A DNA stretch of 64,000 bases from Thermoprotei archaeon (GTDB lineage Archaea > Thermoproteota > Thermoprotei > Thermoproteales > B15-G16), in the NCBI GenBank assembly GCA_003649205.1, contig QMRC01000002.1, positions 208,770 through 272,769 of the forward strand, given 5' to 3'. Shown piece by piece: positions 1 through 64,000 of the stretch. Each line of letters opens with the position of its first letter. Positions within the stretch are counted from its first letter, which is position 1. Under the pieces are notes generated by a model. That model did not search any database and was not told the DNA's origin. It worked only from the letters and a program-made list of their open reading frames with translations. Position numbers and translations under genes: made by a program.

Positions 1-7
1 TAAGTAT

Positions 8-1732
8 GTGGATAAGTTAATTCCTAGCAATCAGATTATTTTGCTTAATAAGGTTCCGTACCCTGATGTTGCTGATGAGGTTATTGTTGGTGGTAAGGTA
101 GTTGCTCATAGGTTCTTTGATCCAGTTCTCTGGCGGTGGAGACTAAAGCCGGTGTACCATGGAGTAGCTGCTATGGTTAGGGAAAAGGTAGGGTATTACG
201 CGATTGTTAATTTACCTAAGTTAACCCGTGGTTACGAAGTCCATAGAGATAAGATTGTTGAGTGCGAACTACCTCCTTACAGGGGTTCCTTTGTAGCTGT
301 TGAGACTAGTGATGGTAGGTACCAAGCTGTTGCGATTAAGACTAGAGGACAAAGGATCAAGATAGTTAAGGTGTGGCCTAGTAAGGACTACTCCTCACCT
401 GGTAAGTGCTCGAGTATAGATGTTGCTATTGAGGCTAATTACTCTCGATTGAGGAGACTAGAATCTAGGTCATGCATTTTCCTGCAGACACTCAAAGATA
501 AGATGTGGGGTGATAGGCACTTCTTCATATCGTTTTCAGGTGGTAAGGACAGTTTAGTTGCTCTACATCTCGCTGTCAAGGTACTTGATCTCAGGGATGT
601 AGTGTTTAATGATACAGGTCTTGAGTTACCTGAGACTCTAAGTAATGTAGATGAGGTGGCTAAGGCATATGGTCTAAGAGTATACCGTACTGAGATTGGT
701 GATAAGTTCTGGAACTTAGTTTCTAGGTACGGCCCCCCAGCAAGAGATTATAGGTGGTGTTGTGAGGTTTGCAAGCTCGCTCCTCTGGTTGATTTGATTA
801 AGAGGGTCTTCCCTGGTAAGAGATTGAGTATTATTGGTCAGAGGAAGCTTGAGTCCTTTAAGAGAGCTTCGAGATCGAGATTGTCCAGGAGTTCCGTTAT
901 TCCTAAGACTCTTGTTGCTGCTCCGATACATGACTGGTGTGCTCTCGATGTTTGGCTCTACATCTTTAGGGAGAAGCTCAATGTGAATAAGGTCTACTTC
1001 CATGGTATTGATCGTGTTGGTTGCTGGATGTGTCCTGCATGTGAGTTAGGTGAGTACGAGATTTTGAAGGAATTACACCCAGAGCTGTGGAGTAGATGGG
1101 AGGAGGTACTCTGTAGATTTGCAACATCAAGAGGCTACCCTGAGGAGTGGGTTAAGTATGGTCTATGGAGATGGAGAAGCTACCCTGGTGATATAAGGAG
1201 AGTACTTCAACTCTGTGATTTTGATGTGTCGAGAGCAAGTGAGGTAGATGTCGTTAGAGCTATGGTGGAGAGCCCACGAGTTATGCATAGTGGTGAAGTT
1301 CTCAGGATTGAGCTAGCTAGGTCGAGCAATGTGAGTAGTGAGCTAGTGTATGAGCTGCTGTATACTTTTAAGGATCTCGAAATTCTGTACAGGGGTGACA
1401 AAGTAGTGGTAAGGTACGGTAATTATAGTGCTTGTATTGAGGTGAGTAGTTGCTACCTGATTGAGATCAGAGGTGTTAGGGATTGGAGTAGTGATCTCGA
1501 GATCTTACTCAAGTACTTACTGTATCCTAATCTTGTACCTCAGCTATGTACTGGGTGCTCTCTCTGTGTAAATCTGTGTGAAACCGGTGCACGCACTGTA
1601 GATACTCTTCATAGAGTAGTTCTTGAGAGATGTAGTCGTTGTGGTTCATGTTCTCGTGTATGTCCTGTATTCAGGTATGTGACTAGTGACTTAGTTAGGT
1701 TTGTGAAGTTGAAGGTACTGGGTATTGTGTAG
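8..1732 (+). CDS. PAPS reductase-family protein fused to a ferredoxin domain
   Basis: The middle of the protein (about residues 170-350) carries the PP-loop SFSGGKDSLVALH followed by DTGLELPETL, the signature of the adenosine-phosphosulfate/PAPS reductase family. Cysteine pairs WCCEVC and CWMCPAC surround the sulfur-transfer part. The last 60 residues hold two ferredoxin-type clusters (CTGCSLCVNLC and CSRCGSCSRVCP), so electrons probably come through bound [4Fe-4S] centres. Archaeal fusions of this type are common, but whether they reduce sulfate esters or perform another sulfur or thiolation reaction is not settled. The start is the GTG at 8; no in-frame stop is visible before it, so the gene might begin left of the window. 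The downstream taw3 gene overlaps or abuts its stop. Confidence 0.85.
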   Translation: MDKLIPSNQIILLNKVPYPDVADEVIVGGKVVAHRFFDPVLWRWRLKPVYHGVAAMVREKVGYYAIVNLPKLTRGYEVHRDKIVECELPPYRGSFVAVETSDGRYQAVAIKTRGQRIKIVKVWPSKDYSSPGKCSSIDVAIEANYSRLRRLESRSCIFLQTLKDKMWGDRHFFISFSGGKDSLVALHLAVKVLDLRDVVFNDTGLELPETLSNVDEVAKAYGLRVYRTEIGDKFWNLVSRYGPPARDYRWCCEVCKLAPLVDLIKRVFPGKRLSIIGQRKLESFKRASRSRLSRSSVIPKTLVAAPIHDWCALDVWLYIFREKLNVNKVYFHGIDRVGCWMCPACELGEYEILKELHPELWSRWEEVLCRFATSRGYPEEWVKYGLWRWRSYPGDIRRVLQLCDFDVSRASEVDVVRAMVESPRVMHSGEVLRIELARSSNVSSELVYELLYTFKDLEILYRGDKVVVRYGNYSACIEVSSCYLIEIRGVRDWSSDLEILLKYLLYPNLVPQLCTGCSLCVNLCETGARTVDTLHRVVLERCSRCGSCSRVCPVFRYVTSDLVRFVKLKVLGIV

Positions 1733-1745
1733 CGGGGGTTTCACC

Positions 1746-2351
1746 TTGCCGTATAGTGCCTGGGCTTTGAGTAAGAAGTACTTTACTAATAGGTTACGTA
1801 ATGAGATGGAGCTAGGTCTAGTGGACCAAGACATAGTGAATTTCCTTCTATACATCAATGAATTGGATGATTTCTACACCACATCTTCCTGTAGTGGTAG
1901 AATAGCTATTGGTACTGGAGAGACTTTGAGCAATAAGAGAGCATTTAAAATAGTTTACAAGTGGCATACTCCCATTAGTACACATGAGCTTGAGGAGGCT
2001 ATTTCTGAATTAGAACCTCAAGGTGTTACTGCTTGGTTACTTGTTAGGCAGCCAATAATTCACATAGCTGTGAAGAGTATGGACTTAGCTCTCAAGGTAC
2101 TTCACATAGCTAGAGAAGCTGGATTTGAGTGCTCAAATATATTGACCATTGATGAGTATAGAGTTGTTGTTGAGGTCGTATCCCAGGAGAGGTTTGATAC
2201 TTTACTCATGAGAGGTGGTAAGTTGCTGTACAGTAGACAGCAGCTTAATCACTTAGTGAACTTAGCTAATGCTGTTCTTGTACGTGGAAAGTCAAAGTTA
2301 AGTAGGTTCGAGCAGATGTTTAGGAAGGTATTTAGGGGAGGTACCTGGTGA
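1746..2351 (+). CDS. taw3: tRNA wybutosine-synthesis methyltransferase-like protein Taw3/TYW3
   Basis: The N-terminal half contains DDFYTTSSCSGRIAIG, the conserved TYW3 motif, and the length (about 200 residues) fits the family. TYW3/Taw3 methylates the tricyclic wyosine base at position 37 of tRNA-Phe. I place the start at TTG 1746, seven bases after a G-rich stretch; an alternative TTG at 1725 would overlap the upstream stop by eight bases. It is the second gene of a compact rightward run (PAPS-reductase, taw3, PUA protein, zinc ribbon) with only a few bases between genes, suggesting one transcript. Confidence 0.8.
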   Translation: MPYSAWALSKKYFTNRLRNEMELGLVDQDIVNFLLYINELDDFYTTSSCSGRIAIGTGETLSNKRAFKIVYKWHTPISTHELEEAISELEPQGVTAWLLVRQPIIHIAVKSMDLALKVLHIAREAGFECSNILTIDEYRVVVEVVSQERFDTLLMRGGKLLYSRQQLNHLVNLANAVLVRGKSKLSRFEQMFRKVFRGGTW

Positions 2352-2355
2352 TTTC

Positions 2356-2871
2356 ATGATAAAGAAGAGGCATGTACTGAGTAAGAGAGATACTAAGAGA
2401 GTTATCGACGTGTTGAGACTAGTCATGGATGTGAGTGAAGATCTAGTTGATTCAGTTATTGAGGTTGCTGAATTGAAGAGTGGTGACAAACTCTACATAG
2501 TTAATGGAAAGCCACTTCTCTATGAGATGAAGATTGAAGGTACCACATATGCTGTACCTACGCTATGGGCACTTGCTAAGTTAGGTGTACGCCATAAGTT
2601 ACCGATAGTAGTTGTCGACATGGGGGCTGTACCACACATATGTAATGGTGCTGACGTGATGAGACCTGGTATTAGAGATATAGTTGGTGAGTTCAAGCGT
2701 GGTGATTTGGTTGTAGTAGTTGATGAGAGGTATGGTAAGCCAATAGCTGTATGTAGGTCACTGTTTGATGCCGATGAAATTAAGTCAATGAAGAGGGGTA
2801 AGGTATTACAGAACATACACTACGTTGGAGATAAGTATTGGGAGGTGTGTAGTGAAGTAGGTAGAGGTTGA
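2356..2871 (+). CDS. PUA-domain RNA-binding protein (archaeal MCT-1/Tma20-like)
   Basis: The protein is about 170 residues long. Its C-terminal part (about 75-155) reads as a PUA domain: VVVDMGAVPHICNGADVMRPGI followed by a hydrophobic strand and DERYGKPIAVCRS. The N-terminal part resembles the MCT-1/Tma20 pre-PUA domain found in archaeal single-gene homologues. PUA domains bind structured RNA; the eukaryotic relatives act on ribosomes and tRNA. Four bases separate it from taw3, so it is likely co-transcribed with the tRNA-modification gene. The exact substrate is unknown. Confidence 0.8.
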   Translation: MIKKRHVLSKRDTKRVIDVLRLVMDVSEDLVDSVIEVAELKSGDKLYIVNGKPLLYEMKIEGTTYAVPTLWALAKLGVRHKLPIVVVDMGAVPHICNGADVMRPGIRDIVGEFKRGDLVVVVDERYGKPIAVCRSLFDADEIKSMKRGKVLQNIHYVGDKYWEVCSEVGRG

Positions 2872-2882
2872 GGTAGAGATCA

Positions 2883-3062
2883 TTGAGCTGGATTGCAGGA
2901 GAACAGTTCTCGTGTCCTTACTGTGGCTCAAAGAACTTCAGAATAGTTAAGGTATTGTTTCAAAGCGATGAGAGTAGACTTTACGCATGTACCTGCAATG
3001 ATTGCGGTAAGGTATTCTTACTCCATAGTGATAGACATCGCTCAGCGGTCTCCAAGCTCTAG
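2883..3062 (+). CDS. 59-residue zinc-ribbon protein
   Basis: This short frame reads MSWIAGEQFSCPYCG and then about 20 residues later CTCNDC, giving two cysteine pairs spaced as in a TFIIS/RPB9-type zinc ribbon. It starts with TTG at 2883, preceded eight bases upstream by GAGGT, and ends with TAG at 3060-3062. It follows the PUA gene by 11 bases, so it fits as the last gene of that operon. Function is unknown; the fold suggests nucleic-acid or RNA-polymerase contact. Confidence 0.6.
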   Translation: MSWIAGEQFSCPYCGSKNFRIVKVLFQSDESRLYACTCNDCGKVFLLHSDRHRSAVSKL

Positions 3063-3122
3063 TACATAAGTCCGGTAAAATAGAGCAAGATATTTTAAGG
3101 GATTGAGGTTAAGGGATAAGGG

Positions 3123-3132
3123 TTTATATAAG
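3123..3132 (+). promoter_or_regulatory. TATA box of radA
   Basis: TTTATATAAG lies about 35-45 bases upstream of the radA ATG in an otherwise gene-free stretch, matching the archaeal TATA consensus. A GGTGAG ribosome site follows at 3158-3163, four bases before the start codon. Confidence 0.6.
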
Positions 3133-3166
3133 TTAATTAGTAGGTTAGTGTTGGGTTGGTGAGATT

Positions 3167-4216
3167 ATGACTAGGAGGAGAAGGAGTAGTACAGCAACAA
3201 GTACAACGGAGACGAGTACTGCAGTTACTGCAACTATTAGACCAACAACAGGGGCGGTCACCATAATGGAGATTGATGATAGCAAGTACCAGTTAGAGGA
3301 CATTGACGGTGTTGGTAAGGTAACTGCCCAGAAGCTTAGAGATGCAGGTTATACAACTGTTAGAGACGTAGCATTTGCATCTGTGAGAGAGCTAGCTGAG
3401 GTCATTGGCTCAGAGGAGAGAGCTAAAACAATAATCCTCAATGCACAGAGGTTGCTAGGTATAAAGCCATTTATGACAGCGCTGGAGTACTACCAGAGAA
3501 GGCAAGCAGTTAGGTACATCTCAACAGGATGTAGAGCGCTAGATGAACTTCTGGGAGGTGGTATTGAAACTAGAGCAATAACGGAGTTTGTAGGTGAGTT
3601 CGGTGCTGGTAAGACACAGATATGTCACCAGCTGTGTGTCATGGTTCAGTTACCACCTGAGAAGGGTGGGTTAGCAGGTAAGGCACTGTACATCGATACA
3701 GAGGGTACGTTTAGACCTGAGAGGATCATGCAGATCGCTAAGTACAGAGGCCTCGACCCTGAGGAGGCTCTAAAGAACATAATCTACGCTAGAGCATACA
3801 ACAGCGATCACCAGATAATGATAGTTGATGAGGCTAAGAAGATCATTAGACAAGAGAACATTAGGTTGATAGTTGTAGACAGCTTGGTAGCACACTTCAG
3901 AGCTGAGTACCCAGGTAGAGAGAACCTAGCTGCTAGACAGCAAAAGTTAAATCAGCACATTAGCCAGTTATTGAAGATAGCCGATATATACAATGTAGCT
4001 GTGGTTGTAACGAATCAAGTTATTGCTCAACCAGATGTGTTCTTTGGTAATCCACTAAAACCTGCAGGAGGTAACGTAGTAGCTCACGGATGTACATACA
4101 GGATATGGTTGAGAAAGGGTAAGGAGAACATCAGAATAGCTAAGGTGTTCGATAGTCCATACCATCCAGAGAAGGAGGTTACCTTCAGAATAACTGAAGA
4201 GGGTATAGTAGACTAG
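3167..4216 (+). CDS. radA: DNA repair and recombination protein RadA
   Basis: RadA is the archaeal Rad51/RecA homologue that forms filaments on single-stranded DNA and drives strand exchange. Visible parts in order: a Ser/Thr-rich tail (1-35), a helix-hairpin-helix domain with IDGVGKVTAQKLRDAGY (about 46-62), the FMTA polymerisation motif (about 102-105), Walker A GEFGAGKTQ (about 143-151), and a Walker B strand LIVVDSLVAHF. Loop L2 region VAVVVTNQVIAQPD is present. Length 349 fits; the threonine/serine tail is somewhat longer than usual. It has its own TATA promoter and is followed by a gap holding a C/D guide RNA. Confidence 0.98.
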   Translation: MTRRRRSSTATSTTETSTAVTATIRPTTGAVTIMEIDDSKYQLEDIDGVGKVTAQKLRDAGYTTVRDVAFASVRELAEVIGSEERAKTIILNAQRLLGIKPFMTALEYYQRRQAVRYISTGCRALDELLGGGIETRAITEFVGEFGAGKTQICHQLCVMVQLPPEKGGLAGKALYIDTEGTFRPERIMQIAKYRGLDPEEALKNIIYARAYNSDHQIMIVDEAKKIIRQENIRLIVVDSLVAHFRAEYPGRENLAARQQKLNQHISQLLKIADIYNVAVVVTNQVIAQPDVFFGNPLKPAGGNVVAHGCTYRIWLRKGKENIRIAKVFDSPYHPEKEVTFRITEEGIVD

Positions 4217-4294
4217 AACTAGACTAGCTATTCAGCACCAATCTCGTCATTGCGCTTACTACTTGTGTAAAATTATTCATAGTTATTCCCGATG

Positions 4295-4344
4295 GTGATG
4301 AACCCACCCTTGACTGTACTCATGATGAAACTGTCTCACACTGA
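4295..4344 (+). ncRNA. box C/D guide sRNA
   Basis: The architecture is regular: C box GTGATGA (4295-4301), 12-nt spacer, D' box CTGT (4314-4317), 4-nt gap, C' box ATGATGA (4322-4328), 12-nt spacer, D box CTGA (4341-4344). Two 12-nt spacers between perfect boxes is the standard archaeal dual-guide form. The second guide, AACTGTCTCACA, is complementary to GUGAGACAGUU, which I recall as a universally conserved 23S rRNA stretch upstream of the sarcin-ricin loop. It lies in the gap between radA and the next gene. Confidence 0.85.
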
Positions 4345-4432
4345 TTTCAATTAGCAATAGTTACCTTATGAAACTTATCTACACGCTAGACTTTAATTCA
4401 GCTCCTCTACAAACTATTTTCGGGACTACTAA

Positions 4433-4873
4433 ATGACTTCCCGTGATCTAGTGATATTTCGTAGTGTTGATGAGTTGGTACAGTACATTAACTCTAAAAT
4501 TGAGGAAATTAGTAAGAAGGTTGAGGAATACAGTAAATTAGCTGAAGAAGTCAAGTCATTTGCTGAGTACGCAAAGACTTTGAGAGAATTTCTTGAGAAA
4601 GCTCTCGGTAAGGAAGTTAAGTTCACAAGTGAGTTAGAGGTCATGGGATTTAGATTAGTTGTAGATGCGAGACCCATAGATGAGTATGAAGTTCTATCTG
4701 ATGTACTAAACTCATTGACAGAGAGAATGAAGGTACTGATAAGGTTTAGAGAAGCTATTCTACCGCTCCTCGAAAAGCTGAGGGAGAGTGGTAGGAAGTT
4801 TCTTGTTTACTTAGTTCTCGAAAATGAGGTTCCAGTAAAGTTACTAATTAAGGAAACGGAGATTAGGACTTAG
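4433..4873 (+). CDS. conserved coiled-coil hypothetical protein
   Basis: The 146-residue product is rich in Glu and Lys, with a heptad-like helical segment (about 15-60: IEEISKKVEEYSKLAEEV and following) and a second helix near 90-125. No catalytic motif is recognisable. The ATG at 4433 lies about 36 bases downstream of TTTAAT (4392-4397), so the message may be leaderless or nearly so. The adenylate kinase gene starts a few bases after its stop, indicating an operon. Function unknown. Confidence 0.7.
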   Translation: MTSRDLVIFRSVDELVQYINSKIEEISKKVEEYSKLAEEVKSFAEYAKTLREFLEKALGKEVKFTSELEVMGFRLVVDARPIDEYEVLSDVLNSLTERMKVLIRFREAILPLLEKLRESGRKFLVYLVLENEVPVKLLIKETEIRT

Positions 4874-4889
4874 ACTGGTGAGGAATAGC

Positions 4890-5537
4890 ATGGTTCGAGT
4901 AGTTGTTCTAGCTGTTCCGGGGGGCGGAAAGTCTACAACGTTGCAATTACTTCAGAAACTAAGACCTGAAGTAAAGGTAGTTAATTTCGGAGATGTGATG
5001 TTTGAAGTAGCAAAGAGAGTCTATGGTGTACGTGATAGGGATGAGATGAGAAAGAAATTAACGCTAAATGACTATAGGAGGCTTCAGGAGCTAGCAGCCG
5101 AAGAGATAGGAAGGATTAGTGGTGTAGTGCTGATTGATACTCATGCAGCTATAAAGACACCCTATGGTTACTACCCAGGCATTCCAGAGAGAGTTATTAA
5201 GTTAATGAAACCCGATGCTATAGTGCTTCTCGAGTTCGATCCTGAGATTGTTCTTGAGAGGAGATTGAAGGATTTGGAAAGAGGTAGTGAGGTAACTGAA
5301 GTAGGGACAATTAGGCAATTGAGGAAGAGGGATATAGAGTCTCTAGATGATATTGAACAGCATCAAGAGATAGCTAAGTACTTTGCAGCCGCGGCATCCG
5401 TGATAGCAAGTTGCCCACTATACATAGTTAACCTAAGAGGTGTTAAGCAGAATATGCCTTTTGATCATGCTCTCATAGCAGCTAAGCTACTTTCTGATCT
5501 GCTTACTCACCTCATGGGAGGTAGGGGGAATGAGTAA
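4890..5537 (+). CDS. adkA: archaeal-type adenylate kinase
   Basis: The protein starts VRVVVLAVPGGGKST, a P-loop, and contains NFGDVMFEVAKRVYG and IDTHAAIKTPYGYYPGIP, typical of the archaeal AdkA family. It interconverts ATP, ADP and AMP. I chose the ATG at 4890 because GGTGAGG (4877-4883) sits six bases upstream; a GTG at 4878 would add four residues and consume that site. Length about 215 residues is normal. The 3' end overlaps the next gene by eight bases. Confidence 0.85.
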   Translation: MVRVVVLAVPGGGKSTTLQLLQKLRPEVKVVNFGDVMFEVAKRVYGVRDRDEMRKKLTLNDYRRLQELAAEEIGRISGVVLIDTHAAIKTPYGYYPGIPERVIKLMKPDAIVLLEFDPEIVLERRLKDLERGSEVTEVGTIRQLRKRDIESLDDIEQHQEIAKYFAAAASVIASCPLYIVNLRGVKQNMPFDHALIAAKLLSDLLTHLMGGRGNE

Positions 5538-5769
5538 GTTAGTTGAGTCCTATATATTAATACTGGTTGAGACAGGTAAAGAGTATGAGGTAGCTGAAGA
5601 AATTAAGAGAATTAAAGGCGTTGAAGATGTGCTGATTACGTATGGCATTTACGATATCGTCGTGAAGGTGGAGACAGAAAGCTTAGAGAAGCTAAATGAA
5701 ATAGTTACGAGAATAAGAAGGATTCCCGGTGTCCGACAGACAACAACACTTGTTGGTGTTGGCGTTTAA
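5530..5769 (+). CDS. stand-alone Lrp/AsnC ligand-binding (RAM) domain protein
   Basis: The 79 residues form a single alpha-beta domain (YILILVETGKEYEVAEEI, IKGVEDVLITYGIYDIVVKVE), matching the effector-binding half of Lrp/AsnC regulators without the DNA-binding helix-turn-helix. Such domains bind amino acids and assemble into octamers or decamers. It overlaps the adenylate kinase gene by eight bases, so translation is probably coupled. Partner and ligand are unknown. Confidence 0.8.
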   Translation: MSKLVESYILILVETGKEYEVAEEIKRIKGVEDVLITYGIYDIVVKVETESLEKLNEIVTRIRRIPGVRQTTTLVGVGV

Positions 5770-5794
5770 AATACTCCATTTTATGTATGTAAAG

Positions 5795-5810
5795 TACCCC
5801 AGTAGGGGTA
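5795..5810. repeat. short perfect inverted repeat after the adkA operon
   Basis: TACCCC-AGTA-GGGGTA forms a six-base-pair stem with a four-base loop 25 bases after the stop of the RAM-domain gene. It could be a 3'-end structure or a factor-binding palindrome; archaeal terminators are usually T-rich rather than stem-dependent, so the role is open. Confidence 0.35.
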
Positions 5811-5928
5811 ACATTTAAAAGAATGAGTAACCTCTTGACATGATGGTAGGATATGTTAGTAGGTTACATGTTATTTCCTTACATCTTTACAACAGTGAAA
5901 ACAGTTAAATACTGATCACTTTGCCAAC

Positions 5929-5935
5929 TTATATC
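5929..5935 (+). promoter_or_regulatory. TATA box of the cPGS-like gene
   Basis: TTATATC lies about 31-37 bases upstream of the ATG at 5966, the distance expected for a transcript starting only a few bases before the start codon. Confidence 0.45.
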
Positions 5936-5965
5936 AAGAGATAGTTGTCATGTGGTCGATATAGT

Positions 5966-7339
5966 ATGAGTGGCGAGGGTCAAAATGTTGCAAAGAGAAG
6001 CGAGAAGAAGAGGAAGCGAGTAATAATAATGGGTGCTGGTGGTAGAGATTTTCACAACTTCAATGTATACTTCAGGAACAATCCTGAGTACGAGGTTGTT
6101 GCCTTTACGGCAGCGCAAATACCTGGAATAGAGGGAAGAGTTTACCCTCCCGAACTCGCTGGGCCACTGTACCCAAATGGAATACCAATATACTCGGAAG
6201 AGAAGCTACCTGAACTAGTTAGGAAGTATGATGTCGATGAGGTAATACTGGCCTACTCAGACCTAACGTTTAAGGAGGTTATGGAAAAAGCTTCGCGAGT
6301 TCTAGCACTTGGTGCTGATTTCAAGTTGCTCGGTGTCAAGAGTACTATGCTCAAGTCTAGTAAACCGGTCATAGCTGTTTGCGCAACAAGAACAGGTGCT
6401 GGTAAGAGTACAACATCCAGAAAGATAATCAGGTACTTACTTGAGCTAGGTGTCAACCCTGTTGTCATACGACACCCAATGGCGTATGGTGATTTGAGGA
6501 AGAAGATCATTATGAGAATAACGGATTACTCAGATCTGGATCGCTATGGTTGTACTATTGAGGAGAGAGAAGAGTTTGAACAGTACATCGAGCTTGGTAT
6601 TACAATCTATGCTGGTGTTGACTACGAGAAGGTACTGAAGGAAGCGGAGAAGGAAGGAGATGTGATTCTATGGGATGGCGGAAATAATGACTTCCCATTC
6701 ATCGAGCCCGACCTCTGGATAACCGTTGTCGATCCTCTAAGACCGGGCCAAGAAGTTGAGTCTTATCCAGGTGCTGTAAACGTCATACTTGCACATGTCA
6801 TAGTTGTAAACAAGGTCAATACTGCTCCGAAGGAGAATATTAACAAGGTAATAGAAAATGTACGAAGGGTAAATCCAGGAGCGAAGATAGTACTTGCTGA
6901 GTCAAGGATAATTGTTGATCATCCAGAACTGATTAAAGGTAAGAGAGTAGTTGTAGTAGAGGACTTTCCCTCAGTAACACATGGTTGTCTAAGCTATGGT
7001 GCTGGCTACATAGCCGCTACCCAGTACGGTGCCGCAGAAGTAGTTGACCCCAAACCATACGCTACAGGTCTTCTAAAGAAAATCTACGAGCAATATCCTC
7101 AGATGGGACCTGTAGTCCCATCACTAGGTTACGGTGAAGAGCATATGAGAGAATTGGAAGAACTACTGAATAGAATTCCCTGTGACACAATAATCCTAGG
7201 TACTCCCTCAAACATAGCCAGGTACCTAAAACTCAATAAACCTGTAGTTAGAGTCAAGTGCGAATTACATGAGTTGAGCGAACCAACATTGAGAGCAATA
7301 ATTGAGGACTTCATTAGTAAAGTACGGAGAAATTCTTAA
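5966..7339 (+). CDS. cyclic 2,3-diphosphoglycerate synthetase-like P-loop protein (COG2403 type)
   Basis: After a basic N-terminus comes a Rossmann-like part (VIIMGAGGRDFHNFNVYFRN) and then a second nucleotide domain with Walker A CATRTGAGKST (about 145-155). The combination and the length of about 457 residues match the archaeal family annotated as cyclic 2,3-diphosphoglycerate synthetase or predicted GTPase. In methanogens cDPG is a thermoprotectant; the activity in crenarchaea is less certain. The ATG at 5966 fits the TATA distance; a TTG at 5945 would extend the protein by seven residues. The ADP-dependent kinase gene follows after nine bases, linking it to glycolytic metabolism. Confidence 0.7.
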   Translation: MSGEGQNVAKRSEKKRKRVIIMGAGGRDFHNFNVYFRNNPEYEVVAFTAAQIPGIEGRVYPPELAGPLYPNGIPIYSEEKLPELVRKYDVDEVILAYSDLTFKEVMEKASRVLALGADFKLLGVKSTMLKSSKPVIAVCATRTGAGKSTTSRKIIRYLLELGVNPVVIRHPMAYGDLRKKIIMRITDYSDLDRYGCTIEEREEFEQYIELGITIYAGVDYEKVLKEAEKEGDVILWDGGNNDFPFIEPDLWITVVDPLRPGQEVESYPGAVNVILAHVIVVNKVNTAPKENINKVIENVRRVNPGAKIVLAESRIIVDHPELIKGKRVVVVEDFPSVTHGCLSYGAGYIAATQYGAAEVVDPKPYATGLLKKIYEQYPQMGPVVPSLGYGEEHMRELEELLNRIPCDTIILGTPSNIARYLKLNKPVVRVKCELHELSEPTLRAIIEDFISKVRRNS

Positions 7340-7348
7340 GTTAAGTTC

Positions 7349-8770
7349 GTGGTCTTCTCTAGGTACCAGATGTTTACGACATTTCATGAACTAGCAGATT
7401 GTGTAGAGGATGCTGTATGGCGTTTAAAGGGGAGAACTCTTGCTGTTTTCTTCAATCTCTGTCTAGATTCAATACATAGAGTTTCAGAGGATACCCTACG
7501 TAATTTAGAGCTGAGTTCTATTGAAAATAGATGTGGTAGTGTAGATGAGGTTGTGTCTACAGCGCATGAAGTAGTTAAGCGAGGTGTTGTGGAGTCGCTA
7601 ACGGATATCACATACTGCCTCCTTTACTCTATTGTGTTGGGTAGGAGTTTCGAAGTTATCTTACCGGATCCAACTATGAGTAAAATGCTGAGTGAGAAAG
7701 TGAGTAACTATACACTTTCTCTAGGTGGTGTATGCGGATTAGCATCTCTCACCCTACCTAGGCTCGGTTGTAGAGTAATTCTACCAGTAACAACTCCTAA
7801 TCCTACGGTAGTGAACTATTTGAAACATAGTAGCTTAGTTGAAGTTCTCTACTATGAGGATATACTCCATACAGTAGCTAGTGAAGTTGCTCCGTACTTT
7901 CTACATTGGGTCTTTGAGATAGAGACAGGTCTCAAGGTGAGGTTTAAATCATCAATAATAGTGAGTAGAGAATGCTGTAGGTTTATTGCGTCATGTGATT
8001 ACATGACACTTAATTTTCCACTAAATGTGGTGAGCAAATTTGTGAATTACCTCTTTGAAAGACGGGGCCTCGACGCTACCGTTGTTTCTGGATTTCAAGT
8101 ACTTAATAGAGCACTCGATCCAGAGGTCATGAGTAAGCTACGTACTCTACTCAAGCTAATTACTGATTTCTCTCACTCATCTAGATCACATATACATATT
8201 GAGCTAGCTTACTGTAGCGACTTCGAGGTGCTTAAGTATGTAGTGAAAGCATTACCAGATATCGTGTGTGGTATCGGATTTAATGAAGAGGAGTTATCTG
8301 AGGTAGCTAAGTGTATCGGACTCAATTATGGTCAGGACTTCACTACAATGCTGATTGATGTTGCAAGTTCTTTTCTCGAGGGTAACGTACTATATGTCAC
8401 GGTTCACTCACCACACTTTGTGATTTCGGTATCGAGGAGTAAAGAACTAGCTAAATACCTCACTACAGCGGCGGCAGTAGGTAACTTCGGAGTTGCTCTC
8501 CTCAATAAACCTGGTAACCCAAGTGAAGTTCTTACCTATTGTTATAACAAGGGTTCTTACTATATCGAGAAGTTGCGCAGTGTAGTTGAAGGTCTACGTA
8601 GATTAGGTTTCTCGCACATAGGCTCCGGTATCTGGGTAAAGGGAGACACCTACGTATCTACGTACCTCTGCATGAATGTACCACTTGGAAGAAGTGTTGG
8701 TAGAGGTGATACATTTGCCGTCTTTGAGGCAATTGCTTTAAGTGAGCTACTGCATGGAAGTCGTAGGTGA
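7349..8770 (+). CDS. ADP-dependent sugar kinase (phosphofructokinase/glucokinase family)
   Basis: The C-terminal motif SVGRGDTFAVFEAIALSELL matches the catalytic GxGD segment of ADP-dependent kinases, and the segment HIHIELAYCSDFEVLKYVV followed by GIGFNEEEL matches the family's substrate and metal region. Length 473 is usual. The enzyme would phosphorylate fructose-6-phosphate or glucose with ADP in a modified Embden-Meyerhof pathway; which sugar is used cannot be read here. Start is GTG 7349, with ATG 7370 as an alternative. Its TGA stop (8768-8770) lies inside the C box of a downstream guide RNA. Confidence 0.75.
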   Translation: MVFSRYQMFTTFHELADCVEDAVWRLKGRTLAVFFNLCLDSIHRVSEDTLRNLELSSIENRCGSVDEVVSTAHEVVKRGVVESLTDITYCLLYSIVLGRSFEVILPDPTMSKMLSEKVSNYTLSLGGVCGLASLTLPRLGCRVILPVTTPNPTVVNYLKHSSLVEVLYYEDILHTVASEVAPYFLHWVFEIETGLKVRFKSSIIVSRECCRFIASCDYMTLNFPLNVVSKFVNYLFERRGLDATVVSGFQVLNRALDPEVMSKLRTLLKLITDFSHSSRSHIHIELAYCSDFEVLKYVVKALPDIVCGIGFNEEELSEVAKCIGLNYGQDFTTMLIDVASSFLEGNVLYVTVHSPHFVISVSRSKELAKYLTTAAAVGNFGVALLNKPGNPSEVLTYCYNKGSYYIEKLRSVVEGLRRLGFSHIGSGIWVKGDTYVSTYLCMNVPLGRSVGRGDTFAVFEAIALSELLHGSRR

Positions 8771-8815
8771 TGAGTGGGACCTGCACAGATCGATGACGAA
8801 GTTTAACTTCTCTGA
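8767..8815 (+). ncRNA. box C/D guide sRNA overlapping a stop codon
   Basis: C box GTGATGA (8767-8773) includes the TGA stop of the upstream kinase gene. Then a 12-nt spacer, D'-like CAGA (8786-8789) directly joined to C'-like TCGATGA (8790-8796), a 15-nt spacer, and D box CTGA (8812-8815). The internal string CAGATCGATGA and the 12/15 spacing are identical in the candidate at 10221, which is what convinces me. The D' box is not canonical. Confidence 0.55.
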
Positions 8816-8861
8816 TTACGTTGTAGGTATGTTAGGGGAATTGAGGTAGTAAATGATATAG

Positions 8862-10172
8862 CTACTTGATCTTACGTAGTTTAGCAATGAAGAAGCCTGT
8901 TGTATCATGGATATGTGGGTAGAGTCTCTGTGCTGTACTTAGTCCATAGAGACCTGGTAGTCCAATTTTAGGCTCTGCCTCTACCAATTCCACATCATCT
9001 CTACTCTCGAGGATCTCTTTGAGTAACACTTCGTTTTCCTCCAGCGTGAAGGTACAGGTTGAGTATACGAGAACTCCACCAGTTTTCAGTAACTCGATAC
9101 CTCTCAGCAGTAACTGCATCTGCATCTCACGATGTTTCCTCACAATATCTGGAGTTATCCATAACCTAATCTCAGGACTATGCCCTAGCTTACCCAAACT
9201 ACTACAATCCGGATCAACCAATACGTAATCGAATTTCCTCCTAAAGCTGATATATCGTGAATCACAGAGAATTGGTAATATACCATGTGAAACACCCAAT
9301 CTCTCACTTACATTTCGAAGTGCCTGTAGTCTCTTTCGTGACCAATCTAGCGACAATAATGTACAGCGACATCGAGTTATCTGTGCTATGTGTGTACTCT
9401 TACCTCCAGGTGCAGCACAGAGATCAACTACGTAGGACTTTCTCTTAGGTGATAGTACGTGAGTAACGAGTGCAGAGGCTTTATCCTGTATGTGGAAATA
9501 TCCCCTGTGATACTCAGGTACATGGCTGAGATTTATACCGTATTTAACCACACGGAGAACATCAGGTAGATCAGGGTCCTCAATCGTCTCTACACCTCTC
9601 TTAGCTAGTAACCTCATCAATCTCCTCCTACTTACCTTAGTGGTATTAACTCTGATCCATAGCGTAGCTGGTTCATTGAACCTAGCTAGCAACCTCTCAC
9701 ACTCAGCATCACCAAGGAGATTGAGTAAGTACTTCACAACCCATGTAGGTTGAGAGTACTTAATACTGAGCCTCTCAACCACATCACCTATTCTAGAGAT
9801 CATCGAATTCACATCAACATCACGTACCTTGAGCAGATCTCTCAATTTAATCCCGATCTTACTTAGGTAAGGTAAAACCCTCGATACTCTACTTACATCG
9901 ACATTACGAAAGAGTACTTCGTAAATTGTTGCTCTAAGTATATTCCTCAGTAATACGCCACCTACCCTCTCTACACCAAGGACATTAGAAGCTATGTAGT
10001 CAAGTAGCTTAAAGTTTCTCAATACAGCTAGAGCAAAGGCTCTGACTACACCCTTTATGACACTGAGTTCTCGGTACCTACTGAAGTAATCCTCCATCAC
10101 ACCACGGAGAGATAACTTACGTAACTCGACTTCAGTAATTACCTCAGCAACTACAACTTCTATAGGCTTCAT
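8862..10172 (-). CDS. RNA cytosine-C5 methyltransferase (Nop2/Sun/RsmB family)
   Basis: The N-terminal 130 residues resemble the NusB-like helical domain of RsmB-type enzymes. The catalytic domain shows VDLCAAPGGKSTHIAQ (SAM binding), LDWSRKRLQALRN, VLVDPDCSSLGKLG (motif IV) and YSTCTFTLEENE (motif VI with the catalytic cysteine). Motif IV has PDC where bacterial enzymes have APC; the cysteine is kept. The target, rRNA or tRNA, is not determinable. Start ATG 10172. A guide RNA candidate lies upstream on the opposite strand. Confidence 0.9.
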   Translation of the reverse strand: MKPIEVVVAEVITEVELRKLSLRGVMEDYFSRYRELSVIKGVVRAFALAVLRNFKLLDYIASNVLGVERVGGVLLRNILRATIYEVLFRNVDVSRVSRVLPYLSKIGIKLRDLLKVRDVDVNSMISRIGDVVERLSIKYSQPTWVVKYLLNLLGDAECERLLARFNEPATLWIRVNTTKVSRRRLMRLLAKRGVETIEDPDLPDVLRVVKYGINLSHVPEYHRGYFHIQDKASALVTHVLSPKRKSYVVDLCAAPGGKSTHIAQITRCRCTLLSLDWSRKRLQALRNVSERLGVSHGILPILCDSRYISFRRKFDYVLVDPDCSSLGKLGHSPEIRLWITPDIVRKHREMQMQLLLRGIELLKTGGVLVYSTCTFTLEENEVLLKEILESRDDVELVEAEPKIGLPGLYGLSTAQRLYPHIHDTTGFFIAKLRKIK

Positions 10173-10220
10173 GCGCTACACAACAAGGTATTTGTGTAGG
10201 GTATTGATAAAGTGTATGTG

Positions 10221-10269
10221 GTGATGAGGACGCCCTTTACAGATCGATGAAGAGGGCCTTAATCACTGA
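10221..10269 (+). ncRNA. box C/D guide sRNA (CAGATCGATGA type)
   Basis: C box GTGATGA (10221-10227), 12-nt spacer, CAGA joined to TCGATGA (10240-10250), 15-nt spacer, D box CTGA (10266-10269). The inner motif and both spacer lengths equal those of the RNA at 8767 while the guide sequences differ, as expected for members of one guide RNA class. It fills the 100-base gap between two leftward genes and would be transcribed against them. Confidence 0.6.
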
Positions 10270-10272
10270 TCT

Positions 10273-11100
10273 TCATTTACGACCTTCAACCCTCTGTATT
10301 ACCTTATCAGCAATTTCCATGAGTCGCTTAGTAACTATAGCGTCTGGGTACTTGAGTAAAATTGGTACTCCTTCATCCATACACTCTACAACTCTCGGAT
10401 CCAGTGGTATGGAGCCGAGGAACTCAAGGTTAAACTCTTTAGCAAGGGATTCTCCATCACTACCAAATACCTTGTATACAGTACCACACCTTGGACACAC
10501 GAACTCACTCATATTCTCAACTATACCGATCACGGGTATATTTAGTATTTGACAGAATCTTACCGCTTTACCAACAACCTCTTTCGACAACTTACTTGGA
10601 ATCGTTACAACAATTGCACCTACATAGTCTAAGAACTGTGCTATGGTGAGTGGTTCATCACCAGTACCTGGTGGTAAATCAACGAGTAAGTAGTCTAACT
10701 TACCCCAATTTACCCTTGTCAACAACTCAAGTAGAGCTCTAGTCTTGAGAGGACCTCTCCAAATTACTGGAGATGAGGAGTCTCTCAACATGAAGCTTAT
10801 AGAAACAACCTTCACATTCTTAGGTCCTGTAACTGGAACTATGTATCCATCACTACCTAAACTCAATACCTTACCCTCAACACCTAGTGTCTTAGGTATA
10901 GAAGGACCGTGGAAATCAGCGTCCAACACCCCAACTAACCTACCCTTCAGAGCTAGAGCTACAGCCAACGTAGCTGTGAGAAAGCTCTTTCCCACACCAC
11001 CCTTACCACTAACAACAGCTATGCGATACCTAACGTCCCTTAATCTCTCCCTAATCTTACCCTTTATCTCCTCAGGAGAGAATACTTGAGTACCAGACAT
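10273..11100 (-). CDS. Mrp/NBP35-type P-loop ATPase, Fe-S cluster carrier
   Basis: The deviant Walker A VVSGKGGVGKSFLTA (about 29-43), GVLDADFHGPSIP, and LLVDLPPGTGDEP are diagnostic of the Mrp/NBP35 branch of the MinD/ParA superfamily. The C-terminal CPRC pair (about 205) is the cluster-binding motif at the dimer interface. These proteins assemble and transfer [4Fe-4S] clusters to apoproteins, fitting an organism rich in Fe-S enzymes. Start ATG 11100 has GGTGAT upstream. Confidence 0.92.
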   Translation of the reverse strand: MSGTQVFSPEEIKGKIRERLRDVRYRIAVVSGKGGVGKSFLTATLAVALALKGRLVGVLDADFHGPSIPKTLGVEGKVLSLGSDGYIVPVTGPKNVKVVSISFMLRDSSSPVIWRGPLKTRALLELLTRVNWGKLDYLLVDLPPGTGDEPLTIAQFLDYVGAIVVTIPSKLSKEVVGKAVRFCQILNIPVIGIVENMSEFVCPRCGTVYKVFGSDGESLAKEFNLEFLGSIPLDPRVVECMDEGVPILLKYPDAIVTKRLMEIADKVIQRVEGRK

Positions 11101-11163
11101 GAAATCACCACAATTTTCGTGCTATAACACAGAAATAAATAAAGTAAATCTCTTGAGTTCAAA

Positions 11164-11874
11164 CTACTCAGCAAGCTCATAGATCCTCTTCTTCCTCTCA
11201 TACTCATCCCTCGAGCAAATTCTCCTAGCTGGTACACCAGCAACCACGGTGTATGGTTCTACATCTCTAGTAACTACGGAACCTGCACCAACAACACTAT
11301 ACTCTCCAATCCTAACACCAGCAATCAACACAGCACCCGCACCAATGACAGCCCCCTCCCCTATCTCGACACCTACAAGTCTCTTACTAGGTGGGTACCT
11401 ATCATTGGTTACGACCACATAAGGACCTATGAACACACTATTCCCAATAATCGTCTTTGGTGGTAAGTACACACCTGTCTGAATCCTAGCATTTTCACCA
11501 ATTCTCACATACCCATCTATGACGGTATACGAGCCAACTAAAGTACGTGAACCAATGATAGTACCCTCTCTAATGATTACCCCATGACCGGTCTCAACAA
11601 AATCACCAATCATAACACCTTCATAAACAACGGTCCCCCTTCTCAAGATAACTCCTCTACCAATCCTCGCACCAGAACTAACTTCATCTAGGATACTGTA
11701 CTCAAGCTCAGATCTGGATCTTAGATCGAGTAATCGAGCTCTCGTAGGATAACCAACAATAGTAAAGTCATCGAGTAAGGTATAGTCACCAACCTCACTA
11801 GGACCAAGCACAGTAGCAGTACCAAGTAACTTAACTCCCTTCCCGATCTTAGACCGTGGAGAAATCCAGACCAT
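11164..11874 (-). CDS. hexapeptide-repeat acyltransferase
   Basis: The 236 residues are built of imperfect [LIV]-G-x4 hexapeptide turns from about 8 to 215, giving a left-handed beta-helix as in WbbJ/WbpD-like and serine/galactoside acetyltransferases. The C-terminal GAGSVVTRDVEPYTVVAGVPARRI is the usual trimeric acyltransferase ending. It probably acetylates a sugar for glycan or glycolipid synthesis. No glycosyltransferase is adjacent. Start ATG 11874. Confidence 0.85.
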   Translation of the reverse strand: MVWISPRSKIGKGVKLLGTATVLGPSEVGDYTLLDDFTIVGYPTRARLLDLRSRSELEYSILDEVSSGARIGRGVILRRGTVVYEGVMIGDFVETGHGVIIREGTIIGSRTLVGSYTVIDGYVRIGENARIQTGVYLPPKTIIGNSVFIGPYVVVTNDRYPPSKRLVGVEIGEGAVIGAGAVLIAGVRIGEYSVVGAGSVVTRDVEPYTVVAGVPARRICSRDEYERKKRIYELAE

Positions 11875-11897
11875 AGGAGTACCCTAGGGTAGGGTAG

Positions 11898-13607
11898 CTA
11901 TTTAACTTCAACTCCTAACTTCACTAAACGAGAGAGTAGTTCCCGTTGAAACCTCTCAACTAGGTAATCAAGGTACTTAGCTACGTAGTGTAGATGATGT
12001 AGAGCAACATCACGAGATCTCGAAGCTAGTTGCTTAACAACGTCTATACTAGGTACATCAACCAGAATCTCCTCACTACCAGGGACAACAACCCTACTCC
12101 TTAACTTATTCAGTTTCTCTACACTGAATTCAGCTAGCAACTCTCTAACCTCAGACCTCAGAGAACCAGTAATGACCTCTGGTACTAAGTCGCAGTATAT
12201 TTTATCAAAGTCTTTACCATACACACCGTAGTAATATGGCTTGAGGAACTCACGATATATGAGTTTCAGTACGTATAGTGAAGGTATACGTAGCTCAATT
12301 TCTAGATCAAGTACCTTAAGCCTCCTTCTCAAGTACTCCTCAACGCTCTTCACACTAGGTACGTAGTCCGTACTCATCTCGTTGATAAAGTCAGCAACAA
12401 CTCTAAGTAGGTGAACTAAATCACCATCAGACATGAGCTCTTCAGTATCGTAGTTCGTGTGGTAAAACTTCATCAAGGCATCTAGTGAGCTAACTGTCAC
12501 ACCACCGATACCCACGACATGTAGATTTAAGGAGTCGTAGTATATTGAGGGAGGAAGCACTTCATATCTCAACCAATCGTACCTACTAAGTACCTTACCC
12601 ACAAGTGGTTGGTAGTCAGGTGTCACGTAGAACTCGAGAGGTTGTGTCACAAAGGCATCAATGCAGAGAACTCCAATACACTTACTCACTAACTCACCTA
12701 CGTGCCTATGCACGTAAACGTATGAACCGTATATCCAGTACCAAGGAGCAAATCTAGGCCTCCCAAGCTCCTCAGCAGTAAAGGACACCACCTTAATACT
12801 CCTCCTAGGTGTGTACCTGCTCTTGACGAGCTTCTTCACAAGCCAAAGCAATGTAGCTAGACCAACAACATTGTCACAGTACCCAGTAAACCAGTGATCG
12901 TGGTGAGCACATACCAAGATCTCTTCACTCTCTACCCTACCACCGATATCCACAACAATATTGTACCCAATGCCATGCTTAACCTCAACCGAGGTATCGA
13001 TACGCATTTTCACACTTGAACCAGACCTAAGCCTCTCAACCAACTTCAACCCCCATATCTTTGGAACAACAACTACCGGTACCGGTGGAGCTTCACCTAC
13101 AGCGAAGTTGTAGTCCTTACTATACGTCACAACAATACGCCTAAAACCATCATCTAGGTACGGCTCAATGACTACGAAAGCTATGGCTCCTGCGTTGACA
13201 GCAGCTATGTACTGGTACTTAAGATCATCTAGGTCATGTGTTGACCAATCACTCACAACAATCTTACCACAGACATCTAGATCACTATACTCACTCTCCC
13301 TCAACCTAGTACCGACATACACACACCTACCCTCGACAACAGCATTTGGTGATAGAGGAATAGCACGAGCAGGTACCCTAGTTCCATCATCGAGAACAAC
13401 TTCACACCCTCTCTCCAACCATGTAAGACACTCAACAGGTTCCAACCTGAAGCTGATACCTAATTCATCGAGATACGACGCAACTAGCTCAATGATATCG
13501 TACTCACTACGAGAACCAGCAACTACCTCACCTACAGAACACAGAGCCCTCGCTAGTGAGCGAACTTCACGTACATCACGTACATCGACAGACAGTACGG
13601 AACTCAA
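11898..13607 (-). CDS. M28-family zinc aminopeptidase-like protein
   Basis: The catalytic domain (about 215-400) shows LVCAHHDHWFTGYCDNVVG, FTAEELGRP, a following Asp (LCIDAF) and FYHTNYDTEE, giving the His, Asp, Glu-Glu, Asp and His ligands of a co-catalytic two-zinc M28 peptidase. A PA-like segment (about 100-190) precedes it. No signal peptide is visible, so it is probably cytoplasmic. Start is TTG 13607 with GAGGTGA just upstream. Divergent from the DJ-1-like gene. Confidence 0.8.
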   Translation of the reverse strand: MSSVLSVDVRDVREVRSLARALCSVGEVVAGSRSEYDIIELVASYLDELGISFRLEPVECLTWLERGCEVVLDDGTRVPARAIPLSPNAVVEGRCVYVGTRLRESEYSDLDVCGKIVVSDWSTHDLDDLKYQYIAAVNAGAIAFVVIEPYLDDGFRRIVVTYSKDYNFAVGEAPPVPVVVVPKIWGLKLVERLRSGSSVKMRIDTSVEVKHGIGYNIVVDIGGRVESEEILVCAHHDHWFTGYCDNVVGLATLLWLVKKLVKSRYTPRRSIKVVSFTAEELGRPRFAPWYWIYGSYVYVHRHVGELVSKCIGVLCIDAFVTQPLEFYVTPDYQPLVGKVLSRYDWLRYEVLPPSIYYDSLNLHVVGIGGVTVSSLDALMKFYHTNYDTEELMSDGDLVHLLRVVADFINEMSTDYVPSVKSVEEYLRRRLKVLDLEIELRIPSLYVLKLIYREFLKPYYYGVYGKDFDKIYCDLVPEVITGSLRSEVRELLAEFSVEKLNKLRSRVVVPGSEEILVDVPSIDVVKQLASRSRDVALHHLHYVAKYLDYLVERFQRELLSRLVKLGVEVK

Positions 13608-13679
13608 GTACTCACCTCACTGAGCACTTGAGGTAAAGCTTTAAGAACTTAACCATGTTTGAGAGCTAGGTGTCGTAGG

Positions 13680-14264
13680 ATGGGTACTGTTGTCTTCATA
13701 GCACTTTTCGACGGAGTACACCAACGTGAACTCTCACCAATCAAGAGTACCCTAGAATCTCGTAGCTTCAGTACCAGGATACTAGCAGTAGACAATGATA
13801 TACCAATCAACTATTGGTGTCAACTAAGTAAGTTGAGTGCTGAAGACCTCAGCAAGTTAGTGGACGAAGGTAACGCACTAGTGATATTGGGAGGATATAG
13901 ACTTTACTACATCGTGACTGGGAAGAAACCAGCTAAGATCAAGTACAGGAAGCCTTGTCCCGGTTTAAGCAATCTACTCGAAATAATTAAGTTATTTAAT
14001 GAGAGAAAAAAGATAATAGCCACAGCACTTGCAGGACCAGCACTCTTAGCTAGACTAGGTATACTAAAAGGGAAGAGAGCAACTGTACTACCCACAACAG
14101 ACCTAGTGTATATAATGAGGGAAAACGGTGTTGAGATCACGTACAGTCCAGTCGAAGTATCAGACAACATTATAACCGCAAAGAACATCGAAGATATACC
14201 ACTACTAGCTCGTACACTGGTTGAAGTACTTGAAAAACAAACACCAAAAGCGATTACTGCTTAA
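13680..14264 (+). CDS. DJ-1/PfpI-superfamily protein lacking the nucleophile cysteine
   Basis: The protein starts MGTVVFIALFDGV and later reads IIATALAGPALLARLGILKGKRATVLPTTD, which aligns with the DJ-1/PfpI nucleophile elbow (A-x-C-x-G-P-x-L-L-A-x-x-G-L-L-K-G-R-x-A-T). At the cysteine position there is Leu (TALAGP). The following SDNIITAKN matches the family's DGNLITS segment. So the fold is probably kept but the usual peptidase, deglycase or chaperone chemistry is not expected. I chose ATG 13680, with AGGTG eight bases upstream, over TTG 13659. Confidence 0.6.
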   Translation: MGTVVFIALFDGVHQRELSPIKSTLESRSFSTRILAVDNDIPINYWCQLSKLSAEDLSKLVDEGNALVILGGYRLYYIVTGKKPAKIKYRKPCPGLSNLLEIIKLFNERKKIIATALAGPALLARLGILKGKRATVLPTTDLVYIMRENGVEITYSPVEVSDNIITAKNIEDIPLLARTLVEVLEKQTPKAITA

Positions 14265-14318
14265 GCTTAGAAACGTTAAAATTCCCTTACATAAGTTCTA
14301 GGCTCTGAGGAGTAAACC

Positions 14319-16298
14319 ATGAAGCTGGAGAACCTCGAAAGCAAGGTATTGGTAATAGATGTTACTAACCTCAACGTACGTGAGGAGAAGGTCAAGGGCA
14401 TACTAGGACCAATTAGCTGGGGTCTACACTGTCACCTAGAGAAGTATGAGAGTTTCAAGTACGATGTCTTTGATGAGCACAACGTTCTGTGTGCTGGCAT
14501 AGGTAAGTTAGCAGGTAGCGTAATACCTGGTACACAGAGACTGGTATTCACCTTTAGATCACCGATAACAGGTGGTTTCTACATATCGTCGCTCGGAGGT
14601 GGAGGAATACCATTGCTAGCACTGGGGATAGATTACCTCGTTGTAGAGGGTAGAGCTAGAGAGCCAGTCGTTGTACTCCTGAAGAACTTAGGTAAAGGTG
14701 TTGAGGCAGCCTTCGAGCCTCTACCTAGAGAAGAGTTGTTCAGAATTTATCGAGAGTACAGGGGTGAGATAGGAGTATATGCTCTCGAGAGGTACTTACT
14801 AGAGAAGTACAGAGATCAGTACCTTTACGATGGTAGGTACGTCACATTTAGGATATACTGTGTAGGTCCTGCTGCTTGGAGTACAAGGTACGGCATGATA
14901 TTCTCGTCAGTAATAAGGAACGGTGAGATAGATGTAGGTGCTGAGGACTTTGCAGGTAGAGGAGGTGCCGGTTCAGTACTAGCTAGGTGTCACAATGTAG
15001 TAGCCATGCTCATCGGTGGTGTTGAGAGTAAGAGAACTTTCCCCGCAAGTGATCTAAGGGATGTGAAGGTAACTGATGACGTATTTAATTCAGTAATGGG
15101 TAAACCCATGAGTAAGGCAGCTTTTGATGCAACAGTAAAGTACAGATATGACCCAAGTGTAGGTTCTGGCGGTACATTTGGAGTGAACATGTCGACACTT
15201 AAGGAGAAATCTGTCCTCTTCAACTGGAAGAGCATCTACCTAGGTAAGGAGGAAAGGTTAAGGTTATGGGAATCATTGATTAGAGACCACTACCTAAAGC
15301 AATTTAATGAGGAGATTATAGCCAATAAGCCAAAGACCTTCAAGACCTGTGGTGAGCCCTGTCCTGCAGTGTGCAAGAAGGTGTGGGGTAAGTACAAGAA
15401 GGACTATGAACCATATGCAGCACTAGGTTCCTTTATTGGTATATTTGATCAGAGAGAAGCAGAAAAGGTAGTTCACACAGCTGATGCTCTGGGTTACGAC
15501 GCAATATACATAGGTCAGGTTATTGCTTGGGTATTTGAGTGTCTTGAGAAGGGACTTCTTACACCTAAGGACTTAGGTCTAGATAAGGTACCGTGCATAG
15601 ATCCAGAGAATTACAGGATTGAGTACTCGAGCATGAATGCGGAGTTAGCCATCAAGGTACTTGAGGGTATTGCCTATGCATTAAATGACGTGTACAAGGT
15701 GCTTGGTGATGGAGCTAGGAGAGCAGCTTACATACTTGAGGAGAAGTTCAAGGACAGGGTAGCTAAGGTAGGTACTAGATTTAGAGATCTACTCGTCTAC
15801 ACACCATATGGTAAGGATGGCGACATGTTACCTACGATGTACTGGGCTCCAGGTAACGTTATGCCAATACCAATACAGGGTAAGTACCTGACAGTATATC
15901 ACACAGAATTTGCTGAACCTGAGGAATTTGCACAGAAGTGCTTCACTAGAGCAATTAAGGAGCTGTACTCTGAAGAAGGTGGACTCTGTAGATTCCATAG
16001 AGGTTGGGGTGAGAAGGTATTGCCTAAGCTAATTGAGGTAGGCTACGGTGTTAAGGTGAATATGGATGAACACTGTAGGGAGTTGCTGAAGAAGATTGCT
16101 GAGTATAATGTCAAAGCAGGTGCATCAGTTTGCTTCTGGGATAGTAGGAGAACAATTGACTATGTCTTCACAGCAGCTAAGGAAGTCGGATTCACTACAT
16201 GGTTTGAGAAGTACCGTAGAGATCCTGAAGCAACAGCGAGAGAGTACTGGGAACGCTTTTACAGTAAGTACACGGAGCTGCTTGGTGTTAAGTTCTAG
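14319..16298 (+). CDS. tungsten-containing aldehyde ferredoxin oxidoreductase family, GAPOR-like
   Basis: The 659-residue protein has the tungstopterin-binding N-terminal domain (GIGKLAGSVIPGTQRLVFTF, SPITGGFYISSLGGGG) and the cluster motif TCGEPCPAVC (about 346-355) with a later GGLCRFHRGWG cysteine. N-terminal wording is closer, from memory, to glyceraldehyde-3-phosphate ferredoxin oxidoreductase of Pyrococcus than to general aldehyde oxidoreductases. GAPOR oxidises glyceraldehyde-3-phosphate to 3-phosphoglycerate with ferredoxin as acceptor. Neighbours (G1P dehydrogenase downstream, ADP-kinase and cPGS-like genes upstream) support triose-phosphate metabolism. Promoter-like GTTAAAATTC lies about 40 bases upstream. 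Confidence 0.8.
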   Translation: MKLENLESKVLVIDVTNLNVREEKVKGILGPISWGLHCHLEKYESFKYDVFDEHNVLCAGIGKLAGSVIPGTQRLVFTFRSPITGGFYISSLGGGGIPLLALGIDYLVVEGRAREPVVVLLKNLGKGVEAAFEPLPREELFRIYREYRGEIGVYALERYLLEKYRDQYLYDGRYVTFRIYCVGPAAWSTRYGMIFSSVIRNGEIDVGAEDFAGRGGAGSVLARCHNVVAMLIGGVESKRTFPASDLRDVKVTDDVFNSVMGKPMSKAAFDATVKYRYDPSVGSGGTFGVNMSTLKEKSVLFNWKSIYLGKEERLRLWESLIRDHYLKQFNEEIIANKPKTFKTCGEPCPAVCKKVWGKYKKDYEPYAALGSFIGIFDQREAEKVVHTADALGYDAIYIGQVIAWVFECLEKGLLTPKDLGLDKVPCIDPENYRIEYSSMNAELAIKVLEGIAYALNDVYKVLGDGARRAAYILEEKFKDRVAKVGTRFRDLLVYTPYGKDGDMLPTMYWAPGNVMPIPIQGKYLTVYHTEFAEPEEFAQKCFTRAIKELYSEEGGLCRFHRGWGEKVLPKLIEVGYGVKVNMDEHCRELLKKIAEYNVKAGASVCFWDSRRTIDYVFTAAKEVGFTTWFEKYRRDPEATAREYWERFYSKYTELLGVKF

Positions 16299-16316
16299 CT
16301 TCTTAGGTGTTGAGGA

Positions 16317-17438
16317 ATGGTCGACAGTAAGAAGCTCGAATTTTTTAAGATACCTCACTTCGTAGTTTTTGGCTCGAGAGCTATTGAGAAGATTCCTGAA
16401 GTACTTCGTAAAGTTGGTCTCCTACCTGATTCTAGGGTTGTCTTGTTGACTGGACCTACAACAACGTACAACATAGCTATGAATTTGGTCTACCCTAAGC
16501 TTGAGGAAGTGACTACTCATGTGGAGGTTGTTAAAGTAGTACGTGAGGGTGATATGGTTAGATTTTTACTTGAATTAAGAGGGTTTGTGAAGAGGTTTGA
16601 ACCGTCTATAATAGTCGCTGTTGGTGGTGGTTCAGTAATTGACTGTGCTAAGGTCATTGCACACTGGCTAGGTATACCATACATCACTGTACCTACTAGT
16701 GCTAGCCATGATGGAATAGCATCCCCTGCAATATCGTACCTACTTAGGAAGAAGTTGAGTGAGTGTATTGGTGGTGATTACTCAATACTTGATCCACCGA
16801 TTGCTGTTGTGGCGGATATTGATGTTATATCGAGAGCACCGTATAGGTTGTTAGCCGCTGGTTGTGGTGACTTAATAGCTAAGTTAACAGCTGTTAGGGA
16901 TTGGAAGTTAGCACATAGGCTTAAGGGTGAGGACTATAGCGAGTACGCTGCCTCTCTTGCAATTTCTAGTGCCAAGTTGGTCATGCATAAGGCTGATTAC
17001 ATACCTAAGCTAAGTGAGGATAGCGTTAGAACTGTCGTTAAGGCATTAATTGGCTGTGGTGTAGCGATGAGTATTGCTGGTTCATCAAGACCTTGTAGTG
17101 GTGCTGAGCACCTCTTCAGTCATGCTCTAGATTACCTATCTGAGAAGTATGGATTCAAACCAGCACATCATGGTGAGCAGGTTGGTGTGGGTACAATACT
17201 CATGGCGTATCTACACGGTATGAGGTGGTGGTTAATCAAGAAATTTCTACGGAAGGTTAAGGCACCTACAACAGCTGAGGAGTTGGGTATTGAACCTAAG
17301 TACTTGGTAATGGCTCTAACTATAGCTCATAAGATAAGACCTGAGAGGTACACTATACTTGGTGATTCAGGTATTTCCGAGAAAGCTGCATGGAAGTTAA
17401 TTAGGGTAACAGGTGTAGTGGGTGAGAGTAGTGATTGA
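16317..17438 (+). CDS. egsA: sn-glycerol-1-phosphate dehydrogenase
   Basis: This NAD(P)-dependent enzyme reduces dihydroxyacetone phosphate to sn-glycerol-1-phosphate, the backbone of archaeal lipids. The sequence shows VAVGGGSVIDCAKVIAHWLGIPYITVPTSASHDGIASP, typical of the family, and zinc ligands in GCGDLIAK, GAEHLFSHALD and HHGEQVGVGT. Length 373 is slightly above usual. GAGG lies just before ATG 16317. It follows the GAPOR-like gene by 18 bases and overlaps tatD by 17 bases. Confidence 0.93.
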   Translation: MVDSKKLEFFKIPHFVVFGSRAIEKIPEVLRKVGLLPDSRVVLLTGPTTTYNIAMNLVYPKLEEVTTHVEVVKVVREGDMVRFLLELRGFVKRFEPSIIVAVGGGSVIDCAKVIAHWLGIPYITVPTSASHDGIASPAISYLLRKKLSECIGGDYSILDPPIAVVADIDVISRAPYRLLAAGCGDLIAKLTAVRDWKLAHRLKGEDYSEYAASLAISSAKLVMHKADYIPKLSEDSVRTVVKALIGCGVAMSIAGSSRPCSGAEHLFSHALDYLSEKYGFKPAHHGEQVGVGTILMAYLHGMRWWLIKKFLRKVKAPTTAEELGIEPKYLVMALTIAHKIRPERYTILGDSGISEKAAWKLIRVTGVVGESSD

Positions 17439-18186
17439 CGTTCACTGCCACCTCACTGATGACTCCTTCATCAATGATCTTGAGGAGGTAATTGTGAGAG
17501 CTAAGAGAGCAGGGGTCATCTGCATCATAACCTCAGTTATCCGTGCTAGGGAGATACCTAGAGCTGAGGAAATAGTTGGGAAGTACAGAGGATACGTCTA
17601 TCTCTCAGTTGGGTGTGATCCCACAGTCTTTGACTACAGAGAAATTGAGGAGTTGATGAGCTATGTAGAGAGGAAGTTACCTGAGGTAATTGCTATTGGT
17701 GAGGTTGGTCTAGATTACTTCCTGGTTAGAGACCACATACTTAGGGAGGTTCAGAAGAGCAATTTCATCAAGTGGATTGAGCTAGCAAATCGTGTAGATA
17801 GACCGCTGGTCATCCACTCTAGATCAGCTGGGAAGTACGCAATTGAGATTTTAATGGGCAGAGCTAAGGTACCTGTAGTGATGCATGCCTATGACGGTGG
17901 TGTCTCACATGCTGAGAAAGCTGCCGAGAAGGGTTTCTACTTCTCAATTCCACCTACAGTGGTTACGTCGGATCAGAAACAGAAGCTAGTTAAAGTACTT
18001 CCACTTGAGAATCTCCTACTTGAGAGTGATGCTCCTGTTCTCTCACCGAAACGAGGAGTAAGGAACGAACCAGCGAACATAGCTATTGCCGTTAGGAAGA
18101 TAGCTGAGATAAAGGGGGTTGGTGTCGAGAAGGTCATTGAGGTGACTACTGAAAACGCTAAGAGAATATTCAGGCTGAGACTATGA
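17422..18186 (+). CDS. TatD-family metal-dependent hydrolase/DNase
   Basis: The TIM-barrel metal sites are visible: IDVHCHLTDD at the start, IAIGEVGLDYF, LVIHSRSAGKYA, VVMHAYDGG and LLLESDAPVLSP. TatD proteins are 3'-5' exonucleases or related hydrolases. The start is GTG 17422, inside the G1P-dehydrogenase gene; GTG 17431 (MIDVHCHL) with GGTGAG four bases upstream is equally possible. The TGA stop is followed directly by a guide RNA on the opposite strand. Confidence 0.88.
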   Translation: MRVVIDVHCHLTDDSFINDLEEVIVRAKRAGVICIITSVIRAREIPRAEEIVGKYRGYVYLSVGCDPTVFDYREIEELMSYVERKLPEVIAIGEVGLDYFLVRDHILREVQKSNFIKWIELANRVDRPLVIHSRSAGKYAIEILMGRAKVPVVMHAYDGGVSHAEKAAEKGFYFSIPPTVVTSDQKQKLVKVLPLENLLLESDAPVLSPKRGVRNEPANIAIAVRKIAEIKGVGVEKVIEVTTENAKRIFRLRL

Positions 18187-18236
18187 TCAGCTCGCCAGCT
18201 CGCAATCACAGTTCATCAGATAGGTAAACTCATCAC
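18187..18236 (-). ncRNA. box C/D guide sRNA
   Basis: Read on the minus strand: C box GTGATGA (18236-18230), 10-nt spacer, D' CTGA (18219-18216), 6-nt gap, C' GTGATTG (two mismatches), 12-nt spacer, D CTGA (18190-18187). It begins one base after the tatD stop and is antisense to any read-through from that gene. Confidence 0.5.
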
Positions 18237-18467
18237 TGGTACCGGGGAAGTGGGGGCTCGTCGAGGTGAAGCTCGGGCACCCTGTGATTCCCGCCGGAAA
18301 CCTTTCACTCATCGCCCCAAGAATTACCTCAAGATTAGCAACGTTAAAATTTCTTTCCTCTAACGACATCGTAGTGAAGTGATCTCTCTCGAGTATTAGG
18401 AACCTGGGTTTCTGATTGATGAGGATAAGGTCCGCCAGCGATGACATCACCTGATGAACTGTAACCC
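18237..18467. other. GC-rich gene-free stretch before the THUMP-SPOUT gene
   Basis: No convincing reading frame is present. The first 100 bases are unusually GC-rich for an intergenic region here (several runs of G and C, for example GGGGAAGTGGGGGCTCG), and a GTTTCC-GGCG-GGAATC hairpin forms on the minus strand near 18290. This suggests a further structured RNA, but I could not assign boxes. The last 50 bases contain TTGATGA and CGATGA but no proper D box spacing. Confidence 0.3.
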
Positions 18468-19523
18468 ATGAAGATCACGAAACTACTCATAACACTTGAA
18501 CCCTATACCAGAGGTGAGGAAAGTAAGGTACTCACAATACTGAGTAAACTAACTTCACGAAGTAGTGTAAACTTCGTAATTAAACCATACAGATCTACTA
18601 TTGGTAGGAGATTAGTTGTTGAGTTGGGGGATGAAGTTGATGTACCTAAGGCACTTGAGGTAGCTAAGTTACTTAAGGAATGTCCTCATGTAGCTAGAGT
18701 ACTCGTACTCCTGAATGAAGGACTTCCAGTGGACTTAGGGCATCTATGTAGTAGAGCTATTGAGTTACTATCTCCTGTTGTAGAGTGCTTAAGACCTAAA
18801 TCGTTCAAGGTGATAGCTAAGAGAGTATGGAGCGATTACCCATTAACAAGCACCGAGGTAGCTAGTAAACTGGGTTCTGTAGTCAATGAGAGATTCTCCA
18901 TACCTGTTGACGTTCATGCACCTGAGTTCATTGTGTATGTGGAGGTACATAGAGAACACGCTATTCTGGGATTTTCAACGTATGAACTATATTTCAGTAG
19001 GTGGAAGTGTTTACCGAAGAACTTCTTCGAGGACGTAGTTGTTCTACTCGAGAATCCTTGTCTAGAACTAGAGATCATGGACCTCGTTAGGCTGTGTGTT
19101 GCCTATGGTATTGAGCTGAGAGTAGTTGGTAAGGATAAGGTTAGGGAAATGATTGAGAAGGCTAGATCCTTGATGAAAGGTGCTGGTCAGAGAGCTTCCA
19201 TAAGCTACTTCACGTCACTCAATGAGGCACTAAGTGGGGTAGATGTGACAATTGCTCTTAGTAGATACGCTCGTCTCAATGAGGAGGATCTAATCAAGAT
19301 ACTGGATACCTGCATTCGAAATGGTAAGAAGATTTGCTTCCTCATAGGTAACGAGTACAAGGGCTTGAGTGTTGAAGCACGTGAGAGAGCAAACTACATA
19401 GTTAGGCTAGGTCCTGAGCATGGTTTTTCACTCAGGGGTGTAGCGGCTCTAGCATATACACTAGGAATTTACGCAACAGTTAAGTTAGGGATTAAACCAC
19501 TACACTACGGAATGGCCCCGTAG
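18468..19523 (+). CDS. THUMP-SPOUT RNA methyltransferase
   Basis: Residues 1-165 read as a THUMP RNA-binding region (FKVIAKRVWSDYPLTSTEVASKLGSVV, PVDVHAPEFIVYVEVHREHAILG). Residues 180-350 read as a SPOUT (knotted) methyltransferase: DVTIALSRYARL, CFLIGNEYKGLSVEARERA and FSLRGVAALAYTLGIY, where the knot binds SAM. Likely substrate is tRNA. Unusually, its last codons (Met-Ala-Pro-stop) are encoded by the first ten bases of the tRNA-Arg gene. Confidence 0.75.
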   Translation: MKITKLLITLEPYTRGEESKVLTILSKLTSRSSVNFVIKPYRSTIGRRLVVELGDEVDVPKALEVAKLLKECPHVARVLVLLNEGLPVDLGHLCSRAIELLSPVVECLRPKSFKVIAKRVWSDYPLTSTEVASKLGSVVNERFSIPVDVHAPEFIVYVEVHREHAILGFSTYELYFSRWKCLPKNFFEDVVVLLENPCLELEIMDLVRLCVAYGIELRVVGKDKVREMIEKARSLMKGAGQRASISYFTSLNEALSGVDVTIALSRYARLNEEDLIKILDTCIRNGKKICFLIGNEYKGLSVEARERANYIVRLGPEHGFSLRGVAALAYTLGIYATVKLGIKPLHYGMAP

Positions 19524-19587
19524 CCTAGCCTGGAAGGGCGGCGGCCTTCGGAGCCGCAGGTCCCGGGTTCAAATCCCGGCGGGGCCG
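19514..19587 (+). tRNA. tRNA-Arg(TCG)
   Basis: Acceptor GGCCCCG pairs with CGGGGCC, the anticodon stem GCGGC/GCCGC encloses loop CTTCGGA with anticodon TCG, and the T arm is CCCGGGTTCAAATCCCGG. No intron. CCA is not encoded (CTA follows the G discriminator). The 5' end overlaps the upstream CDS by ten bases. Confidence 0.95.
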
Positions 19588-19615
19588 CTAACTACCTACA
19601 TCCCACGGTGATACT

Positions 19616-20773
19616 GTGACTGATGAATACCGTCAACTCCTCAACTTACTTAGGAGTAGTGAAGCAGCTGGTACTGTAGTGAGGGACATAGAGAGGTTAT
19701 CTAGGGGCATTGACAACGTTAAGATAGTTCATGTCTGTGGTACTCACGAACACACAATATCTAGGTTTGGTATTAGGTTAATACTGCCTAAGAACGTCAA
19801 GTTAATTGCAGGTCCTGGTTGCCCAGTCTGTATCACACCTGCGAGTGAAATCGATGCTGTTATCGAGCTAGCTCTCTCCGGTGTGGCAGTACTTACGTTT
19901 GGTGACATGCTTCGTGTACCTGGAAGTGAGTTATCTCTCTTTCAAGCTAGAAGTAGGGGGGCAGATGTAAGAGTTGTGTACAGCTTTCTCGATGCAATTA
20001 AGGTAGCTAGATCTGAACCAAGTAGGGAGTTTGTGTTCTTTGCAATCGGTTTCGAGACAACAGCTGCAACAGTAGCACCGTACATAGCGCTTGGTAAGGT
20101 ACCTGAAAACCTAAGTCTCTTTGTCTCTCATAGATTGATACCTCCAGCTATGGAATTCATGTCACTACTTAGACATGGAGCTGATGCGTACATAGCTCCG
20201 GGTCATGTATCTACAATAATTGGGTGTAAGCCCTACGAGGTGTTTCCTAAGGTGTATAGACAGAGTGTTGTCATTGCTGGATTTGAGCCTCTTGATGTTT
20301 TACTTGCTGTAAAAACAATATTGGATTTAACTAAGCGAGGAGACGTCAAGCTAGTTAATGAGTATAGTAGGGCTGTCAGATACGAGGGTAATGTCTTGGC
20401 TCTCAAGTACATGTACCGTGTCTTCGAGGTCGTAGATGGTGCTTGGAGGGGTATTGGTGTGATTCCTCAGTCTAAGCTATGTCTGAGAAGTGAGTATCGT
20501 AGGTATGATGCTGTGGAGAGGTATGGAATTAGTATTCGACGTGGTATAGATGTTAGACCAGGTTGTAGATGTGGTGATGTGATTGTTGGTAGAGCTGTTC
20601 CAACTGATTGTCCGTACTTCGCTAAGGTATGTACGCCGAATAACCCACTAGGGCCATGTATGGTCTCAATGGAGGGTACCTGTCGTATTTGGTATCAGTT
20701 TGAGAGGACGAGAGGTGGTGAGGTATCTGAGAGGGAACGAGCTACTGAGTATCTATATAACTCGTCTTCGTAG
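19616..20773 (+). CDS. hypD: hydrogenase maturation protein HypD
   Basis: HypD is the Fe-S scaffold that builds Fe(CN)2CO for NiFe hydrogenases together with HypC. The sequence has VHVCGTHEHTISRFG, LIAGPGCPVCITP, FAIGFETTAAT, the GPCMVSMEGTC ending and two more cysteine motifs (PGCRCGDVIVG, DCPYFAKVC). Length 385 is normal. GGTGA lies five bases before GTG 19616. No other hyp gene or hydrogenase catalytic subunit is in the window. The next gene starts within its 3' end. Confidence 0.95.
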   Translation: MTDEYRQLLNLLRSSEAAGTVVRDIERLSRGIDNVKIVHVCGTHEHTISRFGIRLILPKNVKLIAGPGCPVCITPASEIDAVIELALSGVAVLTFGDMLRVPGSELSLFQARSRGADVRVVYSFLDAIKVARSEPSREFVFFAIGFETTAATVAPYIALGKVPENLSLFVSHRLIPPAMEFMSLLRHGADAYIAPGHVSTIIGCKPYEVFPKVYRQSVVIAGFEPLDVLLAVKTILDLTKRGDVKLVNEYSRAVRYEGNVLALKYMYRVFEVVDGAWRGIGVIPQSKLCLRSEYRRYDAVERYGISIRRGIDVRPGCRCGDVIVGRAVPTDCPYFAKVCTPNNPLGPCMVSMEGTCRIWYQFERTRGGEVSERERATEYLYNSSS

Positions 20774-22775
20774 ATTTTACAGGGAGCTGCTAACACATTA
20801 CTATGAAGTTCGGATTTATGGTGACGGTATTAGGTGTGAGTTCTGTGGTAGACATTGCTTTGTTGAGAAGGGTAGCACTGGGTCTTGTGGTCTTAGCTAT
20901 GAATCTATTGCTGCTAAGAAGTTACTGATGTGGGCTGTTATCGGTCTTAGTACTCACCTACACTCACTCAATACCTTAATGAGGTACTGTGGAGCTGATA
21001 TACTACCTCGTATCAAGACCTCTAGTGGTGTGTACATTATCGAATCTGTGGTGGGTAAAGTACCTGAGAGTTTGGGTGAATTACGTGACTTAGTCTATGA
21101 GCTGAATGAGGTTTGTAATTGGTTGGTAGCACAACTACATTTTGGTCAGGAGAGTTCGGTTGTTGAGTTAGTGTCTCTCAGTCTATTTGCTGGTCTTCTA
21201 GACTTAATGGTTTGTGAACTCTATGAATTGATCAACGGTGTTATGAGGAAGGTTAAGGGTTCCTCTCCTAGACGTGAATTGAGGAGGGTACCTGTTGCGC
21301 GTTATAGGGTAGGTAAGCCGAGTATACTTGTGATTGGTCATAATTCACCTATTGTTGCTGAGTTAGTTGATTTGGTTAAGAAACGTGGGATTGATGTGCA
21401 GATCTATGGTCTCTGCTGTAGTGCTCACGAGCTTTCACACTACGTGGATGAGAGTGGTAAGTTCTTCTTTGCTGGTTCTTTAGCTGAGCAGGTTGAGGCT
21501 GTGGCTTCAGGTATAGCGGATGTTGTTGTCATAGATGAGCAGTGCATTATGCCTCTTGTACTCACTATTGCGGATGAGCTAGGTATCATTACTGTACTGA
21601 CGAGTCCATCTATATGTAGTGATGCTCCTGATTTAACGTACTTAGGTAGTTGTAGCGATATCGTTAGAAAGGTTGTAGAGAACAAGGTAAAGAGGTTCGT
21701 TGTGAGCAATGTTAGGTTAGCTGCTGAGGTAGCTATTGAGCTAGCTAAGTATCGTTGGCTTAGTGGTGGTTATAGGGATAGTATAGGATTGTTAGCTAGA
21801 TGTAGTGATTGTCTTCAATGCCTTAAATTGAGTACTTGCTCTACTGAACAACCTACTACGTGTTGCGATTGCGTTCTATGCCTTGAAGCTTGTCCCGTAG
21901 ATTACCCAATCTCTAGGTACCTACAGTTGAGGACATGTAGCACTCACGAAGTACACTACGTGGTTTCTGGTCTAGACCAGGTACCTAGAGCTGAAATTCA
22001 CGATGTAGCACCGACCTACGTAATGGGCTTCGTTCCTGGAATAGTAGCTGTCACTGGCTGTCCTGAGTATCCTCACTCCTACAGCGATCTATCAACTTTA
22101 GTACAGGAACTTATGTCACTAGGCTTTACAGTTCTATCAGCTGGTTGCACGGCCATTGTCCTTAGCTACTTTGGAGCTTATGAGCATGGCGCTTTAGGCT
22201 TTACCAGAGGTGGTTTATTGAACTTTGGTTCCTGTTTCGGTAATGTACGTATTGTCGAGTCGGTAATTGAGTTAGTACGTAAGTGGAGTGGATTAGAGGT
22301 ACGTGGTAACTACGAGAAGATCTTTAGCGAGATCTTACTGAGGATACCTATAGTAGCAGCACTACCTGGATTACTAACAGAGAAAGCTCTTGCTCTAGCG
22401 CTTGGCTTTACTTCATTTGGGATACCGACTCTTGTTCGATCTACAGCAGTAACGAGGTTACTCAGCATAGTCGGTAGGGAGTGTAGTAAGTACTTTGATA
22501 GACGGTGTAGAGCTATCCTCACACTACCTACAGTACCCCCTACACTATTCACATCAGTAAGTAAGAGGGAACTACTTACAACAATTTTGCTCTGTAGTAT
22601 GAGACATTGTGAATCTCCTTACTCAAGGAGGGTGAAGTACCGTGTACTTCATGAACAGGGTATTGACATAGCGAAGTATGTACGTACTTTCTACGAGCTT
22701 CCAGATGGGATCACCGTGGAGGAGGTAAAGCCGGGCTATGTACCTGACTTGGAGCTAGTAGTGAGTAGCAGCTAG
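20700..22775 (+). CDS. carbon monoxide dehydrogenase catalytic-subunit family protein (CdhA-like)
   Basis: The core contains SILVIGHNSPIVAELVDLV, YGLCCSAHELSHYV, GIADVVVIDEQCIMP and VTGCPEYPHS, matching the Ni-Fe-S C-cluster domains of CODH, closer to the archaeal CdhA wording. An N-terminal CEFCGRHC...GSCG motif fits the B/D-cluster region, and a central ferredoxin insert CSDCLQC / CCDCVLCLEACP is also CdhA-like. At about 690 residues it is shorter than CdhA (about 800). No CdhB-E or acetyl-CoA synthase genes are nearby. The 5' end overlaps hypD by up to 74 bases; the true start (TTG 20700 or GTG 20715/20718) is uncertain. Confidence 0.7.
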   Translation: MRGREVVRYLRGNELLSIYITRLRRFYRELLTHYYEVRIYGDGIRCEFCGRHCFVEKGSTGSCGLSYESIAAKKLLMWAVIGLSTHLHSLNTLMRYCGADILPRIKTSSGVYIIESVVGKVPESLGELRDLVYELNEVCNWLVAQLHFGQESSVVELVSLSLFAGLLDLMVCELYELINGVMRKVKGSSPRRELRRVPVARYRVGKPSILVIGHNSPIVAELVDLVKKRGIDVQIYGLCCSAHELSHYVDESGKFFFAGSLAEQVEAVASGIADVVVIDEQCIMPLVLTIADELGIITVLTSPSICSDAPDLTYLGSCSDIVRKVVENKVKRFVVSNVRLAAEVAIELAKYRWLSGGYRDSIGLLARCSDCLQCLKLSTCSTEQPTTCCDCVLCLEACPVDYPISRYLQLRTCSTHEVHYVVSGLDQVPRAEIHDVAPTYVMGFVPGIVAVTGCPEYPHSYSDLSTLVQELMSLGFTVLSAGCTAIVLSYFGAYEHGALGFTRGGLLNFGSCFGNVRIVESVIELVRKWSGLEVRGNYEKIFSEILLRIPIVAALPGLLTEKALALALGFTSFGIPTLVRSTAVTRLLSIVGRECSKYFDRRCRAILTLPTVPPTLFTSVSKRELLTTILLCSMRHCESPYSRRVKYRVLHEQGIDIAKYVRTFYELPDGITVEEVKPGYVPDLELVVSSS

Positions 22776-22785
22776 GTACTCTCGA

Positions 22786-23562
22786 CTATTGCTTCCTTAA
22801 CTCAGTCCTAACTAATTGAGCAGCCTTTCTAGCAGATAGTACTACGGGAGTCATGTCAAGTACAGGTCTTGGTGATCCGAAGACAGCGTTAGCAGCTAAA
22901 CTGCAGACGACTATACCTGGTAGTACCTTTCGTGTATTAGCAACCATAGCTCTACTAGCTTCCTCTACCCAGTAACCCCTCAACCCTATAACCGTACCAT
23001 CTGGGGTAGGTACCTCTAGGTACGGTACACTTCTTAGTGCAGTCTCAACAACAAGAGCATTTTCCGTCGCATCGACAATAGCTCTAGACCTTATACACAT
23101 TGTGAAGTTACCAATCTCAACAACAACTCCCTGAACAACATATTTTTGCAACTCTCTTGCATATAGTACGTCTCTGAAGTTAGCAGGTAGCAGTACCTTG
23201 ACCTTTCTCTCCAAGCACCTAGCTACGGCCTTGATCATTAGTGTGTAGAGGTCCATGACTAAGAGGTCCCCTGATGAACACTCCTCTACTAGACCATGCT
23301 CCTTGAGTATCTCTATGGCATCTCTCCTGAATATGGCAACACCAACCGCACCTTGGTAAGAGTACTTAACCTCGTAAGGTACTGTACCTTGTAGAACGAG
23401 CACTACCGAGTGCTCTGTAGCTAAGCCAATTGCTACCAGCGGTGAGGCTATACTCGATCCAACGATTACGCAATCACATGTTATGTTTGGTGGGTAGTTT
23501 GTAGCTATGTACTGAAGAATTGAGTTCAGTACCCCGGAATCGCTCATCAATTCGCTGGGCAT
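22786..23562 (-). CDS. divergent Thi4-like (thiazole synthase family) protein
   Basis: The C-terminus PGIVVCSLAANAVFGSPRPVLDMTPVVLSARKAA matches the Thi4/ribose-1,5-bisphosphate isomerase family (usual wording AGMAANAV.G.PRMGP.FG.M..SGKKAA). The dinucleotide motif DCVIVGSSIASPLVA has lost the glycines of GxGxxG, and the usual DATGHD is DATENA. So NAD binding and chemistry may differ from true thiazole synthase. I chose ATG 23562 with GGTGAT seven bases upstream; other starts to 23577 exist. Confidence 0.6.
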   Translation of the reverse strand: MPSELMSDSGVLNSILQYIATNYPPNITCDCVIVGSSIASPLVAIGLATEHSVVLVLQGTVPYEVKYSYQGAVGVAIFRRDAIEILKEHGLVEECSSGDLLVMDLYTLMIKAVARCLERKVKVLLPANFRDVLYARELQKYVVQGVVVEIGNFTMCIRSRAIVDATENALVVETALRSVPYLEVPTPDGTVIGLRGYWVEEASRAMVANTRKVLPGIVVCSLAANAVFGSPRPVLDMTPVVLSARKAAQLVRTELRKQ

Positions 23563-23612
23563 GATTCTCATCACCACAGAGTAAATAACCTAATCTCGAA
23601 CCCGAGTTCACT

Positions 23613-24464
23613 ATGAGACTACTTGTCAAGGTTTTCTACGATGGTAGGTATTTTGAGGGTTACGCAAGACAACCAGGTAAGGATACCATTGAACAGCACA
23701 TTATCGACGCACTAATCGATTGCGGGTACATACGAACAGCTAAAGAATCTAGATTTCAATCAGCTTCGAGAACAGATCCCGGTGTATCAGCTATATCTCA
23801 GGTAATATGCTTCACAACAGATAGAACCACGTTCTACGTCATGGAGGTAAATGATAGACTTCCACAGCAGATAACGCTGTGGTCCTATACGCGAGTTCCA
23901 CAAGACTTCAATTTACGTAGAGCTATAGCCTATAGATTCTACAAGTACTTCAAGAAGTACGAGGGTGAGGACATTAGCTCTATGAGTGAAGCAGCTAGGC
24001 TATTGATCGGATACCATGACTTTAGGCATCTCTGTGTTGTCGATAAGAGGAGACCAGTAACTAGGACTAAAGTGTACTGTGTTGCTGTTAAGCACATACG
24101 TACTTTAGATCTCTTGGTATTTGACTTCGTAGGTAGGTTCTTTCTCAATAAAATGATTAGAAAGTGTGTATCTGCACTCGAGATGGTTGGTAAGGGTCTA
24201 CTCAGTATTGATGAATTTCGTAAAGTAATTGATAGTGAGATTAAGCCAAAAGCATCCATACCGCCAGCACCAGCTAGTGGATTAGTTTTAGTGGATGTTG
24301 GATTACCTATTAGATCTAGGTTTATTGTTTCCAGACAGGCACTTAAGAGGATAAGGAGGTACCTCAGGACTACAGTACAGGAGCTTTGGTCATGTACCTC
24401 CGCACTAAGCTATATTTACGATATGATGCTCGATGTCGGTAGTAGCGTTGGGCATATTTATTAA
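23613..24464 (+). CDS. truA: tRNA pseudouridine synthase TruA family
   Basis: The catalytic segment is SASRTDPGVSAISQVICF with the invariant Asp (RTD), and the N-terminal LLVKVFYDGRYFEGYARQPG is typical of TruA. It modifies uridines 38-40 in tRNA anticodon arms. Length about 283 is usual. An unknown gene follows after 33 bases. Confidence 0.9.
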   Translation: MRLLVKVFYDGRYFEGYARQPGKDTIEQHIIDALIDCGYIRTAKESRFQSASRTDPGVSAISQVICFTTDRTTFYVMEVNDRLPQQITLWSYTRVPQDFNLRRAIAYRFYKYFKKYEGEDISSMSEAARLLIGYHDFRHLCVVDKRRPVTRTKVYCVAVKHIRTLDLLVFDFVGRFFLNKMIRKCVSALEMVGKGLLSIDEFRKVIDSEIKPKASIPPAPASGLVLVDVGLPIRSRFIVSRQALKRIRRYLRTTVQELWSCTSALSYIYDMMLDVGSSVGHIY

Positions 24465-24497
24465 CCCTGAAGCAGTACTTAACTCGGTGCACTACTG

Positions 24498-25214
24498 ATG
24501 AGGTACTTGCAGAGGTACCTATACTACTACGGTGATGAGAGGTATATTGTAGGTACGTGGTTGAGGTCATTACTGTACTACAAAGACTCGTCTCTTAGCT
24601 CGTACGAAGTTTCACTCATGTCTCAGGTAGCTTATAGTGACTTGCTCAATTACCTCCTAGTTAAGTGGGGCATACTACGTAGACAGAGAGGTAGTGGTGA
24701 TCCACTACTTCTTCTAAGTGAGAGACTGAATTACGAGTTACGTACTAGACCAATGAAGTTGTATAAGTTAATTGATGACTGGTTGGATTTCTGGTTAGTT
24801 AAGTGGAGACAAAGAGTGAAGTTAGTTTTTAGTGAGTCAGAGCTTGAGAGTGCTAGTTTAAAGGAGTTGATTAGCGAGGTTGAGCCTGTCATCAGTAGGT
24901 TAGATGACTTAGTTACTAAGTTGTATAGAGCACTTCTCCCTAAGCTCATAGACGTACTCGAGATATGTTTCACTAATGTGGTTCTCGATGGCTTGATTAA
25001 GACTGAAATTAAGAGAATGCTTGATGAGGCGGGTCTGAGGAGTGTTAGTGTCGAGAGTAAGGTTAAGTATATTCGAAGACATAAGGCTGTACTATACAGG
25101 AGATTAGTCAATAGGATACGTGAGCTACCAAAGCTCTCGGTACCACTGGTAATTTTGAGAGTTGATAGATCGATATTGGTTGGCAGTGATGTGAAGCCAC
25201 TTCTCTACACGTAA
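24498..25214 (+). CDS. hypothetical protein, helical
   Basis: I do not recognise this 238-residue protein. It is rich in Leu, Arg, Tyr and Lys and appears mostly alpha-helical, with no membrane segment, cysteine motif or nucleotide loop. It starts at ATG 24498, 33 bases after truA, so the two may be co-transcribed. Its 3' end overlaps the convergent phosphoesterase gene by ten bases. Codon use is like its neighbours, so it looks like a real gene. Confidence 0.6.
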   Translation: MRYLQRYLYYYGDERYIVGTWLRSLLYYKDSSLSSYEVSLMSQVAYSDLLNYLLVKWGILRRQRGSGDPLLLLSERLNYELRTRPMKLYKLIDDWLDFWLVKWRQRVKLVFSESELESASLKELISEVEPVISRLDDLVTKLYRALLPKLIDVLEICFTNVVLDGLIKTEIKRMLDEAGLRSVSVESKVKYIRRHKAVLYRRLVNRIRELPKLSVPLVILRVDRSILVGSDVKPLLYT

Positions 25215-25975
25215 TCCAGTATAGATGGCTTTCCTCTCACTACCTCACCTGTAGCTCTTTTAACCTCAACTAACTTAAGATCAGGTAACTCAATAACTGT
25301 TATACCTTTTCTCGCAGGAAGTGAAGTACTTACGAAAAGTGTAGAGCCTATCCTCAGCTCAGTGACCTTAGCATTATGAGCATGAGCATAGAGCACTAGG
25401 TCAACCTTACTCTCTAGAACGACTCTCTCCATAGCTTGTGAACCCATTTCAGGCCATATTCTCCTATCCTCACCTTCGAGTAACTTGAATGAAGGTACGT
25501 AGTGGGTTAACAGTATCAGTACATCGACTGAACTCCTCAACCTCTTAAGCTCACTCTCTATGACCTTTAGCCTCTCAGAGTATACCCTGTATATGTTGGG
25601 TATGTGTTTTCTCTGCCATGAGGTAGGTCTATCGAGTACACCTCTAGTACCAACTACACCTACCTTAACCCCATTAATCATCAGTACTATCGACGAATCG
25701 TCAAGCCACGTAATTTCCGGATACATCTCCTTCAGCTTGTCCTTAACATCATCGTACTCCTCATTACCGAAACAAGCTAGTATCCTAACACCTCTCCACT
25801 TCTCGTTTAGCAATGTAAGGACCTCACGAAGGTGCTCAACACGACCCCGATATATGATGTCGCCCGACAATAGTACCAAGTTTGGAACTACAGTAATTTC
25901 CTGAAGGCATGCTCTTAGGAGGTTGATGTACTTTGGTGAGTGAACGTCACCGAAGGCTACGAGAATCGGAGACAT
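25205..25975 (-). CDS. calcineurin-like metallophosphoesterase
   Basis: Metal-binding motifs are in order: FGDVHSP (degenerate DxH), LLSGDIIYRG (GD), CFGNEEYDD (GNH/E variant), LTHYVPS and LYAHAHNAK (GHTH variant). This is a two-metal phosphoesterase; the substrate is unknown. ATG 25975 is preferred because GGAGGT (25984-25989) lies seven bases upstream; an ATG at 25990 would swallow that site. The H/ACA-like RNA at 25994-26061 lies directly in front, so the RNA may be the 5' part of this transcript. Confidence 0.8.
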   Translation of the reverse strand: MSPILVAFGDVHSPKYINLLRACLQEITVVPNLVLLSGDIIYRGRVEHLREVLTLLNEKWRGVRILACFGNEEYDDVKDKLKEMYPEITWLDDSSIVLMINGVKVGVVGTRGVLDRPTSWQRKHIPNIYRVYSERLKVIESELKRLRSSVDVLILLTHYVPSFKLLEGEDRRIWPEMGSQAMERVVLESKVDLVLYAHAHNAKVTELRIGSTLFVSTSLPARKGITVIELPDLKLVEVKRATGEVVRGKPSILDYV

Positions 25976-25993
25976 TATCGATACCTCCATGAT

Positions 25994-26061
25994 TGTGAAG
26001 GGCGCCCAAAGACAACCGTGTTCATCGGAAGCCAGAGCTACCTCACACGGTTGGGAGGCCC
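25994..26061 (-). ncRNA. H/ACA-like guide RNA with kink-turn
   Basis: On the minus strand: lower stem GGGC/GCCC, an internal loop resembling a pseudouridylation pocket (CTCCC on one side, GTCTTTGGGC on the other), upper stem AACCGTGT/ACACGGTT, then a kink-turn (GA opposite GAUGA) capped by GGTAGC-TCTG-GCTTCC. An ACA triplet (25996-25994) follows the lower stem by three bases. Transcription would start about 25 bases after TTTTTAAG (26092-26085). All expected parts of an archaeal H/ACA RNA are present in the right order. Confidence 0.65.
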
Positions 26062-26084
26062 AATTACTAAAGCTTAATTGACAA

Positions 26085-26092
26085 CTTAAAAA
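26085..26092 (-). promoter_or_regulatory. TATA box for the H/ACA-like RNA
   Basis: On the minus strand TTTTTAAG lies about 24-31 bases before the first base of the lower stem, the normal archaeal TATA-to-start distance. Confidence 0.5.
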
Positions 26093-26102
26093 CTATACCC
26101 CT

Positions 26103-26222
26103 TTAGGCGCGAAAGTACTTACCACAGCTCAAGCATTTGACCAATTTACCCTTCTCTCCATAGTCGCGTACCACAACCACATTAGTTGAACCACATCTGC
26201 ACTTGAGCTCCTTATTCCGCAT
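26103..26222 (-). CDS. 39-residue zinc-ribbon protein
   Basis: The frame reads MRNKELKCRCGSTNVVVV, then a basic linker and KCLSCGKYFRA. Two cysteine pairs (CRC and CLSC) give a minimal zinc ribbon. GAGGT lies seven bases before the ATG at 26222, and a TATA-like GATTTATTC lies about 45 bases upstream. It is below common ORF-length cut-offs. Function unknown; it may contact RNA, DNA or the ribosome. Confidence 0.6.
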   Translation of the reverse strand: MRNKELKCRCGSTNVVVVRDYGEKGKLVKCLSCGKYFRA

Positions 26223-26286
26223 ATGTGCTACCTCGTGGATTCTACGATGTGTGAAAACTGAATAAATCCTTTGCTCTACTCGTAAA

Positions 26287-26715
26287 CTACATCACACCTG
26301 TTGAAGTTGTTTGCTTTACTTGCTGTGGCTGTGGTGTCGGTATTGGTGGTGGTAGTCCAAGTTCACGAGAGAAGAGAAGCACCTCGAAGTAACAGTGCTG
26401 GAATACAGCTGTGAATATTGGCTGTGGAACAATACCCTTCTCAAGATCTTTCATCAACTTCTCTAGTGAAGTTTCATCACTAAACCTAACCTCAGCAACA
26501 CCCTTAACTGTCATTGTGAGTACAGGTGGTGATGTTGAGACAGTTAGTGTGAAAGGTAGTATTACCCTCGTGCCCTCTCTAATTACCTGACCAGAGGGAA
26601 GTGCTAGCTGTAGCTGCATCTGTAGTTGACCACCTACCATATTCACTAGCTTCTCTGCATGTATGTAGTTAAGTGCTATAGATAGCTGAAACTTACTCTC
26701 CACAGATCCCACCAC
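26287..26715 (-). CDS. hypothetical protein, possibly SecB-like fold
   Basis: The 142-residue product has alternating strands (FQLSIALNYIHAEKLVN, RVILPFTLTVSTSPPVLTMTVKGVAEV) and a helix VFQHCYFEVLLFSRELGLPPPIPTP followed by a Gln/Thr-rich tail. The strand layout and the helix ending in a proline-rich LPP resemble the SecB/DUF chaperone fold, but this is only a visual analogy. It lacks cysteine motifs and membrane segments. It is divergent from the helicase gene. Confidence 0.5.
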   Translation of the reverse strand: MVGSVESKFQLSIALNYIHAEKLVNMVGGQLQMQLQLALPSGQVIREGTRVILPFTLTVSTSPPVLTMTVKGVAEVRFSDETSLEKLMKDLEKGIVPQPIFTAVFQHCYFEVLLFSRELGLPPPIPTPQPQQVKQTTSTGVM

Positions 26716-26824
26716 ACTAATGCAATCAGTACTATATGCATGATGGTATGACGATCTTTTAAGTGTTCACACTCCAAATAGAGTGAGTTAATTAGAGAGA
26801 TAACTTGGTAGAGATTGATAAGTC

Positions 26825-29665
26825 GTGACCACAGCATTTGATCTACTACATCCAAAACTCAGGAACGTATTACCGAAGTTTGGGTACGAGAGGCCTACTC
26901 CAGTTCAGGAAAGAGCAATACCTACGATACTTGCCGGACACCATACACTAATCGTGGCACCTACTGGTACAGGTAAGACAGAAGCAGCTATGTTCCCTGT
27001 AATTAGTAGACTACTGGAGTTGAGAGATAGGGGTGAGCTAGGTAGAGGAACCTACGTCCTCTACATAACTCCACTTAGAGCACTGAATAGGGATATCTTG
27101 AGGAGGATGAAGGATCTAGCTGAGGTACTCGGTCTTAAGGTTGCCATTAGGCATGGTGATACGCCTGAAGTTGAGAGGAGAAGACAAGTTAAGGAACCTC
27201 CAACGATCTTGATAACTACACCAGAGACCCTTCAGTTTATTATTGTTGGTAAGAAGTTGAGAGAGACATTGAGATCTCTTAGATGGGTTATTGTTGATGA
27301 AGTACATGAGATAATGTACGATAAACGTGGAACACAGCTATCACTTGCTCTCGAACGTCTAGTTGATGTTGTTGAGAGAGAGTTCCAGAGGATTGGTTTA
27401 TCAGCGACGATAGGCGACGTAGAGCTAGCTAGGAGGTTCTTAGGTGGTACCTCGAGAAGGGTTGAGGTCATTAATGTCGGTGCTGAGCGAAAATTAGATG
27501 TCCGTGTTGAGTGGGTTTACTCACGTGAAGATCCTAGTGACGAGAGGAAGAACCTCGAAGCTAGATTGGATAGGATACGTGAGATTATTGCTGAATCTAC
27601 TTCAGTTCTACTCTTCACCAACACCAGAGATACAGCTGAATCACTTGCAGTGAAGTTACGTAATTTGGAGGTAGATGCTAGAGTTCACCATGGTTCACTA
27701 TCTCGAGAGTACAGGGAACGTGTCGAGTATGAGTTCAAGGTTGGTGATGTTAGGACCGTAGTGTGTACCTCTAGTCTTGAGCTTGGTATTGACATTGGTC
27801 ACGTAGATCTAGTCATTCAGTACATGAGCCCAAGACAAGTAACAAGACTAATCCAGAGAGTAGGGAGAAGCAAGCATAGATTAGGTGAAGCAGCTAAGGG
27901 TATAGTCATGACAGCTGACCTAGATGATACTCTCGAGGCCATGGTTATTGCTAGGAGGGCAGTACAGGGAAAGCTAGAGAAGTTTAGACCTCACTTCAAT
28001 GCTCTAGATGTCCTAGCTCACCAAGTAATTGGTTACCTCCTAGTCAAGAGGGTAGCTACCATAGACGAGCTATATGAGCTAGCTAGGAGATCTTATCTGT
28101 ACTCTAGACTAAGGTTAGAGGACTTAGTTAAGGTACTGAGATTCCTCGAGGAAATTAGATACATTAAGTTCATTGACGAGAAGACAGTTAGGTTGAGGAG
28201 AGGTACCTACAGGTACTACTTTGAGAGCGCATCCATGATACCTGACGTGAGACACTACAGAGTAATTGACATAGCTTCAGGAAGTACGGTAGGTGAGCTA
28301 GATGAGGACTTCGTTGCTGTGTATTGTGAACCTGGGTTCAAATTCATATTGGGAGGTTCGGTTTGGGAGGTTGTATCAGTAGATCATGATAACTTCAAGG
28401 TAAGTGTTGAACCAGCTGGAGACACGATAGGGGCTGTACCAGCTTGGATAGGCGAAGAAATTCCAGTACCTTTTGAAGTAGCGCAGGAAGTAGGTGAAGT
28501 TAGGTCAAGGATCCTCAGCTACATTGAAGAGGGTAGAGCTAAGGAAGCTATAGACTACCTAGTGCATGAGTATCCCTGTACAAGAGCAACAGCAGAGAGA
28601 GTAGTTGATGAACTACTTAAACAGCATAGTTCAGGAATACCAACAGCAACACACAGTACAGTTGTAATTGAAAGTCAAGGCAGAATTCACGTAATACATG
28701 CTTGCTTTGGTACTAAAGTTAATGAGACACTGGCACACCTAATACCAGTTGTACTACAGAGGAAGTACTACATATCAGCAGTAGCACGTCGAGATCCATA
28801 CAGAATACTCGTAATCACCACGAGACCTGTGAGAGTAGATGTAGTGCTTGATTCACTACTCAGCATAGACAGTGTAGAGGAGCTACTTGTTGAAGCGATT
28901 AAGGGTAGTAAGCTCTTTCTCTGGAGACTATTCCACGTAGCTAGGAGATTCGGATTACTTACAAAGGACGCAACAATGAAGGATATCAGGAAGATCTACG
29001 AATCGATAAGAGACACTGTAGTCGAGGAAGAAGCAATTCGAGAATTACTCACAGATACATTCGACGTAAGCAAGACAGAGAAAGTACTCGACCTAATCAA
29101 GAGTAAAAGCATCGAGATAAAGGCAGTGGAGGTAACCACATTTTCATCATTATCAACCCCAATACTCTACACCTACATGAGACTAAACTACGTACCAGCA
29201 ACAGCAACACCCTCAGTACTTGTAGACCTAGTTAAAAAGAGAATAAATGAGAGAGAAGTCAAGCTCCTATGCATAAGGTGTCTTAAGTGGTGCTACGACG
29301 TGAAGGTAAAGTACGTACCAGATGACATCAAGTGCCCAGTCTGCGGTGCTAGGACAATAGCCGTCTTACACCCAAGAGACGATCTGAATAGAGTAATCAA
29401 GCTACTTACCGAGACCAAGACAAAAACCAAGAAGAAGCTAAGTAAAGAAGATCAAAAACTTCTCGAGAGAGTTAGGAAAACAGCACTCCTCGTACTAAAT
29501 TACGGAAAGAGAGCAGTAATAGCACTAGCAGGGAGAGGAATTGGACCAGCAACAGCAGTAAAGATATTGAATAAGGCTAGAGAAGCAGGTGAAGAAGCAC
29601 TATACCTAGCAATACTTGAAGCAGAACGAGAATACGCAAGAACAAGACCATTCTGGGAAGACTAA
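26825..29665 (+). CDS. Lhr-type ATP-dependent helicase (aLhr2-like)
   Basis: Helicase motifs are complete: PTPVQERAIP (Q motif), APTGTGKTEAAMF (I), TPLRALNRD (Ia), DEVH box (VIVDEVHEIMYDKRG), GLSATIGD (III), TSSLELGIDIGHVD (V) and QRVGRSKHR (VI). A winged-helix and Lhr-specific domain follow, then a four-cysteine zinc module (CIRCLKWC / CPVC) and a C-terminal helix-hairpin-helix-like tail. Length 946 fits the archaeal Lhr family, which unwinds DNA/RNA hybrids in repair or RNA metabolism. Start GTG 26825. Third-codon composition becomes strongly A/C-rich toward the 3' end. Confidence 0.92.
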   Translation: MTTAFDLLHPKLRNVLPKFGYERPTPVQERAIPTILAGHHTLIVAPTGTGKTEAAMFPVISRLLELRDRGELGRGTYVLYITPLRALNRDILRRMKDLAEVLGLKVAIRHGDTPEVERRRQVKEPPTILITTPETLQFIIVGKKLRETLRSLRWVIVDEVHEIMYDKRGTQLSLALERLVDVVEREFQRIGLSATIGDVELARRFLGGTSRRVEVINVGAERKLDVRVEWVYSREDPSDERKNLEARLDRIREIIAESTSVLLFTNTRDTAESLAVKLRNLEVDARVHHGSLSREYRERVEYEFKVGDVRTVVCTSSLELGIDIGHVDLVIQYMSPRQVTRLIQRVGRSKHRLGEAAKGIVMTADLDDTLEAMVIARRAVQGKLEKFRPHFNALDVLAHQVIGYLLVKRVATIDELYELARRSYLYSRLRLEDLVKVLRFLEEIRYIKFIDEKTVRLRRGTYRYYFESASMIPDVRHYRVIDIASGSTVGELDEDFVAVYCEPGFKFILGGSVWEVVSVDHDNFKVSVEPAGDTIGAVPAWIGEEIPVPFEVAQEVGEVRSRILSYIEEGRAKEAIDYLVHEYPCTRATAERVVDELLKQHSSGIPTATHSTVVIESQGRIHVIHACFGTKVNETLAHLIPVVLQRKYYISAVARRDPYRILVITTRPVRVDVVLDSLLSIDSVEELLVEAIKGSKLFLWRLFHVARRFGLLTKDATMKDIRKIYESIRDTVVEEEAIRELLTDTFDVSKTEKVLDLIKSKSIEIKAVEVTTFSSLSTPILYTYMRLNYVPATATPSVLVDLVKKRINEREVKLLCIRCLKWCYDVKVKYVPDDIKCPVCGARTIAVLHPRDDLNRVIKLLTETKTKTKKKLSKEDQKLLERVRKTALLVLNYGKRAVIALAGRGIGPATAVKILNKAREAGEEALYLAILEAEREYARTRPFWED

Positions 29666-29736
29666 GAGCTAGAGCAGGCTATAAACCATGACATAAAAGA
29701 GAAATAACCCCCTAAACCTCACAACAAGTAGAAAAC

Positions 29737-29824
29737 GGCCCCGTCGTCTAGCGGTTAGGATGCCCGCCTTACGAGCACCTGCTGAGAGAGCGGGAGGTCC
29801 CGGGTTCGAATCCCGGCGGGGCCA
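29737..29824 (+). tRNA. tRNA-Val(TAC) with 15-nt intron
   Basis: Acceptor GGCCCCG pairs with CGGGGCC, T arm CCCGGGTTCGAATCCCGG. The anticodon stem CCCGC/GCGGG encloses 22 bases; removing 15 (29774-29788, canonical 37/38 position) leaves loop CTTACGA with anticodon TAC. The body matches the intron-less tRNA-Val(GAC) at 40133. CCA is encoded (29825-29827). Confidence 0.9.
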
Positions 29825-30033
29825 CCAAATCAATACACTTCGTAAACCCCTCCCTCGGTAGCTCCTATACCTATAGCACCTAACCTAAGCTGTCAGCTAC
29901 TCAAGATTACTTACTCCAGTTTCTTACTCCTGATCTGTTCTTTTCGTTTGATGTCCTGTTCGTATGCTTGAGAGAAAGTTTATTTACTCTCTTCACCTGC
30001 CTCCTCGCAGGATTGAGGTAGAGTTGGTGTGGT
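29825..30033. other. gene-free gap after tRNA-Val
   Basis: No supported gene. The end of the stretch contains AGTTTATTTACTC (about 29978-29990), a TATA-like element about 45-55 bases before the start of the membrane protein gene. Confidence 0.4.
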
Positions 30034-30816
30034 TTGTTCCCTATGGTTACTCTAGTAGCCTTTCTCCTAGTCGTATTCTTCTCAATAATAATTGTCAGGA
30101 TTGGTACTGTTGCTCTTCAGATGACTGGTCTATCTAGAGATGTTGCTGCTTTCCAGGCTCAATCCGCTTTCTCAGGTGTTGGCTTTACCACCTCTGAATC
30201 TGAGTACGTTGTTTCTCATCCCGTTAGGAGAAGGATTATCAGGATCCTTATGTTGCTTGGTAGTGCTGGTTTCACATCTGCTATTACGACTCTTGTACTT
30301 ACCTTCATCGGTAAGACTCCTGAGGAGATGGCTTACAGAGGTATGTGGTTAGCGATCTGTTTAGCTGGTCTCTACTTCTTTGCTAAATCTAAACTCGTTG
30401 ATAGGGGTCTGTCCTGGGTTATTGAGAGGGCACTTAGGAGGTTCACTAGCTTAAGAGTTTGCGATTACGAGCAGTTGCTTGGTCTCAGTAAGGGATTTAC
30501 TGTCTGTCAGTTCAGGGTTAAGGAAGATAGTTGGTTAGCTGGTAGGAAGTTAAGGGATCTCAAGCTAGATGAGGAGGGTGTCCTCGTCCTAGCTATCTAT
30601 AGGAGGGTTGGTGGCGAGGAGAAGTTTATTGGTGCCCCTAGGGGCGATACCGAGATTCTCCCTGGTGATGTATTGGTGTGCTATGGTCCTGAAGAAGCTA
30701 TTAGGAATCTCTCCATTAGGATCAAGGGTGCTAAGGGTGATGCAGAACACCTTGAAGCCATTAGGAAGGAGCAGATCAGGAGACGCATGAGAGAACTATC
30801 TGGAGGATACGATTAG
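30034..30816 (+). CDS. membrane protein with C-terminal TrkA-C (RCK_C) domain
   Basis: Three hydrophobic segments (about 4-24, 68-90 and 104-118) are followed by a soluble domain in which VCQFRVKEDSWLAGRKLRDLKLDEEGVLVLAIYR and GDTEILPGDVLVCYGPEEAI match the TrkA-C ligand-binding domain. Such proteins are potassium-transport regulators or small channels. No pore signature (TVGYG) is present. Start TTG 30034 or ATG 30043; a GGTG lies four bases before the TTG. Confidence 0.7.
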   Translation: MFPMVTLVAFLLVVFFSIIIVRIGTVALQMTGLSRDVAAFQAQSAFSGVGFTTSESEYVVSHPVRRRIIRILMLLGSAGFTSAITTLVLTFIGKTPEEMAYRGMWLAICLAGLYFFAKSKLVDRGLSWVIERALRRFTSLRVCDYEQLLGLSKGFTVCQFRVKEDSWLAGRKLRDLKLDEEGVLVLAIYRRVGGEEKFIGAPRGDTEILPGDVLVCYGPEEAIRNLSIRIKGAKGDAEHLEAIRKEQIRRRMRELSGGYD

Positions 30817-30873
30817 CTACTTTTTCTTCCTACTTCGTTTTACTGATGTAGTTAGTTACTGAATTTCTTCAAC

Positions 30874-31338
30874 TTAAAGTACTATGAGATATATCTCGAG
30901 TATAGTGTTTGGCTTGTTCCTGAGTACGTTAATTAATTCTCTACTGATGTCACATGCTGCTTTACTCGCTCTTACACCTAGGGTCCTATCGTCAATGTAT
31001 GTGCTTCTCCTCACTACTATTGACTTAGGGTTGCTTAGTGTAAGTTCTCTAGATCCCCACGCCTCAACTACATCAACTATCTTCCCTACCCTTAGGACTA
31101 GTAGTAGCTTTCTACCATCTCTAATATACTTCTTAACTCTTGGATCTAGGTCACGTACCGACTTGTTAGCGTTTACACCCACTATGCAAGTACCTCTAGG
31201 TGTTAGGTATGGCTCCTTAGTTACCTCTAATGTTGTTCTGTGAGTTGCTGTTATCAGTGGATGTCCCTGTGCTTTAATGGTGTCGATTGCTACGTAGCTT
31301 AGACTCTTCAGTATCTCAGTTAGGTGAGGATCTCTCAT
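30874..31338 (-). CDS. DUF371-family conserved archaeal protein
   Basis: The 154-residue sequence includes GHPLITATHRTTLEVTKEPYLTPRGTCIVGVNANKSV, the hallmark of the archaeal DUF371/COG2090 family. Function is unknown. It lies ten bases downstream of pcm on the same strand and is probably part of the Cdc48-FEN1-Pcm run. Confidence 0.8.
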   Translation of the reverse strand: MRDPHLTEILKSLSYVAIDTIKAQGHPLITATHRTTLEVTKEPYLTPRGTCIVGVNANKSVRDLDPRVKKYIRDGRKLLLVLRVGKIVDVVEAWGSRELTLSNPKSIVVRRSTYIDDRTLGVRASKAACDISRELINVLRNKPNTILEIYLIVL

Positions 31339-31347
31339 CTAGGGATA

Positions 31348-32031
31348 CTAGGGTGAACCGTACTTACCTCTCAATTTAACAAAGACGCAGTACGTTATGA
31401 ATTTCCTACGTATTTCACCACTCTCAGTCTTCTCTATGAGGAGAAGTTCCTGCGTCCAACCTCTCTCTACAGGTATTACCATTCTACCTCCAGGTGCTAG
31501 CTGTTCGATGAGTGGTTCAGGTACTCTCGGTGCCGCTGCTGTTACAAGTATTGCGTTGTAGGGTGCATACTCGGGATAGCCTTCACTACCATCACCGCAT
31601 ACTACCTTGACTCTATCTATGTACCCTGTCCTAGTTAGGTTCTCTATTGCGTACCTAACTAATTCAGGAAATATCTCGATGCTAACTACAAATCCTTTCT
31701 TCTCTGAGTACTTCGGTGCAACGATTTCTGCACAGAGTGCTGCGTGGTATCCTGTTCCCGTACCTATTTCCAATACCTTATCTCCCTCCTTTAGCTGTAG
31801 TGCTTCGCACATTATTGCACACATGTGTGGTGCTGATATTGTTTGGTTAAGGAATGTCGGTAATGGGTTATCTAGGTATGAGTAGAGTCTGTGTTGGTAG
31901 GTCACGAACTCTTCTCTTGGTACTACGAGAAATGCTCTGATGACGTTTGGTGACTTAAGTACTCCTTCCTCCATTAGCATCTGTACTAATCTCTTCCTCT
32001 GTCTTAAGAAGGCTTGTTTATCGAGCATCAT
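31348..32031 (-). CDS. pcm: protein-L-isoaspartate O-methyltransferase
   Basis: The enzyme repairs isoaspartyl damage in proteins. SAM motif I VLEIGTGTGYHAALCAEI, the substrate motif NQTISAPHMCAIMCEAL and the post-motif VVCGDGSEGYPEYAPYNAILVTAAAPRVPEPL are all present. Length 227 is typical. It abuts fen by one base, suggesting co-transcription. Confidence 0.95.
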   Translation of the reverse strand: MMLDKQAFLRQRKRLVQMLMEEGVLKSPNVIRAFLVVPREEFVTYQHRLYSYLDNPLPTFLNQTISAPHMCAIMCEALQLKEGDKVLEIGTGTGYHAALCAEIVAPKYSEKKGFVVSIEIFPELVRYAIENLTRTGYIDRVKVVCGDGSEGYPEYAPYNAILVTAAAPRVPEPLIEQLAPGGRMVIPVERGWTQELLLIEKTESGEIRRKFITYCVFVKLRGKYGSP

Positions 32032-32032
32032 C

Positions 32033-33076
32033 TCAGAACCAAGCCTCTAGACTACTCTGTGTCTTAATCTCTCTGAGTGCTTTAATCGCACGGTCAAGTG
32101 CTCTCTCTACTCGATCTCTTGAAAAGTCATGTTCATAGCACAGAAACCTAATGACTGCTTGCTTATCGGGTTCTCTCCACTCAAGTACGTACCTATCTGT
32201 TACACTTGGATTTAGAAACCATTCCCTAATCTTAAGTGGTTCTACTGGGAACTTAGCATTCTTTAGGTATGGTGTATTTAGTAGCTTCTCAAGTGATCCA
32301 AATTGTCTTATCAATCTTAGTGCTGTCTTGGGCCCTATACCTGGTACACCATCTGGATTGTAGTCTGTACCTAGTAGTATTGCTATGTCGATTAGCTGCT
32401 CCCTAGTTAGCTTCAAGTCCTTGAGCACATCATCGAGAGCGATGAGTTCGGGCTTTACCTCTATGTACACATCCTTACCTGGTAACTTCCTCCTACCTGT
32501 AATAGTTAGGTTTCTAACTAGTCTAGGTGCACCATAGAGTAGTGCATCGTAGTCTTGACTAGCTGCTGCCCATACATCTCCTTTTCTAGCCATGTAGGCT
32601 GCCTGTGCTTCACCTTCTGACGGTGCTTGTACCCACGGTATACCCATGTATGTGAGTAGCTCTTTAGCGTCCTTAACCATCTCATCAGTTAGCTTAGAGG
32701 CTTGCTGTGCATACTTCTTAGCTGCTGCTAAGTCTCCTCTAGCTATTGCCTCTTCATACTTCTTCAGTGCTTCTTCCTTCATGGTCTTTCTCTTCAGTAT
32801 CTCAATAGCTTTCATCTCTGGCGGCTTACCATCAAATACGTACACTGGCTTAATACCGTGCTCAAGTAAGTTCACAGTCCGGTACAGTAGGCCGCTTAGG
32901 TGACTTGTAATCCTTCCTTTTGAATCCATTAGTGGTGTACCGTTAGGCTGCCTTATAGATGCCAGGAACTGATAGAGTGCGTTGTAGGCGTCTAGTGCAA
33001 TAGCCTTACCTCTCAGCTGCTCCAGATCAATGGTTGATCTCTTCGTTATTAGTTCACCAAAGTTCTTTACACCCAC
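32033..33076 (-). CDS. fen: flap endonuclease 1
   Basis: FEN1 removes 5' flaps during Okazaki-fragment maturation. N-domain [13 protein letters not shown] and [10 protein letters not shown], the I-domain [10 protein letters not shown] and [10 protein letters not shown], and the helix-hairpin-helix [14 protein letters not shown] are all visible, as is a C-terminal PCNA-binding QSSLEAWF. Start is GTG 33076; the N-terminus ([10 protein letters not shown]) is close to the family norm. It lies 15 bases after the winged-helix gene. Confidence 0.97.
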
Positions 33077-33091
33077 GTTATGACCCTCATC

Positions 33092-33330
33092 TCACAGTCT
33101 CTTAGCTATCTTAATAAGCCTTATCCCCCTCCTCATCTCCTCAACCTGAATTAGTCCTTCCAGTTCAAGTCTCATCAAGGTCTTAATGACTTCGCTCCTA
33201 GCTATGTCGTCCCCGTAAATAGCCTTCAGAGCTTCCATTAGCTCATCCTCTCTTATCTGCTGCTTTTTCCTAACGATCTCCAGTATAGCTACGTGAAGTG
33301 GGATAGAGAATTTACTTGACATAGAGATCA

Positions 33331-33331
<1 letters not shown>
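33092..33331 (-). CDS. small winged-helix-like protein
   Basis: The 79 residues read as a three-helix winged domain (IPLHVAILEIVRKKQQIREDELMEALKAIY, then SEVIKTLMRLELEGLIQVEEM and a basic end). No known family name comes to mind. It is squeezed between cdc48 and fen, sharing one base with the cdc48 stop, and so is probably translated from the same message. It may bind DNA or serve as a protein adaptor. Confidence 0.65.
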
Positions 33332-35529
<2,198 letters not shown>

Positions 35530-35634
35530 TCACACCACAGCACTACTGCAAAAGTAGTCCTCGTTAGTAATCTTAGTCAGGGAGAGAAATAAAGTCCCTT
35601 CTTAAAAAGTAGCTGTTAAGCACGCTAGAGATCT

Positions 35635-35931
35635 CTAAACGAACATCCTAGTTATGTAGATTACCTCTACCTGGCTAACGTCATCTATACTCGATATAGC
35701 TCTCTCAAGAGGTTCTGTACCACCGGTAGTTTCTTCAGGTATCACAACATGTACCTTAAGAGCCTTTAGACCAAAGGCTATAGGTTCCTCCTCAATCTTA
35801 ACTAGCTGAAACTCCTTCGGCAAAACTTCACCAATCTTCTTCTTCAACTCCTCTAAGTTAACCTCAATGCCTTTCGGAAATACCCTCGCTACTACGTATA
35901 CTCGTCCTCCTCCGCTACTCATAGACTTCAC
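35635..35931 (-). CDS. translation elongation factor aEF-1beta
   Basis: This is the nucleotide-exchange factor for aEF-1alpha. The ferredoxin-like domain VYVVARVFPKGIEVNLEELKKKI, EEEPIAFGLKALKVHVVIPEE and the C-terminal SQVEVIYITRMFV match the archaeal family; length 98 is slightly above the usual 90. Stop of the upstream zinc-finger gene abuts its start, a gene pair conserved in crenarchaea. Confidence 0.92.
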   Translation of the reverse strand: MKSMSSGGGRVYVVARVFPKGIEVNLEELKKKIGEVLPKEFQLVKIEEEPIAFGLKALKVHVVIPEETTGGTEPLERAISSIDDVSQVEVIYITRMFV

Positions 35932-36141
35932 CTACGGACCTTCAAAACCACATTTTGGACACTTATAAGTGTTTGCTAGTCTCCTACATCTCTCACAACG
36001 CCAGATAACTACTTCACCACAGTTAGGACAGAGAAATCTAGCTGCTCTCTCGTACGGTGGTATGGTTCTTCCACATGAACTGCATACAGGTAGCTCCAGC
36101 TGATCTCTAGGTGTCTTAGCTACCATACTTAATCCCACCAT
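35932..36141 (-). CDS. small zinc-ribbon protein paired with aEF-1beta
   Basis: Three or four cysteine pairs are visible (CSSCG, CPNCG, CERCR, CPKCG) in 69 residues, indicating two small zinc ribbons. Related archaeal proteins are annotated as zinc-ribbon RNA-binding proteins beside aEF-1beta. Start ATG 36141, or ATG 36126 as a shorter alternative. It lies two bases after aspS and directly before the aEF-1beta gene. Confidence 0.8.
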
Positions 36142-36143
36142 AG

Positions 36144-37451
36144 CTATGGCTCTAACCTATATCGGTCTCGTGGATACAGCACAACCTCCCTTATATCTTT
36201 CCTCCTCAACATCATCATGAGCAACCTACTTAATCCAAGACCCCAACCTGCATGAGGTGGCATACCGTACTTGAAGAACTGTAGATGCGAGCTGAAGCTC
36301 TGTGGATCTAGACCTTGTTCCCTAATCCTCCTCTCAAGTAAGTCCTTGTCGTGAATTCTAGTACCACCAGAAGCCACCTCTAGCCACTCAATGTTGAGAT
36401 CAAAGCTCTCACTCTCTTCAGGATTATCGTCACAGGGCTTAGTGTAGAATGGTCTTAGTGCTGTTGGCCAGTAGTAGATGAAGTATGGTTGTTGACCAAC
36501 TCTCTCACTAAATACCTTGAGGTGGTAAGTGGAGAGATCATCACCCCACTTAACCTCAATACCTCTCTCAACTAGGTAATCAATGACTTCGCTGTACTTA
36601 AATCGTGGAAATGGTTTTTCAGGAACTCTGAGATCGATACCGAGTACCTGTAGCTCCCTCCTACACCTATCCTTCACTGATCTATAGATTTCGACTATCA
36701 GGTCCTCAAGTAACTCCATTACGTCGAACATATCGGCAAAAGCCATCTCAATGTCAACTGAGATGAATTCATTGAGGTGATAATTCGTGTCGTGTTTCTC
36801 AGCTCTAAATGCAGGTGCTATTTCGAATACTCTCTCAAAGACAGCACAGAGCTGCTCCTTATACAGCTGAGGGCTCTGGGCTAGGTAAGCTACCTTACCA
36901 AAGTAATCTACTCTGAAGAGATTTGCACCTCCTTCAGTTGCTGTGGCTATGATCTTAGGCGTGAAGACCTCTATGAAGCCACGTTCCACAAGGAAGCTCC
37001 TAATTACTTGAAGTACCGCATGCTGTATCCTGAAGATAGCCCAGTTCTCAGCTCTTCTCAAATCAAGTACCCTGTACTTCAACCTCGTATTCAGATCTGC
37101 TGGAGTCTTCCCAGTTATGTCAATTGGTACAACTCGATCAGATTTACTAATGACCTCTATCTTATACGGAATGACCTCTATACCTAGCTTAGCTATTTGA
37201 CTCTTCTTCACAACACCCTCGACATGGATTACATCCTCTCTAGACAACGACTTAGCAATCTCAAGTACTTCACTAGGTACTGAACCAGCTTTAATCGTTA
37301 GCTGCACTATACCCTCCTTATCGCGAAGAAGTACGAACACTATCTTACCAAGGTCACGAACATCATGCACCCAACCCAGTAGGTGCACTACTCTACCATC
37401 CATCTCTGGAGAGAGTTGAGATGTAAAGACCCTACTCCTACACACCGGCAT
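36144..37451 (-). CDS. aspS: aspartyl-tRNA synthetase (archaeal class II)
   Basis: An OB-fold anticodon-binding domain (1-105) precedes the class II core with motif 2 [24 protein letters not shown] and motif 3 [29 protein letters not shown]. Length 435 is typical of archaeal AspS. Some archaeal forms also charge tRNA-Asn; this cannot be decided here. It starts two bases after the NusA-like gene. Confidence 0.95.
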
Positions 37452-37453
37452 CG

Positions 37454-37957
37454 CTAACCCTCAACAACAACCCTAACCTTCGTGCCGAACACAGCACTGA
37501 TAAGTGATTCAAGCTCACGAGGTGAGAAGATAGATCTCCTAGCTTCGCGAGCTACTCGAATAACAGTTTCAGAAGTACCATCAGGAAACCACACAACATT
37601 AACACCAAGTACAGCAAGTGGCATCACTAGCTGCTCAATACCTTCCCTAAAACTCGTAGCAACATCCACCACACGTACCATCTTACCTAGCTTATCCTCA
37701 AGAACCTTATTTAACTTCATCAGTAAACTCCTCGAAATACCCCTCAAACCTCTAAGCAACACTACCAGCACTCGATCACTCTCAACACACCTAACATACT
37801 CACTGTCTCTCAATTGAGGAAACTGATTCTCTAGATCCAGTAGTACCTTCATGACCTCCATATCGCGCTCAGTAACCTGACCACTTCTAACCAAACTCTC
37901 ACACCTAGGACACAAGACACCAGTCCTCAGACAAAAGGTACATAGTGGAATTTTCAC
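37454..37957 (-). CDS. NusA-like KH-domain protein with N-terminal zinc ribbon
   Basis: The N-terminus CTFCLRTGVLCPRC is a zinc ribbon. Residues 55-165 look like two KH units (RVLVVLLRGLRGISRSLLMKLNKVLEDKLGKMVRVVD and LAVLGVNVVWFPDG) as in archaeal NusA-like elongation/termination factors. It probably binds nascent RNA. It sits between alba and aspS in a leftward run. Confidence 0.7.
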   Translation of the reverse strand: MKIPLCTFCLRTGVLCPRCESLVRSGQVTERDMEVMKVLLDLENQFPQLRDSEYVRCVESDRVLVVLLRGLRGISRSLLMKLNKVLEDKLGKMVRVVDVATSFREGIEQLVMPLAVLGVNVVWFPDGTSETVIRVAREARRSIFSPRELESLISAVFGTKVRVVVEG

Positions 37958-37962
37958 GTGAA

Positions 37963-38241
37963 CTACCTCCCGACAATTATTGTCATAGCAGTCTTCCTAA
38001 GGTTCTTCCCACCCCTCCCAGGTACAAGCTCAGTACCAATAATGACCTTCTTAATCAGTAAGTCCTTCATGAAACAGTTCTTAAGTGTTGCGACTACATC
38101 AACAGCCTTCGAAATAGCCCTACCCCTAGCCCTAATCTCAACCTCTGGATAACCCTGGTGAAATAGCGTTAAACAAGCCGTTACGTAAGTCATGACAGGC
38201 TTCCTACCAATGATGACACAGGGCTTCCTCACACTACTCAT
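37963..38241 (-). CDS. albA: DNA/RNA-binding protein Alba
   Basis: MSSVRKPCVIIGRKPVMTYV is the Alba N-terminus, followed by EIRARGRAISKAVDVV and the loop VPGRGGKNLRKTAMTIIV. Alba coats DNA and binds RNA; it forms dimers. The start is ATG 38241; the frame stays open for 149 more codons upstream, but those overlap the divergent regulator and lack a promoter fit. TATA-like TTTAATACTTAG lies 35-50 bases upstream on the minus strand. Confidence 0.93.
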   Translation of the reverse strand: MSSVRKPCVIIGRKPVMTYVTACLTLFHQGYPEVEIRARGRAISKAVDVVATLKNCFMKDLLIKKVIIGTELVPGRGGKNLRKTAMTIIVGR

Positions 38242-38340
38242 AACCTTAAACCTCAATTCAAAGCAATACAACAGACTAAGTATTAAAGAAAACCGTAAGT
38301 AAGCAAAATCAACACAACATACTGAGTCTATGAGGTATAG

Positions 38341-38350
38341 GTATATATAG
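38341..38350 (+). promoter_or_regulatory. TATA box of the Lrp-like regulator gene
   Basis: GTATATATAG sits about 37-46 bases before ATG 38387, followed by a GAGGTAGGAG ribosome site (38372-38382). Confidence 0.5.
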
Positions 38351-38386
38351 CCCTTGACAGAAGAAAAGAAGTGAGGTAGGAGAATT

Positions 38387-38842
38387 ATGCAACTAACAGA
38401 AAAACAGATAGCACTTCTTAAGTACCTACTCGACAAATCCCAACCACTAAAGGTATACACCGTATACATATCACAGGAAGAACTAGCACACGAACTAGGA
38501 ATAACAAGACAAGCACTCAGCACACACCTAAGAAAACTCAAAGACCTCGGACTAATAAGAACAGGAAGAGAATTCATAGACGTAACAGAAAGAGCACTAG
38601 AAGTACTAGGACTAAAAGCAAGCGACGCCTTCGTACTAATCAAAGTAGAACCAAAAGCCAGAGGACAGGTATACGGTAGACTCCTCACATTCCCAGTAGA
38701 GAAGATCTACAGGGTAACAGGAGACATAGACCTAATAGCAGTACTAAGACAATCACACCTCAACGAATTCCTAAAACAAATAAGCAAACTAGAAGGAATA
38801 ATCTCAACATCAACACACATAGTGATAGAAGAGCTGAAGTAG
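38387..38842 (+). CDS. Lrp/AsnC-type transcription regulator
   Basis: A winged helix (about 5-70: QEELAHELGITRQALSTHLRKLKDLGLI) is followed by an alpha-beta ligand-binding-like domain (AFVLIKVEPKARGQVYGRL, TGDIDLIAVLRQSHLNEFLKQISKLEGI). Unlike canonical Lrp proteins, the HTH is more ArsR/MarR-like in wording. The gene uses A-ending codons almost exclusively, unlike its neighbours. It is divergent from alba and may regulate that gene or itself. Confidence 0.8.
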   Translation: MQLTEKQIALLKYLLDKSQPLKVYTVYISQEELAHELGITRQALSTHLRKLKDLGLIRTGREFIDVTERALEVLGLKASDAFVLIKVEPKARGQVYGRLLTFPVEKIYRVTGDIDLIAVLRQSHLNEFLKQISKLEGIISTSTHIVIEELK

Positions 38843-39003
38843 TGAAGATAGCTAAAATAGCTAAACATTTACCGCTATAGAGGGAAAGACAACCTTACAT
38901 TTTTACAGTAGTGAGAGTTGAAGCGATAGTACATTGTAGACCCCTAAATTCGTTTTCAAGGAATGTAAGTAGAGGAGCATGAAGAGAAAAACAACCAATA
39001 CTA

Positions 39004-40038
39004 GTGTTAAGGAGAGGTTGTGTCATTGATGAGGAATTTCAGGAATTACTACAGAAGCTACTCATAAAGTACAAAACCATCACCGTAGTAACTGAGAGCA
39101 ATGATCCTTACTACAGACTAGGCTTCTTTCTTGCAGATGGAGCTAGAGTAGATATACTTCATCACCTACTACATAAATGGGACTTCTGTGTACGCAGTAA
39201 GAAGTACTATGTACTTCGCTATATATTGAGAGATATAGCTCCTATACTGTCCTCATACCCTATCACTCGCATCAGTGCATGGACACAGAGAGGTAGGCAG
39301 TACCTCTATGCTAAGTGCATGGTACCTGCTTCCGAAGCTTTATTCCTCAGAACGATTCTAGGTTTTGCTTATTTGGATAACATGGAGGTAGTGGATACCC
39401 TACTACTGTCCTTCATAGACAATGAGGATAAGTTAGCAAGATTTGTAGCAGGGTTGATAGATGGAGATGGATGCGTGAGGAAGGATCGGTACTACATTGA
39501 TGTATTCATTCCCTTAAGTAGCCTAGAGGGAAAGATCGTAGGTAGGATATTGGATCTATTTACTGTGAAGTACAGCACCTTTGAGCAAAGTGGATACACG
39601 TACTTTAGGCTGCATATCGGCGAGAACTCTGATCTAATGAAGTTAGTAGCCAAATACTTGAGAATTAGCTCAAAGAGGAAGAGATTAAGCAGATTGTTGA
39701 TGAAGTATGTTGAGGAGGAGAGAACTATAGCTTTGATAATTGCACAATGTATAAGACTTCGAAGTAAGAAGCCGACAATACTCGTGATAAGTGTTGGTAG
39801 AACAATGTTGGTAGAGGATCTAGTTAGCAAGGTAACGAGATTGCTAAGTAAATTCAACGTGGAGTATACAGTGACAAGTGCAAAGCGTAGAGGTACCTCA
39901 AAAATAATTTCAATACCCTGTGGACGGAACCCAAGTAACGTCACTAAACTTGCGAACTTATCTAGATACTATGGTATTCAGTATCCGATAGCACTAAAAC
40001 AGGTAGCAAAACGAGTAGGTGTAGAGCTACCGGAGTAG
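39004..40038 (+). CDS. free-standing LAGLIDADG homing endonuclease-like protein
   Basis: Residues 40-52 (LGFFLADGARVD) and 142-158 (LARFVAGLIDGDGCVRK) read as two LAGLIDADG motifs, giving a monomeric two-domain nuclease of about 340 residues. The second has the catalytic Asp (DGDG); the first ends in ADG. No host gene is interrupted: it stands between an Lrp-like gene and tRNA-Val. GTG 39004 has no ribosome site; an ATG at 38979 with GAGGAG before it opens a different frame that stops after 16 codons, so an N-terminal frameshift is possible. Confidence 0.7.
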   Translation: MLRRGCVIDEEFQELLQKLLIKYKTITVVTESNDPYYRLGFFLADGARVDILHHLLHKWDFCVRSKKYYVLRYILRDIAPILSSYPITRISAWTQRGRQYLYAKCMVPASEALFLRTILGFAYLDNMEVVDTLLLSFIDNEDKLARFVAGLIDGDGCVRKDRYYIDVFIPLSSLEGKIVGRILDLFTVKYSTFEQSGYTYFRLHIGENSDLMKLVAKYLRISSKRKRLSRLLMKYVEEERTIALIIAQCIRLRSKKPTILVISVGRTMLVEDLVSKVTRLLSKFNVEYTVTSAKRRGTSKIISIPCGRNPSNVTKLANLSRYYGIQYPIALKQVAKRVGVELPE

Positions 40039-40132
40039 TGAAATTCACTAGACTAGCTACCTCGCGTACTTCATGTGTAAAACGTTAAAATGGGGATAGT
40101 TGTAGAAGTAGACGAAGTGAACGTAAGGTATG

Positions 40133-40205
40133 GGCCCCGTCGTCTAGCGGCAAGGATGCCCGCCTGACGCGCGGGAGGTCCCGGGTTCGAATCCCGGCGG
40201 GGCCA
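40133..40205 (+). tRNA. tRNA-Val(GAC)
   Basis: Acceptor GGCCCCG/CGGGGCC, D arm with TCTAGCGG, anticodon stem CCCGC/GCGGG around CTGACGC (anticodon GAC), T arm CCCGGGTTCGAATCCCGG. No intron. Discriminator A and an encoded CCA (40206-40208). CGTTAAAATG about 45 bases upstream resembles a promoter. Confidence 0.95.
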
Positions 40206-40261
40206 CCACTTTTCTTCTTGTGTGGTAGGTGTATTAGCTACTTCTCACTTCTGTGTACTTG

Positions 40262-40870
40262 ATGGGGGTTGGTATTTACATTGCTTTTGAGGGTATTGAT
40301 GGTTGTGGTAAGACCTACCACTCAGGTAGGGTCTATAGGAAGCTGCTTGATCTCGGTATTGATGCTGTATTGGTACGTGAACCGTACTATCCTGAACTAC
40401 GTGAAGCGATAATGAGGAGGGTGTGGAATCCAGTATCTGAAGCTCTACTCTTCACTGCTGATAGGATTCAGCTTCAGTTAGAGATCATTGAGGATGCACT
40501 GAGGAGTGGTAAGGTTGTGATTAGTGATAGATCTGTCTACGCTACGTTAGCGTATCAAGCAGCTAGAGGAGTACCACGGCAACTACTGAATTTCCTCTAT
40601 GAGCTAATACCCATCAAGCCGCATCTAGTAATTCTACTCGATGTACCTGTTGAGATTGCTCTAGCTAGAGTTAGGGAAAGTGGTCGTGAAGTTACGAGGT
40701 TTGAATCCATGGACCTACTTGAACGAGTGAGAGAAGAGTACCTTAGACTAGCTAGTGAACTACCTAATAAGTTCATCGTAGTGGATAGTGGTAGGGATGT
40801 GGAGTTAGTTGAGCAGGAGGTGTGGAGTCACGTACTTAGATTCCTCAAGGAGAAGGGAGTTGTCGAGTGA
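40262..40870 (+). CDS. tmk: thymidylate kinase
   Basis: The sequence IAFEGIDGCGKTYHSGRVY is the thymidylate-kinase P-loop, followed by LVREPYYPELREAI (DR/E-P motif), LFTADRIQLQLEII, and VISDRSVYATLAYQ. It phosphorylates dTMP to dTDP. In the P-loop the usual S/T-T pair is T-Y (GKTY), a small deviation. I prefer ATG 40262 over GTG 40253; neither has a clear ribosome site. Confidence 0.9.
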   Translation: MGVGIYIAFEGIDGCGKTYHSGRVYRKLLDLGIDAVLVREPYYPELREAIMRRVWNPVSEALLFTADRIQLQLEIIEDALRSGKVVISDRSVYATLAYQAARGVPRQLLNFLYELIPIKPHLVILLDVPVEIALARVRESGREVTRFESMDLLERVREEYLRLASELPNKFIVVDSGRDVELVEQEVWSHVLRFLKEKGVVE

Positions 40871-40917
40871 TACAGAAATCGGTAAAACCTTAAAATCCAC
40901 AATAACCCTACTACATA

Positions 40918-40992
40918 GGGGCCGTCGGCTAGCCTGGACTAGGCTGCACGGCTCGGGCCCGTGTGACCCGGGTTCAAATCCCGGCGGCCCCA
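40918..40992 (+). tRNA. tRNA-Pro(CGG)
   Basis: Acceptor GGGGCCG/CGGCCCC, anticodon stem CACGG/CCGTG around CTCGGGC (anticodon CGG), T arm ACCCGGGTTCAAATCCCGG. No intron. Discriminator A and encoded CCA (40993-40995). Confidence 0.93.
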
Positions 40993-41013
40993 CCAGGTAG
41001 AGGAGGTACTTCC

Positions 41014-41289
41014 ATGACCTCTCTCGCACCTAAAATTGATCACAGTAAGTGCATCGGGTGTGGTATCTGCTTCTTCGTCTGTCCCACTAATCCCAAGGTA
41101 TTTCAACCCTGTAGAGGATTGTCTTGGGTTGTTCATCCTGAAGCCTGTACAGGATGTGGACGCTGTGTCAAGTACTGCCCAGTACACGCAATAGAGCTAG
41201 TACCTCTTGAGCATGCAGGACCAAAACTACCAAGAGACTTCATAGGAGAAGTTGTTATAGGGAAGTTAATCGGGAAAGTGAAGCAGTGA
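41014..41289 (+). CDS. 2[4Fe-4S] ferredoxin
   Basis: Two clusters are clear: CIGCGICFFVCPTNP and CTGCGRCVKYCP, separated by about 25 residues. Length 91. GGAGGT lies six bases before ATG 41014; the reading frame is open further upstream through tRNA-Pro, but that extension is an artefact. Likely a general low-potential electron carrier for enzymes such as the GAPOR-like protein. Its TGA stop (41287-41289) lies inside the C box of a guide RNA. Confidence 0.9.
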   Translation: MTSLAPKIDHSKCIGCGICFFVCPTNPKVFQPCRGLSWVVHPEACTGCGRCVKYCPVHAIELVPLEHAGPKLPRDFIGEVVIGKLIGKVKQ

Positions 41290-41335
41290 TGAGGAGTACC
41301 CTCGCCAGATAGGTGAAGAGTAGCCCAGTAGCTGA
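41286..41335 (+). ncRNA. box C/D guide sRNA overlapping a stop codon
   Basis: C box GTGATGA (41286-41292) contains the ferredoxin stop codon. Then a 13-nt spacer, CAGA (41306-41309), C'-like TAGGTGA (41310-41316), a 15-nt spacer and D box CTGA (41332-41335). The layout follows the RNAs at 8767 and 10221, although C' is degenerate. Confidence 0.45.
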
Positions 41336-41445
41336 CTAACTAGAGAAACTAGACCCCGCTTAATTACATCAGCTTACAGCTAGTTCATAAGGAGAGACCT
41401 CCTAAGGGGAAAGGTAGTATGAGGTGAGAGCAGAAGAAGTAAACT

Positions 41446-41454
41446 CTATAAATA
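41446..41454 (+). promoter_or_regulatory. TATA box of tRNA-Lys
   Basis: CTATAAATA lies 23-31 bases before the first base of the tRNA. Confidence 0.55.
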
Positions 41455-41476
41455 CAGATAGACAACACAAGGGATA

Positions 41477-41565
41477 GGGCCCGTAGCTCAGCCTGGTAGA
41501 GCGGCGGGCTTTTAATCACGTGAGAAGAAACCCGCAGGACCCGGGTTCAAATCCCGGCGGGCCCG
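41477..41565 (+). tRNA. tRNA-Lys(TTT) with 15-nt intron
   Basis: Acceptor GGGCCCG/CGGGCCC, T arm ACCCGGGTTCAAATCCCGG. The anticodon stem GCGGG/CCCGC encloses 22 bases; removing 15 (41515-41529) at position 37/38 leaves CTTTTAA with anticodon TTT. Discriminator G and encoded CCA (41566-41568). Confidence 0.92.
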
Positions 41566-41568
41566 CCA

Positions 41569-41857
41569 TATCCCCTACAACTTCCTCTCTAAATATCACA
41601 GAGTTCGGACAATAGGTCCTCCCTCAATGTCCTTGCTGAGCCTCTTAACCCCTTAAGGTCTTAGTTTCTCTTGATGCTCCTGTCATCCTTCATTGCTCCT
41701 ATGGAGTGAGTTGCTGTTGCTGTCGTGAATGCTGATGGTGTTACCGCTACTTGGACCGTAAATGGGTTTACTGCTGTGAGCATGTATTGTTGTGGTTGGT
41801 GTCTTGGTTTTGAAGATAGGAGGAAATATTTTCGAGTTTTACGTGGTGTGATTTAGT
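41569..41857. other. gene-free gap after tRNA-Lys
   Basis: No gene that I can support. A 40-codon minus-strand frame beginning near 41782 (MLTAVNPFTVQVAVTP...) is open, but it has no ribosome site. A TATA-like AAATATTTTC lies at about 41824-41833, roughly 25-35 bases before the next gene. Confidence 0.35.
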
Positions 41858-42667
41858 ATGTGTAGTCTTGAGGTTGCTAGGTTGCTCTGTTCTGATCAGG
41901 ATGTGAAGAAGGTTCTCTCAATGTACTTTCCGGATCTCATGAGTAGGGTGGGAATTAGGTTACCGAAGCTCTCTCCATGTGATGCACATCTAAACTATGC
42001 GTACAGGATTGTGGTTTTGCTGTCTCTACTGAATGAGTTTGTTAGGTGTGGTGGTGAGTTTACAACGTACACTATATCAGGTACCTCATTGAGTAGAGGT
42101 GATGTCATTGATTTGACACCTATTGTACCGAATACAGCAACTACAGATCTCGATCTCGCACTTAAGAGGTTGATTCCTGTTGCTACTGTTGAGTTGGGTG
42201 GTAGGTCATTCTCGATCTGGTACAGTACCCTCTACCCATGTACGTTGAGTCCCTCCATAGTTGATATACTAGTTGTCCCCTGTACTGCTACTCTAGAGGT
42301 TTCGTACCACGGTAGTCAACCTATTGTGTACTGGGTGAGTACTATTGATGAGGAAGGTAGGAAGCTTCCTATGGCTTGTGTTGTTAGGTCGCTTAGACCT
42401 GATTCTGTGTTTCAGTACTTCACCTATGTGGTACCTTCGTGGAGTATGAAGCATGTTGTTATTTGGTGTCAGTGTACTAGACCTAGTAGGAGGAGGATCG
42501 ATCTCTTGATTAAGTTCTCCGAAGCTAATCCTAGGGGGTGTATTGCTGTTGCTCCACCCGGTGTTGATGTTCCTAGGGTTGAGGCAGTGTACTACTTGCA
42601 GGATTCAGGTGATCTAGAGTACTTGCGTTCACAGTTACTGAGTAGTGTTAGGAGATTGCTTAGGTGA
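41858..42667 (+). CDS. hypothetical protein
   Basis: I do not recognise this 269-residue protein. It contains ten or more cysteines scattered without a CxxC pattern (for example HLNYAYRIVVLLSLLNEFVRCGGEF, HVVIWCQCTRPSRRRIDLLIKF), mixed alpha-beta character and no membrane segment. It starts with ATG 41858. Its 3' end overlaps the convergent unknown gene by 33 bases, an unusually long overlap. Confidence 0.6.
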   Translation: MCSLEVARLLCSDQDVKKVLSMYFPDLMSRVGIRLPKLSPCDAHLNYAYRIVVLLSLLNEFVRCGGEFTTYTISGTSLSRGDVIDLTPIVPNTATTDLDLALKRLIPVATVELGGRSFSIWYSTLYPCTLSPSIVDILVVPCTATLEVSYHGSQPIVYWVSTIDEEGRKLPMACVVRSLRPDSVFQYFTYVVPSWSMKHVVIWCQCTRPSRRRIDLLIKFSEANPRGCIAVAPPGVDVPRVEAVYYLQDSGDLEYLRSQLLSSVRRLLR

Positions 42668-43270
42668 TTTAGCTCTTTGCCTTACGTACTTACCCAGTAG
42701 CAGTGCCCTATTGAGTACGAAGAGCTTCTCCTTCTCGATATCTACTTCGTAACCTGCTTCGATAGAGGACAGTAGGTAGTAGATTTCAGCAACTGCATCA
42801 CTTAGTAGGAAGAGGTCTCCTACTTCACGTGGTTCGAGTGAGAGTAGTTCGGTGAGTAGTGTCCTCAATGTAGCTGTGTCCAGTGTTCCCTTGCTCAACA
42901 TGGTCATTACTTCACAGTACGTGTTCAGTAGTGCTGTTGCTATTTCCTCGCTAACTACTTCCTCTCCACTAAGTAGCTTTAGCATGTACTTGAAGTAGGG
43001 GACGTGGTATCGAGGTATGTACTCAGTACCCTGTAGGAGCTTTAGGTATGGATTCACTACATCGGAGTACGTAGCAGTCAATTGCTTCAACACGTTCACG
43101 ACTTTACTTCTCAGCTCCATATCGTTCAGTAGGAGTGAAGCTATGTAACATTCAATCAGCAGGTCAACTAACTCAACGACATCACCTACCTCACCTCTAC
43201 TCACACTATTCAGTACCTTGGTACTTAGGTCCTTCAGTAGCTCTCTAACGTCACTCATTGATAGGTACAT
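42635..43270 (-). CDS. hypothetical helical protein
   Basis: The 211-residue product is almost entirely helical and rich in Leu, Val, Glu and Ser (VRELLKDLSTKVLNSVSRG, VVELVDLLIECYIASLLL), resembling tetratricopeptide-like or armadillo-like helical bundles without a clear repeat. Start ATG 43270 (or ATG 43258). It is divergent from a guide RNA and converges on the preceding unknown gene. Confidence 0.6.
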   Translation of the reverse strand: MYLSMSDVRELLKDLSTKVLNSVSRGEVGDVVELVDLLIECYIASLLLNDMELRSKVVNVLKQLTATYSDVVNPYLKLLQGTEYIPRYHVPYFKYMLKLLSGEEVVSEEIATALLNTYCEVMTMLSKGTLDTATLRTLLTELLSLEPREVGDLFLLSDAVAEIYYLLSSIEAGYEVDIEKEKLFVLNRALLLGKYVRQRAKSPKQSPNTTQ

Positions 43271-43321
43271 AGTTAGTACGAGTGATTACTTTTTAGGTGA
43301 GTAATTTATGTGTGGTCTGTA

Positions 43322-43376
43322 GTGATGAGAACCACCGGAGCTTAGTTTCTAGGTGCTGAGAGAGTCCCGCGCCTGA
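43322..43376 (+). ncRNA. box C/D guide sRNA
   Basis: C box GTGATGA (43322-43328), 12-nt spacer, weak D' CTTA (43341-43344), 8-nt gap, C' GTGCTGA (one mismatch, 43353-43359), 13-nt spacer, D CTGA (43373-43376). It lies between two divergent genes. Confidence 0.6.
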
Positions 43377-43431
43377 TCTAGGGAAAAGGAAAATAACTGC
43401 CGTGTCCTTTCCAACTCTAGGTGGTGTCAAT

Positions 43432-43692
43432 ATGGAGATCAAGATTACTCTTCGAACAGATGCTCCTGCTAGAGATGTTGTATCTCTGATACTCGATAAG
43501 GCTAGGAATGCTAAGAGACTTGGTGAGAATGCTGTTGTAATATTGGATGATCAGGGTAACATAGTTGCTACCGTAGTGGTGAATCAGATTGAGGATAGTT
43601 TAACGGAGGTTACTGTCAAGGCTTCGAAGTATACTGATGTCTTGGATTTACTTCAGAGTGAAGTAAGTGCTGAGGTTACTAATGTTGAGTAG
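43432..43692 (+). CDS. small hypothetical protein
   Basis: The 86 residues form a predicted beta-alpha-beta fold (MEIKITLRTDAPARDVVSLILDKARNAKRLGENAVVIL, NIVATVVVNQI). GGTGGTG lies five bases before ATG 43432; an earlier in-frame ATG at 43402 has none. No family recognised. It overlaps the next gene by 11 bases and heads a three-gene run ending in the AbrB-PhoU regulator. Confidence 0.6.
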   Translation: MEIKITLRTDAPARDVVSLILDKARNAKRLGENAVVILDDQGNIVATVVVNQIEDSLTEVTVKASKYTDVLDLLQSEVSAEVTNVE

Positions 43693-44059
43693 TTCTAGGG
43701 TTCTACGTCTAGGTGATTACGAGGTTACTATCGAGCTTCTTCCAGGTACATCGAGTATCGACTTTGAGAATGCTGTTTCCATCATTCGTGAGGTTGCTAG
43801 TGTTGCTAGTGCGTACGTAGTACCTCTTGATCGTAGGATCGTAGCTACTGTCGATACGACGAAGGTTAAGATGAAGCTTCTGTTTAGGGAGATGGATGCT
43901 CAGTTCTTTATCACTTTACTCGAGCTATTTGACTACCTATACGTGTACTCTATGAAGGTTACTGATCATGTTATTGAGCTAGTTATTGACTTGGGTGCAG
44001 CTGACGTTATTAAGGAGTTTACTCGTGGTTCTATGGAGTGTGAAGGACGTGGTTACTGA
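43682..44059 (+). CDS. small hypothetical protein
   Basis: About 125 residues, alpha-beta (VLRLGDYEVTIELLPGTSS, RRIVATVDTTKVKMKLLFREM, HVIELVIDLGAADVIKEF). Its wording partly parallels the preceding protein (short beta strands around an acidic loop), so the two may be distant partners. ATG 43682 is chosen because GAGGT lies five bases upstream. It overlaps the following regulator gene by about 20 bases. Function unknown. Confidence 0.55.
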   Translation: MLSSSRVLRLGDYEVTIELLPGTSSIDFENAVSIIREVASVASAYVVPLDRRIVATVDTTKVKMKLLFREMDAQFFITLLELFDYLYVYSMKVTDHVIELVIDLGAADVIKEFTRGSMECEGRGY

Positions 44060-45002
44060 TATTGAGGTTAGGAAGGTTCAGGAAATTAAGGGTTCCCTCT
44101 ACGTATCACTTCCTCGTGAGTGGGCTAAGAGATTCGGCATTGTCAAGGGATCTCTCGTTCTCTTAGAGGCTTCACCAGATGGAATTCTCGTAGTTAGACC
44201 GTGGCGAGATGAACAGGTTATTGATAGTAGTACAGAGTTGCGTAAGGTATCTGTCATAGCTGATCAGTATCTATCAAGGAAACTCGTGTCGTACTACTTA
44301 CTTGGCTTCGATGTGATTGAAGTTAGGATTAGGCCAGAGGTAGGTGAAGTAGCTAGGAAGTGCATTGATGAGATGTTGAAGCTCCTTCCCGGTCTTGAGA
44401 TCGTTGAGGAGAGTAAGGATGCTATTGTTCTTCAGTGCTTCACCGATACTGGTGGTAGTGAGGTAAGTAAGTTAATTCAGAGAATGATTAATGTTGTTGC
44501 GAAGATGCTATACTCAGTACTTGAGTACTTCGAGACAGGTAGAAAGGAATGTCTCGAAGATATCTTGAGGAGGGATTACTTAGTCGATAGAGCTTACTTC
44601 CTAGTTGTTAGAGGAATTCGAAAAGCGCTACGTAGTAGAGCTAATTTCGATCCTCTTAAGTTACTGGACTATAGATTGCTAGCTATGATAATTGAGCAGA
44701 TTGGTGATCTATGTAAGGAATTTGCTAAATTTGCATTGACTAGAGACTACAATGAGTTGAGTTCTGAGGCTATTACTAGGTTTAGGTCTGTAGTTGATGT
44801 CCTCGTCTCTGCACTGCGTAAGTGTATTCAGATTTATGAGAGGTGTGATGTAGCTGAATTAACGAAGCTTATTTCCGAGCTAAGTCGTGTAGAGAGCGAG
44901 TTAGAGAAATTAAGTTGTTTATGTTGTGAGTTAGCTAACTTACTACATCGTGTAGAGAAGTTGGTAGGTGATGCTCTAGACCTAGTACCGTACAGAACCT
45001 AG
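44040..45002 (+). CDS. AbrB-PhoU type regulator
   Basis: Residues 4-50 (TDIEVRKVQEIKGSLYVSLPREWAKRFGIVKGSLVLLEASPDGILVVRP) are an AbrB/SpoVT-like DNA-binding barrel. The remainder is a helical region arranged like two PhoU helical bundles (LIQRMINVVAKMLYSVLEYF, LAMIIEQIGDLCKEFAKFAL). Archaeal proteins with this arrangement are thought to control phosphate uptake, but no pst genes are nearby. Start GTG 44040 or GTG 44049, inside the preceding gene. Confidence 0.75.
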   Translation: MKDVVTDIEVRKVQEIKGSLYVSLPREWAKRFGIVKGSLVLLEASPDGILVVRPWRDEQVIDSSTELRKVSVIADQYLSRKLVSYYLLGFDVIEVRIRPEVGEVARKCIDEMLKLLPGLEIVEESKDAIVLQCFTDTGGSEVSKLIQRMINVVAKMLYSVLEYFETGRKECLEDILRRDYLVDRAYFLVVRGIRKALRSRANFDPLKLLDYRLLAMIIEQIGDLCKEFAKFALTRDYNELSSEAITRFRSVVDVLVSALRKCIQIYERCDVAELTKLISELSRVESELEKLSCLCCELANLLHRVEKLVGDALDLVPYRT

Positions 45003-46114
45003 GTAGCGTAACCTTCTCTCACTAGCTTTGTTGCTAAATCGATGAACTTCTCCCTTCTCCTCCTATGCTCTTCTAACCACTTCAGTATGATCTCAGCAGC
45101 CTCCCTCTTGCACTCACCACATAGTCTCTTACCTGTCACACACTCCTCATAGATCTTCAGCAACTTACTATCGTCCTCAACGAAGTGAAACATCAGTACC
45201 TCGTAAACACAGCAAATCTCCGGTACACCACCTTTCTCACGCTGCTCCTTAGCTGTTGGTCTACCACCTGTAAATGCATTCATTATCTTGAACTTCACAC
45301 TCTCTAGCTCTTCCGTCAGGGTGAACATACCCATTGGGTTTCTCTTAGACATCTTCTTCTCTCCTGTTAAAGACCTCATTAACCTATGGTATGTAGCGCT
45401 AGGAAGCTCAAAGCCATAGATTGACCTGTACTTCTGAGCTATATCTCTAGCAAATCTAATGTGTGGGTCCTGATCCGCACCTACAGGAATGACTGTTGGC
45501 TTTGGTCCACCGAAGTCTGGGTGTTGTGGTAGTAGTATGTCAGCTACCTGAATTATGGCTGAGAGGTATAGTCCGAAGTGTCTCGGGCCGTAGATAGCTT
45601 CTAGGAGGTTCATTGATACTCCACGAGCGAATACTGTTGCCATCTGAAGTACTCTCCTCTCTCTGGATTGCCTATAGACGTAGACTCTCTTAGGATCTAG
45701 ACCTAGTGCGAGTACGTCAGCTATGTTGCTGATAGCTATCTCCTCAGCTTTGTCAAATGGTATACCATTGTCATTCCAAGCCTCTACATCAGCTATGCAG
45801 TAGAATGCCATTGCTTTGTTAGAGAGCTTCTGAAAGAATATTATTTCCTCTGCTGTGAGCTTAGTACCGAGATGGAAGTCACCTGTAGGCTTTATACCGG
45901 ATAGAACTGCGTACTCTTCACCCTCTTTGATAGCCTTAAGTATCTTCTGGAGATCTCTATGACCGAAAATTATCTTCCTTCGAATTAACCTGTGCTTAAT
46001 TGGGAACTCGTCAATTAGAGGATCTATTGGTTCAACACCAAATTGCTCAAATAGCTTGCTATAGTCTTCAATAGCTGTTTCTCCCCAGGGATCAATTACT
46101 AACTTTCGTTCCAC
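44999..46114 (-). CDS. trpS: tryptophanyl-tRNA synthetase
   Basis: Class I signatures: GIKPTGDFHLGT (HIGH variant FHLG) and GEKKMSKRNP (KMSKS). The archaeal/eukaryotic wording FGHRDLQKIL and QVADILLPQHPDFGG is clear. I favour GTG 46114 as start because GAGGAGGTGT lies nine bases upstream; a TTG at 46174 would add 20 residues without a ribosome site. A CxxC near the C-terminus (LCGEC) may bind zinc. It converges on the AbrB-PhoU gene with a four-base overlap. Confidence 0.93.
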   Translation of the reverse strand: MERKLVIDPWGETAIEDYSKLFEQFGVEPIDPLIDEFPIKHRLIRRKIIFGHRDLQKILKAIKEGEEYAVLSGIKPTGDFHLGTKLTAEEIIFFQKLSNKAMAFYCIADVEAWNDNGIPFDKAEEIAISNIADVLALGLDPKRVYVYRQSRERRVLQMATVFARGVSMNLLEAIYGPRHFGLYLSAIIQVADILLPQHPDFGGPKPTVIPVGADQDPHIRFARDIAQKYRSIYGFELPSATYHRLMRSLTGEKKMSKRNPMGMFTLTEELESVKFKIMNAFTGGRPTAKEQREKGGVPEICCVYEVLMFHFVEDDSKLLKIYEECVTGKRLCGECKREAAEIILKWLEEHRRRREKFIDLATKLVREGYAT

Positions 46115-46195
46115 AATATGGGTACACCTCCTCGTATAGGTGGGGAGGTACTTGGTTATTTTTGAATTACTCAAGAGTTGGAATAACTCACACCA

Positions 46196-47368
46196 TTACT
46201 GACTCATGGCGATATCTAGATACGTTCTCAAGTGTCTACTAGCTACTACTGACCAGTGAGTTCTCCTCACAAATTCACTTAATGTAGGTCTGATCTTCTT
46301 GAGTATGTAGCTGTAGTTCTCAAGTACATAAGATACCATGGATGCTATCTCTCTCGGGTCAGCTAGTGAGACAACTAGTTCTGGAACTAGTTCATAGTAC
46401 TCGACCAATCTAGGTACCTTGGTGCACACTATTGGCTTTAGTGAACTAGCTACCGTATGTAGCATACCACTAACACCTAAGTGGCCTCTGTACTCCCTAT
46501 ACGGTAGTACGATGACATCAGCTAGCGCAGCAAGTGCTAGCAGTTCGTCCCTAGTCAAGTACCTACCAATCATGACTGCTGATACCTTACCACTAGGCAC
46601 GAGGTACTTACTCAGTTTCTCGAAAACAGCAACACCATCACTACCCTGTGGTGTACCTGCGGTGACCACAGTGCAGTTTTCGTGGAGTTCCTTAGCTAAG
46701 TACTTAACTAGCTCAGGTACGACATCAGTACCTTTATCCCACCTGATGAAGCCGGGAATGAAGATCACATAGGTGTTGACCGCAGCCTTTAGACCGAGTA
46801 GCTCACATAGTTCCTCTCGTTTATAGTTAATGAATGGATTGTGAGGTGTTCCGTGAGGAATCACGACAATCTTATCTACATCAACTCCTTGGTGAAGTAG
46901 CTCAAATTCCTGTAGCTTACTGTGTACAATCAGTAAATCGACGTACCTACAGAGCTTCAACTGATACTTAACGTACTCCCTACCCTTAACCACGTGGTAC
47001 ACGGTATGCATTGTCATGACTATACTACGGCATTTCTTCCTTAACTCGCTCAGGAACTTTAGAAATTCCTCTGAGAATGGTGGGTGGTGAACGTATTCGT
47101 GCTGAATGTGCGCTATGTCGTGGTTGGGCACCCTACGTAGTACGTCAATTGCTCTATCATACTTACCCTTACCTACCACGAATACCGGTTCTACCGTAGC
47201 CTCGGTACCATAGTCGTGAGATCTCTCTGAATCCTCATTAGCGAGTATAGTTACTTCTCTAATGTACCTATGCCTCGATATCAGCTTCAAATGCATCAAT
47301 AGACTATGTGTGTACTCAGCTATCCCACATGGTGTGGGGGGATAAGTTGATAGGAGTAGTAACTTCAT
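46196..47368 (-). CDS. GT4-type glycosyltransferase
   Basis: The N-terminus LLLLSTYPPTPCGIAEYTHSLLMHL and the C-terminal domain with PYREYRGHLGVSGMLHTVASSLKP (variant of the E-x7-E region) identify a GT-B fold retaining glycosyltransferase. It probably adds sugars to glycolipids or S-layer glycans. It lies four bases downstream of another glycosyltransferase, suggesting one pathway. Confidence 0.85.
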   Translation of the reverse strand: MKLLLLSTYPPTPCGIAEYTHSLLMHLKLISRHRYIREVTILANEDSERSHDYGTEATVEPVFVVGKGKYDRAIDVLRRVPNHDIAHIQHEYVHHPPFSEEFLKFLSELRKKCRSIVMTMHTVYHVVKGREYVKYQLKLCRYVDLLIVHSKLQEFELLHQGVDVDKIVVIPHGTPHNPFINYKREELCELLGLKAAVNTYVIFIPGFIRWDKGTDVVPELVKYLAKELHENCTVVTAGTPQGSDGVAVFEKLSKYLVPSGKVSAVMIGRYLTRDELLALAALADVIVLPYREYRGHLGVSGMLHTVASSLKPIVCTKVPRLVEYYELVPELVVSLADPREIASMVSYVLENYSYILKKIRPTLSEFVRRTHWSVVASRHLRTYLDIAMSQ

Positions 47369-47372
47369 GATC

Positions 47373-48470
47373 TCAGCTTCTCAGTACCTTTAGCATAGCT
47401 TCTGCGAAGGTTTTTGGATGAAATCTCTGTGCAGTGAGGTAAGCTGCGTACTGTAGCTTAAACCACTCCTCTCGACTTAGCTTCAGTACGTGGATTAAGT
47501 ACTTCACCAATTCGTAGTCACTCCATGCTAAGTAACCTTCACGACCATGCTCAATGACTTCAGCAAGTCCTGTAGGTGCTCTCACAACAACTGGGACTCC
47601 CTGACTCATTGCCTCTAGAGGTGCTAAACCAAAGTGCTCCCCTATTCTAGGATGTACGTACACTCTCGCACTATGGTATAGTTCTAAGAGTGTTTCCTCA
47701 CTGGGTGATGGTATTAACTCCACATCTCTGTACCTATCCTGTAGCTCATCCACAATAGCCTTAACATGTTCGTAGTACTCCCTATGTCTTGGATCTACGT
47801 AACCAGTGAGTACGAGCCTAGCACTAGGTACTTCTCTCTTGACTAGTGGAAAGATGAGTGCTAGGAAGTCATGCCTCTTAAGTGTAGTGAACCTACCTAC
47901 ATAGAGTATAGTTGGTTCTCGATCACTACCAAGTGGTGGTTCAGTACTAAAGAACTTCGAGTCTATACATGGGTACACAACGTATGGTTCGAAACCCCAT
48001 AGGAACTTAACAGCTAGACCTGTTCTCCTTGAATTGACGATTACCTTATCTACGTAGTTGAGGCATTTAGCCGTTAGGTGCGGATACCTTGAGTACTTCG
48101 TATACTCCTCTAGATTTTCCTCACTAATCTCCTCATCTAGGGGAAAGTGAACATACATGCAGGTAGCTACTTCCTCTCTAGCTCTCTTAGCTATGTAGCA
48201 GTAGTACGGTTCCTGAATCATTACGAGAACAGTATCTGGTTCGTAGGCTGTGAGAACTGTGAGCATTTCTCTAGCAACATCACTGCTACTCTTCAGTGTA
48301 GTTACTTGAGGAGATAGCTCCTTACTAAACCATTCCTGGTCAGTACTTGCTGTGACGAGGTAGATGTCAATTCCGAGCTTACTCAATTCCTCAACCAGTA
48401 TCTTAGTTAACCTTTCTGAACCACCTTTCACAGTTAGATGTGGGTGAACTACCAGTAACCTACTCACCAT
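47373..48470 (-). CDS. GT4-type glycosyltransferase
   Basis: The protein shows VHPHLTVKGGSERLTKILVEEL (nucleotide-sugar domain entrance), the interdomain PTILYVGRFTTLKRHDFL, and the catalytic EHFGLAPLEAMSQGVPVV (E-x7-E). The wording is similar to ALG11 and PimB-like mannosyltransferases. Start at ATG 48470 is preferred over 48479 because a GAGATGAT site precedes it. It is co-directional with the next glycosyltransferase. Confidence 0.88.
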   Translation of the reverse strand: MVSRLLVVHPHLTVKGGSERLTKILVEELSKLGIDIYLVTASTDQEWFSKELSPQVTTLKSSSDVAREMLTVLTAYEPDTVLVMIQEPYYCYIAKRAREEVATCMYVHFPLDEEISEENLEEYTKYSRYPHLTAKCLNYVDKVIVNSRRTGLAVKFLWGFEPYVVYPCIDSKFFSTEPPLGSDREPTILYVGRFTTLKRHDFLALIFPLVKREVPSARLVLTGYVDPRHREYYEHVKAIVDELQDRYRDVELIPSPSEETLLELYHSARVYVHPRIGEHFGLAPLEAMSQGVPVVVRAPTGLAEVIEHGREGYLAWSDYELVKYLIHVLKLSREEWFKLQYAAYLTAQRFHPKTFAEAMLKVLRS

Positions 48471-48534
48471 AAATATCATCTCACGAAATTATGGTGGTGA
48501 ATAGATAGAGTATCTAATTTAATGGAGTGATGTA

Positions 48535-48753
48535 ATGTCGAGATATTTGGTACATCACTTACAAGAACTCATTAATGTACTTTTGCTCATGAACTATGAT
48601 CTGCACTGCCAGCAAAGTACATTGATAGCACTGAGGACTTTAGTACTAGTAAAAGTTGAGGTGATTAGGTTATTCAGGAGAAAGGGTAGGGGGTTGTTTC
48701 ATTACCTTGAGTATCTACTAGCTACCTCACTTCTTTTTCTTTTTCGGTGGTAG
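48535..48753 (+). CDS. possible small hydrophobic/basic protein
   Basis: A 72-codon frame (MSRYLVHHLQELINVLLLMNYDL...FRRKGRGLFHYLEYLLATSLLF) begins with ATG after TTTAATGGAGTGATGTA, which offers both a promoter-like and a ribosome-like sequence. The product is Leu-rich with a basic middle. It overlaps the convergent zinc-ribbon gene by 27 bases. I cannot name a family; it may be spurious. Confidence 0.35.
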   Translation: MSRYLVHHLQELINVLLLMNYDLHCQQSTLIALRTLVLVKVEVIRLFRRKGRGLFHYLEYLLATSLLFLFRW

Positions 48754-48963
48754 TATTTGGCTGTAGTCCTTTACTGGGAATGACGCTCCGCACTTTGAAC
48801 ATGTTACGCTCATATTCATTGTATACCAGCTCTCTGCCAGCTCAACTTCTTCCTTATGTCCACAGTATGGGCAGGTCACTAGTAATCTCAAAATCTTTTC
48901 AGGAACTCCACCAGACCACTCTTCGTAGAAGTACCACTCCTCACCTTCACTACCAGTGCTCAT
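48727..48963 (-). CDS. zinc-ribbon protein with lysine-rich tail
   Basis: Two cysteine pairs (CPYCG and CSKCG) about 27 residues apart form a zinc ribbon; the tail ends PPKKKKK. ATG 48963 has AGGTGG six bases upstream and is preferred over ATG 48984. About 78 residues. A role in nucleic-acid binding is likely but unproven. A guide RNA lies upstream on the same strand. Confidence 0.7.
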   Translation of the reverse strand: MSTGSEGEEWYFYEEWSGGVPEKILRLLVTCPYCGHKEEVELAESWYTMNMSVTCSKCGASFPVKDYSQILPPKKKKK

Positions 48964-49015
48964 TCCTTGCCACCTGCCTAACATGTGATCTACATTAATT
49001 TAAGCTTTCCTCTAC

Positions 49016-49064
49016 TCAGAAGCAAGAGGCTTCATCAACATTCAGTAGTCGAGTTGATCATCAT
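49016..49064 (-). ncRNA. box C/D guide sRNA
   Basis: On the minus strand: C ATGATGA (49064-49058), 12-nt spacer, D' CTGA (49045-49042), 3-nt gap, C' TTGATGA (49038-49032), 12-nt spacer, D CTGA (49019-49016). All boxes are canonical and both spacers are 12 nt. TATA-like GATTTATC lies about 40 bases upstream. Confidence 0.8.
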
Positions 49065-49157
49065 CTAGAGACTACATCTCTACACCGAAGTCACTTAGAG
49101 TACTGATAAATCAAACTAATATCTCCATTTTCGACAGTTATCGAGTAGGTGCTCAAC

Positions 49158-50498
49158 ATGAGTGGTCTAGAGGAAGTTCTGCACGAACTTGAGAGTAGGT
49201 TTGAGGTTAAGAGGGTAAGAACACCATTGTCAGTAATCTACGAGATCCCTGCTGTGATCAAGTACTTCGATAGAGGTCCTACTCTCGTATTTACGAGGGT
49301 TAAGGAAGACGTTTGTGGTGTTGTTGCTGCGAATTTAGTAAATACTAGAAGCAAGGTAATGTACTACCTTGGTGTAGGGTCCGATGAGGAGCTTTATAGG
49401 AAGATCTTGGATTCAGAGAGTAAGGTTGGGAAGATTACTGAAGTTTCATCACATGACTATAAGGAGATTGAGGTGAATCTCGAGAAGCTACCTGTTCTCA
49501 AGTACTATGAAGGTGATGCAGGTAGGTACGTAACTAGTGCTGTGGTTATTGCTAAGGATCCAGAGACAGGTTACCACAATCTCTCTGTTCATAGAATACT
49601 CGTACTTGGTCGAGATGTAGCTACGTTAAGGATTGTGCCACGACACCTATACACGATATGTGAACACTATAGGCAGAGAGGTATTACGAAGGTTCCGGTA
49701 GCTGTGTGCATAGGAGTTCACCCACTACTACTCTTCGCAGCATCGTGTTCACCACCATTCGGGTTCTCGGAGTACCACGTAGCTAGTAACTTCATGAATG
49801 CTGATGTGAGGGTATGTGATCTAGGTAATGGAGTGTTGGTACCTATCGACTCGGAGTACGTACTACTTGGTTACATCGACCTAGAGACACTAGTAGACGA
49901 AGGTCCATTCACTGACATTCTCGAGCTATATGATAAGGTGAGGAAGCAGCCACTGCTCAAGGTAGAGAAGATCTACGTGCTTAGGGATGTACCCTACTAC
50001 CACGCAATTCTACCAGGTGGAGCAGAGCACAAGCTATTGATGGCGCTTGAGAGAGAGGCTAGGATATGGAATTTCGTTAGAGCTGTAGTACCCTACGTTA
50101 AGGCGGTCAGATTAACGTGGGCCGGTGGATGCTGGTTACACGCAGTTATCTCAATTAGGAAGATCACTGATGGTGATGCAAAGAACGCGATCATGGCAGC
50201 CTTTGCGGCACACCCCTCACTTAAGCATGTTATCGTCGTTGATGAGGATATTGACATTGATAATCCTGAAGAAGTTGAGTGGGCCATAGCAACGAGATTT
50301 AGAGCTGATAGAGGGCTTGTACTCGTACAGTACGTAAGAGGTTCAACACTTGACCCCTCAGCTATAGATCAAGAACAAGGGTTAACGACTAAGATGGGGA
50401 TAGATGCTACCTACCCAAGAGCTGAGAGGAGGAAGTTTGAGAAAGCTAGAATACCGATAAACGTAAGGGAGCTCATAGAGAAGCTAGAGGTGTACTGA
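49158..50498 (+). CDS. UbiD-family decarboxylase, probable anhydromevalonate phosphate decarboxylase
   Basis: UbiD-family wording is clear: SSHDYKEIEVNLEKLPVLKYYEGDAGRYVTSAVVIAKDPETGYHNLSVHRI and PFGFSEYHVASNF..., ending in PSAIDQEQGLTTKMGIDAT. UbiD enzymes use prenylated FMN. Next to both phosphomevalonate dehydratase subunits, the parsimonious role is decarboxylation of trans-anhydromevalonate 5-phosphate to isopentenyl phosphate. Start ATG 49158 has AGGTG six bases upstream; GTG 49149 is the alternative. Confidence 0.85.
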   Translation: MSGLEEVLHELESRFEVKRVRTPLSVIYEIPAVIKYFDRGPTLVFTRVKEDVCGVVAANLVNTRSKVMYYLGVGSDEELYRKILDSESKVGKITEVSSHDYKEIEVNLEKLPVLKYYEGDAGRYVTSAVVIAKDPETGYHNLSVHRILVLGRDVATLRIVPRHLYTICEHYRQRGITKVPVAVCIGVHPLLLFAASCSPPFGFSEYHVASNFMNADVRVCDLGNGVLVPIDSEYVLLGYIDLETLVDEGPFTDILELYDKVRKQPLLKVEKIYVLRDVPYYHAILPGGAEHKLLMALEREARIWNFVRAVVPYVKAVRLTWAGGCWLHAVISIRKITDGDAKNAIMAAFAAHPSLKHVIVVDEDIDIDNPEEVEWAIATRFRADRGLVLVQYVRGSTLDPSAIDQEQGLTTKMGIDATYPRAERRKFEKARIPINVRELIEKLEVY

Positions 50499-51676
50499 TG
50501 AGTAGAAGACCTCTTGAACTAGCTGCAGAGGTCATGGAAAAGCTAGCATCTATCTACGGAGTTTCCGAACTAATTGAGGTAGCTCACGTACACATATCAG
50601 GTGTATCATACCTAACAATTGGTGATGCAGGATTAGAGTTCCTAGAGGATCTCGCTAGTAAGGGCACGAAGTTTAGGGTATCAGCAACGGTAAACCCCAT
50701 AGGATTTGATCTAGAGCACGTAGAGCAGCTCAAGATCCCACAAGACTTTGTGAATAAGCAGCTCAGGATATTGAATGCACTCAAGTCCATGGGAGCAAAC
50801 CTAATACTAAGTTGTACACCCTACGAAATAATCGACCTACCTCCAGGAACACATGTAGCTTGGGGAGAATCAAATGCAGTAATCTACGCTAACTCCATAC
50901 TTGGACTACGAACAAATAGAGAAGGTGGACCCCTCACAGTTCTAGCAGCTATCCTAGGTAAGGTACCTAAGTACGGTCTACACCTAGATGAGGTAAGAAA
51001 ACCAACACACCTAGTAGAGGTTAAGTACTCACAACCACTTAATCACCTAGTAGCTAGTGCACTAGGTTACATCATTGGTGAACTCGTCGTTACCGGAGTT
51101 CCACTAATTAGGGGGAATATCATTAAGTACTTCTCGGAGTCCCCACATGGACATGAACTAGTTAAGCTCTTTCTAGCATCACTAGCAACATCATCGCAAG
51201 TAAATCGCTGCATCATACCTAACCTATCACGTGACTACGGTGGTGAAGTACCGAGTAAAGTCATTGAGGTAGAGGAAAAAGACATTAGAAAGGCAATTGA
51301 TGAACTTAGCTCTGGCGCTACACCAGACGCCATAGCTATTGGGTGCCCACACTGTTCGCTAAAGGAAGTAATGCTCACCTACAAAATACTTGAACGTGAA
51401 GGTATTAGGGCTAGGAAGCTATTTCTCCTCTTCACCTCTAGGAGAGTTAAAGAAGAGCTTAGGAGACTAGGCGTCTTAAGCAAATTGAGTGAACGTGGAG
51501 TACTGGTGTGTGCTGATACCTGTATAGTCGTCTCACCCATAGTACGTACTCTAGGTATTAAGGTTGTTATGACAAATTCAGGTAAAGCAGCTCACTACCT
51601 TAGGAGAATGCATGGTATTGATGTGGTGTTAGGTGACTTGTATGACTGCATTAAGGAGGTGCGTAACGGTGCATAG
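50498..51676 (+). CDS. phosphomevalonate dehydratase large subunit (aconitase X type)
   Basis: The protein carries the aconitase-X large-subunit features: HVHISGVSYLTIGDAGLEFLEDLA, FRVSATVNPIGFD, SCTPYEI, TNREGGPLTVLAAILGKVP, and IGCPHCSLKE with cluster cysteines. In archaea this enzyme dehydrates mevalonate 5-phosphate. The ATG overlaps the UbiD stop, and the small-subunit gene begins before its own stop, so all three are translationally coupled. Confidence 0.88.
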   Translation: MSRRPLELAAEVMEKLASIYGVSELIEVAHVHISGVSYLTIGDAGLEFLEDLASKGTKFRVSATVNPIGFDLEHVEQLKIPQDFVNKQLRILNALKSMGANLILSCTPYEIIDLPPGTHVAWGESNAVIYANSILGLRTNREGGPLTVLAAILGKVPKYGLHLDEVRKPTHLVEVKYSQPLNHLVASALGYIIGELVVTGVPLIRGNIIKYFSESPHGHELVKLFLASLATSSQVNRCIIPNLSRDYGGEVPSKVIEVEEKDIRKAIDELSSGATPDAIAIGCPHCSLKEVMLTYKILEREGIRARKLFLLFTSRRVKEELRRLGVLSKLSERGVLVCADTCIVVSPIVRTLGIKVVMTNSGKAAHYLRRMHGIDVVLGDLYDCIKEVRNGA

Positions 51677-52091
51677 TTCATTACTTAGGTTTAGAGTTAG
51701 GTTCATTGTAGGTAGGAGACGAATATGTGCACCGCTCCTTATAGAGAGATGCCCCATATCGCCACTAGGTGATATAGACCCTAAGACAGGTGTTTTGAAG
51801 AATCCAAAGTGTAGAAACTATGGGAAATCAATTAGTGGTAAGGTATTTGCTTACCCAGTGTCATGTGGCTCTACTGTAGGTAGCTACGTACTCTACCAGC
51901 TTAGTAAGGTGGGTAGAGGACCTCAAGCAATTGTCGTTAAGCAAGTTGACCCAGTACTCCTAGTAGGCTGTATCTTAGGTGGTATTGAGTTAGTTGAGTG
52001 TAGTCATGAGGACTTCTGGTACATGGCTAGGGATGGTTACGTAGTTGAGCTAAATCCAGAAGAACATACACTGACTCTAATTCCTCAGTAG
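51669..52091 (+). CDS. phosphomevalonate dehydratase small subunit (aconitase X swivel)
   Basis: The 140-residue swivel domain shows ISPLGDIDPKTGVLKNPKCRNYGKSISGKVFAYPVSCGSTVGSYVLY, typical of DUF126/aconitase-X small subunits. Start GTG 51669 is preceded by AAGGAGGTGCG, and the gene overlaps the large subunit by eight bases. The longer frame from 51633 is disfavoured. Confidence 0.9.
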   Translation: MHSSLLRFRVRFIVGRRRICAPLLIERCPISPLGDIDPKTGVLKNPKCRNYGKSISGKVFAYPVSCGSTVGSYVLYQLSKVGRGPQAIVVKQVDPVLLVGCILGGIELVECSHEDFWYMARDGYVVELNPEEHTLTLIPQ

Positions 52092-52173
52092 CTGAATAAG
52101 CATCGTACTCTAGACGAGCTTACTCGAACTAACATTTAAATGAGATGGCAATGGTTACAACACAGGTGTCACT

Positions 52174-52821
52174 ATGGTCAAAGTTAGGTGGCATGGTCAT
52201 GCATGTTTTGAGATCTCAACACCAGAAGTAACCGTAGTTATTGATCCACATGACGGGATCTCACTAGGTATCAAGAAACCAGAGGTAAAGGCAGACATCG
52301 TACTGATTAGTCACGACCACTTCGACCACAATAAGGATGCTGTAGTAGCTAAACCTGGAGCAGAGATACTGAAGATGTTTCGTGGTGAGAAAGAGGTAAG
52401 AGGTGTGAGGATTAAGGGAATTGAGACTGCTCACGACGATGTAGGTGGTAGAGAGAGAGGAAAGAACATAGTTTACGTAATTACCGTAGGTGAAGTAACG
52501 TTCTGTCACCTAGGTGATCTAGGACACATACTGACAGAAGACCAGGTTAGAGAGATCGGAGCAATTGACGTACTGATGATACCAGTCGGTGGAACGTACA
52601 CAATAGGACCGGAGGAAGCTAAGTCCATAGTCAAGCAACTAAATCCCAAGGTAGTAATACCAATGCATTACAAGATACCAGGACTACAGCTACCACTACT
52701 CCCAGTATCGCACTTCCTAAAGTACTTCGAGAAAGTCAAGAAAATAGACAGCAACGAAATAGAAATAACGAGAGAAACGCTACCAGCAGAAACAACAATC
52801 TACGTACTATCACCACCGTAG
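52174..52821 (+). CDS. metallo-beta-lactamase fold hydrolase (UPF0173/UlaG-like)
   Basis: The zinc-binding motif SHDHFDHN is present (about 45-52), with WHGHACFEI at the start and HLGDLGHIL and MHYK later. Length 215 fits the archaeal UPF0173 family. Substrate unknown. Promoter-like ACATTTAAATG lies about 40 bases upstream. Codons are A-rich at third positions. Confidence 0.85.
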   Translation: MVKVRWHGHACFEISTPEVTVVIDPHDGISLGIKKPEVKADIVLISHDHFDHNKDAVVAKPGAEILKMFRGEKEVRGVRIKGIETAHDDVGGRERGKNIVYVITVGEVTFCHLGDLGHILTEDQVREIGAIDVLMIPVGGTYTIGPEEAKSIVKQLNPKVVIPMHYKIPGLQLPLLPVSHFLKYFEKVKKIDSNEIEITRETLPAETTIYVLSPP

Positions 52822-52892
52822 CTAAATCACCTAGGAAAATCGAAGCTCAAACCACCACTACACTTTTATACCTATACCAAACTCGAAGCCCT

Positions 52893-53378
52893 GTGACACA
52901 GGTAAAAATAGAGAAAGCAAGAGGTTCCCTACTAAGAGAAGTGATTAAGCAGTGGAAGTACTACCTAAGAGATCAGGGACCAAGCAAACTAGATAACTAC
53001 ATCCTAGACATCGAGAGTGAGGAGATACTACACAACACAGTAACAGCACTAGTAGAGAGCGGAGATACTGAAGTACTTGTAGCTAAAGAAGGAAGCAAAG
53101 TAGTGGGATTCACAGTAGTAACCGTGAACACATTCCAGAACCTCTACCAAACAAAGAAGCTCATAGGAGAGATATCTGCAATCTACGTACATAGGGAATA
53201 CAGAGGTAAGGGAGTAGGATCTAAATTACTTGAAGAGGCAATGAAGTACCTACAAAGCAGGGGAGTTGAGATAGTACTTGCAGAGGTAAGAGCAGATAAC
53301 GAAGCATCGATGAAGTTATTTACCAAGTATGGGTTTACTGTAGATCACACAGTTCACGTACTCTTGAAGGAGCTATAG
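52893..53378 (+). CDS. GNAT-family N-acetyltransferase
   Basis: The acetyl-CoA loop is EYRGKGVGSKLLEEAMKYL (about 110-128), preceded by the beta strand ISAIYVHR and followed by ADNEASMKLFTKYGF, all diagnostic of GNAT. The start GTG 52893 follows TTTTTATACC by about 25-30 bases, consistent with a leaderless message. The target (protein N-terminus, amine or antibiotic) is unknown. A K-turn hairpin lies just after the gene. Confidence 0.85.
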   Translation: MTQVKIEKARGSLLREVIKQWKYYLRDQGPSKLDNYILDIESEEILHNTVTALVESGDTEVLVAKEGSKVVGFTVVTVNTFQNLYQTKKLIGEISAIYVHREYRGKGVGSKLLEEAMKYLQSRGVEIVLAEVRADNEASMKLFTKYGFTVDHTVHVLLKEL

Positions 53379-53408
53379 TTAAAAACCGAGAAGTAGCTCT
53401 AGAGGATT

Positions 53409-53464
53409 GACCGGGGGCTCCCCTGACACGTGAGTGATCACGTGGGATGAGGGGGAGTGCGGTC
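53409..53464 (+). ncRNA. structured RNA hairpin with kink-turn-like element
   Basis: The sequence folds as GACCG, CTCCCC, then CACGTGA with loop GTGA, then TCACGTG, GGGGAG and CGGTC. The internal loop UGA opposite GGAUGA resembles the L7Ae-binding kink-turn of box C/D RNAs. No guide pocket is obvious. It lies between convergent genes and could be an RNA gene, a 3'-end structure of either gene, or a protein-binding site. Confidence 0.5.
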
Positions 53465-53467
53465 TCC

Positions 53468-54247
53468 TCACCTCTCTTCCATGCTCAGCAAGTACTCACG
53501 TAATCTAGCTACATCACCTCTATACAGCTTGAAGAGTTGATCAGGGTAGTTTAGAATCACGTAGTTAGTATACCTCATCCTAGCTAACACCTTCAGTACC
53601 TTGTGGTGATTAATCGATACCTTGATACCAGTTTCAACACTAGCCTCCACACCCTCCCTTAGCTTATCACCTAAGTGAATTATGTCTATGTAACCAATGT
53701 TCTCTATGAGGGTCCTCAAATCATCGATACTACATCGTGAATCTCTACCAAGCTCAAAGCATATGGTGAAGAGAGCAGGTACCGTGACTCTACCGATAAC
53801 TCGACTTACAATATCCCTAACGGAGCATTGACTTGGTCTACAGAGCCAAGAGAGCTTGACACCATATGCAGCTGCTAGCTTGAGTATGGTCCCTAGGTAG
53901 GTGTTGATGGTGTTACTAGGTGTGTCAGACTTCACTAATGTACGTGATGGCTTCATAACTACGTGACTACACCCGATCTCTGAAGCAATCATCATCAACC
54001 TCTCAATGGTTGTGCCTAGGTTCCTGCTAGAGATCTTGGGTGTAGGTACCTTGATTATCTCGATCTTATCCATGAACACCTCCATGGGTTCAGTAATGTC
54101 GTAGATTAGTGCATCAAGAAGCAACCTCTTCTCCCTAGTTAAGTCCACCTCAACAACATCTACTTGCTCAACTACCTTCTCAACTTCACGAGGTGCTTTC
54201 TTGAGTAAGCTGTAAGGTATTGCAACACCTAGCTTCAAGAGGGACAC
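53468..54247 (-). CDS. TIM-barrel protein, sugar-phosphate isomerase/AP endonuclease-like fold
   Basis: The alternation of strands and helices (LGVAIPYSLLKKAPREVEKVVEQ, CSHVVMKPSRTLVK, YGVKLSWLCRP, YIDIIHLGDKLREG, ISINHHKVLKVLARM) suggests an AP-endonuclease-2/xylose-isomerase type barrel. Several expected metal residues (His, Glu) are not in their usual motifs, so catalysis may be lost or altered. Start GTG 54247. Confidence in the fold is modest. Confidence 0.45.
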   Translation of the reverse strand: MSLLKLGVAIPYSLLKKAPREVEKVVEQVDVVEVDLTREKRLLLDALIYDITEPMEVFMDKIEIIKVPTPKISSRNLGTTIERLMMIASEIGCSHVVMKPSRTLVKSDTPSNTINTYLGTILKLAAAYGVKLSWLCRPSQCSVRDIVSRVIGRVTVPALFTICFELGRDSRCSIDDLRTLIENIGYIDIIHLGDKLREGVEASVETGIKVSINHHKVLKVLARMRYTNYVILNYPDQLFKLYRGDVARLREYLLSMEER

Positions 54248-54372
54248 CTACATGTGGCCACTGGCTCCGCCGCCTCCTCATTCAGCCCCGAGAGAGGGGA
54301 TGTCGGAGACGGCTCAGGTCTACCTAGGTGAAGCCCCTTGATATACTTAACCTAAGTCTGAGAGGTAGGAGG

Positions 54373-54381
54373 TGATTATAT
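54373..54381 (+). promoter_or_regulatory. TATA box before structured RNA
   Basis: TGATTATAT lies about 20 bases upstream of the long hairpin at 54397, preceded by a purine-rich AGGAGG stretch that could serve as BRE. Confidence 0.4.
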
Positions 54382-54396
54382 GCTGAGAAATTGGTG

Positions 54397-54436
54397 AGGT
54401 CGCTTCATCCCAACCCAATTGGGGAGTCGGCGACCT
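54397..54436 (+). ncRNA. structured RNA candidate
   Basis: AGGTCGC pairs with GCGACCT (seven perfect pairs). Inside is a 5x6 internal loop (TTCAT / GAGTCG) and an upper hairpin CCCAA-CCCAA-TTGGG. This stem-pocket-stem outline resembles an H/ACA RNA, but I see no ACA box and no kink-turn. Confidence 0.4.
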
Positions 54437-54465
54437 AGCCGCCATGACTAAGTTCGAGTAAGGGG

Positions 54466-54477
54466 TTCATATACTTA
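54466..54477 (+). promoter_or_regulatory. TATA box before second structured RNA
   Basis: TTCATATACTTA lies 36-48 bases before the outer stem of the hairpin at 54514. Confidence 0.35.
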
Positions 54478-54513
54478 CCGTAGGTTGAGTAGAGTAGGAT
54501 ATTGCAAGGGGCC

Positions 54514-54564
54514 GGGGCTCACCTTCATTGACTCCCAGAAGGGAGCCTCAGGTGAGTGAACCCC
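54514..54564 (+). ncRNA. structured RNA candidate
   Basis: GGGG-C-TCACCT...AGGTGAG...CCCC forms nested stems of four and seven base pairs, enclosing loop TCATTGA / CCTC and the hairpin CTCCC-AGAA-GGGAG. It mirrors the outline of the RNA at 54397. Assignment is open: H/ACA-like, another small RNA, or a regulatory leader. Confidence 0.4.
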
Positions 54565-54624
54565 ACCGAGAATTTCCTCGTGCTCTACTGATCTTAAAAC
54601 TGTATCTACTTCTCTAGCTATGGC

Positions 54625-54678
54625 TCATGGGAGGTGCGTGTCATCACCTACCTCAGGTACCGTGAGGTTCTTCATCGC
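54625..54678 (-). ncRNA. box C/D guide sRNA
   Basis: On the minus strand: C GCGATGA (54678-54672), 15-nt spacer, D' CTGA (54656-54653), 5-nt gap, C' GTGATGA (54647-54641), 12-nt spacer, D-like ATGA (54628-54625). Only the D box deviates by one base. First in map order of a set of three. Confidence 0.6.
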
Positions 54679-54720
54679 CATAACTCACAGTGATGCTGGG
54701 GTAAATTATTGTTTCTCAGA

Positions 54721-54771
54721 TCAGAAGAGGCTAGCCTACATCACTTCCTCAGCCCGTATAAGATTCATCAC
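54721..54771 (-). ncRNA. box C/D guide sRNA
   Basis: On the minus strand: C GTGATGA (54771-54765), 12-nt spacer, D' CTGA (54752-54749), 4-nt gap, C' GTGATGT (54744-54738), 13-nt spacer, D CTGA (54724-54721). TATA-like GTTTAAGAC lies 25-35 bases upstream. Confidence 0.8.
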
Positions 54772-54822
54772 CTCACTCACCTAGGTGTATCAATAGTCTT
54801 AAACATAGCGTCACTACAGCAT

Positions 54823-54879
54823 TCAGCAGGGGTGCGTTATCTTCATAGGGAATCCGTTAACTCCCGGCGGTCTCATCAC
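54823..54879 (-). ncRNA. box C/D guide sRNA
   Basis: On the minus strand: C GTGATGA (54879-54873), 12-nt guide GACCGCCGGGAG, weak D' (TTAA), C'-like TATGA, and D CTGA (54826-54823). GTATTTAGG lies about 30 bases upstream at the TATA distance. Box D' and C' are poor, so only one guide may be active. Confidence 0.5.
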
Positions 54880-54944
54880 TATTAATACGGTTCATACTAG
54901 ACAGCCTAAATACCTGAGCCTAAGTCACTACACAGGTGATTAAC

Positions 54945-55481
54945 TTGGTCACCGTATGTGTAGCATCTAGAAATCCAGTGAAAATAAGGGGTACTGAGAG
55001 AGCGTTCAGGAAGATACTTGGTGTAGATGTGGAGGTGATACCTATTGAGGTAAGTACCTCAGTAAGACAACCAATCTCGATAGATCAAGTCATTAAGTGT
55101 GCAATTGAGAGAGCAGAGAGGGCACGTGAAGCACATACATGCGACTTTGCTGTTGGAGTTGAGGCAGGTATATGGATTGTGGAGGTACGAGGGTATGGAC
55201 AGATACCTATTAACACACACGTAGCTGCAGTATTGACTAAGGATGATACGCTATCACTAGGTATAGGGCCTTCATTCCCCATACCCGAGGACATGTACAG
55301 TATGATAACTACTCACCATAAGGAATTGAGTAAAGTTGTTGAGGAGGTACTCGGTGTACGTGACATAGGAAGAGACATAGGGCTAGTAGGTATCCTTTCA
55401 GGAGGTAAAGTGAAGAGAGAAGACTTAGTCTACTACGCTGTGGCCATGGCATTGCTAGGTATCACGAGTAGGTACTACTGA
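54945..55481 (+). CDS. inosine/xanthosine triphosphatase (DUF84/YjjX family)
   Basis: Family wording: VCVASRNPVKIRGTERAFRKIL, IDQVIKCAIERAERA, FAVGVEAGIWI, GPSFPIPEDM and GLVGILSGGKVKREDLVYYAVAMAL. The enzyme removes damaged ITP and XTP from the nucleotide pool. TTG 54945 has GGTGA five bases upstream; GTG 54936 is an alternative. Length about 178. Confidence 0.88.
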   Translation: MVTVCVASRNPVKIRGTERAFRKILGVDVEVIPIEVSTSVRQPISIDQVIKCAIERAERAREAHTCDFAVGVEAGIWIVEVRGYGQIPINTHVAAVLTKDDTLSLGIGPSFPIPEDMYSMITTHHKELSKVVEEVLGVRDIGRDIGLVGILSGGKVKREDLVYYAVAMALLGITSRYY

Positions 55482-55560
55482 CGTCATAATGAACATATGA
55501 TGTAATTCTTAAATAATTTGTCGCACTACACAACCCAAGCTTTGCAGAGGTACAGCATAC

Positions 55561-55845
55561 ATGGAGGTCCACTCACTAATTAATACAATTGCTATGGTTG
55601 TGATACCAATTTACGCAGTAGCGGCACTTCTCTTTGTGATAAGGGTCTTGAAGGGACCCACTATACCGGATATGGTACTTGCAATCAGCTGTCTCTCCTA
55701 CGACCTATGTGTGCTTATGTGCTTCCTAGCAATTTACATAGGCTCATCTCTTCTTGTATTGGGTGCTCTATGTCTAGCTCTTTGGGCATACATACTCGAC
55801 ATATCTGTAGCCAAGTACTTGGAGGGTAGGGAATTGGGTGAGTAA
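55561..55845 (+). CDS. Mrp antiporter subunit F-like (MbhB)
   Basis: A 94-residue protein with three membrane segments (about 8-28, 35-55, 62-82) and the MrpF phrase VIRVLKGPTIPDMVLAISCLSYDL. It is the first gene of a nine-gene operon encoding Na+/H+ antiporter-like and complex-I-like membrane subunits. TATA-like CTTAAATAATT lies about 45 bases upstream. Exact start ATG 55561. Confidence 0.85.
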   Translation: MEVHSLINTIAMVVIPIYAVAALLFVIRVLKGPTIPDMVLAISCLSYDLCVLMCFLAIYIGSSLLVLGALCLALWAYILDISVAKYLEGRELGE

Positions 55846-55847
55846 TC

Positions 55848-56246
55848 ATGTTAGTGCAGGACCCGTACTCAGTACTTAAGCTGGCGGCTCTAATCATAGG
55901 TGGTGTGCTCACGGTAGTTGGTGCTTTATGCGATCTAATTGGTGCAATTGGTCTACTCAGATTTCCAAACTACTTCGTTAGACTACACGCAGCAACAGTA
56001 GCGACCATAGGTGGGGCTGTGTATCCACTCTTTGGAGTAGCCATTATGAGTCTAGCTTGTGACTTCCTAGGAGTAGCTAGGTGGTTCATATCCGCAATAT
56101 CTTTCCTCACAGCAATAATAATAACACTAACAGCACCAACAGGATCACACGCAGTAGCTAGAGCAGCACACAAAGCTGGGGTGCCTGTACATCCGAAAGC
56201 ATGTGATTTACTTGAAGAAGATAGGAAGAGAGGTGTTGTGAAGTGA
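55848..56246 (+). CDS. Mrp antiporter subunit G-like (MbhC)
   Basis: Three membrane helices and the MrpG motif LIGAIGLLRFPNYFVRLHAATVATIGGA identify the subunit; length 132. The C-terminal tail contains VARAAHKAGVP as in Mbh homologues. It starts two bases after the preceding stop and overlaps the next gene by four bases, showing tight coupling. Confidence 0.87.
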   Translation: MLVQDPYSVLKLAALIIGGVLTVVGALCDLIGAIGLLRFPNYFVRLHAATVATIGGAVYPLFGVAIMSLACDFLGVARWFISAISFLTAIIITLTAPTGSHAVARAAHKAGVPVHPKACDLLEEDRKRGVVK

Positions 56247-56512
56247 GCTACGTAATCGTGCTTGAGGTACTACTAGCGATAGCATTTACAGTAGCTGTCA
56301 TCTGTACGTACATGGTTGTGAAAGAGAGGGACTTAGTGAAGGCAGTAGTTCTCTCTGCACTACAGTCAATCATGTACACACTAGCGTACTACCTACTTAT
56401 GGCACCTGACATAGTGCTCGCTTACGTAGCTGTTGGTGTAGGGATTTACTCAGTAGTTTTACTCTTTGCAATTAGTAAGACTGAGAGATTTGAGGAGGTT
56501 GAGGCTAGATGA
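56243..56512 (+). CDS. MbhD-like subunit (DUF4040/MrpB N-terminal part)
   Basis: The 89-residue protein has three hydrophobic helices and RDLVKAVVLSALQSIMYTLAYYLLMAPDIVLAYVAVGVGIYSVVLLF, matching the MbhD/DUF4040 segment that in many organisms is the end of MrpA. GTG start overlapping the previous gene by four bases. Confidence 0.8.
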   Translation: MSYVIVLEVLLAIAFTVAVICTYMVVKERDLVKAVVLSALQSIMYTLAYYLLMAPDIVLAYVAVGVGIYSVVLLFAISKTERFEEVEAR

Positions 56513-57342
56513 GGGGTACCGAGCTAATTGTCGTGATGTGTACCGTGATACTGATAGTGGCCGTAACTACAGCTGTAATCATGGGCATTACAGCGTACAC
56601 ACCAGGACCTGAAGTTAGACCACTAGCGAAGTTCTACCTAGAGAACTGTCTAAATCTCTGGAATAGAGCGTACTGGGCAGCTAGTCCAGAAGCTGTGTGC
56701 TCAATGTTATGGGACTACAGAGGTATTGATACGCTATACGAAACAACGGTCTTCTTCTTAGCGATAATTGGCGGAGTTACAGTCTTTAGATTAATTGAGG
56801 TTACACCACCACTTGAGTCACTTAGTGAGAAAATTAGGAGGGTGCTTGGTCTATCGGTGATAGTGAGGACAATATCCAAGATCGTAGCCTCGATCATATT
56901 GATAGTGGCAGTTGCAATTGCAGCACATGGACACTTAACACCAGGTGGTGGTTTTCAAGCTGGAGCAGCAATATCCGTAGCTCCGCTCATGATTATAATA
57001 GCGCTATCGAGGTACTTCCTCGAAGAAAGAAAGCTAACAAAGGAGAGAATGTTAGCTTTGAGAACAGTAGGTCTACTGACTATCTGGTGCACAGTCATCA
57101 TACCACTAATCTTCGCCCTAGTAGGACAAGTAGTCTATGCAATGCAGAACCAAGCAAAACCGTGGACAACATTTCCAGGCTTCCCCACTGGACAGCTAAG
57201 TACCTGGATAGCTGGATCGCTCTTCATATACAACATGGCTGAGTTCGTAGCTGTCGGAGCGGGATTTACACTCCTATTCCTACTATTGTCCCTACCTGAA
57301 GAAGTCTTTAGAGAGTTCATGAGGAGGTTGACTAGGAAATGA
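56509..57342 (+). CDS. MbhE/MbhF (MrpB-like) fusion subunit
   Basis: Length 277. The first half (helix, periplasmic-like loop, TLYETTVFFLAIIGGVTVFRL) resembles MbhE; the second half (IVASIILIVAVAIAAHGHLTPGGGFQAGAAISVAPL) is MrpB/MbhF. In Thermococcales these are two genes, so this is probably a fusion. ATG overlaps the previous TGA by four bases. Confidence 0.8.
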   Translation: MRGTELIVVMCTVILIVAVTTAVIMGITAYTPGPEVRPLAKFYLENCLNLWNRAYWAASPEAVCSMLWDYRGIDTLYETTVFFLAIIGGVTVFRLIEVTPPLESLSEKIRRVLGLSVIVRTISKIVASIILIVAVAIAAHGHLTPGGGFQAGAAISVAPLMIIIALSRYFLEERKLTKERMLALRTVGLLTIWCTVIIPLIFALVGQVVYAMQNQAKPWTTFPGFPTGQLSTWIAGSLFIYNMAEFVAVGAGFTLLFLLLSLPEEVFREFMRRLTRK

Positions 57343-57731
57343 GTATGCTAGAGTTCACACTACTAATGTACTGCTACGCAGCATTGATAGCAGTACTAGC
57401 AATATCACTCTACGGATTAGTACGTAGACCAAACATACTCAAGAAGATAATTTGCCTCTCAATATTTGGTGATACAGCAAATACACTCATAATATTCCTG
57501 GGGTTTAGAACAAGAAATCCAATACCACCTATAGTACCAACACTTACACCAACTAAATCTCTTATGATGGAATTCACAAGAAGAGCAGTTGATCCTGTAC
57601 CACAATGCTTAGTTTTAACAGCCATTGTGATCAATATGGCAGTACTTATGTTCCTCATATTCCTAGCAATCCAGATCTACCGACACTACGGTACTCTAGA
57701 TGTGAGGAAAGTAGCTAGGTTGAGGGGTTAG
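57339..57731 (+). CDS. MrpC/NuoK-like subunit (MbhG)
   Basis: Three helices with SLYGLVRRPNILKKIICLSIFGDTANTLIIFLGF and TRRAVDPVPQCLVLTAIVINMAVLMFLIFLAIQIY, the NuoK/MrpC pattern including the DP-PQ-LVLTAIVI phrase. Length 130. Forms part of the membrane ion path beside MrpD. Overlaps both neighbours or abuts them by a few bases. Confidence 0.88.
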   Translation: MSMLEFTLLMYCYAALIAVLAISLYGLVRRPNILKKIICLSIFGDTANTLIIFLGFRTRNPIPPIVPTLTPTKSLMMEFTRRAVDPVPQCLVLTAIVINMAVLMFLIFLAIQIYRHYGTLDVRKVARLRG

Positions 57732-57733
57732 GT

Positions 57734-58258
57734 ATGGGCTCTACAACTCTTAGCAAGTTAGGTAAGATCATTGTGCTGACAGCCTTCTTCTTCCTAATAT
57801 ACGTCATAGCATCAGCCTCAATTACGTTACTAGATGTAGTTGTTGGTTTAGCAGCTTCATCAGTAGTAGCTGTCTTAGTCGCTGAGATACTGGTTAAGTC
57901 CCCACCTAGCAAGCTCATAGATTTGAGGAGGTGGGGGTGGTACATTCTGTATGCACTACATTACTTCACAGTAATTGAGTGGAGAGCACACATAGATGTA
58001 ATTAGGAGGATACTTCATCCAAAGATGCCAATTAACCCAGGTATTGTCCGTGTACCATACCACGTAGTGACTGACTATGCTACAGTACTAATAGCTAACT
58101 CCATAACCAATACACCGGGCACGGTAGTTGTTGAAGTTGATGAGAGTAGGAAGTACTACTATGTTCACTGGATAGATGTGATCTCTACAAAGGAGGAGAT
58201 TTGCTACGAGAAGATCTCCAAGACATTTGAGAAGTACGCTAAGAGGATCTTCGACTAG
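57734..58258 (+). CDS. MrpE-like subunit (MbhA)
   Basis: The 174-residue protein has two or three N-terminal membrane helices and a cytoplasmic tail with VPYHVVTDYATVLIANSITNTPGTVVVEVDESRKYYYVHWIDV, the MrpE signature. In Pyrococcus mbhA is the first gene; here it is sixth, so the gene order is rearranged. Confidence 0.85.
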   Translation: MGSTTLSKLGKIIVLTAFFFLIYVIASASITLLDVVVGLAASSVVAVLVAEILVKSPPSKLIDLRRWGWYILYALHYFTVIEWRAHIDVIRRILHPKMPINPGIVRVPYHVVTDYATVLIANSITNTPGTVVVEVDESRKYYYVHWIDVISTKEEICYEKISKTFEKYAKRIFD

Positions 58259-58269
58259 AGGTGGTGTGT

Positions 58270-59856
58270 ATGAACCTCGAGTACACACCCATACTACACG
58301 TACCAGCACTAGTACCAATACTAGCTGTTGGATCAGCTTTTGCACTACCACTAATACATCTAGTGACCAAGAGCAGGAAGGTATGTGAGTACTTCGTAGT
58401 GACGATAACCGGTATCGAGCTAGTACTAACGACGATTGTCCTACACCTAGCATACACAAGTACTAAACCCATCATCTACACCTTTGGTGCTTGGCCACCA
58501 CCGGTAGGTATCGTGTATGAGATAGATCGCTTCAGCGCACTACTTGGTGTATTAGCAGCAGTGCTCTTCTTCACAGCAGCACTCTACAGTACTAAGTACC
58601 TTGAGAAGGATTACGGAGTTGAGTGGTACTACACACTGCTTCTCGGATTTGAAGCAGGTATCGTAGGTTGCGCATACACAGGTGATATCTTTAATCTCTT
58701 CGTAATGTTCGAAGTACTATCCATATCAGCTTACGCACTGGTAGCATTTAGGAAGGATGTACCTGAAGCAGTTGAAGGCAGTCTCAAGTACGCAATCGTT
58801 GGTTCAGTAGCAACCACGATATACTTCATAGCAATTACCTTCATCTACGGAAGCTTTGGAACACTTAACATGGCCGATCTAGCAGCTAAAGTGAGAGGGT
58901 TAACATTTCCAGTAACAGGTACAGCACTAGGTAACGTACACGTGGCAACAGGCATAGCACTAGCACTCATCGTGTGGGCATTCTCAATAGAGGCAGCACT
59001 AGTACCAAATCACTTTTGGTTACCAGACGCGTACGTTGGTGCACCAGTAACATTCTCAGCAATATCATCGGGAGCAGCGGTCAACATCAGTCTCTACATA
59101 ATTGCTAGGTACCTCTACACCATACTACAGGGTAGAGATGGACCAGCAGCACCGACAGTAGAGGCAGTACTTATAGCGTTGGTAGTCATGGGTTGTCTCT
59201 CAGCTATAGTCGGTTCAGTTCTCATGATAGTTCAGAAGGACATCAATAGGCTGATAGCGTACAGCACGATAGTGAATTCAGGTTACATAGCTATTGGACT
59301 AGGCATCGGGACACCACTTGGAATAGTAGCAGCTCTCTTCCACATGATAAACCACGCAGTAGCTAAGGCATTGCTCTTCTTCTGTGCAGGAAACTACGTA
59401 CACGTAGTAGGTTCGAGAGATCTAGATGACTTAGCTGGTGTAGGTAAGAAGATGCCACTAACAACCATTGGACTCGTTGTAGGTGCACTTGCACTAGCAG
59501 GAGTACCACCACTAAACTGCTTCATGAGCAAGCTAATACTAGCTCAAGCCCTCTTCGAGGCAAACCTCACACCACTAATAGCAGTGATCGTATTTGCAAG
59601 CGTACTCTCACTAATGGCGTACTTAAAGATCATATACAATGTCTACTGTAGAGCACCAGTCAAGAAACTACCTGAAGCAAGAGAACACCCACTAATGGCA
59701 TACCCAGTAATTGCGTATGCGATTACATGCATAGTTTTCGGACTACTCGCACCAATACTAGTACCCACAGCAATAGAACCAGCAGTAACTGACTTATTGA
59801 ACACAGATAACTACATTAAGGCAGCTATGGAGATAGCTGAGAAGTTACTGAGGTGA
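58270..59856 (+). CDS. MrpD/NuoN-like proton-translocating subunit (MbhH)
   Basis: About 14 membrane helices over 528 residues. Features: GDIFNLFVMFEVLSISAYALVAF (with the conserved Glu), a Lys-bearing VEGSLKYAIVGSVATTIYF, and a central AFSIEAALVPNHFWLPDAY that is typical of MrpD/NuoLMN. ATG 58270 is preferred, with AGGTG upstream; GTG 58261 is the alternative. Likely the ion-pumping antiporter unit. Confidence 0.92.
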   Translation: MNLEYTPILHVPALVPILAVGSAFALPLIHLVTKSRKVCEYFVVTITGIELVLTTIVLHLAYTSTKPIIYTFGAWPPPVGIVYEIDRFSALLGVLAAVLFFTAALYSTKYLEKDYGVEWYYTLLLGFEAGIVGCAYTGDIFNLFVMFEVLSISAYALVAFRKDVPEAVEGSLKYAIVGSVATTIYFIAITFIYGSFGTLNMADLAAKVRGLTFPVTGTALGNVHVATGIALALIVWAFSIEAALVPNHFWLPDAYVGAPVTFSAISSGAAVNISLYIIARYLYTILQGRDGPAAPTVEAVLIALVVMGCLSAIVGSVLMIVQKDINRLIAYSTIVNSGYIAIGLGIGTPLGIVAALFHMINHAVAKALLFFCAGNYVHVVGSRDLDDLAGVGKKMPLTTIGLVVGALALAGVPPLNCFMSKLILAQALFEANLTPLIAVIVFASVLSLMAYLKIIYNVYCRAPVKKLPEAREHPLMAYPVIAYAITCIVFGLLAPILVPTAIEPAVTDLLNTDNYIKAAMEIAEKLLR

Positions 59857-59861
59857 TGAGG

Positions 59862-60197
59862 ATGAACCTCCTCATGTTGATACTATACGTAGCAACCTCA
59901 ATGGTGCTAGCATCAGCAATCATGTATGTAGTGTACAGAGTAGTATCGAGATCAGAGAGACCATCACCAGAGAAGACAAAGGTCTACGCCTGTGGAGAAG
60001 ACTACACACCAGAGAGAGCAAGTGCATCAGACATAAACCTCTACACAGCAGTTTGGAGACTCTCATTCAGAAACCTCTACAAGTACATTAGGGAGAAAGG
60101 ACATACAGGGGTGCTGAGTGACTGGTTCTTCTGGATGTACCTCTTCATGATAATAGCTCTCGTAGTACTGTACCTAGTATCTGTAACTCTATGGTGA
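59862..60197 (+). CDS. MbhI-like subunit
   Basis: Two helices flank a loop with VYACGEDYTPERASASDINLYTAVWRLSFRNLY, the conserved phrase of MbhI (related to the end of NuoL/MrpA linkage). Length about 111. Start ATG 59862, following GGTGAT. The 3' end overlaps the NuoH-like gene. Confidence 0.8.
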   Translation: MNLLMLILYVATSMVLASAIMYVVYRVVSRSERPSPEKTKVYACGEDYTPERASASDINLYTAVWRLSFRNLYKYIREKGHTGVLSDWFFWMYLFMIIALVVLYLVSVTLW

Positions 60198-60202
60198 TGT
60201 GT

Positions 60203-61168
60203 ATGTGGATGTACATACTCGAGACCGTACTCTACCCAGGACTAGTCTTCACACTACTGGGAATAATCTTCACGAACTGGTACGTGAGAAAGGTAAAGGC
60301 ACACATGCAGAATAGGATAGGTCCACTCTACACAGGACCCTTTGGACTACTACAACCAATTGCAGACCTCATAAAGCTATTCAGCAAGGAAGACATAGTC
60401 GTGAGCGGTTACCCAGCTAGAGCACCTGCATTCTTCCTAACACTAGCAATGGGATCACTAGTAGCTCTACTACTCATGACACCAATAGCACCATACCCAC
60501 TACAAGCACCGTACGACATCTACATAGCACTCTACCTCCTCGTATGGCCAACAGTAGCAATAGCTATAGCGGGTTACCTAACACCAAGCCCATTCACTAT
60601 AGTTGGGACAGCTAGAGTACTAAGCCTAACACTAGCCTACGAACTAGGCTTCGTACTATCGGTACTCGTACCAGTGGTACTAGCAAGTAGGTACCTAGGA
60701 GCTGAGTACAGCCTATACACAACTTGTACAAGAGCGTGGATGCTCTGGACAAAACCACTACCAGCAATACTACTAGCAATCTCACTACTAACAGCAATAC
60801 TATCGCTACAGTGCAAGACAATGATGAAGCCATTTGACATACCGGAAGCAGAGACAGAGATAGTTGCAGGTCCATTTACAGAGTACTCAGGACCGAAGTA
60901 CGCACTCATACTGATGCTACACGATCAAGAGCTCTTCGTAGGAGCACTTCTACTATCGCAACTATACTTCGGAGGACCAATACCACTAATCAACAACCCA
61001 CTACTAGCAGCTGTGGTGACCTTCGTGGAGTACCTAGCAATAACACTGGTAGTGACCTGGATCCACGCATCAACACCAAGGTACAGGGTAGAGCAAGCAC
61101 TGAATTGGTTCTGGAAGTACCTACTACCATTAAGCGCACTAGCATTAGTAGTCTCAATGGTAGTCTAG
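60203..61168 (+). CDS. NuoH-like membrane subunit (MbhM)
   Basis: Eight membrane helices and complex-I subunit 1 motifs: AHMQNRIGPLYTGPFGLLQPIADLIKLFSKEDI, FTIVGTARVLSLTLAYELGFVLS, PFDIPEAETEIVAGPFTEYSGPKYALI and HASTPRYRVEQALNWFWKYLLP. It anchors the (missing) peripheral arm to the membrane. Several ATG codons lie between 60191 and 60209; ATG 60203 follows GGTGATG by about four bases. Last gene of the operon: no NuoB, NuoD or NuoI-like gene follows. Confidence 0.93.
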   Translation: MWMYILETVLYPGLVFTLLGIIFTNWYVRKVKAHMQNRIGPLYTGPFGLLQPIADLIKLFSKEDIVVSGYPARAPAFFLTLAMGSLVALLLMTPIAPYPLQAPYDIYIALYLLVWPTVAIAIAGYLTPSPFTIVGTARVLSLTLAYELGFVLSVLVPVVLASRYLGAEYSLYTTCTRAWMLWTKPLPAILLAISLLTAILSLQCKTMMKPFDIPEAETEIVAGPFTEYSGPKYALILMLHDQELFVGALLLSQLYFGGPIPLINNPLLAAVVTFVEYLAITLVVTWIHASTPRYRVEQALNWFWKYLLPLSALALVVSMVV

Positions 61169-61199
61169 GAAGAAAATCGTGATAAATGATCAATCAAAG

Positions 61200-61484
61200 T
61201 TACTGAAGAGTAAGCAAACTCCTCAATCTCCTATACAGTTCTAGGAACTCCAACCCCTTCCCTGTAGTTCTGAATACTAATACACTCCCCCTCTTCTCGA
61301 CAGCAATCAAACCACTTCGAATAGCAATCTTAAGGTACTTCTCCAACGTCGGTTGATTTAGGTTAGTACTGTACAGCAACTTCGTCTTCCTAATGCCACC
61401 AATAGCACACTTAACGAGATCAGCAATGATATCGATGTAAGACCTCTTACCAGTGATCACGAGATTACCCTCTTCATTCATCAA
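61200..61484 (-). CDS. winged-helix (HTH_45-like) protein
   Basis: The 94 residues include ADLVKCAIGGIRKTKLLYSTNLNQPTLEKYLKIAIRSGLIAVEKRGSVLVFRTTGKGLEFLELY, the small archaeal winged-helix family often involved in transcription control. A closely similar paralogue lies at 63536. ATG start. It is convergent with the membrane operon. Confidence 0.8.
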   Translation of the reverse strand: MMNEEGNLVITGKRSYIDIIADLVKCAIGGIRKTKLLYSTNLNQPTLEKYLKIAIRSGLIAVEKRGSVLVFRTTGKGLEFLELYRRLRSLLTLQ

Positions 61485-61829
61485 TATGAAACACCTCTAC
61501 ACACATACTGAACAACACTCACGAATTAATTAAATTTACACAATTAACATGCATAGAGCAGTAGCGTATACGCAGATACTATCAAGTTTACATACTTCAC
61601 ATACATAGTTGAGATTTACGGTATCGATAATATGTACAATATGTATATCACTACAGCTACTGTGTATATAACGTACACTAATGCACAATATTCAGGTACT
61701 GAAAGGACTGACACATCATACACAACCCTCGAATAAGGTTTAACGTTTTTTAATGTCTTCTACTTAGTGACCAGTGAAGAAGCATGCACAAAAAACTAAC
61801 TAAGGTATGTGAATACTTTGGTGTTACTA
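61485..61829. other. AT-rich gene-free stretch upstream of the CARF regulator
   Basis: Very AT-rich, with short palindromes such as ACAATATGTATATCAC-like strings around 61630-61670 and a TTAACGTTTTTTAA element near 61741-61754. It holds at least two promoters (leftward for the HTH gene, rightward for the CARF gene). No gene seen. Confidence 0.4.
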
Positions 61830-62492
61830 ATGACTAGACTACTAGTGCTCACACTAGGCTTTGAGGAGAAGTTCGCATTCAGAATGCTCACAAGGCATGG
61901 ACTAGATAGAGGAGATAGAATTCTCATACTAACTGGGAGAGCAGTTGAGAGAACAGTAAAGGCAATAGAGACAATCAAGGAATTCGTTAAGAAGTACTTC
62001 CCAGGTGAGATAGATGTTGAATTCTATGAAGTAGATCTCTCGAACTTTATAGAAGCAGTTAGGAGGATAAGAGATGTACTGAGTAGGTACATACCATCTT
62101 ACGACAAGGTAATAATTAACCTAACAGGAGGAATGAGAGTACTGATACTAGCAACCTTCACAGCACTTCTCCTACTATCGGTAAATCTAGGTGAGAGGAT
62201 CACACACATAGAGGTTGAGTTTGAGGATGGTACGTACCTAGTCAAGATACCACAGAACCTACCTAGAATGCTCCTAAATGTGAGATCACTAACAAGGGAG
62301 AGGATAGAGCTACTAAGAGCAATACAGGAATTAGGAGAGGTCACTGTAAAGGACTTAGCAAAGGTATTGGGTAAGGATGAGTCAACAATTAGGAGACAAA
62401 TCTATGAGTTAGAGAAGTTAGAGTTAGTCGAGGTAACTAAGACAAGACCAACAAAAATCAAGGTAACAGAACTAGGTAGACTACTCATATAG
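61830..62492 (+). CDS. csa3: CARF-domain transcription regulator (Csa3-like)
   Basis: The N-terminal domain (1-130) with TLGFEEKFAFRMLTRHGL, ILTGR and KVIINLTGGMRVL matches the CARF fold of Csa3, which senses cyclic oligoadenylates. A winged helix follows (ELGEVTVKDLAKVLGKDESTIRRQIYELEKLELVEV). No cas gene or CRISPR repeat is in the window. ATG 61830 with GGTG six bases upstream is preferred over GTG 61809. Confidence 0.78.
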   Translation: MTRLLVLTLGFEEKFAFRMLTRHGLDRGDRILILTGRAVERTVKAIETIKEFVKKYFPGEIDVEFYEVDLSNFIEAVRRIRDVLSRYIPSYDKVIINLTGGMRVLILATFTALLLLSVNLGERITHIEVEFEDGTYLVKIPQNLPRMLLNVRSLTRERIELLRAIQELGEVTVKDLAKVLGKDESTIRRQIYELEKLELVEVTKTRPTKIKVTELGRLLI

Positions 62493-62562
62493 AGAACGAG
62501 TATAGGATGCTGGTACGGATATCAGATACACAATGTACGCAAGGTACTGCGTAGCTCGTGGA

Positions 62563-62979
62563 TTACATGATGTGGAGGTTTGTAGTAATAGCTTCACTAC
62601 TGCTTCCCCTACTAACAGTAATCTCCATCTCAGTAACGTCATGCATACAGTACGAGACTATATCCCAAAACAAATTATGAGTACTCCTCATACTTGACCT
62701 AACAGCAGATATCGTAGGAGCTAAAGTAGGTGAAGAAACTGTTCCTACAGTAGCAATGCCGTCGATGAGTTCTTCTGGTTCCTGCTTTATCTCTATGCTA
62801 GCTTCCACTTCCGGTGCCTTATCTTCAACACCTGCATTTGAGAACTCTACATCTAGTACTCCAGTCTTCACTGTACCACTAACCTTTAGAGTATCAGTCC
62901 AGATAGCATACCCTGCTGCTACTAGTAGCACCAGCAGTGCTGGTATTAGTGCTAGTATGGGGAGTGTTGCCTTCCTCAT
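62563..62979 (-). CDS. secreted or membrane-anchored SipW/TasA-like protein
   Basis: A signal-type helix (ATLPILALIPALLVLLVAAGYAIWTDTLKV) is followed by SGTVKTGVLDVEFSNAG, the phrase seen in TasA/camelysin-type and archaeal SipW-cognate proteins. After that the sequence diverges, and the usual C-terminal beta segment (for example DNAYPGY) is absent; the product is short (138 residues). It may be truncated or a distinct subtype. ATG 62979 follows GAGGTG. Confidence 0.55.
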   Translation of the reverse strand: MRKATLPILALIPALLVLLVAAGYAIWTDTLKVSGTVKTGVLDVEFSNAGVEDKAPEVEASIEIKQEPEELIDGIATVGTVSSPTLAPTISAVRSSMRSTHNLFWDIVSYCMHDVTEMEITVSRGSSSEAITTNLHIM

Positions 62980-63535
62980 ACCCCACACCTCGTGCTGTGT
63001 CGATTTCTTTCAACCCTTTTATCTTGTGCATTTCTCATGCATATTCTCAAGATATCTCTGTAATATATTTGCATTGTATATCATTAATTTACCTAGTTGC
63101 AATTCATTCCTTGAGTTGGTACACAGATTAGGTATGTGCTATCTAGATGTGTATTACGTATTTCCTCCGAATACTAGTATAGTTCACTAGCTACTTGACT
63201 TTCCGGTCCGGAGCTGCTGCTTATCAGGAGATATGTTGAGATCCCCTCCTCGGTCTTGAATCTTCGATGTGTTTGGTAGTTTGGTTGTGGTTTTAATCTC
63301 TAGAGTTTTTCTCCCTACGTACCTTCCTTGCTGTGCTATATCTCGATCTTTGACTTTGATTCTACCATTATCTCACAGGGTACTGTTCGTGCTATATGTA
63401 CTATCGGTCTATACTACTTGTATGTACTTTAAGTATATATCTTTAGTGCAATTTTGTACTCAGTTTTTGTTTGTAGTTTTCTTGTTGTGGGTTTTAGGTC
63501 TAGATATGTATATAGCGTAACTGTGATTAGTTATA
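62980..63535. other. AT/T-rich gene-free stretch
   Basis: No convincing gene. Plus-strand frames at 62756-63190 and 63269-63520 look like chance openings. Content includes CCGGTCCGG palindrome near 63202 and TATA-like GTATATAG near 63508. The promoter of the secreted-protein gene lies at the left, that of the HTH gene at the right. Confidence 0.4.
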
Positions 63536-63841
63536 GTGATGGGTCTGTTAATTACGGGGTTTTGCTCGATGGGTTCTATGCGGAGGAGGTGTATGATTGA
63601 TATTTTAGCGGATATTCTTAGGTGTGCTGTTGGTGGTGTTCGGAAGACGAAGCTCATGTATGCTGTAGGTCTCAACTATGGATCTCTTAGGAGGTATGTT
63701 GATCTTGCTGTTAAGCTCGGTCTTCTCTGTGTTGAGTTTCGTGGTAGGTATGTTGTTCTTAGGACTACGGATAAGGGTCTTCAGTTTCTTCAGTTGTATG
63801 AGATGATTAGGTCTTTTCTCGATGGTGGTTGTGAGGAGTGA
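63536..63841 (+). CDS. winged-helix (HTH_45-like) protein, paralogue of 61200-61484
   Basis: Residues about 20-90 (IDILADILRCAVGGVRKTKLMYAVGLNYGSLRRYVDLAVKLGLLCVEFRGRYVVLRTTDKGLQFLQLY) parallel the protein at 61200 almost position by position. About 100 residues. GTG 63536 or ATG 63539 could be leaderless starts about 30 bases after GTATATAG; ATG 63569 and 63578 are alternatives. Confidence 0.75.
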   Translation: MMGLLITGFCSMGSMRRRCMIDILADILRCAVGGVRKTKLMYAVGLNYGSLRRYVDLAVKLGLLCVEFRGRYVVLRTTDKGLQFLQLYEMIRSFLDGGCEE

Positions 63842-63852
63842 TTGAGTAGGAG

Positions 63853-63859
63853 TTATATT
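63853..63859 (+). promoter_or_regulatory. TATA box of the 63884 sRNA
   Basis: TTATATT with a purine-rich GTAGGAG just upstream lies 25-31 bases before the C box. Confidence 0.55.
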
Positions 63860-63883
63860 CTCGTCTCCTCTCACTGTTGTGTG

Positions 63884-63936
63884 GTGATGACTAACTGGGC
63901 CGGCCTTGATTGGTGATGTGTACCCGCCCCCTCTGA
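63884..63936 (+). ncRNA. box C/D guide sRNA
   Basis: C GTGATGA (63884-63890), 15-nt spacer, D'-like TTGA (63906-63909), 3-nt gap, C' GTGATGT (63913-63919), 13-nt spacer, D CTGA (63933-63936). The upstream TATA box is at the right distance. Confidence 0.7.
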
Positions 63937-64000
63937 TGTGTGTTGTGGTTATTTACTTGTCTTCTGTGTTTTCTGGTGATGAGGTTTTGTTTGGCAGAGT

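What the first reader, a model, noticed from the sequence alone, without database searches (positions are those of the whole stretch)
4295..4344. C/D sRNA with a guide matching a conserved 23S rRNA segment
All boxes and spacers are canonical. The guide next to D is the reverse complement of GUGAGACAGUU, which I remember as a universally conserved 23S stretch shortly before the sarcin-ricin loop. By the D+5 rule the methylated base would be the A in GUG-A-GAC.
Basis: partly seen in the sequence, partly recalled or inferred. Interest (0 to 1): 0.75.

Follow-up and report, generated by a model that had tools for sequence, protein, structure and literature searches.

The report
Archaeal double-guide C/D box sRNA
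A short stretch after the radA gene of a Thermoproteales archaeon almost certainly encodes an ordinary C/D box guide RNA, whose two guides would direct ribose methylation of two nearby bases close to the ribosome's peptide-bond-forming centre; it is a good new example of a well-known class.

Summary
The 50 nt at 4295-4344 (+) have the anatomy of an archaeal C/D box sRNA: C GTGATGA, 12-nt guide, D' CTGT, 4-nt spacer, C' ATGATGA, 12-nt guide, D CTGA. The arrangement never arises in 200 shuffles of the window. The whole genome holds 39 distinct matches to this kind of pattern, against 0 for the pattern read backwards. Fibrillarin is encoded. (1) GUGAGACAGUU is not the sequence of this group: 23S of the order reads G(U/C)GAGACAGGU, so the D guide pairs over 9 bp, not 11, and only where the third base is U. 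The predicted base is A2598 (E. coli numbering). (3) D' is CUGU, not CUGA. Twelve genomes of a sister family and one of another family carry C/D sRNAs with the same 9-nt D-guide core but other D' guides; in all six testable genomes it pairs with the genome's own 23S in the same register. This MAG lacks its own 23S, so its exact target is inferred. Real, but low surprise.

The parts
4295..4344 (+). C/D box sRNA core, box C to box D
4295..4301 (+). box C, GTGATGA
   Evidence: consensus RUGAUGA
4302..4313 (+). D' guide ACCCACCCTTGA; positions 2-11 pair with 23S CAAGGGUGGG, D'+5 = G2543 (E. coli numbering)
   Evidence: 10 bp with 23S of f2, f3 and two genomes of other families of the class
4314..4317 (+). 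box D', CTGT (degenerate)
   Evidence: position after a 12-nt guide; D' is also degenerate in most homologues
4322..4328 (+). box C', ATGATGA
   Evidence: consensus
4329..4340 (+). D guide AACTGTCTCACA; positions 2-10 pair with 23S GUGAGACAG, D+5 = A2598 (E. coli numbering)
   Evidence: 9 bp with f2 23S; core invariant in 10 aligned homologues
4341..4344 (+). box D, CTGA
   Evidence: consensus

Best explanation
A double-guide archaeal C/D box sRNA gene in the intergenic region after radA. Its RNA would fold C/D into a k-turn and C'/D' into a k-loop, bind L7Ae, Nop5 and fibrillarin, and pair with two segments of 23S domain V 55 nt apart. The D guide would direct 2'-O-methylation of A2598 (helix 93, four bases from A2602 of the peptidyl-transferase centre), the D' guide that of G2543 (just before the A-loop helix 92). 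Holding two nearby segments at once may also help this region to fold. Shown here: box anatomy, non-random arrangement, conservation of the guide core, matches to relatives' 23S, presence of fibrillarin. Inferred: expression, RNP assembly, methylation, the chaperone role, and that the organism's own 23S reads like that of family f2.
For: Strict motif once in the window, 0 in 200 shuffles; 40 matches genome-wide (39 distinct), reversed control 0. D guide 9 bp and D' guide 10 bp with f2 23S, both in the D+5 register, 55 nt apart; random pairs of window 12-mers do so at 4e-5, shuffled guides at 6e-5. The D-guide core CTGTCTCAC followed by box D lies in C/D-shaped loci of 12 f2 genomes and of one genome of another family, f11; in the alignment the invariant columns are boxes C, C', D and exactly those 9 paired bases. 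In 6 of 6 f2 genomes holding both, the guide pairs with the genome's own 23S over 9 bp in the same register. Family f3, whose 23S has C2596 in all 14 sequences, has pattern hits without C boxes only. Fibrillarin E 8e-104; a Nop5-like ORF lies directly upstream of it (by inspection). Double guides within 100 nt and a helix 90-93 hotspot are documented (PMC4644070).
Against: The organism's own 23S is not in the MAG; if it had C2596 as in f3, D-guide pairing would drop to 7 bp. D' is degenerate and no terminal stem is evident. The RNA alone is not unusually stable (z 0.5), as expected for a class shaped by protein binding. No Rfam match at the gathering threshold. No expression data.
Confidence: 0.9

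Rival explanations
1. A real C/D sRNA in which only the D' guide is productive: the organism's 23S carries C2596 (as in family f3), the D guide pairs too weakly and is an orphan or relic.
For: Own 23S unknown; all 14 f3 sequences carry C2596; three genomes of other families of the class also carry C; orphan guides are common (about one third of 489 sRNAs had no rRNA target, PMC4644070).
Against: The D-guide core is identical to that of f2 genomes whose 23S has U2596, and of f11; another family of the class (L201) also has U2596. A guide base A facing U2596 would hardly be kept against C.
Confidence: 0.07
2. A C/D sRNA whose main target is not rRNA but a tRNA or another RNA.
For: Some archaeal C/D sRNAs target tRNAs (PMC7994747).
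Against: No convincing in-register match in the 46 tRNA genes of the assembly, whereas both guides match 23S 55 nt apart at a chance rate of about 5e-5.
Confidence: 0.02
3. A chance run of box-like letters in an intergenic spacer, not transcribed as an sRNA.
For: No RNA data; no Rfam match; not conserved after radA in the nearest RadA relatives.
Against: 0 in 200 shuffles, paired targets, homologous guide core in C/D loci of 13 other genomes.
Confidence: 0.01

Closest known systems
[quoted passage not shown] 2015, PMC4644070; e.g. Nanoarchaeum equitans sR10, Pyrobaculum calidifontis sR30)
   Same: Box order, guide length, D+5 register, two targets within 100 nt, same 23S helix 90-93 hotspot; Neq sR10 also couples a helix 93 site (alignment 2880) with an A-loop site (2826).
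   Different: The target pair here is A2598/G2543, which would be alignment 2872/2817 by that paper's offset. Neither is named in the paper's main text; its supplementary tables could not be read here, so the sites may already be listed there.
C/D sRNAs of sister family f2 found here (L090, L092-L102)
   Same: Same D-guide core CTGTCTCAC and D box; D' box degenerate in most.
   Different: D' guide (commonest form GGCGGGCAGAAT) pairs 9 bp with the A-loop, D'+5 on U2552 instead of G2543.
C/D sRNA of L178 (genome G063, family f11, same class)
   Same: Identical 12-nt D guide AACTGTCTCACA.
   Different: D' guide GGATGGGAAGAG matches 23S CUCUUCCCAUCC of relatives over 12 bp (about U2514).

Membership tests
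Archaeal C/D box sRNA | Boxes C/C' RUGAUGA and D/D' CUGA in the order C-D'-C'-D | tested here: met
   C, C' and D match exactly; D' is CUGU
Archaeal C/D box sRNA | Guides of 10-12 nt, RNA of about 50-70 nt | tested here: met
   12 and 12 nt; 50 nt from C to D; size range from PMC7994747
Archaeal C/D box sRNA | At least 9 consecutive Watson-Crick pairs with rRNA including the D+5 base (criterion of PMC4644070) | tested here: met
   9 and 10 bp with relatives' 23S; own 23S not available
Archaeal C/D box sRNA | Terminal stem / k-turn bound by L7Ae | tested here: inconclusive
   No terminal stem evident by eye or in the fold; box nucleotides for the sheared GA pairs of C/D present; binding not testable
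Archaeal C/D box sRNA | Fibrillarin and Nop5 encoded in the genome | tested here: met
   PF01269 E 8e-104; adjacent 404-aa ORF looks like Nop5 by inspection, not scanned
Archaeal C/D box sRNA | Expressed as a stable small RNA that directs 2'-O-methylation | not testable with these tools
   No RNA data
Double-guide C/D sRNA | Both guides target rRNA within 100 nt | tested here: met
   55 nt apart in 23S of f2 and of L201

The most novel reading that the evidence does not exclude
One conserved D guide for A2598, close to the catalytic A2602, is kept across Thermoproteales families and a further family of the class, while its partner guide is swapped among three neighbouring sites (G2543, U2552, about U2514). 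The fixed guide would anchor helix 93 while the variable one samples the segments upstream, as if bridging this region mattered more than any single second methylation.
Probability: 0.3. Interest if true: 0.4.

Novelty: new member of a known kind. Interest (0 to 1): 0.22.

Why it matters
It adds a predicted pair of ribose methylations near the peptidyl-transferase centre in a poorly known Thermoproteales family, and a clean comparative case of one guide conserved while the other is exchanged. It is not a new mechanism.

Tried and rejected
Own 23S: not in the assembly, nor in the genomes of the two nearest RadA relatives. Synteny: radA and its neighbours were not found in the 3-kb loci around the homologous sRNAs (no tblastn hit), and the radA loci at 76-79% identity show no C/D sRNA after radA, so the gene has moved or the guide arose more than once. 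Pattern hits in family f3 lack C boxes and were rejected as chance. The two hits of the D'-guide pattern in other genomes (L114, L115) are not C/D-like. Targets in tRNA: none convincing. The sigma-70 and terminator scan says nothing for an archaeon; an A/T-rich stretch TAAAATTATT at about 4268-4277 could be a TATA element but was not tested.

Full report
What is there. Window 4295-4344 (+) reads GTGATGA ACCCACCCTTGA CTGT ACTC ATGATGA AACTGTCTCACA CTGA. It lies 78 nt after the stop codon of radA (Rad51 family) and 88 nt before a same-strand ORF without a Pfam family. Box order and spacings are those of an archaeal C/D box sRNA (guides of 10-12 nt, D+5 rule; PMC7994747). The one departure is D' = CUGU. 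A strict scan finds the motif once in the window and never in 200 dinucleotide shuffles. In the whole assembly a similar pattern hits 40 times (39 distinct sequences) and the same pattern read backwards 0 times, so this is one gene of an ordinary large C/D set. Fibrillarin is present; the ORF just upstream of it looks like Nop5 (by inspection).

D guide. The MAG has no 23S rRNA, so relatives were used. In 22 of 23 Thermoproteales 23S loci the segment could be read: CGUCGUGAGACAGGUCGG in 8 sequences, all family f2, and CGUCGCGAGACAGGUCGG in 14, all family f3. The 23rd (L022, f2) reads CGUCGUGAGACAG and then diverges, as if an intron began there. The guide pairs over positions 2-10 (GUGAGACAG, 9 bp) with the f2 form; position 1 and position 11 are mismatched. 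Position 5 falls on A. Counting from anchors given in PMC4644070 (U2552, first base of the A-loop; C2606, base of helix 93), this A is E. coli A2598 in helix 93.

D' guide. It pairs over positions 2-11 (10 bp) with CAAGGGUGGG in f2 and f3 and in two genomes of other families of the class; D'+5 is G2543. The two sites are 55 nt apart. Random pairs of window 12-mers match 23S in this way at 4e-5, composition-shuffled guides at 6e-5. This is a standard double-guide sRNA in the helix 90-93 hotspot described for seven archaea (PMC4644070), and it meets that paper's criterion of nine consecutive pairs including the methylated base.

Relatives. A search of 45 genomes of the order for CTGTCTCRCNNTGA gave C/D-shaped loci with C, C' and D boxes in 12 f2 genomes, and one more (L103) with degenerate C boxes; hits in f3 lacked C boxes. 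A class-wide search added L178 from another family, whose 12-nt D guide is identical to ours. In an alignment of ten of these, the invariant columns are boxes C, C' and D and exactly the nine guide bases that pair. In six f2 genomes where both the guide and the genome's own 23S are held, the 9-bp pairing exists in the same register every time. Where the rRNA has C2596 (f3) the guide is missing. The D' guides differ: the common f2 form pairs 9 bp with the A-loop so that D'+5 falls on U2552, a conserved 2'-O-methylation site (PMC9976906); L178's D' guide matches 12 bp further upstream, at about U2514. This resembles the guide-module exchange described in PMC4644070. The loci share no neighbours with the window, so common descent of the gene versus convergence of the D guide is undecided.

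Other targets. There is no in-register match of 8 bp or more within the bodies of the 30 best tRNA genes of this genome, and one 8-bp D' match in a long candidate tRNA among the other 16. None of the other 38 distinct C/D sRNAs of this genome hits these two 23S sites with 9 bp or more.

Judgement. The finding is real and its kind is right. It is an ordinary member of a large, well-studied class with well-supported but untested targets. Unproven are expression, the organism's own 23S sequence, and the methylations themselves.

Noticed in passing
window 49016-49064 (-): A second well-formed C/D box sRNA (ATGATGA TCAACTCGACTA CTGA ATG TTGATGA AGCCTCTTGCTT CTGA); no 9-bp target in relatives' 16S or 23S.
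   Followed up: partly
G000 contig C3, 1-291428 (outside the window): The contig looks like a perfect palindrome: tRNA and C/D matches mirror each other about its centre (coordinates sum to 291429) and the central 19.4 kb is 100% identical to its own reverse complement. Probably an assembly artefact that inflates the genome by about 146 kb.
   Followed up: partly
G000 contig C2:283118-285856 (outside the window): Six C/D sRNA pattern matches within 2.8 kb on both strands, an unusual cluster.
   Followed up: no
G000 C19:440-612, C14:33408-33608, C5:38771-38950: C/D sRNA matches lie about 50-65 nt from tRNA genes; those on C19 and C5 are on the same strand, as in reported tRNA-sRNA cotranscripts.
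   Followed up: no
L022 (f2 genome G017), 23S near the A2598 site: The 23S sequence diverges right after GUGAGACAG, as if an rRNA intron interrupts the segment next to the guide target.
   Followed up: no
window 41477-41568 (+): tRNA reported with a four-base anticodon (ttta), tRNA-???; possibly an intron-containing tRNA misread by the program.
   Followed up: no

Follow-up and report, generated by a model that had tools for sequence, protein, structure and literature searches.

Three C/D-box sRNA genes arranged in tandem, which very probably guide 2'-O-methylation of rRNA, were identified on the minus strand of the window (i.e., the whole 64,000-nt stretch that was analyzed, positions 208770 to 272769 of contig C2). 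The window belongs to a 2.07-Mb draft genome of 31 contigs from a hot-spring-type archaeon, with 93.8% completeness and 4.2% estimated contamination; the closest relatives used for comparison share only its order. C/D-box guide RNAs direct an enzyme to rRNA nucleotides for methylation. Using a scan that scores the boxes and their spacing, we recovered all three leftward C/D guide RNA candidates that the original prediction had placed within positions 54625 to 54879. The scores were 29.5, 37.5, and 30.1 for sRNAs A, B, and C, respectively, and each candidate had the four boxes (C, D', C', and D) in order with near-canonical spacing in a head-to-tail arrangement. The array is genuine and of an ordinary type, consisting of further C/D guides of a known kind. 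Taken singly, it amounts to three more methylation guides; the interest lies chiefly in how large the whole guide set of the genome is and how it is arranged.

sRNA A (54823 to 54879) comprises a C box (GTGATGA, 54873 to 54879), a 16-nt D' guide (54857 to 54872), a D' box (CGGA, 54853 to 54856), a C' box (ATGAAGA, 54840 to 54846), a D guide (54827 to 54839), and a D box (CTGA, 54823 to 54826). Its degenerate, nonconsensus D' box and the length of its D' guide are its deviations. The cleanest boxes of the three, and the second-best score in the window, belong to sRNA B (54721 to 54771). There, the C box (GTGATGA, 54765 to 54771) is followed by the D' guide ATCTTATACGGG (54753 to 54764), D' box (CTGA, 54749 to 54752), C' box (GTGATGT, 54738 to 54744), D guide (54725 to 54737), and D box (CTGA, 54721 to 54724). 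For sRNA C (about 54619 to 54682; boxes at 54625 to 54675), the scan had taken GCGATGA (54672 to 54678) as the C box and scored the gene as 54625 to 54678. The better reading is ATGAAGA (54669 to 54675), a frequent C' box form in this genome, followed by the D' guide ACCTCACGGTAC (54657 to 54668), D' box (CTGA, 54653 to 54656), C' box (GTGATGA, 54641 to 54647), D guide CACGCACCTCCC (54629 to 54640), and a nonconsensus D box (ATGA, 54625 to 54628). With this reading, the guides are exactly 12 and 12 nt, and the gene is closed by a clear 6-bp stem (TATGGC/GCCATA, 54677 to 54682 with 54619 to 54624). The stem adjoins a three-base bulge, matching the requirement of a kink-turn, and the fold of sRNA C is better than those of shuffled sequences (z = -2.15). 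Such a stem is absent in sRNAs A and B and in most sRNAs of the genome.

Because the 16S and 23S genes are absent from the assembly (Rfam LSU and SSU search), targets were sought in the rRNAs of relatives within the order (six 23S and four 16S sequences). For the 65 best C/D genes on contigs C1 and C2, an uninterrupted pairing of at least 10 bp that included the fifth position from D or D' was found for 32 of 130 guides, whereas shuffled guides gave 6.3 and reverse-complemented guides gave 6, which indicates that the guide set is aimed at rRNA. As targets, 26 tRNAs of the genome were no better than rRNA. In all six relatives, the D' guide of sRNA C forms 11 perfect pairs with 23S GTACCGTGAGG, and a site within this sequence is the most likely target of sRNA C; GTACCGTGAGG(T) is predicted in the 23S rRNA of its own lineage. 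The same guide also forms 12 bp, including one G:U pair, with 16S GTGCCGTGAGGT in three of four relatives, and the D guide forms 8 bp with 16S GGAGGTGC, near the GTGCCGTGAGGT site. sRNA A probably guides the 23S site in CAGGGGTGC, to which its D guide pairs over 9 bp in three relatives (with an extra G:U pair in two); the prediction for its own lineage is CAGGGGTGC(GTT). An alternative 12-nt D' guide of sRNA A with a TTAA box, which would pair over 10 bp with a conserved site in 23S (ATCCCGGCGGTAG), was dropped, because TTAA is too distant from CUGA to be relied on. With its guides, stem, 23S match, and Rfam match (see below), sRNA C is the best supported of the three.

In each RNA, the C/D and C'/D' motifs would fold into a kink-turn and a k-loop bound by L7Ae, which Nop5 and fibrillarin would join on each predicted guide RNA. 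The complex is predicted to 2'-O-methylate rRNA at the nucleotide that pairs with the fifth guide base counted upstream from D or D'. A fibrillarin gene is encoded in the same genome (G000:C1:50992-51669; 345.7 bits). The boxes, their spacing, the sRNA C stem, the complementarity, the TATA-like element of sRNA A, and the fibrillarin gene are read directly in the sequence; expression, RNP assembly, methylation, and transcription units are inferred.

The full scan covered C1 and C2 (680 kb, about a third of the genome) and yielded 63 C/D candidates at scores of at least 28, with 20 on C1 (357 kb; 0.2 expected) and 43 on C2 (323 kb; 0.33 expected). Eight further strong candidates (scores of at least 29) bring the window, together with the array, to eleven in 64 kb. 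They lie on the plus strand at 4295 to 4344, 8767 to 8815, 10221 to 10269, 41286 to 41335, 43322 to 43376, and 63884 to 63936, and on the minus strand at 18187 to 18236 and 49016 to 49064. Scaling by length or by the genome-wide pattern count gave an estimate of 198 to 223 C/D genes for the genome. The genome thus appears to hold about 200 of these genes, more than any published archaeal count found; the published maxima are 128 for Ignicoccus hospitalis and 127 for Methanopyrus kandleri (PMC4644070). A wide pattern matched 147 times in this genome (control, 5), the most among 250 Thermoproteota genomes, followed by three genomes of genus g7 with 92 to 111 matches; this is not a ranking of gene numbers, because the pattern is biased toward lineages whose boxes match the consensus and detects almost nothing in Pyrobaculum. 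Four g7 drafts with 92 to 111 matches (G019, G021, G025, and G033; 1.4 to 1.8 Mb) are likely to be guide-rich as well. With the same scanner, 200 kb of a relative (G022) gave eight candidates at scores of at least 24, which scales to about 97. This relative is of Pyrobaculum size and may be P. oguniense, published with 83 predicted C/D genes, and the scanner is therefore not grossly overcounting. Two positions on another contig (G000:C3:43232 and C3:248167) carry an identical C/D stretch (TGATGAAGCAACTAGGGGCTGATTGGTGATG), i.e., a duplicated guide gene.

Clustering of guide RNA genes had been described in the original prediction as not the rule in crenarchaea, a statement that is only partly right. 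According to a review of a six-species 2017 study (PMC7994747), clusters of two or three genes account for a significant share of the C/D genes in archaea. On C1 and C2, we counted 13 neighboring C/D pairs within 150 nt (6 in the same orientation and 7 in opposite orientations), compared with 1.1 expected for uniform placement and 3.7 for placement in noncoding DNA only, and 6 triplets within 300 nt. Clustering is thus genome-wide here, and the array is no exception. About nine C/D candidates on both strands were found within 3 kb at G000:C2:283118-286158. Convergent pairs with abutting ends were also observed (C2:43182/43233 and C2:283912/283961, both 0 nt apart, and C1:28857/28918, 6 nt apart); in both 0-nt pairs, the D boxes join as a palindrome (CTGATCAG).

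Promoters were evaluated using a TATA-like matrix trained on other C/D genes, with sRNAs A, B, and C excluded from the fit. It detected a TATA-like element about 28 to 36 nt ahead of the C box. Of these other C/D genes, 48% exceeded the noncoding 90th percentile, and 5% exceeded the genome-wide 90th percentile when the interval was shifted upstream, both fractions being somewhat inflated because fitting and testing used one set of genes. Two of the three array genes had been predicted to carry TATA-like boxes of their own. This holds for sRNA A, for which GGTATTTA (54907 to 54914, minus strand; 35 to 28 nt upstream of the C box) ranks in the top 1.5% of noncoding windows, and sRNA A therefore probably has a promoter. 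The elements upstream of sRNAs B and C are weak, AT-rich stretches (GCTATGTTTAAGA, 54797 to 54809, and ATAATTTA, 54702 to 54709, respectively, both on the minus strand) that rank at about the top 12%. sRNA A would probably be transcribed from its own promoter; sRNAs B and C may each have a weak promoter, or they may arise from read-through transcripts that are then trimmed. For the guide set as a whole, we see an even chance that it is the largest known C/D repertoire among archaea (about 200 to 225 genes), mostly intergenic, with own promoters and with mixed-orientation clusters that include this array, in which case the rRNA would carry about twice the 2'-O-methylation of any archaeon counted so far. 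The lineage would be a useful system for following guide RNA genes as they multiply, relocate, and acquire new guides, and for finding out what load of ribose methylation one ribosome can bear.

The boxes are short, and in the window only tRNAs passed the Rfam gathering thresholds, with C/D families below their gathering scores, so that a chance occurrence of box-like motifs between genes has to be considered. At permissive thresholds, the best matches of sRNA B were sR12, snoPyro_CD, and sR1, all far below the cutoff, and that of sRNA C was sR42 (RF01127; 22.7 bits, E = 0.0071), whose membership was rejected for sRNA C because the gathering score is 38 bits. Order-1 Markov controls of the same composition, however, gave 0.25 matches at scores of at least 24 per 64 kb and 0.33 at scores of at least 28 per 323 kb, and the 43 candidates seen per 323 kb at the score level of the array, the enrichment of guide-rRNA pairing over shuffles, and the stem of sRNA C make a chance origin extremely improbable. 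For sRNA B, no convincing target was found in the 23S and 16S rRNAs of the relatives, and the matches of its two guides were often equalled by shuffled guides. Its D' guide forms at most 7 contiguous pairs with the rRNA of relatives, and its D guide forms 9 in one relative only, possibly within an intron. Such poor pairing is consistent with only sRNA C, and perhaps sRNA A, being active guides, with sRNA B as an orphan guide or relic. We consider this unlikely: decay would erode the boxes, yet those of sRNA B are the cleanest, and its rRNA target may differ in its own lineage. A conserved 23S motif (CCCGTAGAAGAC, six relatives) fits the D' guide of sRNA B apart from the last base and a single internal mismatch, and CCCGTATAAGA(T) is predicted at this place in the 23S rRNA of its own lineage.

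With all three genes read as guides, their transcription as one polycistronic precursor from the TATA element of sRNA A, processed into three RNAs, is a serious possibility to which we give somewhat less than even odds. The genes share a strand, the spacers are only 51 and 42 nt, and the strongest TATA-like element lies upstream of sRNA A alone; moreover, the review describes di- and tricistronic C/D clusters in archaea and maturation that requires only the internal boxes (PMC7994747). AT-rich elements nonetheless occur at the usual distance before sRNAs B and C too, and the other close neighbors in the genome are on opposite strands as often as on the same strand (7 versus 6), so that closeness of neighbors does not reflect operons.

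Near the three tandem C/D genes, three plus-strand hairpins (54255 to 54325, 54395 to 54440, and 54505 to 54575) have an internal loop and share TCAT...CCC, and a repeated TATA-like stretch lies ahead of two of them (54338 and 54466). These could be H/ACA-like guides. Their match to Pab91 (19.9 bits) is far below the Rfam cutoff, their fold z scores are only -0.3 to -1.7, and a rough search of rRNA for pseudouridine targets of the three hairpins found nothing.

On its other side, sRNA A is divergent from a DUF84/NTPase_I-T gene (54936 to 55481, plus strand; Pfam PF01931, 141 bits), with 56 nt between them. We compared 29 DUF84 loci from the order, 8 of which were from genus g4. One C/D RNA was divergent from the DUF84 gene, 35 to 43 nt upstream, in all eight g4 loci (L004, L007, L009, L011, L016, L020, L028, and L030), and no C/D RNA was found at the DUF84 gene in the other genera among the 29 loci at the score used. 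The g4 gene occupies the same divergent place as sRNA A, but it is one gene rather than three, and its guides differ, with a D guide that pairs over 10 bp with 16S AATTGGAGTC. sRNAs B and C had no counterpart at the eight g4 loci; synteny of the cluster in relatives, which had been proposed as a check, thus extends in g4 to the place of sRNA A and not to its two neighbors. The DUF84 site is either an old site with rewritten guides or an intergenic region that two lineages came to use independently, and the different guides in the two lineages would allow guide turnover to be followed at one locus. A BLASTN search of the array against 30 relatives gave no match. The D' guide-plus-box pattern of sRNA C had no match in 397 other Thermoproteota genomes, and that of sRNA B occurred in Thermoproteota genomes only at chance level; conservation of the guides therefore lends no support.

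The array resembles known archaeal C/D-box sRNAs, such as Pyrococcus sR42 (RF01127) and snoPyro_CD (RF00095), in having RTGATGA and CTGA boxes twice, guides of about 12 nt, and lengths of 50 to 65 nt, whereas it scores too low for the Rfam gathering thresholds (22.7 against 38 bits for sR42). Its closest likeness to sR42 is a core, UCACGGUAC, common to the D' guide of sRNA C and the Pyrococcus RNA. Compared with the sR42 consensus, the D' box of sRNA C lies one base closer to this core; the predicted site would therefore be the nucleotide adjacent to that of sR42, and the second guide is different. As in the archaeal clusters described in the review (PMC7994747), the clustering here is short-range and involves two or three C/D genes. 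The same source reports a TATA-like motif in only 20% of archaeal C/D genes, most of which overlap open reading frames (ORFs); in this genome, in contrast, 58 of 65 C/D genes lie outside large ORFs and 48% exceed the 90th percentile for a TATA-like element, as judged by scoring methods that are not identical to those of the published work.
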